The position numbers were made by a program, and so were the translations under genes. A model generated the notes under the pieces. That model searched no databases, had not been told where the DNA came from, and saw nothing but the letters and a program-made list of their open reading frames with translations. Shown piece by piece: positions 1 to 27,427 of a stretch of 27,427 bases of DNA. Each line of letters starts with the position of its first letter. Within the stretch, counting starts at the first letter, position 1. The stretch is from a virus: positions 1-27,427 of the IMG/VR virus record IMGVR_UViG_3300024273_002194, one strand, 5' to 3'.

Positions 1-25
1 CAGCATATGATGGATGAAGTGTTTT
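1..25. repeat. 25-bp perfect inverted repeat with 234-258
   Basis: Bases 1-25 are the exact reverse complement of 234-258, which lies inside the neighbouring baseplate gene. Read on the plus strand they encode the same residues as that gene (QHMMDEVF) and then hit a stop. The copy sits at the very edge of the window, so a fold-back or chimeric end of an assembled contig is the simplest reading. A genuine short inverted duplication is the alternative. Confidence 0.9.
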
Positions 26-66
26 AAATTTCACGAATGTCATTTGACATAGTTCGAGATTTATCT

Positions 67-1050
67 TTATTTAGACTTAGCTTGGCTTCTTGCTTTGTTT
101 GATGCCTGTCTGTCTGCTGCATTTTTCTTTTCCACCTCTTCTTGTATTCTTTGCATTACCCACCTTCTTTCGTAAACTGGCATATTAAAAACATCATCTC
201 TTGAAAATCCACCTTTTCCATAGTATGTAATTAAAAACACTTCATCCATCATATGCTGTCTATATTCGGGATTTAATCCAAAAAAGTTAGTATCTATAGG
301 TATTTTATTTTCTATAACATGTCCACAAGAATTGCAGGCCGTCCTTACGGTGTTGTCAACACCTGGCTCTACTTCATCCATGTAAGCCCTTAACTTAGCA
401 GAATCACCTAATGGCATTGACTTTATCACCCTTTTGATAAGACCTACGTCTCTCACGCCATTTATGCTAGTTATTTGATTTCTATAAGTGACTTCTATTC
501 TATTTTCCAACTTTAAGTCTCCAATTTTTCTCGCTTCTTTTTCAACAGTTTTTATTATCCTTCTTTCGTCTGCCAATGTTTTAGGCTTAAACTTAATGAC
601 AACACTTTCTCCTTTTATTTTCATTGTAGGCATTACAAATGTATACTCTAAATTTTCATCTGGCATGTCTTTAATTTCTTTCATTTCTAGCCCAGACAAG
701 TTGAAGCTTGATTCTGATTCCACTTGGCAATTAGAGCACTTGATGGTAAATGAAATTTTATCACCATAAGAGGTAGACCTTAGGTACACCATAAAAGCGT
801 CCCTATCTCCTATTAATAGCTTGTCTATATCACCTTCCCAATCCAACAAAGAAGAGCTCATTAACATCTCCAAGGCTCTGCCAGAATCTATTAAGGTCGG
901 AGAAGTTAACAAATTTTCCTCTTTAGCAGTAATATACTTGACTAGAAATGTTTCTTTTTTGTCCTCATAAAAAATGCCCCTTGATGGGATGGAAATCTCA
1001 TCAAAGGGCACACTGTTTTCTCTTACTATTTTCCTGTGAGATTCAGACAT
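67..1050 (-). CDS. Zinc-ribbon baseplate hub protein, gp26-like with gp51-like tail
   Basis: This 327-residue protein is a clear paralog of the gene just upstream. Both share a GDR(D/N)A segment, a CxxC pair following a YGD motif, and an EPG(I/V)D segment leading to a second CxxC (CNSCG). Here the cysteines are C105/C108 and C239/C242, a likely four-cysteine zinc site. The fold matches my memory of the T4 gp26-type baseplate hub family. After residue 265 it has an extra tail (YYGKGGF, then MPVYERRW) of the kind seen in T4 gp51-like hub assembly proteins and absent from its paralog. The last 20 residues are charged and probably disordered. Its start overlaps the upstream stop by one base (TAATG), which implies translational coupling. 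Likely role: assembly of the central baseplate hub of a contractile tail. The family call is from remembered motifs; the paralogy is seen directly. Confidence 0.6.
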   Translation of the reverse strand: MSESHRKIVRENSVPFDEISIPSRGIFYEDKKETFLVKYITAKEENLLTSPTLIDSGRALEMLMSSSLLDWEGDIDKLLIGDRDAFMVYLRSTSYGDKISFTIKCSNCQVESESSFNLSGLEMKEIKDMPDENLEYTFVMPTMKIKGESVVIKFKPKTLADERRIIKTVEKEARKIGDLKLENRIEVTYRNQITSINGVRDVGLIKRVIKSMPLGDSAKLRAYMDEVEPGVDNTVRTACNSCGHVIENKIPIDTNFFGLNPEYRQHMMDEVFLITYYGKGGFSRDDVFNMPVYERRWVMQRIQEEVEKKNAADRQASNKARSQAKSK

Positions 1051-1952
1051 TAAACCTTAGCATTAGGCCAAAAAAGTTTAGCAGTTATAGGAACCTCTTG
1101 AGCATATAGGGCTCCACAACTATTGCACTGAAAATCGTAATTTAAATCTATACCAGGCTCCATGTGTCTTAGATATTCTCTAAAAAAGAAACTGTCTGCT
1201 ATAGGCATAACTCCTATGAATTTTTTAATATAAGTTTTGTCTCTATTTCCATTAACATCCATTATTTGTAACAAATACCTCTCAGTAAGCACAGTTGCAA
1301 CCTTGAACTTTCCTCTCATAGTCTTTTTGCCAGTTTCACCAATCTTTTGTAACCTAGTCTCATCCGCTCCTGTCAAAAGTCTAAATTTAATATTTGCTTT
1401 AGACTTAGGTAGCATAACACTAAAGAACCCCTCTGAGTCTGGTGAGTCCTTAATTTCCTTGTCGCCTAATGACGAAAGTAGTATAGTGTTCACGTTAGTT
1501 TCATCGCAAGTAGGACAGCTTGTCTTAGTTTCATACTCATCACCGTATCCAGTGATTCTTAAGTTAATTAATACAGCATTTCTGTCCCCAGTAAGCATTT
1601 CTTCTGGCGTTATTTCTTTGTCAATCAACGCATTTTGTAACAAAACATCTAAAACCTTACCACTTTTAATAAGGTCGGTACTTGTTAAAATGTTTTCATC
1701 ATCAGCCGTTAAATACTTTACTTCAACAGTTTTTTTTCCATTTGGATAAAATGCGCCATTAGAAGGTAGGTCTATAAAATCGGTTGGAACTTCAAATTCA
1801 GTATCTATAAATTGAGCTGGTATATCGTGTTTTGCAGCAACATTTTGAGCTCTAGACTGAGGCTCTGTATGCGTCTGGGCCGTTGAGCCCTGACCTTGTG
1901 AAGGGTTAGTTCTTGATTGAACTGTTGGTTCTAAAGGATTATTTTCTTCCAT
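1050..1952 (-). CDS. Zinc-ribbon baseplate hub protein, T4 gp26-like
   Basis: This 300-residue protein begins with about 45 residues of Q/S/T-rich, probably disordered sequence. A structured part follows with C146/C149 (CPTC) and C276/C279 (CNSCG), and it ends in a VPITAKLFWPN motif like that of gp26-type baseplate hub proteins of T4-like phages. The two CxxC pairs probably bind one zinc ion. It overlaps the downstream paralog by one base, so the two are almost certainly co-translated and may act together in the hub. No Shine-Dalgarno is seen; the start is preceded by an A/T-rich leader. The alternative is a tail assembly chaperone of the same zinc-ribbon type. Confidence 0.6.
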   Translation of the reverse strand: MEENNPLEPTVQSRTNPSQGQGSTAQTHTEPQSRAQNVAAKHDIPAQFIDTEFEVPTDFIDLPSNGAFYPNGKKTVEVKYLTADDENILTSTDLIKSGKVLDVLLQNALIDKEITPEEMLTGDRNAVLINLRITGYGDEYETKTSCPTCDETNVNTILLSSLGDKEIKDSPDSEGFFSVMLPKSKANIKFRLLTGADETRLQKIGETGKKTMRGKFKVATVLTERYLLQIMDVNGNRDKTYIKKFIGVMPIADSFFFREYLRHMEPGIDLNYDFQCNSCGALYAQEVPITAKLFWPNAKV

Positions 1953-2041
1953 AATTTATTTTTATTTATTAATTATAAATAGTATTGTCTAATTTTTATC
2001 AAATTTAACAATGCATTACCAAAAGTAAATAGTAGTTTATC
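1953..2041. promoter_or_regulatory. Divergent intergenic spacer with TATAAATA box
   Basis: This 89-bp A/T-rich spacer separates the leftward baseplate pair from the rightward nuclease gene. It holds TATAAATA at 1974-1981 in plus orientation, identical to the T4-type late promoter box and about 60 bases ahead of the nuclease start. It also holds AAAAGTAAAT at 2021-2030, a decamer found in three other spacers of this window. Promoter function is inferred. Confidence 0.35.
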
Positions 2042-2509
2042 ATGAATGAAGAAGAGAAAAAGAAAAAAGTAGCATCTATATTGAGAAGAACAAAAAGGCA
2101 ATTACTTAAGCCGAAAAATAAAATAAAAAAAATAAAATACCTTCAAGCTCAAGCTTATAGAATGAGTAAGAATACGACTTGGCCAGAAAAAGAGTTTGAG
2201 TCAGTTCTGAAAGAGATGAATATAGAATACGAATCTCAAAAAATATTAAAAGGAAAAATATTTGACTATTACATACCATCATGTAATGTACTATGCGAGG
2301 TTGATGGAGATTATTATCATGGAAATGAGGAAAAATATGATGTATTAAGTGAAATGCAAAAAAAAATAAAGCAAAATGACAGATACAAAAACATTATATC
2401 TAAAGGCATGGGGTATGGTATATTTAGAGTTTGGGAATCAGAACTAAAAGACAATAGAGAACTTGTAAAGGAAAGGATTAGAAATGAAATATTAATTCAA
2501 AAACTCTAA
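2042..2509 (+). CDS. Freestanding Vsr-like (EDxHD-type) endonuclease
   Basis: This 155-residue protein has a lysine-rich first 40 residues, likely for DNA contact, and then a small Vsr/DUF559-like nuclease core. The spacing fits the EDxHD pattern: E49 in TWPEKEF, D75 in KIFDYYIP, H93 in EVDGDYYHGN and D113 in KQNDRYK. This family includes homing endonucleases found inside introns, between split-intein halves, or as stand-alone insertions in phage genomes. No intron or intein is visible in either neighbour, so this one looks like a stand-alone insert. It lies on the strand opposite to its neighbours, and its last 18 bases overlap the 3' end of the convergent helicase gene. A small repair nuclease is the alternative. 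Confidence 0.7.
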   Translation: MNEEEKKKKVASILRRTKRQLLKPKNKIKKIKYLQAQAYRMSKNTTWPEKEFESVLKEMNIEYESQKILKGKIFDYYIPSCNVLCEVDGDYYHGNEEKYDVLSEMQKKIKQNDRYKNIISKGMGYGIFRVWESELKDNRELVKERIRNEILIQKL

Positions 2510-4804
2510 TTCAGCCTCTGTCTCTTCATAGTGTTCTTTTAAAAACTTCTTTAAAGACGTCTGTCTATAGTTGGGATTTATATTATTCACCCCTCTACTA
2601 AACGCATCTCTTTCACCTATTAGTATAGCCATACTCCTAGCCCTAGTTATGCCTGTGTATATTAAGTTTCTATATAACATAATATTATGCTCACTAAGTA
2701 CAGGCATTATTACAACTTGAAACTCTGAACCTTGAGATTTGTGTATACTAATGCTGTAAGCTAATTCTATTTCTAAAATGTTGTTTCTTTCATATTGTAC
2801 CAATTTTGAACTACTAACATTTTCATAACTTATAATTAAACTAGCGTCTTTTGAGTTTATTGTTTTTATGTAACCTATATCACCATTAAAAACATTTAGG
2901 TCATAATTATTTGAAGTCTGTATGACTCTATCACCCTCCCTATAAACCCTATCTCCTATTTTAATTTCTTTTCTATTCTTTGATTCAGGATTTACCTCTT
3001 GTTGAATTCTTTTATTTATTTCTTTAGTTCCTATAGAACCTTTATTCATAGGTGTGAGTATTTGTATTTCACATTTTTCTCCCATATATTTTTTTACAGT
3101 ATCAGAATACAGCTTGACAATCATATCAAGAGCATTCATTCCATATTTAAACGTAGAAAAATCAACTGACTTACACATTCTTTTATCCATAGAAGAATCT
3201 ATAAACATACAATCAACACCACCTTTCCATATGCTAGGAGATTTTATTGGAGTTTCTATACTGGGTGTTTGGCCTTTATTTATTTGGTGTGCGTAACTAA
3301 TTATTTGAGACTTTTCAGCTTGTCTAAAAACTTTCTGTAAATTATAAATCTTTATGCAGTTGCTTTCAATTAAATCTGACATCAAATTTCCAATACCAAC
3401 AGATGGCAATTGGTCCTTGTCTCCAACTAACAATATTTGAGTACTTGGAGATATAGCTCTAAAAAAAGATGCGGCCAGCCTTATGTCTATCATAGATGAT
3501 TCATCAAGAATGATAAAGTCACAATCTAACATATCTTTTTCCGACTTCCTAAAATTACTATTACCAGCATCCCACTTTAAAAGTCTGTGAATAGTTTTAG
3601 ATTGAGAACCTATAACCTCTGACATTCTTTGTGCAGCCCTACCTGTTGGTGCGGCCAACAAGACTTCTTTGCCCATAGAGATAAGCATGTCGTAAACATA
3701 TTTAACCGCTGTTGTCTTACCTACCCCTGGGCCTCCCGTCAAAACAGACAAACCATTTGATAATACACCTATCACAGAACTTAGCTGCTCATCACTTAAA
3801 CTTATGTCAGACAAGTCTAGCATGGCGTTTAACTTTTTTTGTAAACCTTCTTTATTATTTGCATATACTTTTTTAGACAGTCTAATCACTTTTTCAGCAA
3901 CATACTTTTCGTCATAATAAACATCTCTTGAATAATATCTTTTATCTTCTAAATTATCTGTTTGAAATTTAACACAAACTATACTTTCTTCCAACTCTTC
4001 TTTTTCTAATATTTTAGATATTTTTTCTGACGAATCTATATTTATTAATTTATATAACCTTTTTTTAATTTGTTTTTTAGTTAAATAACAATGTCCATCA
4101 GATTGATTATTTGATAATATATAATGAATAGCAGCAGATACTCTTTCTTCGCTGTCTTTTTTGAATCCCAAGCTTATAGCTAACTTATCTGCCATAATAA
4201 ATCCAAACCCACTAATATCTGTAGCTGATTTGTAAGGATTCTTTTTTAATATAGGTATTGAACTTATTCCGTACTCTTTATAAATTTTCACTGAGAAAAC
4301 AGTACTAATCATATGCTCCTGCAAAAACAGCATAATATTATTCATTTCCTGATTACTCTTCCAGCTATCTTTTAAAACTTTCAACTTACTTACGTGTATG
4401 CCAGAAACTTCTGTAAGCCTGTGTATGTTATTTCTAAACACATCTAACGCCTCATCTCCAAAGTATTTTACAATCTTTTTTGCAGTGACAGGACCTATTC
4501 CTGGAAAGAATCCAGAGCTAAGATATTTAATAACAGCTTCTGTTGTTGCTGGAGGTATCTCTTGACAGGAATCAGCCTTAAATTGATGTCCAAACTTAGG
4601 GTGCTTAGTCCATGAGCCAGAAAATTTCATAGTCACCCCCTCAAATATCTTAGGCTGGTTGACGGTTACTGTCACATTGTCTTTTGCTTCTTTTTCTCCA
4701 ACAATTTCTACGCTTAAAATTCCATACCCATTTAATGGATTGTGAAACTTAACTCTTTTTATAACACCTTCAAAAGATTTTGGTTTTTTTTCTAAGTAAT
4801 TCAT
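2492..4804 (-). CDS. RecD2-like 5'-3' DNA helicase
   Basis: This 770-residue SF1B helicase has the RecD2 layout. The N-terminal OB-like domain begins SFEGVIKRVKF, followed by helix-hairpin-helix segments (FPGIGPVTAKKI near residue 104). The Walker A motif is GGPGVGKTT near 357-365, Walker B is ILDESS near 432, then GDKDQLPSVG near 461, and the C-terminal motifs are SIHKSQGSEF and YTGITRAR. RecD2 enzymes unwind DNA 5'-3' outside the RecBCD complex; in a phage the role would be recombination, repair or replication restart, like T4 Dda. I chose the ATG at 4804, one base after the upstream stop and preceded by TTTTAAA. An ATG at 4825 would overlap the upstream gene by 20 bases and add seven residues. 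Confidence 0.9.
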   Translation of the reverse strand: MNYLEKKPKSFEGVIKRVKFHNPLNGYGILSVEIVGEKEAKDNVTVTVNQPKIFEGVTMKFSGSWTKHPKFGHQFKADSCQEIPPATTEAVIKYLSSGFFPGIGPVTAKKIVKYFGDEALDVFRNNIHRLTEVSGIHVSKLKVLKDSWKSNQEMNNIMLFLQEHMISTVFSVKIYKEYGISSIPILKKNPYKSATDISGFGFIMADKLAISLGFKKDSEERVSAAIHYILSNNQSDGHCYLTKKQIKKRLYKLINIDSSEKISKILEKEELEESIVCVKFQTDNLEDKRYYSRDVYYDEKYVAEKVIRLSKKVYANNKEGLQKKLNAMLDLSDISLSDEQLSSVIGVLSNGLSVLTGGPGVGKTTAVKYVYDMLISMGKEVLLAAPTGRAAQRMSEVIGSQSKTIHRLLKWDAGNSNFRKSEKDMLDCDFIILDESSMIDIRLAASFFRAISPSTQILLVGDKDQLPSVGIGNLMSDLIESNCIKIYNLQKVFRQAEKSQIISYAHQINKGQTPSIETPIKSPSIWKGGVDCMFIDSSMDKRMCKSVDFSTFKYGMNALDMIVKLYSDTVKKYMGEKCEIQILTPMNKGSIGTKEINKRIQQEVNPESKNRKEIKIGDRVYREGDRVIQTSNNYDLNVFNGDIGYIKTINSKDASLIISYENVSSSKLVQYERNNILEIELAYSISIHKSQGSEFQVVIMPVLSEHNIMLYRNLIYTGITRARSMAILIGERDAFSRGVNNINPNYRQTSLKKFLKEHYEETEAELEFLN

Positions 4805-4805
4805 T

Positions 4806-5942
4806 TTAAAAGTTTTTAATTTCACTATCTATATCATCAACCAAAAACATGCCCAAAGACTTCATTCCCAATGATAAATCTTCCATCATTCCTGACAAAA
4901 ACGTTCTAACATTGTCATCTTGATGCAAATCGTATTCTGATTTGTTTAATATTTTATTTATGTTTTCACAATGATTAATTAAAGATTTATATAAAATATT
5001 AGGATTATAATACCATGAAGACTTATCTTTATGATATGATAAAACATTAGAATTAAAGGTGTCTTTTCCATCTGTAAATATATCCATATCTAACAACTTA
5101 AGGTAGGTTTCAGTAATTAAAAAACCTCCACAATCAAAATGATTACCTTTTTTAGGTATATCTATTTCTATTTCTGAAGATGTAAAGTCATTAGAAAATA
5201 TTTCTCCTACTATTATATTGTAATATACTTTGAAATTTTCTACTCCAAAAATGTCATTTAGACGATTTATTATATCTTCAAAATAATCACCATTTAAACC
5301 CTTTACCTTTAAGCCAGGTAAGTATACTTTTTTAATTTGAGAGTCTGTACGTTCTTTAAGTATTTTTTCTTTGTTTTTTTTAACATATTCTTGCGTAAAT
5401 ATTTGTAATACACTTTTATCAGGGTCTGCACCCAAAAGTCTACCTTTAACATAATCAATCGGCTCTACATTTGACTTTAAATCTTCTGTAAATATTAAAT
5501 TATCTGATTTATTCTTAAAAGCACCACTCATTGTATGGAAGTATTTTAGTCTTGACTTTGAGTAACTGTTGTCTGAGTAATTGAAGATATATGAATAACT
5601 TTTTTCACATATTCCTGAAGATTTTAAAAACTTAGAAAAAACAAATGCCATAAAATCATCTTTAGACATTTTTTTACCCTTAGTCTTATTAAATCCTGAA
5701 ACATACGTGAATGGCTTTCTTTTTTCAAAATATTTTGATATATCAAAAGAGCTTGGATATAAAATGTCACACCTTTCATTATTTATGACGTTGTATTTAA
5801 GCCCAGCATCTTTCAGCCACATCAAATTTCTAACAATGTCAGGATTTTTTTTAGTATCTAAGTTGTGTGGAAAATATAATTTTAATTTACCTCCCTCTAT
5901 CTCATCAAACACATAATTGTGTAAAATTTTTACTTCACTCAT
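4806..5942 (-). CDS. Uncharacterised phage protein, 378 aa
   Basis: I do not recognise this protein. It is rich in lysine, aspartate and aromatic residues, has no signal peptide or membrane segment, and shows no nucleotide-binding or nuclease motif that I can see. It appears to be a soluble cytoplasmic or virion protein. The middle (residues 160-250) carries several alternating hydrophobic stretches that look like mixed alpha/beta structure. Its start overlaps the previous gene by four bases (ATGA) and its stop is one base from the helicase start, so it is translated in one unit with the RecD2-like helicase. That suggests, without proving, a role in DNA metabolism. Confidence 0.75.
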   Translation of the reverse strand: MSEVKILHNYVFDEIEGGKLKLYFPHNLDTKKNPDIVRNLMWLKDAGLKYNVINNERCDILYPSSFDISKYFEKRKPFTYVSGFNKTKGKKMSKDDFMAFVFSKFLKSSGICEKSYSYIFNYSDNSYSKSRLKYFHTMSGAFKNKSDNLIFTEDLKSNVEPIDYVKGRLLGADPDKSVLQIFTQEYVKKNKEKILKERTDSQIKKVYLPGLKVKGLNGDYFEDIINRLNDIFGVENFKVYYNIIVGEIFSNDFTSSEIEIDIPKKGNHFDCGGFLITETYLKLLDMDIFTDGKDTFNSNVLSYHKDKSSWYYNPNILYKSLINHCENINKILNKSEYDLHQDDNVRTFLSGMMEDLSLGMKSLGMFLVDDIDSEIKNF

Positions 5943-6319
5943 AATTGATTGTTTTCATCATTTTCATTGTCTTGCTCTATAATTTCTGCATTTATAGCCT
6001 CTTGATAAATGTCTATAGCCTGAGAACTAAAAACAACATAATTAGCAACTCCACTTATCCTTTCGCCTCCTCTTTCGCTAATTATTCTAGAACACTCTTG
6101 AATGCTATCACTCAACTGCCTTCCCCATTCTTTATTCATATCTTCTATGATTTTTTTGTTAAAAAACTCTAACAACAAAAATCTTTTATTTGAATTATTT
6201 GAAGCAGCAATAGATTTGTTTGATTTAGAAAATGGTGACTCAAATTTCTTTTTAGACATGTCCCAAAGGGAGCTTTTGTCCTTATCTTCACGATTTTCTC
6301 CTTCTCTTTTTAACATCAT
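5939..6319 (-). CDS. Uncharacterised small protein, 126 aa
   Basis: Not recognised. The first 45 residues are charged and S/N-rich, probably disordered. Residues 46-110 look helical, with a conserved-looking RIISERGGERISG stretch, and the C-terminus is an acidic D/E/N-rich tail. The acidic end recalls small DNA-mimicking or adaptor proteins, but that is only a resemblance. It is coupled to the downstream gene by an ATGA overlap and sits one base after the upstream stop, so it belongs to the four-gene operon that ends with the helicase. Confidence 0.65.
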   Translation of the reverse strand: MMLKREGENREDKDKSSLWDMSKKKFESPFSKSNKSIAASNNSNKRFLLLEFFNKKIIEDMNKEWGRQLSDSIQECSRIISERGGERISGVANYVVFSSQAIDIYQEAINAEIIEQDNENDENNQL

Positions 6320-6320
6320 T

Positions 6321-6689
6321 TCACTTTTTTGCCGTTAGAACATGTGGACCATCTTTTATTATCTTATGATTTTTAACACCATCTTTTTTAAAAGACTTTT
6401 GCTTTACTCTTTTGTAATCTAATCCTAAATCATTAAAATACTCTTCCATAGTTGGTAGTGCTAGATTGAAATAGTCACATATGGTTTCTTCATACTCTTT
6501 TATCTCATCTGATTCCAAGTCATCAGTGTTTATTTCAAATCCAGAAACATAATTTACTTGTTCTTTATCTATTTCAGTAAAAGAATTAAAAGATTCTTTT
6601 AAAAATTTTGGCGCAATAATGTTTCTCACAGATTCTTCACCATCTTTTTTGATATAATCGAATGTTATTTTCCTTATAAAATCAGTCAT
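6321..6689 (-). CDS. Uncharacterised small protein, 122 aa, first of operon
   Basis: Not recognised. It is a mixed acidic/basic soluble protein with an acidic middle (residues 50-72, DDLESDEIKEYEE) and a lysine-rich C-terminus, and no membrane segment. It is the promoter-proximal gene of the minus-strand operon running through to the RecD2-like helicase. A TATAAATA box in the same orientation lies at 6717-6724, 28 bases before the start, which would suit a T4-type late promoter. There is no Shine-Dalgarno. Confidence 0.65.
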   Translation of the reverse strand: MTDFIRKITFDYIKKDGEESVRNIIAPKFLKESFNSFTEIDKEQVNYVSGFEINTDDLESDEIKEYEETICDYFNLALPTMEEYFNDLGLDYKRVKQKSFKKDGVKNHKIIKDGPHVLTAKK

Positions 6690-6757
6690 TTTTGAATATT
6701 TATGAATATTATCAACTATTTATATATAACAACAAAAATACGAAAAATAATATTGAT
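6690..6757. promoter_or_regulatory. Divergent spacer with minus-strand TATAAATA box
   Basis: This 68-bp spacer lies between the divergent 122-aa gene and the holin. The reverse complement of 6717-6724 is TATAAATA, correctly oriented and spaced for the minus-strand gene. No comparable box is clear for the holin, although the plus strand reads an A/T repeat at 6721-6727. Promoter function is inferred. Confidence 0.35.
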
Positions 6758-7240
6758 ATGAAAGAGAATAAGCTAATTTTAGGCTTTGGGAGTGTTAAGG
6801 AATTGATGGATTCTGTACTCGGACTAAAGAACTCACTTGTAAATTTTGTACTTGCCGCATGCACAGCTTTAACATCATTTATAACACAATATATATGGGA
6901 TGATGCTTCTGCGGTATATTTTATGTTGTTTTTAATTTTAATTGACGCATCTACTGGTGTATGGAAATCTATTGTAAACAGAAGTTTTAGCAGCAGTAAA
7001 TTGCCTAGGATTTTTGTAATTTCCATAATATATGTTTTAATGCTATCTATAAGCTGGCATGCCGCAAAGCACTCAAGCTTGTTTGTCTGGTTGCCTGGTA
7101 TGGTTTATGGGGGACTAATTGGAACTCCTTTAGTTTCTATATATGAAAACTTTGCCGAATTAGGCTATGTACCCAAAGGGTTAGTTTATGATATTAAAGA
7201 AAAAATAAAAAATTACTTTAACAAAAAACATAACAACTAG
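6758..7240 (+). CDS. Phage holin, holin_4 (Cp-1-type) family
   Basis: This 160-residue protein has three to four hydrophobic segments: an N-terminal one around LVNFVLAACTALTSF, then AVYFMLFLILIDASTGVW, IFVISIIYVLMLSIS and WLPGMVYGGLIG. It carries the family signatures IDxxTGxxKS and SIYENFAELGYVPKGL, and ends in a basic cytoplasmic tail. Holins of this type form inner-membrane lesions that time lysis by releasing endolysin; no endolysin is recognisable nearby. I chose the ATG at 6758. An in-frame ATG at 6692 would add a polar N-rich leader and leave two bases between the divergent starts. The stop overlaps the convergent polymerase stop by four bases (CTAG). Confidence 0.85.
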   Translation: MKENKLILGFGSVKELMDSVLGLKNSLVNFVLAACTALTSFITQYIWDDASAVYFMLFLILIDASTGVWKSIVNRSFSSSKLPRIFVISIIYVLMLSISWHAAKHSSLFVWLPGMVYGGLIGTPLVSIYENFAELGYVPKGLVYDIKEKIKNYFNKKHNN

Positions 7241-9462
7241 TATACCCTCCTAAATTGACATCCATCCTGAAATTTTAACCAATTTCTTTCTTTGGAAAAC
7301 TTAGTCAAATATATACCTCCCTTTTCCACTAAATCCTTTATTCTATCATAAGCATCTGACCAAACTACCATCTTAACAGATGCGCCTCCATCGCTGAGTT
7401 CTAGAGACCAATATTTTTTGTTGTTTTTAGATATTTTTTCTACAACATCTTTTATCACAAAATAATAATATTTATCAGGATTTTCATAAGAAGTAACGGG
7501 TTCAACGTTAAAGTCATACTCTTCTTTAAATTGCTTCTTTATCTTAGATATTTTATCAAAAAGCTGTAAATCCAAACTACAAACATCTATAAAATCTTTG
7601 TACTTAATATCCTTGGGAGTTGGCTCAAACTTCTCCTTAAGACTCTCCTCTATAATGTCAAATCTATTTTGACCAAACAAGTCCATTTGCATAGTATTGC
7701 TTTTTATTTTAAACTTACGAAACTCCATAAGCTCTTCTCTAGACTCTGACCAATCATCAAAAACTCCTGCCTTTAAGCAGGCTTCAAAGTTTGCTTTATT
7801 GAATTTAGAAAATTTATGCATAAAAAACTTATCCTTACCAACATTAGAAATATCGACTTTTTGCAATTCTTCATAGGCAATTTCTCCCATACCATTTATA
7901 CTAGAAAAACCCATTAAAATAGTTTCTTCATCTAACATACCCCATTCCCATTTTGACTTTCTATTAGGAGGCAAAACTTTTATACCCTTAGTGAAAGCGC
8001 CCATTATAGCCGATGAAAGCCAAGACTCATCATCTTTAGCATGATTTAATAGAGCTGCATAGAATTCAGTAGGATAGTACCTCTTCATAAACAGGGTTTG
8101 CATAGCAACATAACTGTAACTCACTGAGTGTGAGCGATTAAAGGAATATCCTAAATACTTTACTAACCACTCTTCTATGTCTTTAACTTCATTTTCCTTA
8201 AGCCCCTTTTCTTTACAGCCTGACTTAAACTTTTCCCAAAGTGTCAAATACTCTTTATAGTTCTTATTATTATATTCTTTTTCTTCCAATTTATCTCCTG
8301 ACAAATTCTTTTTTATGATTTTTGAGGCCTTATCCATAACTTTCCTCAAATTATCACCCTCACCAAGAGTCATGCCTGCCAGCTCATGAGCTATAAACAT
8401 TAGTTGCTCTTGAAATATTAGTACACCATTAGTATTTCTAAGTAAAGGCTCTAGAGATGGGTGCACCAAACTTATTTCTTCTGGGTTTTTCTTATTTCTG
8501 ATGTACTCCTCGTGAGCACCAACTCCCATAGGTCCAGGTCTGTATAATGCATTTGCAGCCACCATCTCTTCGAAGCTCTCTATGTGCATTCTTTTTATCA
8601 GTTTAGACATACCATCAGACTCAAATTGAAACACCCCTTGATTGTTTCCGCTTCTAATCTCTTCAAACAAATCAGAATTGTCTAAATCAACATACTTTAC
8701 CTGCTCAGAAACATCTATACCCCTATTCTCTTTAACTAACCTTATAGCTTGTTTAAGTATGTTTAATGTTGTTAAATTTAATCTGTCTAACTTTAATATA
8801 CCTAAGTCAGATAAGTCTTTACCACTACCAGACTCTTGAAATCCAGAAACAGTGACTCCTTTTACCATATTTACAGGCATATATTCCCAAACAGGGCCTG
8901 GAGTTATGACTATGCCTGCGGCATGTTTTCCCAAATTTCTAACTTGACCCTGTAGAGTGAGTGTTGTATCTATTGTTTTTTTGTTACTGGGGCTTTCTAT
9001 CCATTTCTTAACCAAGTCAGAAGCTTCAGGTGTATTAGGGTGTTGTTCTAGCCAATCTTTTAAATCGCCATCATATTTCATAAACATTTTTGGCATTTCC
9101 TTGGTAACTGCAAATATTTCAGAATCAAACCCTCCGTCTCCTCCAAATGCCTTGACTACATCTTTTATACAACCCTTCTCATTAAATGTTGAAAATGTTA
9201 TTACTGGGAAAACGCATTCTTTTCCATATTTGTTATACAAGAACTCATCAGTCTTTACGTCTGAACCAGTCTCAAAATCTATGTCAATATCTGGTGGAGA
9301 ATTGTGTATTAACACACTGGAAATCAACGTGTTATGGCACTCACTTAAATCTTTACTTGAAGAGAAGAATAAATTATCTTTATCAAAAGATAGGTCATAC
9401 ACCTTTCCTTTATAAGGAATTTTTTTTATACTTCTAATTTTAGATATTTTCATAAGACTCAA
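7237..9462 (-). CDS. dnaE: DNA polymerase III alpha, C-terminal half with split-intein IntC
   Basis: Residues 1-54 are a C-terminal split intein: block F is KVYDLSFDKDNLFF, and block G ends VLIHN before Ser55. The C-extein then starts SPPDIDIDF, the palm motif whose D58 and D60 match two catalytic aspartates of E. coli DnaE. The third is D226 in LKLDRLNL. Other DnaE landmarks follow: RNLGKHAAGIVITPG, ALYRPGPMG, FQEQLMFIAHELAGM and FNRSHSVSYSYVAMQ. After the fingers come helix-hairpin-helix segments and an OB fold (FVIKDVVEKISKNNKKYWSLEL). The gene lacks the PHP, GRGSAAGS and thumb regions, which are in the other half. It is inactive unless spliced to it. Its start overlaps the endonuclease end by 23 bases; an alternative start is at 9453. 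Confidence 0.93.
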   Translation of the reverse strand: MSLMKISKIRSIKKIPYKGKVYDLSFDKDNLFFSSSKDLSECHNTLISSVLIHNSPPDIDIDFETGSDVKTDEFLYNKYGKECVFPVITFSTFNEKGCIKDVVKAFGGDGGFDSEIFAVTKEMPKMFMKYDGDLKDWLEQHPNTPEASDLVKKWIESPSNKKTIDTTLTLQGQVRNLGKHAAGIVITPGPVWEYMPVNMVKGVTVSGFQESGSGKDLSDLGILKLDRLNLTTLNILKQAIRLVKENRGIDVSEQVKYVDLDNSDLFEEIRSGNNQGVFQFESDGMSKLIKRMHIESFEEMVAANALYRPGPMGVGAHEEYIRNKKNPEEISLVHPSLEPLLRNTNGVLIFQEQLMFIAHELAGMTLGEGDNLRKVMDKASKIIKKNLSGDKLEEKEYNNKNYKEYLTLWEKFKSGCKEKGLKENEVKDIEEWLVKYLGYSFNRSHSVSYSYVAMQTLFMKRYYPTEFYAALLNHAKDDESWLSSAIMGAFTKGIKVLPPNRKSKWEWGMLDEETILMGFSSINGMGEIAYEELQKVDISNVGKDKFFMHKFSKFNKANFEACLKAGVFDDWSESREELMEFRKFKIKSNTMQMDLFGQNRFDIIEESLKEKFEPTPKDIKYKDFIDVCSLDLQLFDKISKIKKQFKEEYDFNVEPVTSYENPDKYYYFVIKDVVEKISKNNKKYWSLELSDGGASVKMVVWSDAYDRIKDLVEKGGIYLTKFSKERNWLKFQDGCQFRRVY
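9301..9462 (-). other. C-terminal split intein (IntC), 54 aa
   Basis: The block F-like segment is YKGKVYDLSFDKDNLFF and block G is VLIHN, with the penultimate His53 and terminal Asn54 needed for Asn cyclisation. Ser55 (codon 9298-9300) is the +1 nucleophile. Eighteen or so residues separate F and G, more than in most IntC pieces of 35-40 residues. Confidence 0.88.
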
Positions 9463-10540
9463 CTATATTTTTAATCATTATTATAATATTTTCCCTATTC
9501 TCTTTCCAGTCGTTCTCCCAAATTTCAATAAAATTACATTTGAGAATATTTATTATCTCATTTTTTCTCTTTCTGTCATCCTTCCAAATTTCACTTGCAT
9601 ATTTGTTTTTATTTTTATGATAAAAACTATTTTCATAAATTAAAGGATTACAATGCCAATAGTCTCCCATAACCTCTATCACTATTTTGTATTCTTCATT
9701 ATAATAATCAATCTTATAGAATTTATTTTTATTTATAACTAATATCTTCTGCCCTAAAGGTGATTTTTTAAAAAAAGAGTCTCCTGGGACTTCTTTTGAT
9801 ATTTCAGCAATAATTTCTCTTTCCAACTTAGATGTCTCTCCAAAATTTTTATTTACCTTTTTAGCATTTGCAAGCTGCCATTCATCAGAATAAAATAAAT
9901 TATCTACTCCAAATTTTTCTTGCATAGAAATCGTTACTGCAGAATAATGACAACCTCTCTCTAAAAACCATTTAACACCATATTTATTCTCTATTGTTTT
10001 TGAAATTTTATCTCTAATCTCTTTTATTTGAACAGGGGATGTCATTCCAGTAACTCCATAATTTTCATTTAAACTCCTATTAAAAGAGTCTCTATATTCT
10101 CTAGTTTTATAGTAAAGTGATTTATAATCTTTCTCCGAAATTATATAACCATGTGACCAAAATTTTACTCCCCCACGAGATGGATGTAATTTAACTAAAA
10201 CATTTTTTTTACTAAACCTATCATAAATCTGAATCTTCGCATCTGTTATTGAAATCTCTTTATTTAAATCAGTTTTTACTCTAACTGACTTCTGACCCCT
10301 TCCGCTTTTTCCAAAAAAACACCTTGTTGCTTTTCCAATATTTACCTCTCCTACAAAGACAAACTTTCCAACCACATTTTCCAAAGAAATAAATAAATCA
10401 CTCTTATATTCCCAATCTCTTTTTTCTTCTTCAGATGCTAACTTTAGCTCTTGAAAGCCAACTAAAGCTTCACACAAATCTTTTTGTGTATCAAAATTAT
10501 TATTTTCTATTTCTTCTTTTTTCATTTTACTATAATCCAT
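9440..10540 (-). CDS. EDxHD (Vsr-like) homing endonuclease between split-intein halves
   Basis: This 366-residue protein has its nuclease core at the C-terminus. E240 lies in SKLEREI, D278 in FYKIDYY, then EVMGDYWHCNP with H296, and D321/D322 in WKDDRKRK. This fits the EDxHD pattern of Vsr-like homing endonucleases. The middle carries two related segments (KYGVKWFLERG and KFGVDNLFYSDEW) that look like small DNA-binding modules common in homing nucleases. The first 150 residues are unassigned. It lies exactly between the two intein halves of the polymerase gene, the place expected of an endonuclease that cleaves the uninterrupted allele and spreads the element. A 30-bp spacer separates it from the upstream half, and it overlaps the downstream half by 23 bases. 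Confidence 0.85.
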   Translation of the reverse strand: MDYSKMKKEEIENNNFDTQKDLCEALVGFQELKLASEEEKRDWEYKSDLFISLENVVGKFVFVGEVNIGKATRCFFGKSGRGQKSVRVKTDLNKEISITDAKIQIYDRFSKKNVLVKLHPSRGGVKFWSHGYIISEKDYKSLYYKTREYRDSFNRSLNENYGVTGMTSPVQIKEIRDKISKTIENKYGVKWFLERGCHYSAVTISMQEKFGVDNLFYSDEWQLANAKKVNKNFGETSKLEREIIAEISKEVPGDSFFKKSPLGQKILVINKNKFYKIDYYNEEYKIVIEVMGDYWHCNPLIYENSFYHKNKNKYASEIWKDDRKRKNEIINILKCNFIEIWENDWKENRENIIIMIKNIVESYENI

Positions 10541-10570
10541 GTCTATAAATATAGATAAAAACTTTAAACT

Positions 10571-12775
10571 TTAAAAAGAAAACAGTAAGTCTGTTTCTTT
10601 TATTTCATCAACTCTTATTTCAATTCTTTTTTTATCTCTGAAAACAGGAATTATATGACACCCTGTGAGCTGAACAACAGAACCGTCTTCAGTCTCTATC
10701 TCAAATATATTCTCATGCTCTTCCAGCTCTCTCTCATGCTTCTGAACCAAGACTCCTTTTCCAGTTTCAGTCTGCACTGGGTCTCCGACTTTAACATCCA
10801 CTACATTTTTATAAGAACCATCTTTCATCATAACATTACAATTATCTGTAAGACAATTTCTGGCTGGATTTAAGAATCTTTCAAAATACAAATCAAACCT
10901 TATCGGGTCAATCTTTGTTATGTCTAAGCACCAAGAAAGTAAAGAGCCTGCCGCACTTCCCCTTCCTGGCCCTACCTCTATATCGTTGTCGGCACAAAAC
11001 CTTATAAGCTCCCAAACCACAAGAAAATAATCCAACATTTTCTTTTCTTTTATAACCTCCAGCTCATAGTCTAGCCTTTCTCTGTACTTAGAAATTTTAT
11101 CATCATCTATTTCAACAGGCCCACGCTCTTTATATATATTAAGCTTTTGATTAAGCTTAGCATGTGACAACCTTCTTATTATCTCTTCTCCATCATTGGT
11201 TTTAAAAAAGTCATAAACATCTTTAGTTGGCTTATATTTCGGATATTTCTCTACGTCTGTTTCAAAGTCAAAATTACATATAGAAGCAATTTTTTCACTT
11301 GTAATCATACACATTTTTATGAATTCTTCACTATAATTAAATCCATAATTCTTGTTCATTTCTAATATCTCAGACTCGTCAACGTAGTACATGTCCCTAC
11401 TGTCTTTGGTCCTAGCTCTTTTTATAGACCTTTTTTGATTTATTGAAATCAATACATCTTGTAGTACTTTATCCTTTTTTTCTGGGTAGTATATGTCATT
11501 AGAAATTATTACAGCCATACTATATTTGTCTGACATGTTAATTATGAAGTCATTATAATTCCTTTGTACCTCATTGTCCTCAAGGGAAATTTCGGCTATA
11601 TAAGACTTTTTTCCAAATGCACTTAACATGCTCACTAGATAATCTTCAGCATCTTTATATTTGCCCATTTGCAAATATTTACATATTGTTCCGTTTTTAG
11701 ATGAAGTTGTTAATATCAAACCCTCTTTATTCTCCAAAATCCATGAAGTTTTTATTCTAGGAACTCTATAAAAACCTTCAGCAAATGATAAATAATTTAT
11801 TTTATTAATATTAACAAAACCCTCTTTATTTGTAACTATTATTTTTTGAAGAACATTTTTATCTTGTTGCTTAGGCTCATACTCACCACCAATACTATCG
11901 TTTAAATGAAATTCACATCCTATTATCGGTTTTATGTTTTTAGATTTACACTTTTGATAAAAAGAAAAAGCACCAGACAAGCTACCTTTATCTGTCAAAA
12001 CTAAAGATTTGTGATTATACTTTTTGGCTAAATCAATATAATCAGAAGTTGAACCAGCACCTTCTAGTACAGAATGATAAGTGTGAACTCCAAAATTTAC
12101 CATAGAGAAGTCGTTATTAAAATCTCCATTTTTTGACTTCCACTTATTAATTATATTTTGTTCAGAATCAACTGAAGACATATGTGTTTTGAAGTCATCC
12201 CCAAAACCTAATCCACCTATTCTTCTGAGCTCGAAAAAACATCTAGCCAACGCCTCAACATCAACCAGTGCATCATGAGCATCTTCAAAAGCCTTGTTAA
12301 ACAACTTCTTGTGCAATTCTGTAAGAGTAGGAGGCTTAAGTCCCATCTTGCCTTGTATTCTACAAAAATCTATAGTAGAATTCATAGTGCATATATTCAC
12401 TATGTTTCTCATTGAATTTTTCATTTTTAATCTAAAAAACTCAGAAGCCGTAACTTTATTGTCGAAACTTACATTGTGTGCAACAATAAAATTAGAATTC
12501 TCTATATCTTTAGAAAATTCTTTCAAGACATCAGAAATTAAAACACCATCTCTGTTAGCTCGTTCATTAGTTATTCTATGAATTCTAATGCTATCATCTG
12601 GTATGACAAAACCGTCTGGTTTTATAATTTTATTATTAGAGCTTATGACTTTACCATTTATGTCATACACCTTCCATGCCAACTGAACTATTCTGGGCCA
12701 ATTGTCCGTATCGCTAACTGGTGCGCTAAAATCTTCAGGAAGCCCTGTGGTTTCTGTATCAAATACTATAAACAT
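10571..12775 (-). CDS. dnaE: Exonuclease-DNA polymerase III alpha, N-terminal half with split-intein IntN
   Basis: This 734-residue protein has three parts. Residues 1-190 are a DnaQ-like 3'-5' exonuclease: Exo I FDTETTG (D6, E8), Exo II AHNVSFDNKV (D105) and Exo III HDALVD (H167, D172). Next comes a DnaE PHP domain starting near residue 231 (GVHTYHSVLEGAG). The palm/thumb then runs to GPGRGSAAGS near 602 and FERFLNPARN at 631-640. Cys641 opens the N-terminal intein. After splicing to the other half the polymerase would be about 1,327 residues. Exo-PHP-polymerase in one chain resembles a PolC-like function with a different order. I chose the ATG at 12775 because it directly precedes FIVFDTETTG; an ATG at 12796 adds seven residues. 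The gene replaces the family B polymerase of true T4 phages. Confidence 0.93.
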   Translation of the reverse strand: MFIVFDTETTGLPEDFSAPVSDTDNWPRIVQLAWKVYDINGKVISSNNKIIKPDGFVIPDDSIRIHRITNERANRDGVLISDVLKEFSKDIENSNFIVAHNVSFDNKVTASEFFRLKMKNSMRNIVNICTMNSTIDFCRIQGKMGLKPPTLTELHKKLFNKAFEDAHDALVDVEALARCFFELRRIGGLGFGDDFKTHMSSVDSEQNIINKWKSKNGDFNNDFSMVNFGVHTYHSVLEGAGSTSDYIDLAKKYNHKSLVLTDKGSLSGAFSFYQKCKSKNIKPIIGCEFHLNDSIGGEYEPKQQDKNVLQKIIVTNKEGFVNINKINYLSFAEGFYRVPRIKTSWILENKEGLILTTSSKNGTICKYLQMGKYKDAEDYLVSMLSAFGKKSYIAEISLEDNEVQRNYNDFIINMSDKYSMAVIISNDIYYPEKKDKVLQDVLISINQKRSIKRARTKDSRDMYYVDESEILEMNKNYGFNYSEEFIKMCMITSEKIASICNFDFETDVEKYPKYKPTKDVYDFFKTNDGEEIIRRLSHAKLNQKLNIYKERGPVEIDDDKISKYRERLDYELEVIKEKKMLDYFLVVWELIRFCADNDIEVGPGRGSAAGSLLSWCLDITKIDPIRFDLYFERFLNPARNCLTDNCNVMMKDGSYKNVVDVKVGDPVQTETGKGVLVQKHERELEEHENIFEIETEDGSVVQLTGCHIIPVFRDKKRIEIRVDEIKETDLLFSF
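10574..10855 (-). other. N-terminal split intein (IntN), 94 aa
   Basis: Block A begins CLTDNCNVMMKDG with the nucleophile Cys1 (codon 10853-10855) directly after extein ARN. Block B is VVQLTGCHIIPV with the TxxH signature. The open frame stops 26 residues after block B, a normal end for IntN of about 90-110 residues. No endonuclease domain is fused. Confidence 0.9.
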
Positions 12776-12846
12776 AATAAATTTTATATCATACAAATAT
12801 AATAATTAAAGTTATTGAGTACAATTTTTTTGTAATATTTATTATT
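12776..12846. promoter_or_regulatory. Divergent spacer between polymerase and repeat-protein genes
   Basis: This 71-bp spacer is A/T-rich, with a run of seven T at about 12825-12831. Neither TATAAATA nor a Shine-Dalgarno is visible for either gene. It must carry the start signals of both, but I cannot point to them. Confidence 0.3.
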
Positions 12847-13455
12847 ATGAACTTAATTTCTACAAGTGAATATAAATCATTAGAGCCAAAAGAAAAATCT
12901 AAATTTCTTGATTATTTAGTTTATCTAAAAGCCCCAGTTGGTCTTTATTTTTTTAAAAATTTTAGCAACAAACAAAAGCAGGACTACATAGAAAATAGAA
13001 TAAAATCAGCAGATTGGTTAGAGGATTATGAATTTACTATAATGTCTAATGACCAAAAGCAAAGATATATATTTAGAAAGAGATTTTTAACTAATTCTGA
13101 ATTCTTAAAACTTAATGAAAAACTTCAAGAATATTATTTGCAAATGGCTTCTTATATTAAGTTACAACTTAATGATAGTGAGTTTAAAATATTAAGCCCA
13201 AAAATGAAAAAAATATATTGCAATTTTACTTTTGAGTTCCCTTTAGTTTTAGATGTTGAAAAGGTTCAGTTTTTAAGCAAAAAGAATCAAAAAAGATATA
13301 TAGAAAAACAAGTCGAAAGAGGAGTTTCTTTTTCGGAGGCACAATATAAGACTTTACCTCCCATAGCAAAAGTTGAGTATAATAAAATAAAAAATTCTAA
13401 TTTAAATGAAGTTAGAATTTTTATTAGAAAAATTTTAAAAGAGACTTTATGTTAA
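12847..13455 (+). CDS. Unrecognised protein of seven 27-residue repeats
   Basis: I do not recognise this 202-residue lysine-rich protein, but it is built almost wholly of repeats. The core is aromatic-x-x-(L/F/M)-(S/E/N/P)-x(3)-(K/Q)-x(2)-aromatic, starting at residues 9, 36, 63, 86, 113, 140 and 167. The spacing is exactly 27 residues except for one unit of 23. Examples are FKILSPKMKKIY, FTIMSNDQKQRY and YKTLPPIAKVEY. Each unit predicts as one or two short helices, so the protein is probably an alpha-solenoid or a row of small helical modules suited to protein or nucleic-acid binding. It is soluble, has no catalytic motif, and lies alone on the plus strand, its stop sharing TTAA with the convergent gene. 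It is probably an accessory (moron-like) gene. Confidence 0.7.
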   Translation: MNLISTSEYKSLEPKEKSKFLDYLVYLKAPVGLYFFKNFSNKQKQDYIENRIKSADWLEDYEFTIMSNDQKQRYIFRKRFLTNSEFLKLNEKLQEYYLQMASYIKLQLNDSEFKILSPKMKKIYCNFTFEFPLVLDVEKVQFLSKKNQKRYIEKQVERGVSFSEAQYKTLPPIAKVEYNKIKNSNLNEVRIFIRKILKETLC

Positions 13456-13751
13456 GAGTAATCACTTTGATTATCTTCTCTCTGCTTTAACAGGCTAGCC
13501 CTCAACTCTATACAAAGCTTTCTTATTTCATTTAGATTATTTCTAGCATCTATTGAGGCATCCACAGTTCCTTTGAACATAAACTTATATAACCTAGGCT
13601 CTGTTTTTTCAATTAAAAATTTTATTTTTTGAAAAATTTCATCAATACCATATTCATCGTCTTCAACATTTTTATCACTCAAAGAGTTTGAATTCTTTTT
13701 TAAACCCAATCTTTTATCTCTTATTTGCTTTTTTAAATCATCGTAATCCAT
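13452..13751 (-). CDS. Small protein after the portal, 99 aa
   Basis: Not firmly recognised. The N-terminal 45 residues are charged (DDLKKQIRDKRLGLKK, then an acidic EDDEYG stretch). Residues 58-92 contain KGTVDASIDARNNLNEIRKL, recalling the basic helix of Hc1-type histone-like proteins of Bacteroidetes, which end in a similar helix. The resemblance is weak. Position suggests another reading: in T4-like phages small scaffold or prohead core genes follow the portal. It starts 30 bases after the portal stop, so it is likely co-transcribed with it. Confidence 0.6.
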   Translation of the reverse strand: MDYDDLKKQIRDKRLGLKKNSNSLSDKNVEDDEYGIDEIFQKIKFLIEKTEPRLYKFMFKGTVDASIDARNNLNEIRKLCIELRASLLKQREDNQSDYS

Positions 13752-13781
13752 AAAATATTTTTTAATAATTAGTCATTAGAA

Positions 13782-15605
13782 TCAAATAGTATTTCCTTCA
13801 TTTAACAAATCATTTCCTTCATCATCTAACCCAGTCTTTTCGTCTATGCTGTTTAACTTAGAGGTTATAGAGTCAATTAAATTTTTTGTTTTAGTATTTA
13901 AATTCTTATTTTTTTTGTTCAAAATGTTAACGTTTTTACTTGCATTAACCTTATCATCTATTGTTGCTATGTTTAAATCCTTTAAATCTTGCTCCAAAAA
14001 TAAAACACTCTCTTCTAGAGGCTCATCTACAGCAGGCTCATCAACAGACGGCTCATCTACAGCAGGCTCATCAAAACTTGCATCATCTCCAGCATCTCCA
14101 GCATCTCCAGAAAGAGTATCTTCTGCTGCCTTAAACTTTTCGTCTATATCAGCAAAAAGACCAGTTTGCATATACTCCTCTGGTGCAGTCTCTATTTCTG
14201 AGAACATTTTTTTCTCTACTTTTTTCTGTCTTAATATTTGTTTTATTTCCGCCTTGGAGAATCCCATAACATACTCCATAGCCCAAGTGTAGGATACTGG
14301 CGAAGTTGGTTCTGCAGTGTACATTTCCTTAAAAACTTCAAGCCTAGCCTTCATTGTCTCTAACTTTAACAACTCCTGCTGTGTGGATGGATTAGTTAAC
14401 TTTAGGTTGAAATTGTCCATATCATCCTCAAATCCCAAAAGAAATAGGTGAACGTTTGCAATTCTTCTAAGCTCTATTATTATATTTTCTTGTATTCTAT
14501 TTATAGTTCTACTGAACCTCAAATCAGCCTGAGATAAAGCTGAACCACCAGGCATAGATTCTGCATAATTCAAATAAGGCTTAGGCACTTTCAGTGCTGC
14601 AAACAATTTATTTTGCAAATATTCCACATCTTGTATCTCCCCTAGATTAGATGCTCCAGGAAGCGTTTCTATCCTAGAAGACTTATCCCCTCTAATGGGA
14701 AGAAAGTAATCTTCCTCCATTGTTAAGGGATTGTATTTTAAATTCATTTGACCAGTCTTCTGGTCAACAATAGGAGATTTTTTTAATTCTCTTTTTATTC
14801 TTTCAACATATTGTTGTACATCTGCAGACTCTAAGTTACCAACTTCAATATAATGAACCCTTCTCTCAGGGGCTCTAATAATTCTATATACTAACATGGC
14901 ATCTTCTGCTAGCTGAAGTTGTTTCCAAAGCTTTCTGGCAGGGTCTAAAACGCTTCTACCATAAGGTAATTTTGTACCATCTGAAACTAACCTAAAGTGA
15001 GCTATTTGAAACTCTTCAAAGTACATGTTATTAATGTCCCACTTAAATCTAGAGGAATTTACATTACCATCAAAAGCTTCTTCTCTATGAATTTCTGCAA
15101 CAGGCAACATTCTTACATCGTATATTCCTTCTTGTTGGTCTATTTCCAATTTAGCAAAAGCATCTCCGAACTTAATCATTTCTCTAATCCAAAAAGTCAA
15201 ATTATATTCTATATTTAATCTGTCATGAAACAAATCTTTTAGAATAGTTTTGATTCTATCATTTTCAGAATATATTGACAATATATCACCCCTTTCATCT
15301 CTAGTTACAGTTTCATCTGTAATTATATCTAATGCTGCAGAAACTTCAGGAGACATGTCCATGGCTCTATAATCATTATATGCACCAAGCCTATCTGTGT
15401 CATAATAAACACTTCTAGAATATATATCTTGAGCAATTTTTTGAGACTGCACATCTAGAAAGTCTTGCTGCCTCTGTTGTACTGGTGTAGATTGAGGGCT
15501 AGAAATATTCCCAGAAATAACTTGCTTCTCTTGAGGCAGTGGCCTAGAAGTCCTTCCCCTCTTCAGTCTGTCCAATAAATTTATAAATACACTTTCGTCT
15601 GCCAT
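13782..15605 (-). CDS. Portal protein, T4 gp20-like
   Basis: This 607-residue protein has the gp20 family landmarks in order. They are DRLGAYNDYRAMDMSPEV near residue 70, DIITDETVTRDERG, WIREMIKFGDAFAKLEID, YGRSVLDPARKLWKQLQLAE, YRIIRAPERRVHYIEVG, and EDYFLPIRGDKSSRIETLPG, then a stem-like helix region (ALKVPKPYLNYAE). The portal forms the twelve-subunit ring at one head vertex, nucleates the prohead, docks the terminase and passes the DNA. The C-terminal 100 residues are unusual: an acidic tail with GDA and DEPxV repeats, then a lysine/asparagine-rich end. T4 gp20 is shorter by about 80 residues, so the tail is an addition. It follows the terminase genes, as in a packaging operon. Confidence 0.9.
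   Translation of the reverse strand: MADESVFINLLDRLKRGRTSRPLPQEKQVISGNISSPQSTPVQQRQQDFLDVQSQKIAQDIYSRSVYYDTDRLGAYNDYRAMDMSPEVSAALDIITDETVTRDERGDILSIYSENDRIKTILKDLFHDRLNIEYNLTFWIREMIKFGDAFAKLEIDQQEGIYDVRMLPVAEIHREEAFDGNVNSSRFKWDINNMYFEEFQIAHFRLVSDGTKLPYGRSVLDPARKLWKQLQLAEDAMLVYRIIRAPERRVHYIEVGNLESADVQQYVERIKRELKKSPIVDQKTGQMNLKYNPLTMEEDYFLPIRGDKSSRIETLPGASNLGEIQDVEYLQNKLFAALKVPKPYLNYAESMPGGSALSQADLRFSRTINRIQENIIIELRRIANVHLFLLGFEDDMDNFNLKLTNPSTQQELLKLETMKARLEVFKEMYTAEPTSPVSYTWAMEYVMGFSKAEIKQILRQKKVEKKMFSEIETAPEEYMQTGLFADIDEKFKAAEDTLSGDAGDAGDDASFDEPAVDEPSVDEPAVDEPLEESVLFLEQDLKDLNIATIDDKVNASKNVNILNKKNKNLNTKTKNLIDSITSKLNSIDEKTGLDDEGNDLLNEGNTI
14020..14079 (-). repeat. 15-bp tandem repeat in portal tail
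   Basis: Four 15-bp units starting GGCTCATC (plus strand) at 14020, 14035, 14050 and 14065 encode repeats of the DEPxV type. Just downstream, three 9-bp units CATCTCCAG (14084-14110) encode GDA-type repeats. Both stay in frame, so copy number could vary without breaking the portal. Confidence 0.85.
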
Positions 15606-15616
15606 TTTTCTTTTTA

Positions 15617-16342
15617 TTAATAAATATTAAGTTTTTCTTTTTTAAGCTCTGTAGAGGGGTTTTTATAACACCTTACATCAACTAAATGAGGTGCTCTCAT
15701 GTGAAACACGCTACTTCCATTACTAATAGAATATTTTTTATGTTTCTTTTCTATTAATAAATCTTTTTTATAAAAAGACAAAGCGTCACTTAATTTTAAG
15801 TGAAAATTTTTAAAAGCCATATCACACATCCCCCCAGTTGATGACAAACAAATTAACTTACCACCTTCAACCAAAGACTGTGATGAGTACGTTAATATAT
15901 TTTCTAAATCTTGATGATAAGCGGCCTCGTCTATAATAATAACATCAAACCTAGAACCTCTTAACTTATAGTAGTCATTAAAAGTTCTAAAACAAGAGCC
16001 TTCAAGATGTAAATCTTTCGCACCCCCTCTAAGCTTGTCTTCAGGATAGCCCCTTAATAAAAATCCTAGATGAGTTAAACATTCTGTTGACTCAAAAGGT
16101 GAAGCTCCAATAAAAGCTATTTCTTTTCTATCGTATGAACTCCTCATTAAATTGGCTACATAATATAAAATCACAGAGGTCATACCCGACTGCCTACTTT
16201 TCAGTATGGATATAACATTATTTCTATCAATAGTGTGTAATACTGATTTTTGATTTAAATCAAAATATTCAGGAATAACGCCCTTACTTTTAGAGTGTAA
16301 AAAATCTTTTATATTTGTTAAAAAACTTGTCATCAATGACAA
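15617..16342 (-). CDS. Terminase ATPase paralog without nuclease domain
   Basis: This 241-residue protein aligns by motif with the N-terminal ATPase of the full terminase next to it. The deviant Walker A is ILKSRQSGMT at residues 46-55, against VLKSRQMGLS in the terminase. Walker B is VIIIDEAAYH with D138/E139, and the coupling motif is CLSSTGG near 165-171. RGSRFD precedes Walker B where the terminase has GRGESL. It ends soon after the ATPase fold, with no RNase H-like nuclease. It could be a second motor or regulatory subunit, a small-terminase substitute, or a degenerating duplicate. The catalytic residues are intact, which argues against decay. It lies 30 bases after the terminase stop and 11 bases before the portal start. 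ATPase activity and role are inferred. Confidence 0.75.
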   Translation of the reverse strand: MSLMTSFLTNIKDFLHSKSKGVIPEYFDLNQKSVLHTIDRNNVISILKSRQSGMTSVILYYVANLMRSSYDRKEIAFIGASPFESTECLTHLGFLLRGYPEDKLRGGAKDLHLEGSCFRTFNDYYKLRGSRFDVIIIDEAAYHQDLENILTYSSQSLVEGGKLICLSSTGGMCDMAFKNFHLKLSDALSFYKKDLLIEKKHKKYSISNGSSVFHMRAPHLVDVRCYKNPSTELKKEKLNIY

Positions 16343-16359
16343 TAAAGGACTTTTTATAA

Positions 16360-16369
16360 AAAAGTAAAT
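16360..16369. other. Shared spacer motif AAAAGTAAAT
   Basis: This decamer (ATTTACTTTT on the coding strand) occurs in four spacers: 2021-2030, 16360-16369, 18663-18672 and 19468-19477. At the last three it lies 17-26 bases before a minus-strand start. At 16360 and 18663 it directly follows the preceding stop. Function unknown; a promoter or RNA-processing element is possible. Confidence 0.4.
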
Positions 16370-16372
16370 AGA

Positions 16373-18034
16373 CTATGCTTTTATTGGCCCGTATAACCAA
16401 GAAGTGTCATTCAAATCGTCATCATCATCCCAACTATCTTTATTTGAACCATCTAAACTTAATGAGCTAACGTCTTTTTGGCTAAAACTTATCATATCTA
16501 ACATTTCTTTAGTTCTTTTCTTATTCCAAAATACAGATTCAAACTCAGTATCTCTAATTAACAGCGCAATAGCCATTCCAAATATTAAATCATCATTAAA
16601 TCCATTTTCATGCTCTGCCTTATCTCCTTTGTAAACAAAAGTTTCAAACTCTACAAGCAATCTTAGAGAGTTTATTTTAATTTCCATTTCTCTCATATAT
16701 TTTACCAACGAACTCATGAGTAAAGGTCTAGTTTTTACCGTTGTCTGAAATCCTGGAACATCTGTATCTTTGTCAACAACATAATTGTGAGTTCTATTGT
16801 ATAATTTAACTGCAGATTTAGATATATACATTCTTTCTTTAGGATATTTCAAGGTATTCTTTAGCATTAACGTTGTTGCTAAACCAAAACTGTTACACTC
16901 AACTGCCATAAAAGCATTATTATAATCCGTTCCCACCTTGTAAAGAAGTTCTGCAAATACATCAGGAACTATTTTTCCTTGAAATTCACCAACTTGCTCT
17001 AAGCTGTCAGCGTCTATTATTTGAACTGTAGAGAAATCGGCACCATCTCCTCTACCAACGTCAGACCCAATTATATAGTTCCCACCTTCTTTTGGTTTTT
17101 TCCATATATGAAAAGATGTTACATATTCACAAAAACTGCCATCTTTTTTCTTAAAATCATAATAGCATACAGGCTTTTTATCGCCTATGTCTTTGACATA
17201 TTTTTGTATTATTGAACTATCTATGACAACAGCGGTTGAGCCTTCAAAAGACAAATCTAATTCTTGTGCAATTTTAATTGTATTATGGTGCATTCTTTGA
17301 CACTCTCCATCATACCATGGGCTCCATGGATATTCTTTTCCATCAGAGTCTATTCTAGTCTCTAACCCTTTAGATAATATAGGATGTATAGACCAATGCA
17401 ACTTTATAGGAAAGAAGTTGCCCCTACCCTTATTTGCTTGAGTCCATGTTTGGTGATAAAGATTTCCAGTACCCTTAGGTGTAGAAATCATAATACACTT
17501 ACCTTGGGTAGCAGCCAAAGCCAGCCCAGCCCCCATCCATATATCTTGAGCATGCTCAATAAACGCGGTCTCATCTAATATCAGGCAAGTTAAAGATTCT
17601 CCTCTACCAGCCTGCTTACTACTGGCAACAGCCTTAACCCAAGAGCCATTAGAAAAAGATATTTGCTTTGTATTATTTATTAAAGTTTCTTCTGGTAGCA
17701 TCCAATCTGGTAATCTGTCCAAAAATTGTTTAACGGTATTCAAAAACCTAACGGCACCATTGCCACTATCAGCAACTACCAATATTCTTTCATCAGGACA
17801 AAAGGTCAACCTCCAGGCAACATATAAAGCTGATATGACTGACAGGCCCATCTGTCTAGATTTTAAAACTATTGAGTTTTGACTATCATTAAACTGATTA
17901 AGACAATCTTCCTGATAGGGAAAACACGTCATTTTCCCCATCTGCTGTTTCTCCATGTCAAAAACATATCCATATGTATTCGCAAAATATACTGGGCTTT
18001 TTGCGCAAGAAACGTATTCTTCAATATAATTCAT
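16373..18034 (-). CDS. Terminase large subunit
   Basis: This 553-residue DNA-packaging motor has the ATPase deviant Walker A VLKSRQMGLS (lysine K58 displaced upstream as in lambda gpA), Walker B CLILDETAF with D154/E155, and coupling motif ISTP near 183-186. The RNase H-like nuclease has acidic residues in IIGSDVGRGDGADFS (D325), AVECNSFG (E379) and GFNDDLIFG (D481/D482). The length is ordinary for the family. The protein docks on the portal, cuts concatemeric DNA and drives it into the prohead. No small terminase subunit is recognisable in the window. A second ATPase-only copy follows it, then the portal. The start at 18034 has no Shine-Dalgarno and an A/T-rich leader with a TATTTATA box 18 bases upstream. 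Confidence 0.93.
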   Translation of the reverse strand: MNYIEEYVSCAKSPVYFANTYGYVFDMEKQQMGKMTCFPYQEDCLNQFNDSQNSIVLKSRQMGLSVISALYVAWRLTFCPDERILVVADSGNGAVRFLNTVKQFLDRLPDWMLPEETLINNTKQISFSNGSWVKAVASSKQAGRGESLTCLILDETAFIEHAQDIWMGAGLALAATQGKCIMISTPKGTGNLYHQTWTQANKGRGNFFPIKLHWSIHPILSKGLETRIDSDGKEYPWSPWYDGECQRMHHNTIKIAQELDLSFEGSTAVVIDSSIIQKYVKDIGDKKPVCYYDFKKKDGSFCEYVTSFHIWKKPKEGGNYIIGSDVGRGDGADFSTVQIIDADSLEQVGEFQGKIVPDVFAELLYKVGTDYNNAFMAVECNSFGLATTLMLKNTLKYPKERMYISKSAVKLYNRTHNYVVDKDTDVPGFQTTVKTRPLLMSSLVKYMREMEIKINSLRLLVEFETFVYKGDKAEHENGFNDDLIFGMAIALLIRDTEFESVFWNKKRTKEMLDMISFSQKDVSSLSLDGSNKDSWDDDDDLNDTSWLYGPIKA

Positions 18035-18109
18035 AGTTCACTATTATTAAATATAAATATTAAGCAATTATTAAAATACTATACAGAGTCTGAATCGCAT
18101 TTTTTTAAT

Positions 18110-18637
18110 CTAAAAATCATAACTTTTGTTGGATAAGTTTTTTATTGTCTTAGGCTCTAGCGTTACAGACATTTGCTTCTGAATGTTTTGTCCCCTATAG
18201 TAAAATATTGGGTTTTTTGGTATGCAGGATATTAAATTAATTTTTATTATTTTTTTTAAACTTTTATTAATAGCGTAAACATGTATATCTTTAGCTTTTT
18301 TATTGAAAATATTTTGTTCGTAATATTTATTTTTCTTGTTATAAAAGCTATGTATCCAATCGTTTATTTCTGAACCATCTGTAGAGCCATTGTTGCTAAT
18401 AATATGAAACTTATAACTATAATCTTTATATACCTCTGGTGCAAATGATGAATTTATTAATCGATTATAATCTAATGAAAAGGCTAAAACTTGACTATTT
18501 GTATTAGAATATGGGTCAAAATCAATAATAACATAATTTTCCCATAGATTATCTTTGTCAATCTTTTCTGTTAACAAATAACTTTTAGAGTATAAACCTT
18601 TATATAATGGAAGAAAAGAAAATTTTGACCTTTTCAT
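18110..18637 (-). CDS. Uncharacterised protein, 175 aa
   Basis: Not recognised. It is a soluble protein rich in N, S, K, Y and I. A central region (residues 90-125) is basic and helical. The end (INLISCIPKN then YYRGQNIQKQMSVTLEP) looks like beta strands and faintly recalls the C-terminal strand pair of tail tube proteins of the gp19 type, but this is too weak to call. It sits between the terminase and small structural genes, which suits a tail or neck component. The start follows the shared spacer motif at 18663. Confidence 0.6.
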   Translation of the reverse strand: MKRSKFSFLPLYKGLYSKSYLLTEKIDKDNLWENYVIIDFDPYSNTNSQVLAFSLDYNRLINSSFAPEVYKDYSYKFHIISNNGSTDGSEINDWIHSFYNKKNKYYEQNIFNKKAKDIHVYAINKSLKKIIKINLISCIPKNPIFYYRGQNIQKQMSVTLEPKTIKNLSNKSYDF

Positions 18638-18676
18638 ATACTAATAATAATTATTATATTAAAAAAGTAAATAAAA

Positions 18677-18994
18677 CTATAGGCCTACATATATTGTTGG
18701 AGAAGGGTTGATTTCGGAATCAGTTTTAACGCTATATATTTCAGAAACGTAAACAACACTAGTTGTAGTGTTTTCTATGTTTAACTGATAAGTTCCTAAA
18801 GTAGATGCTGACCAAGATATTGAGTACATGCCTTCTGATGCACTTGACAAAAAAGAACTAACTGTCACCCCAGTATTAATTATACCATCAACATAAACAG
18901 TTGAACTAAAAGTTGCTGGTGTTACTGGTGTGTTGGTTGTTGGATTAAATGACCTTACCAATTCGTGTATTGTTTGACCTGTAGATATATTCAT
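18677..18994 (-). CDS. Small beta-sandwich-like structural protein, 105 aa
   Basis: Not named. This S/T-rich sequence has the alternating pattern of an Ig-like beta-sandwich: STVYVDGIINTGVTVSSF, then GMYSISWSASTLGTYQLNIE, with aromatic residues in expected core strands, then VVYVSEIYSV. There is no signal peptide or cysteine. Such modules occur as small decoration, adaptor or fibre-associated virion proteins. It lies between the tail-side genes and the terminase. The start is preceded by a TATTTATA-type leader also seen before the homing endonuclease. Confidence 0.65.
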   Translation of the reverse strand: MNISTGQTIHELVRSFNPTTNTPVTPATFSSTVYVDGIINTGVTVSSFLSSASEGMYSISWSASTLGTYQLNIENTTTSVVYVSEIYSVKTDSEINPSPTIYVGL

Positions 18995-19038
18995 CTTTTA
19001 TAAATAGAGATAAAAACTTAAATAATATAGATATAATG

Positions 19039-19442
19039 TTATTTAAAATTAAATAATTCTGTATTTACTATTGCTCTGTTAATTTCATAGTTTAAAAATA
19101 ATTCTTCTTCTTTTTCTATATCTCTAAAAGAATAAAAAACTAATATTTTATTTTCAATATCCCATGTATATACTACATTAGGGTCATTAGAAGAATTAAA
19201 TAAGGCACCATAACCAAAAGGTATCACATATGGGAAGGTTCCACTATCGTCTACTCTTATTGTATTTATTTTTATTGGCCTTAAGTGATGAGTGTATGAA
19301 GCTTCATCTTCTGTCATATATAAACAATGACACTCTTCTAAAATCTCTCCTTTACTTATTTTTTCTTTTGAAAAAACCCCCAGCCATGAATGTCACTCTT
19401 TCTAGGCTCAATAGATTTATTTTTATATAAAACATTTTTCAT
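19039..19442 (-). CDS. SET-domain protein methyltransferase, frameshifted
   Basis: Read in one frame the gene starts at 19442 (MKNVLYKNKSIEPRKSDIHG) and stops near 19356. Shifting by -1 at the G5T6 run (19371-19381) yields a continuous 134-residue protein. It reads IHGWGVFSKEKISKGE (residues 18-33), then GYGALFNSSNDPN (77-89) and RDIEKEEELFLNYE (107-120). These are the three hallmarks of a compact SET domain, similar in size to viral vSET (119 residues). SET enzymes transfer methyl groups from SAM to lysines of proteins. The break may be a sequencing error in the homopolymer, a real mutation leaving a pseudogene, or programmed slippage. The usual NHS motif is NSS, lacking the histidine. The 92-residue open frame from 19317 is only its C-terminal part. 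Target unknown. Confidence 0.8.
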
Positions 19443-19599
19443 AAATAAAGTATAATGATAAAAATAAAAAAGTAAATTATTTTTTAATATACTTTTCTTT
19501 CTATTTCACACCATCACCCATCTACAATTAGCAGTGTGGGTTCGATACTATTAATTAATCACCCTAAACTATTAATAGATGTTAACTATATTTTATTAA
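19443..19599. other. 157-bp intergenic region
   Basis: No gene is visible here. It holds the shared motif AAAAGTAAAT at 19468-19477 close to the SET start, and a GC-richer patch at 19505-19545 with a possible 6-bp stem (19516-19521 with 19536-19541). The patch contains GGGTTCGAT, which resembles a tRNA T-loop, but no tRNA folds around it. Promoter or terminator roles are possible; I cannot assign one. Confidence 0.4.
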
Positions 19600-19782
19600 T
19601 TAAGTTACTGATGACCCAAATAAGGATTTGATACGTTCAGTAATTTCTTCTGAAGTTGTATATTGTTCGACATATACCTCATCTTTAAAACTTGTAATAG
19701 TAAATGTAAAATTAACATTATCTGTAACAGATTCTTTTATTGAAACTATCTTTGTTGTGTCTTTTATTAATGCGTATACCAT
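19600..19782 (-). CDS. Small protein, 60 aa, near fibre genes
   Basis: Not recognised. This short soluble protein has an N-terminal beta-like half (TKIVSIKESVTDNVNFTFTI) and a C-terminal helix (TSEEITERIKSLFGSS). It lies 35 bases after the large adhesin-like gene on the same strand and so is likely co-expressed with it. Small proteins in this position are often fibre assembly or adaptor factors, but there is no direct evidence. The open frame is intact and has an A/T-rich leader. Confidence 0.55.
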   Translation of the reverse strand: MVYALIKDTTKIVSIKESVTDNVNFTFTITSFKDEVYVEQYTTSEEITERIKSLFGSSVT

Positions 19783-19817
19783 ATTATTATATTTTTATTA
19801 TCTTATTATTTTATTCG

Positions 19818-22370
19818 TTAAAAATCTTCAACCCAAACAAGTCCTATCGACATATCATTCGCACCACCAAGTGTTCGGGCAACAAACGAATATATACTAC
19901 CAGGCCTCATTGCGATACCCAAATCAAAAATGGTTGACGAATCACCATTATCCTTTCCAACACCACCTACCCATAGTAACTTACCACCAGTTACTGTAGT
20001 TCCAGCCGTATCTTGTGAGATAACAGAGGTATTTGCGTTAATATCAGTGTAAGAGGGTGTCCCCCCTATAGTGGCGTTTTCATAAATGCTGAATGTTCCA
20101 GCACCGTTACTGTCATTTATTAGTGATATTGATTGTAATATTGCTGATACTTTATTGTTTCCAGTAGCCCCACCGAAGACGGTTGATTTATTTTGGAGAT
20201 TAAATAAACAAGTATCTGTAGACCCAATATTTTTTTCATTCTGAAAGGCATTAATCACCCCCGTACTTTTATTACTTCCTTGTATGAAAGATGACATATC
20301 AGCGACTTTCATCACATAGTCATTAGCGTCTGCTGTTCCATCTTTGAATACCTCTGACCTTAAAGCGAATGTTGGGTTATAAGACGAAGGTGTTGTTCTT
20401 ATGTTTGAAAGATGTAAGGTATGTACTAAAACCATATGTCCCGTACTTTGACTTTCAATAGAGAAATAAACACATCCAAAACCACTACCGTAACTTACTT
20501 GATAAACATTACCCTTAGTTACGTCTAATAACATTCCCGATGGATTACTTGAACTTGATGTTCCATCCATAACATCACCGTTCCATAATGACTGAGTAAC
20601 ACTTGTTTGAACTCCATTTGTTCTGTAAGTCACATTTAATTCAGAAGAAGTACCTGCCATAGTATATCCAAAACCATCATTAGCATCTCCTAACCCTATT
20701 CCTTGTACACTTGTTGCTCCGTTAGGTGCGAAGTCTGTAAATAAACAAGAGAACCTACCCACAGCACCTTCACCAGCTCTAAATGTAATTGTTTTTACAG
20801 ATTCTAAGGCTGCTGATTCTGTTGCTGTTGATGCTGAACTTGTAGCAACACAAGCCATATTTTCTGATTGTGTTACAGTTCCAGAACCTAATAGAAAGAC
20901 GTTGGTTAAATCGGTATTGATATTATATGGGAAATGTAATTGAGATATTGCAGTAAACTCAGAAACAGGAAACTCATCATAAGTAACTCTATTGTTGGCT
21001 GCATCAACTTTTAAATGATTTTGATTGTCCGTAACAACATTATTAAAATTACCAGCGTCATTCTTTCCTACCAACACATTCCTACCTAAGTTAGCAACCA
21101 TAGATGGGGAAATAAAATCTTCCATACCCAATATTTGACCACTAATAGATTTAGTTGTAAACTTTGTATCAAAATAAAAGTCTGTCATACCAGTTGTTGT
21201 ACTAGTAAAATTATATCTAACATACGGTGTAAAAGCTGGTGCTGAAAACATTTTAAACCCACTACCACCAACATATGGGATAGATAATTCCCTCACCACA
21301 TCTGTACCAGCAGCATCTCTAATAAATTCAATGTCTATTGTACCACTACCATCTGATGTTACATCTGTTTGTACTTGCGTATAATCCGACATATCTAGTA
21401 TTCCACTACTATATGTTGCACCAGAAACCAAAACGTCAAATGTAGAAAACCCTAAACCATCATGTGGTGAATTATTATAAGTACCATCTGGTTGTTGACC
21501 AACAGATACTGATTTAACAGTGTTAGCAAGTGTGTTATCACTAATCGGTATATTAACGGGTAGTGTTGGTAACATTTGGGGTGATGTTTCAAACTTTATA
21601 GAAGCAGTAAATCCAGTTTGTGCTACCGCACCATTAATATATTTCAGTCTAAAATATTTTGTAGATGCTGGTATCAGATAAATAACACCTTGTGGGTTAT
21701 CTGCCGATATATATGAAAAACTAATAACCCTTTCATCTGTAACACCATCACTTGAATGTATAATTTGAAACCCTTTTGTCGCTGAATCTTGGTCAGATTT
21801 AACAAATATTGAAGTGGATACGTAACCATCAGTATTAACAAATGTACCCTCAAAAACTCCAGTACCCGATAGTGGAGTTGTGCTTGAATTACCATCGTCT
21901 ATACCCCCATTTGGTACATTAACGAAAGTACCATTAACATCTTGACCAACTTGAATGTTTCTTCCCAAAGAAGTAACCATTGAAGGTGCAATAAAAGCTT
22001 CTGTTGTTAATAATTGTGGACTTATCGCTGTCGTTAAAATCTTTGTTGTATAATAAAAATCTGTTTGTGTTACCGTACCATTGTTAGTAAACTTGTATTC
22101 AATAAAGTTTCCAAAGGCTGGTGCTGCAAATAATTGATATCCATTTGATGCAACATAAGGTATTGATAAACTTCTAACGACATCAGTACATCCTGAATCA
22201 GCACAAAATGAGATAGCGATTGTGCCGTCATGTGATGCCAATATTTCCGTTTGGACTTGTGAATAACCATTAACATCGACTGCTGAAGATGTAAAGGTTG
22301 CCCCACTCGCTAATGGGGTTGTTGTTTTGAACGCTGTCACTTCAGCTTCTAAAGGTGGAGTATAACTCAT
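19818..22370 (-). CDS. Adhesin-like virion protein with three repeated domains
   Basis: This 850-residue protein contains three related beta-rich modules at about residues 18-150, 165-300 and 310-445. Modules 1 and 3 are closest: DVVRSLSIPYV against DVVRELSIPYV, and SMVTSLGRNIQVG against SMVANLGRNVLVG. Module 2 is more diverged but keeps the VKSVSVGQQPDGTYNN linker. Residues 465-850 form a different, larger beta-rich domain ending in MSIGLVWVEDF, probably the receptor-binding or trimerising head. The sequence is rich in G, S, T and N with few lysines, unlike the rest of the window. There is no signal peptide. It probably forms part of a tail fibre or capsid fibre and contacts the host surface. 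Role inferred from composition, repeats and neighbours. Confidence 0.75.
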   Translation of the reverse strand: MSYTPPLEAEVTAFKTTTPLASGATFTSSAVDVNGYSQVQTEILASHDGTIAISFCADSGCTDVVRSLSIPYVASNGYQLFAAPAFGNFIEYKFTNNGTVTQTDFYYTTKILTTAISPQLLTTEAFIAPSMVTSLGRNIQVGQDVNGTFVNVPNGGIDDGNSSTTPLSGTGVFEGTFVNTDGYVSTSIFVKSDQDSATKGFQIIHSSDGVTDERVISFSYISADNPQGVIYLIPASTKYFRLKYINGAVAQTGFTASIKFETSPQMLPTLPVNIPISDNTLANTVKSVSVGQQPDGTYNNSPHDGLGFSTFDVLVSGATYSSGILDMSDYTQVQTDVTSDGSGTIDIEFIRDAAGTDVVRELSIPYVGGSGFKMFSAPAFTPYVRYNFTSTTTGMTDFYFDTKFTTKSISGQILGMEDFISPSMVANLGRNVLVGKNDAGNFNNVVTDNQNHLKVDAANNRVTYDEFPVSEFTAISQLHFPYNINTDLTNVFLLGSGTVTQSENMACVATSSASTATESAALESVKTITFRAGEGAVGRFSCLFTDFAPNGATSVQGIGLGDANDGFGYTMAGTSSELNVTYRTNGVQTSVTQSLWNGDVMDGTSSSSNPSGMLLDVTKGNVYQVSYGSGFGCVYFSIESQSTGHMVLVHTLHLSNIRTTPSSYNPTFALRSEVFKDGTADANDYVMKVADMSSFIQGSNKSTGVINAFQNEKNIGSTDTCLFNLQNKSTVFGGATGNNKVSAILQSISLINDSNGAGTFSIYENATIGGTPSYTDINANTSVISQDTAGTTVTGGKLLWVGGVGKDNGDSSTIFDLGIAMRPGSIYSFVARTLGGANDMSIGLVWVEDF

Positions 22371-22401
22371 ATTATTTTATTTTTATTATTTTCATTATTT
22401 T

Positions 22402-25400
22402 TTATATTACTATCCAATTTGCTCCATCTGATTGAACTGTTCTACTTATATATTGTGTTGATAAATCAATAGTTAAAGAACCGTTTATCGTTTCTGTTCC
22501 GTTTGCATCCAATGTTATAACACCTGTACCACTATTAACAAGTGTGTATGTTGTTCCTTGTATACCCACCGCAGTTGGTAAGTTTATTATAAAAGTTCCA
22601 GATGTACAGTTTATAGTTTCATTAGCCGTTGAGAAGGTATCTGTGGAAGATACATTTCTCAATGTAGGTCCACCACCAGCAGCTTGCCAATTAGCATTTC
22701 CCGAAGCATCCGAAGTCAACACATACCCATTTGTCGGACTACTAGTTACTTGTAGTTGTGTTGTTATAACTTTACCACTAACCGTTAACCCAGTCATAGT
22801 ATTAATTGTCACTGGGAATGTATCACCCACATTGTCAGATATGGTTAATGTATTCGCATCGTCATATGTAAACCCTGTGACATAGGTGTTCATTCCAGCT
22901 GGAATTGTGACATCTAATTTAATCTGATTTGTTGATGGGTTTGAAAGTGTTACATTTGTACCTCCAGAGAGTTTAAATATTTCAGTACCATCATTTCTTG
23001 TTAATGTGGCTTGATTACTAGCGAATGTTGTTCCAGATGTATATGTATCTTCAAAAGGTAGTGTTCTAGGTATACCATCAGAATCTTTATATAACAACCC
23101 TATAGTACCACCATTACTATTATCAGTAGCTGGTAAGTTAATAGTTCCTCCAGTAACATATGTGTTAGTAACTCCTGTTACATTTACAAAGTTCCCATCA
23201 TTTCTTAGTAAGGCAATGGTATTTGTAGAATCTACGTAAGTTCCTCCAACAACAAAAGTATCCCCACTAACCGAACTAACCAAACCAGTTAAATCTACAT
23301 CAAAAGTAGTTTCTGTGGAATTACCACTAAAGTTAATATTATTTGTTGTATCATTATACGTACCACCACTAACAAATGTGTTTAAATCTGGTGTGATACC
23401 ACTAACTGGTCTATAATCTACTACACCTGTGGTTGAATTTCTTACTAATATGTCAGTACCAGTGGGGTTGAGTGCTACGGTGTTTAATTGTAATGTGTCA
23501 CCACTAATATTATTAAAAGATGAATTACCTTCTCCTGTTATAAATGCGTTAACCGTACCATCATTTTGTTGGAATCTAATTAAATTATCTGAATCTGAAC
23601 CAGAACCCACTCTAAAATCAACTGACTCATTTGTTGCATCTGTTAATATTTCGGGATTAGGTATGGAGTTATCATACACAGATTGGAGTGTATCTGGTGA
23701 CGTTCCACCTCCACCTGTTCCAGCAAATTTTCCTTGTGGTATAACTAAAGCATTATCTAAATTTACATCACCTTTTTTATAAATTAATACCGCAACAAGA
23801 TACGCATTTACATCTAACCCTGGTGGGGAGGTGTAATTTTCATTAGGGAAACTATCTCTAGCAAGTGATTGTGTAGAGTAAGAAAATTGTGCGTATTGAA
23901 ATACTAAAACGTTATTTATAGGTGCGTGCCATATTCTAGTCGCAACATAGTTAGACCCAGGTATAGAACTAATAGTACCCAATCCATTTGAGTCGTAGTT
24001 TTGCACGTCTACCGTTGTACCACTCTGACCTAAAACAGCAGTACCTTTTGCGTAAACAAGTGTAGAACCAGATAAAACCCCCGATTGTATATTTGATGGT
24101 ATTTTATTGTTGTTGGATAGGTTACCACCAAAAACAAATGAGTTTCCAGATGATTTTTGTAATTCCAGAGTGCCCGTAATATTGCTAACCCTATTTCCAC
24201 TTTTACTAAATGGTCCAATAGATGAAGTTAAGTCTTCTAATTGATTTATGGGTGAAACAACTTGAATTGGTGTATTAAAAATATTGTTTACTACTGTGTT
24301 ACTAGCGTGTCCAATAATACCTAGAAATATATTATCTCTTTTATCAGATTGTTGTGGCGGTGTTTGCAATGGGAATTGTAATGTACCTCCACTTGAGTTT
24401 ATAAATATGTAGGTTCCTTGACTTCCAGTTAAACTAGTTAATGTAACACCTGTTATTGTATCCCAAACCACCTCTGTAAGTAAAGGAGTATTAGCATCGG
24501 TGAAGTTATCCATAACAGTACCACTACCCGCAGAGATGTCAAACTTACTATTATCACCACCATTCACAGTCATAAACCCACCATTTCTAGTTCCTGTAGA
24601 TGCATTGTTTTGAGTTAGAACATCAATTTCTTTGGTTGATAATACGGATACCGATTCATTAGAAAGTTCAACAAGAATTCTACCTGTCGTTGTTCCCGTA
24701 GCAATTACATAACCTATTTGGGAAATTCTAGACGAATTTGTAGTTGGTAGTTCATACACTAATTTACCAGCTATTTGGTCTGAAAGAAAAATAGCTGAAC
24801 CAGGTGTGGTTCCAGTTATATTTAAATCTCTAACCAATCCAATGTTAGTTATAAATCCAGTTGTTCCATTTGGAATGTTGTGAGTAGCTATCCCAGTAAC
24901 TTCATAACTTGTGTCAGATGTGTCTGTTGTTCCACTTGCTATTGCCAGCTTTACTGTCGCCACACCATTAAACTCACCACTAAGATGACAAGCCTGTCCA
25001 TTGTTTATTTGAATGCCAGTATTGTTATAAACTCTCGTAACCCCTTCTTGACCAATATTAATTGTGACATCCATATTTGGTGTCTCTGGGAAATATGATA
25101 AAGCGTTTTCTGATACATCGTAATATGTTCTACCACTAACCGCTAATGGGTCAGTAGTGTTGGCGTAGTTTATAAAGTTTGTTGTGGTTAACCCACTAAC
25201 TTGATTAATAGTAGAACTAAGTGAACCACCATTATCGTCAGTTATAGTAAATGTATTATTATCATTATATGTAAACCCAGTAGTAGTTATACCCACATCT
25301 GTTCTAATAACTTCTTGTGGTGTATCACTACCATTACCAACCCATAAATAATCTGTTGTTAAGTTTGGTAAACCAGCAGTACGTGCCGTGTTAAACGCAA

Positions 25401-27427
25401 ATAACTGACCATCTACTGTACCCACTTTTAACACCTTAGCAATCCTTTGTATTTGTGTGTCTGAACCTGTAGGTCTAACTTTAGTTAGCCCACCAGTAGT
25501 TGTTGATACATATAGTTCATCATTAATTACCCATGTTTCACCATTAGGGTTAAGTGTTGTTGTACCACTACTTGTATTAATACCCGTTAATTTACCAAAA
25601 GTAACAATTGGGTTGGTATTTGTATTATCAAAACTCTCAGATGTAAATCCAATTACTGGCATTGTTGTACCTGTTGATGAGTTGGCTAGCTCTACCTCAT
25701 GGATATCATTGTCAAATCCCACAATATAAACAGGAAGACCCTTATCTATTGTTCCAGCAGACCCTTTTTTGCCCCATATGGTAACAGTACCTGTTGATAC
25801 GTATTCTTCTGTAGTTAACCACTCATTAGACGCTACGTCAAAATACATCATTCTACCTTGATATGAATTGTCTGGTGTGGCGGGAATATTAGATGTTACA
25901 TCATCTAAACTATTAAGAGTGATACCTGTATATGTTGATGCGGAAAATATTCCATCAACCGTTAATCCTGTAACAGATTCTATTGTTGAACTTAATGTAA
26001 CTCCATCATTTCTAGATATAGTAAAGGTGTTAGCATTGTTGTAAGTAAATCCTGTAACAAAAGTGTCTCCAGTAGTAAATGCAGAAAGGGCTGGGCTTAA
26101 ATCTACATTATAAAAGTTAGAACCTTGTATATTGTTATCAAACTCTATTAAATTTCCATTAAGATTGGCAGCATTAGTATAACTGTCTGTCATGCCAGTA
26201 GTGAAACCGCCAACATTAAAAGTTCCTCCGCTAGAATTTGTGTAAGTAACAACCCCAGTGGAAGGACTATAAACACCACTAATAACAAAAATGTCAGAAG
26301 CCAACACTGATAAGTCAGAATTTAAAACACTTCCATCATTTAAAGAAGAAGTTAATATGTAGTTTGAATTATTAAAAGTTTGACCCGTTAAATAAAAATC
26401 ATTTATACCTGATAAATTAGAGCCGTCTCCATAAAAAGTGCCTCCGCTTATTGTGGTTGCAGAAACAGAAATTAAAGAGATGTCATCATCAAGATTTACA
26501 ATAGGATTATTTGCAGTGCCTCCTGTATTTATGTTATTTCCAGGCTGAACTCTTGTAATATCGTTTCCATCTGCTGTGGTTAAAAATATGTCAGAAAGGT
26601 CTGTGCTTCCAGAGTAAAAAGTTGTTGCAGATACTGATGTTCCACTAATAGATGGAGACTCAATTTCAAATCCAGCATATAAAGAGTTTGCCGTAACAGC
26701 ATTTGTGGCATCTAAATTTGTGGTGTATATTTCTCTCCACCTGAGGGAGGGTGCTCCCAAATCTACAATATTATCAACATTCGGCTCTAAATCATTACCT
26801 ATAGTAGTAGTTCCAGAAATTAAAGTATTACCAGTAACGGTAAAGTTAGAATTTATAGTAGTTTGTCCAGAAGTTATTAATGAATTAAAGACTGGTGAAT
26901 CGTCTACATTAATAATTGGATTGTTTGCAGTTCCACCAGTTGTTATATTTGTTCCAGGTTGAACTCTTGTAATATCGTTACCATCTGCTGTAGTTAAAAA
27001 TATGTCAGAAAGGTCAGTGCTTCCAGAATATATCGTTCCACCACTTAATGTTGTTGCAGAAACAGAACTTAATAAAATATCATCATCAAGATTTACAGTC
27101 GGATTGTTTGCAGTTCCACCAGTTGATATGTTTATTCCTCCCGAAACTCTTGTTATGTCGTTACCATCATTTGTAGTTAAGAATATATCAGATAAATCAG
27201 TTGAGCCAGAATATAAAGTTCCACCACTTAAATTAGTTGCAGAAACAGAATTTAATGAAATGTCACTGTCAAGACTTACAATAGGACTGTTTACAGTTCC
27301 ACCAGTTGTTATGTTTGTTCCGCCTTGAACTCTTGTAATATCTGTCTCAACATCTATATTAACAATGTCCCCTACGGTTGTTATTGTTGCATTTGTTCCC
27401 CCGCTTATTGTTCTAAAATAAAAATCC
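22402..27427 (-). CDS. Giant tail-fibre-like protein, 5' end beyond window
   Basis: The frame is open from the stop at 22402 to the right edge, giving at least 1,675 residues; the start lies outside. The N-terminal visible part consists of 61-residue tandem repeats (GGTANNPI, then GSTDLSDIFLTT, DGNDITRV). A DLGAPSLRWREIYTTNLDA segment follows near 26,700-26,790, resembling the repeat seen in phage and algal-virus fibres. The body carries degenerate modules of the type VTGFTYNNANTFTISRNDG near 26,050, 25,270, 23,200 and 22,870. The C-terminus (FIINLPTAVGIQGTTYTLVN and ISRTVQSDGANWIVI) is a common fibre-tip module. The sequence is low in charge and rich in T, S, G and N, consistent with a long trimeric beta-structured fibre. 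Adsorption role inferred. Confidence 0.8.
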   Translation of the reverse strand, partial: DFYFRTISGGTNATITTVGDIVNIDVETDITRVQGGTNITTGGTVNSPIVSLDSDISLNSVSATNLSGGTLYSGSTDLSDIFLTTNDGNDITRVSGGINISTGGTANNPTVNLDDDILLSSVSATTLSGGTIYSGSTDLSDIFLTTADGNDITRVQPGTNITTGGTANNPIINVDDSPVFNSLITSGQTTINSNFTVTGNTLISGTTTIGNDLEPNVDNIVDLGAPSLRWREIYTTNLDATNAVTANSLYAGFEIESPSISGTSVSATTFYSGSTDLSDIFLTTADGNDITRVQPGNNINTGGTANNPIVNLDDDISLISVSATTISGGTFYGDGSNLSGINDFYLTGQTFNNSNYILTSSLNDGSVLNSDLSVLASDIFVISGVYSPSTGVVTYTNSSGGTFNVGGFTTGMTDSYTNAANLNGNLIEFDNNIQGSNFYNVDLSPALSAFTTGDTFVTGFTYNNANTFTISRNDGVTLSSTIESVTGLTVDGIFSASTYTGITLNSLDDVTSNIPATPDNSYQGRMMYFDVASNEWLTTEEYVSTGTVTIWGKKGSAGTIDKGLPVYIVGFDNDIHEVELANSSTGTTMPVIGFTSESFDNTNTNPIVTFGKLTGINTSSGTTTLNPNGETWVINDELYVSTTTGGLTKVRPTGSDTQIQRIAKVLKVGTVDGQLFAFNTARTAGLPNLTTDYLWVGNGSDTPQEVIRTDVGITTTGFTYNDNNTFTITDDNGGSLSSTINQVSGLTTTNFINYANTTDPLAVSGRTYYDVSENALSYFPETPNMDVTINIGQEGVTRVYNNTGIQINNGQACHLSGEFNGVATVKLAIASGTTDTSDTSYEVTGIATHNIPNGTTGFITNIGLVRDLNITGTTPGSAIFLSDQIAGKLVYELPTTNSSRISQIGYVIATGTTTGRILVELSNESVSVLSTKEIDVLTQNNASTGTRNGGFMTVNGGDNSKFDISAGSGTVMDNFTDANTPLLTEVVWDTITGVTLTSLTGSQGTYIFINSSGGTLQFPLQTPPQQSDKRDNIFLGIIGHASNTVVNNIFNTPIQVVSPINQLEDLTSSIGPFSKSGNRVSNITGTLELQKSSGNSFVFGGNLSNNNKIPSNIQSGVLSGSTLVYAKGTAVLGQSGTTVDVQNYDSNGLGTISSIPGSNYVATRIWHAPINNVLVFQYAQFSYSTQSLARDSFPNENYTSPPGLDVNAYLVAVLIYKKGDVNLDNALVIPQGKFAGTGGGGTSPDTLQSVYDNSIPNPEILTDATNESVDFRVGSGSDSDNLIRFQQNDGTVNAFITGEGNSSFNNISGDTLQLNTVALNPTGTDILVRNSTTGVVDYRPVSGITPDLNTFVSGGTYNDTTNNINFSGNSTETTFDVDLTGLVSSVSGDTFVVGGTYVDSTNTIALLRNDGNFVNVTGVTNTYVTGGTINLPATDNSNGGTIGLLYKDSDGIPRTLPFEDTYTSGTTFASNQATLTRNDGTEIFKLSGGTNVTLSNPSTNQIKLDVTIPAGMNTYVTGFTYDDANTLTISDNVGDTFPVTINTMTGLTVSGKVITTQLQVTSSPTNGYVLTSDASGNANWQAAGGGPTLRNVSSTDTFSTANETINCTSGTFIINLPTAVGIQGTTYTLVNSGTGVITLDANGTETINGSLTIDLSTQYISRTVQSDGANWIVI
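26905..27427 (-). repeat. 183-bp coding tandem repeats in giant fibre gene
   Basis: Matching blocks begin at 26918, 27101 and 27284, exactly 183 bp (61 codons) apart, and a diverged copy begins at 26504. The 414-bp gap to that last copy contains an inserted DLGAPSLRW segment. Further copies probably lie beyond the right edge. Confidence 0.85.

What the first reader, a model, noticed from the sequence alone, without database searches (positions are those of the whole stretch)
9301..10855. Fractured polymerase III alpha gene: split intein with an EDxHD endonuclease gene between the halves
IntN (Cys1, block A, TxxH block B) ends one gene and IntC (block F, HN, +1 Ser) begins the other, with a separate Vsr-like endonuclease gene exactly between. 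This is the 'fractured gene' layout described from metagenomic phage data by Dassa and colleagues, here complete with both extein halves of a phage replicase. Neither half looks able to work alone, so phage replication would depend on protein trans-splicing.
Basis: partly seen in the sequence, partly recalled or inferred. Interest (0 to 1): 0.88.

Follow-up and report, generated by a model that had tools for sequence, protein, structure and literature searches.

The report
Phage polymerase split by trans-splicing intein
A phage's replicative DNA polymerase gene is cut in two by a mobile split intein that carries its own DNA-cutting enzyme, so the two protein halves are predicted to be stitched together after translation; relatives suggest the insert arriving, the gene broken in three, and the stitching apparently lost.

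Summary
On the minus strand, a DnaE-type polymerase III alpha gene (with a fused N-terminal DnaQ-like exonuclease) is broken before its PDIDID motif. The first half ends in a 94-aa IntN (Cys1, TxxH). A Vsr/EDxHD-like endonuclease gene follows. The second half opens with a 51-aa IntC ending HN|S. Predicted splicing gives 1327 aa, the length in 5 of 6 uninterrupted relatives measured (the sixth: 1326). This is a fractured gene in the sense of Dassa and colleagues, so the kind is known.

Comparative work adds four things. (1) Insertion is patchy: 8 of 21 IMG/VR contigs classified carry the element, 13 lack it at this site; flanks suggest co-conversion. (2) Two further split-intein sites exist in the same gene. 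L027 has its polymerase in three pieces with two split inteins and two endonuclease-like genes; L019 has a third-site insert absent from relatives 99.98% identical over 9.4 kb. (3) A 22-bp noncoding block before the endonuclease gene occurs in 8 IMG/VR contigs, all 8 this element. (4) Cellulophaga and Tenacibaculum phages have the polymerase split at the same place with an intein remnant lacking splicing residues, so dependence of replication on splicing is plausible but unproven.

The parts
10856..12775 (-). N-extein of DnaE-type polymerase III alpha, 640 aa: DnaQ-like exonuclease, PHP, start of the polymerase domain; ends ...FLNPARN
   Evidence: start Met chosen by alignment with intact relatives (MFIVFDTETTG), not the TTG at 12796
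10574..10855 (-). IntN, 94 aa, Cys1, block B TGCH; stop codon 10571-10573
   Evidence: 60-76% identical to the IntN of four other elements
10542..10563 (-). conserved noncoding block AGTTTTTATCTATATTTATAGA, putative control element of the endonuclease gene
   Evidence: invariant apart from one A/T position in five elements; the 22-bp pattern occurs in 8 contigs of viral contigs, all 8 this element
9440..10540 (-). free-standing homing endonuclease gene, 366 aa (361 aa if it starts at 10525); catalytic domain about residues 231-366, Vsr/EDxHD-like
9301..9453 (-). IntC, 51 aa, block F VYDLSFDKDNLFF, ends LIHN; its start overlaps the endonuclease gene by 14 bp
7240..9300 (-). C-extein, 687 aa, begins with +1 Ser: SPPDIDIDF, then the rest of the polymerase domain, finger, HhH and OB domains; stop codon 7237-7239

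Best explanation
A mobile element made of a naturally split intein (class 1 by its residues) plus a free-standing Vsr/EDxHD-type homing endonuclease sits in the catalytic-core codons of a phage DnaE polymerase gene. The two halves are translated separately, IntN and IntC associate, Cys1, the TxxH histidine, the C-terminal HN and the +1 Ser drive protein trans-splicing, and a 1327-aa polymerase results. The endonuclease cuts uninterrupted dnaE genes of co-infecting phages at the same site, and repair from the filled copy spreads the whole cassette. Shown here: layout, conservation of splice residues, length restoration, patchy presence, purifying selection in one pair of relatives, flanks that fit co-conversion. 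Inferred: splicing itself, cleavage of the empty site, regulation of the endonuclease by the conserved noncoding block.
For: Anatomy and 1327-aa restoration. Same layout in L022 (L023 and L024 alike), L025, L026, L027 with Cys1, TxxH, HN and +1 Ser kept in all five distinct elements. Patchy presence: at least 4 changes of state on a 15-row extein tree. Between L022 and L025 dN/dS is 0.05 (IntN), 0.09 (endonuclease), 0.16 (IntC), 0.10 and 0.08 (exteins), with dS 1.3-1.8 except IntC 0.57. Flanks: filled L022 and L025 carry TCTCCTCCCGATATTGA after the insert, as in the window's clade (empty L006 equals L022 over the first 18 bases), while their empty kin L054 and L055 carry AGTCCRCCAGATATTGA. The endonuclease catalytic-domain profile matches 3r3p (E 1e-6) and the model resembles Vsr and I-Bth0305I. 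No Rfam family at gathering score in the window, hence no catalogued intron.
Against: No biochemical test. Pfam intein scores are below curated cut-offs, as may be expected for half-inteins. The window's catalytic domain alone matches no Pfam family at 0.01 and the profile of the five close endonucleases does not reach 3r3p at E 1; only the wider 24-member profile does, and in that alignment 3r3p differs at Asp278, Asp293 and His296. Fold scores (Z 8.4-9.7) are only a little above what models without a clear match reach by the tool's own note. Co-conversion at site a rests on few sequences, and no reduced-identity tract is seen around the window's own insertion. Element and extein trees have the same unrooted five-taxon topology, so movement there rests on patchiness, branch lengths and flanks.
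Confidence: 0.9

Rival explanations
1. The gene was fractured by a split intein, but the polymerase now works as a non-covalent two-subunit enzyme and splicing is dispensable.
For: Cellulophaga phages phiST, phi13:1, phi19:2 and Tenacibaculum phage Larrie have dnaE split at the same point; N-half tails (alignment of phi19:2, Larrie and BS-TP1) match the second half of IntN (hhalign probability 93.8%, E 1.7e-7 for one comparison, 46 columns; Cellulophaga tail 25.8 bits, Larrie 14.3 bits with the site-a profile, none of 1000 shuffles each as high; with a wider profile 20.5 and 11.1 bits, 0 and 1 shuffle as high) but lack Cys1 and TxxH, and the C-halves lack HN|S. The tail still looks constrained: 21.6 of 33 synonymous against 37.4 of 126 nonsynonymous sites differ, Fisher p 1.8e-4 on rounded counts with sites taken as independent.
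Against: In the window and its four distinct relatives all splice residues are intact, and IntN and IntC are under purifying selection in the one pair measured, as expected if splicing is needed.
Confidence: 0.1
2. The insert is a group I or II intron with an intron-encoded endonuclease, spliced as RNA.
For: Endonuclease genes in intron-like gaps appear to interrupt dnaE in other phages, such as phage G gp329-gp331 and Bacillus phage KLEB27-3.
Against: No Rfam match at gathering scores in the window; both extein edges continue in frame into intein motifs with Cys1 and HN|S.
Confidence: 0.01
3. Assembly artefact or a dying, inactivated gene.
For: The window is a viral record of 27,427 bases whose ends may be those of a fragment.
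Against: A second, 125-kb record at 99.94% identity over 18.2 kb, further distinct elements with the same layout and open frames, purifying selection in relatives.
Confidence: 0.01

Closest known systems
Fractured genes (Dassa et al. 2009, NAR, gkp095; paper not held; known to me by recall and from its title in reference lists)
   Same: Split intein whose halves flank a free-standing endonuclease gene inside a DNA-metabolism gene from metagenomic data; new homing endonuclease family
   Different: Host gene here is DnaE-type polymerase III alpha, split before the PDIDID motif; whether that paper lists a dnaE locus I could not check
Fractured PolB of Pseudomonas phage MIJ3 (PMC6892783, passages read)
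   Same: Putative split intein with an endonuclease gene between two halves of a phage DNA polymerase
   Different: Family B polymerase and an HNH-family endonuclease
Cyanobacterial split DnaE inteins (Ssp, Npu; recalled, titles seen in reference lists)
   Same: DnaE assembled by trans-splicing
   Different: By recall: halves far apart in the chromosome, no endonuclease between them, another insertion site in the protein
I-Bth0305I (PDB 3r3p), EDxHD homing endonuclease
   Same: Catalytic-domain family by 24-member profile (E 1e-6) and fold (Z 8.4)
   Different: 3r3p is labelled a mobile intron protein and differs at three of the columns invariant here; the rest of the window's endonuclease was not matched to it
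Bacillus phage G gp329 intein (L144)
   Same: Intein in a phage DnaE
   Different: Contiguous, not split, and at site b (GPGRG|C...HN|SAAGS), 38 codons upstream

Membership tests
Fractured gene (split intein plus free-standing endonuclease) | One gene broken in two, the halves ending and beginning in intein halves at the same extein position | tested here: met
Fractured gene (split intein plus free-standing endonuclease) | Separate endonuclease reading frame between the intein halves | tested here: met
   frame; kinship
Fractured gene (split intein plus free-standing endonuclease) | Uninterrupted alleles of the same gene exist | tested here: met
   13 of 21 IMG/VR contigs classified lack the insert at site a
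Class 1 split intein (features recalled) | Cys1 or Ser1, block B TxxH, C-terminal HN, +1 Cys/Ser/Thr | tested here: met
   Cys1, TGCH, HN, +1 Ser in the window; kept in all five distinct elements, block B being TGEH in L027
Class 1 split intein (features recalled) | Protein trans-splicing activity | not testable with these tools
   needs expression
Hint/intein fold | Profile match to Hint or intein families | tested here: met
   Pfam Hint 3.5e-6 and Intein_splicing 2.6e-5, both below curated cut-offs; Hedgehog chain 1at0 E 4.2e-5
EDxHD / Vsr-type homing endonuclease | Sequence and fold kinship with I-Bth0305I or Vsr | tested here: met
   24-member profile hits 3r3p at 1e-6 and 1cw0 at 0.066; 4 of its 24 members match Pfam Vsr at up to 0.01; VIA Z 9.1 (1vsr), 8.4 (3r3p). 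Against: Foldseek E 0.022 at best; the window member alone and the 5-member profile give no such match
EDxHD / Vsr-type homing endonuclease | Catalytic residues of the motif in register with the crystal structure | tested here: inconclusive
   Asp278, Glu289, Asp293, His296, Asp322 invariant in 24 sequences; 3r3p keeps the Glu column but differs at Asp278, Asp293 and His296, and Asp322 is outside the aligned part; whether the crystallised chain is a mutant I did not check
EDxHD / Vsr-type homing endonuclease | Cuts the uninterrupted allele | not testable with these tools
   needs a cleavage assay

The most novel reading that the evidence does not exclude
In phages with this kind of polymerase the dnaE gene has become a nest of split inteins. 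Some (L027, probably L019) build their polymerase from three separately translated chains by two trans-splicing reactions. In others (Cellulophaga and Tenacibaculum phages) splicing has been lost and the split kept, the intein remnant surviving under selection as a docking domain that holds a permanently two-subunit polymerase together.
Probability: 0.35. Interest if true: 0.85.

Novelty: new member of a known kind. Interest (0 to 1): 0.62.

Why it matters
It puts a fractured gene in the catalytic core of a replicative polymerase and, through relatives, suggests several stages of its life: empty gene, recent insertion with a 10-bp stretch that looks like co-conversion, stable split, double split, and apparent decay into a divided polymerase in named phages. 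That makes two questions testable: how free-standing endonucleases move split inteins, and whether trans-splicing can be dispensed with once a gene is split. It also offers new natural split inteins, two of them in one protein (L027), which should therefore not cross-react (inference).

Tried and rejected
Group I/II intron: no Rfam match at gathering scores in the window. A co-conversion tract around the window's own insertion: identity to L005, L012 and L016 shows no clear dip there. Discordant element and extein trees: the five-taxon unrooted topologies agree; only path lengths read from the trees hint at transfer (window to L022 0.69 for the element against about 1.17 for the exteins, while L026 to L027 is about 1.2 against about 0.58). 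Full-length endonuclease model: pLDDT 59.8, not used for a fold search. IntN against phage records at E up to 1: best E 0.6, so no close relative of this IntN found there. Split TerL in the window: two terminase-like ORFs look like a TerL plus an ATPase paralogue, no intein model matched. KLEB27-3 split dnaE: HNH gene in an intron-like gap at another site, no intein seen. BS-TP1 and MT835494 as further decayed inteins: signals are mixed (BS-TP1 N-tail 6.5 bits with 10 of 1000 shuffles as high in one profile, 14.7 bits with none in another; its C-half start 7.8 bits, none as high; MT835494 8.4 bits with none, 6.2 bits with 1), so I do not count them, although BS-TP1 is a row of the alignment used. 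C-half starts of the Cellulophaga phage and Larrie do not match IntC convincingly (37 and 2 shuffles as high). RNA hairpin at the conserved block: favoured in four relatives (z -2.6, -3.2, -1.9, -2.1) but not in the window (z +0.68 and -0.11). Lists seen only in part: 60 of 1432 phage records for the N-half, 60 of 1299 for the C-half, 30 of 1218, 20 of 1328, 40 of 1131 for the site-b piece, of which I opened only phage G for this question, 5 of 2007 plasmid records, 80 of 226 confirmed dnaE loci. L009 (21% identity) and L056-L129 (32% or less) were not counted among the relatives; those of them that a simple pattern could read at site a came out as empty or unclassified. Literature: 10 searches of the open-access library, two of them listing only part of the papers found (10 of 49, 20 of 24), showed no title, abstract start or passage that I recognised as a report of a fractured phage dnaE or a three-piece polymerase; PMC7824862 mentions a split polymerase III catalytic subunit of jumbo phages in a figure legend that I did not follow. 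The 2009 fractured-gene paper is not held. I make no claim of priority.

Full report
What is there. Minus strand: dnaE-N (10571-12775, stop included), endonuclease (9440-10540), dnaE-C (7237-9453). The N-half has a DnaQ-like exonuclease, a PHP domain and the first part of the polymerase III alpha domain; the C-half has the rest of that domain, finger, HhH and OB domains. The break lies at NPARN|SPPDIDID. IntN has Cys1 and TGCH; IntC has VYDLSFDKDNLFF and HN followed by Ser. Splicing would give 640+687=1327 aa. Of six intact relatives measured, five are 1327 aa and one (L015) 1326; L007 and L008 are alike over the 380 residues compared.

How common. 21 IMG/VR contigs that encode this polymerase at about 43% identity or more were classified at site a. 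8 are filled: 3300024273_002055 (the window's phage, 99.94%), 3300028361_000012, 3300012147_000007 and 3300012031_000007 (identical over the 380 C-extein residues compared), 3300035034_003151 (N-extein, IntN and partial endonuclease 100% identical in protein to L022; the contig ends before IntC), 3300031162_001603, 3300018080_000237 and 3300035698_028134. 13 lack the insert at site a. Three of those 13 carry another split intein at site b, 38 codons upstream, GPGRG|C...HN|SAAGS (L013, L017, L019), with only about 120 bp and no gene between the halves. These are not frequencies: two of the searches can find filled contigs only, and one search was cut at 80 loci.

Third site and three-piece polymerases. 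At site c, GYSFN(R/K)|SHS, L027 has an IntN, a 317-aa endonuclease-like frame (PHROG HNH family, E 3.5e-4) and an IntC ending SN|S. Its polymerase is thus in three pieces with two split inteins and two endonuclease-like genes. L019 has the site-b split and a site-c IntN; its contig ends soon after, so the third piece is not seen, and the 78-aa frame that follows matched no PHROG. A scan with L027's site-c endonuclease found only its own contig.

A recent insertion. L019 is 99.98% identical in DNA to L013 and to L017 over 9367 bp (2 mismatches each). The match stops 10 bp before the site-c insertion, where 4 synonymous changes fall in 10 bp (TCG TTC AAC AGA to TCT TTT AAT AGG), and only L019 then has the insert. 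I read this as short co-conversion during homing from a divergent donor. At site a the filled alleles L022 and L025 carry TCTCCTCCCGATATTGA downstream of the insert, as in the window's clade, while their empty kin L054 and L055 carry AGTCCRCCAGATATTGA. L007/L008 have Gly at +1 (NPTRK|GPPDIDID), which by known intein chemistry could not support splicing; I note it only as a possible resistant allele. Filled and empty neighbours can be close: window and L005 95%, L025 and L055 90-92%. On the extein tree the filled state needs at least 4 changes over 15 rows; L055 (one in-frame stop) and the duplicates L008, L017, L023 and L024 were left out of it.

The endonuclease. The four other distinct proteins are 48-58% identical to the window's. 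More remote relatives in viral and genome contigs mostly share only the catalytic domain. A 24-member profile of that domain finds I-Bth0305I (3r3p, E 1e-6) and Vsr (1cw0, E 0.066) in the PDB; the profile of the five close proteins does not. The predicted catalytic domain (pLDDT 89.6) is nearest to the endonuclease-like NGO0050 (3hrl, Z 9.7), Vsr (1vsr, Z 9.1) and I-Bth0305I (3r3p, Z 8.4); Foldseek gives E 0.022 at best. Asp278, Glu289, Gly292, Asp293, Tyr294, His296, Asp322, Trp341, Glu342 and Asp344 are invariant in the 24 sequences, but 3r3p differs at Asp278, Asp293 and His296.

A conserved noncoding block. Between the IntN stop and the endonuclease start all five distinct elements carry AGTTTTTWTCTATATTTATAGA. 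Scanned exactly against all viral contigs it occurs in 8, and all 8 are this element; seven have contig names known and the eighth was read. Of the 144 loci then held, the 14-bp core occurs in 11, all copies of the same elements. In the window one further copy with 2 mismatches stands directly upstream of ORF 18677-18994, where 0.02 copies are expected in shuffled sequence at up to 3 mismatches. I infer a promoter or translation-control element that the endonuclease gene carries with it. Its direction and mode are unknown, and a hairpin is predicted in four relatives but not in the window.

Decay. In Cellulophaga phages (five records with identical proteins) and in Tenacibaculum phage Larrie, dnaE is split at the same place, with 1-2 bp between the genes. 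The N-half ends in about 50 residues related to the second half of IntN (shuffles) without Cys1 or TxxH, and the C-half starts without HN|S. The tail looks constrained between the two phages. So a split polymerase can persist without the splice residues, which weakens the claim that each fractured polymerase must be ligated, though it does not settle it for the window, whose splice residues are intact. Chryseobacterium phage MA9V-3, a relative (C-half 36%), has the gene whole.

Compared with what is known. The architecture is that of fractured genes as I recall them from Dassa et al. 2009 (not held). MIJ3 shows a similar layout for PolB with an HNH enzyme (PMC6892783, passages). The EDxHD family is described in PMC3943268 (passages). 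Neighbouring inteins that hinder each other's homing are described in PMC10643990 (passages); here none of the 21 contigs has both a and b filled, but numbers are small. A jumbo-phage survey (PMC7824862, passages) mentions a split polymerase III catalytic subunit in a figure legend and an intron in the phage G polymerase gene; I did not read it further.

Verdict. The finding is real and in the main correctly read. In kind it is known, but its position in the host gene, the insertion snapshots, the three-piece relative and the decayed relatives make it worth a specialist's time.

Noticed in passing
2042-2509 (+): A 155-aa DUF559/Vsr-like putative homing endonuclease lies on the opposite strand between baseplate-hub-like genes and an exonuclease V/Dda-like helicase gene.
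   Followed up: partly
18997-19016 (-): Near copy (2 mismatches) of the element's 20-bp noncoding core directly upstream of an unknown 105-aa ORF; the block may be a phage promoter.
   Followed up: partly
15617-16342 (-): A second terminase-ATPase-like ORF (241 aa) next to a TerL gene at 16373-18034.
   Followed up: no
67-1952 (-): Two adjacent ORFs both match the baseplate hub family phrog_150.
   Followed up: no
12236-12769 (-): DnaQ-like exonuclease domain fused to the N-terminus of DnaE; the N-exteins of L026 and L027 are about 180 residues shorter and match only from about the PHP domain on.
   Followed up: no
L144 3973-7945; L142 81-3478: Endonuclease genes (GIY-YIG by eye) sit at or near site a of dnaE in phage G and in fecal contig MT835601, so this codon region may be a hot spot for several kinds of insert.
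   Followed up: partly
L138 5523-7259: In MT835494 a DNA-methyltransferase-like and HNH-like frames (by eye) lie between the two dnaE halves; in Bacteroides phage BS-TP1 (L139) an annotated Dda-like helicase does.
   Followed up: partly
L055 8301-8303: A single in-frame stop interrupts an otherwise uninterrupted dnaE; error or real, not resolved.
   Followed up: no
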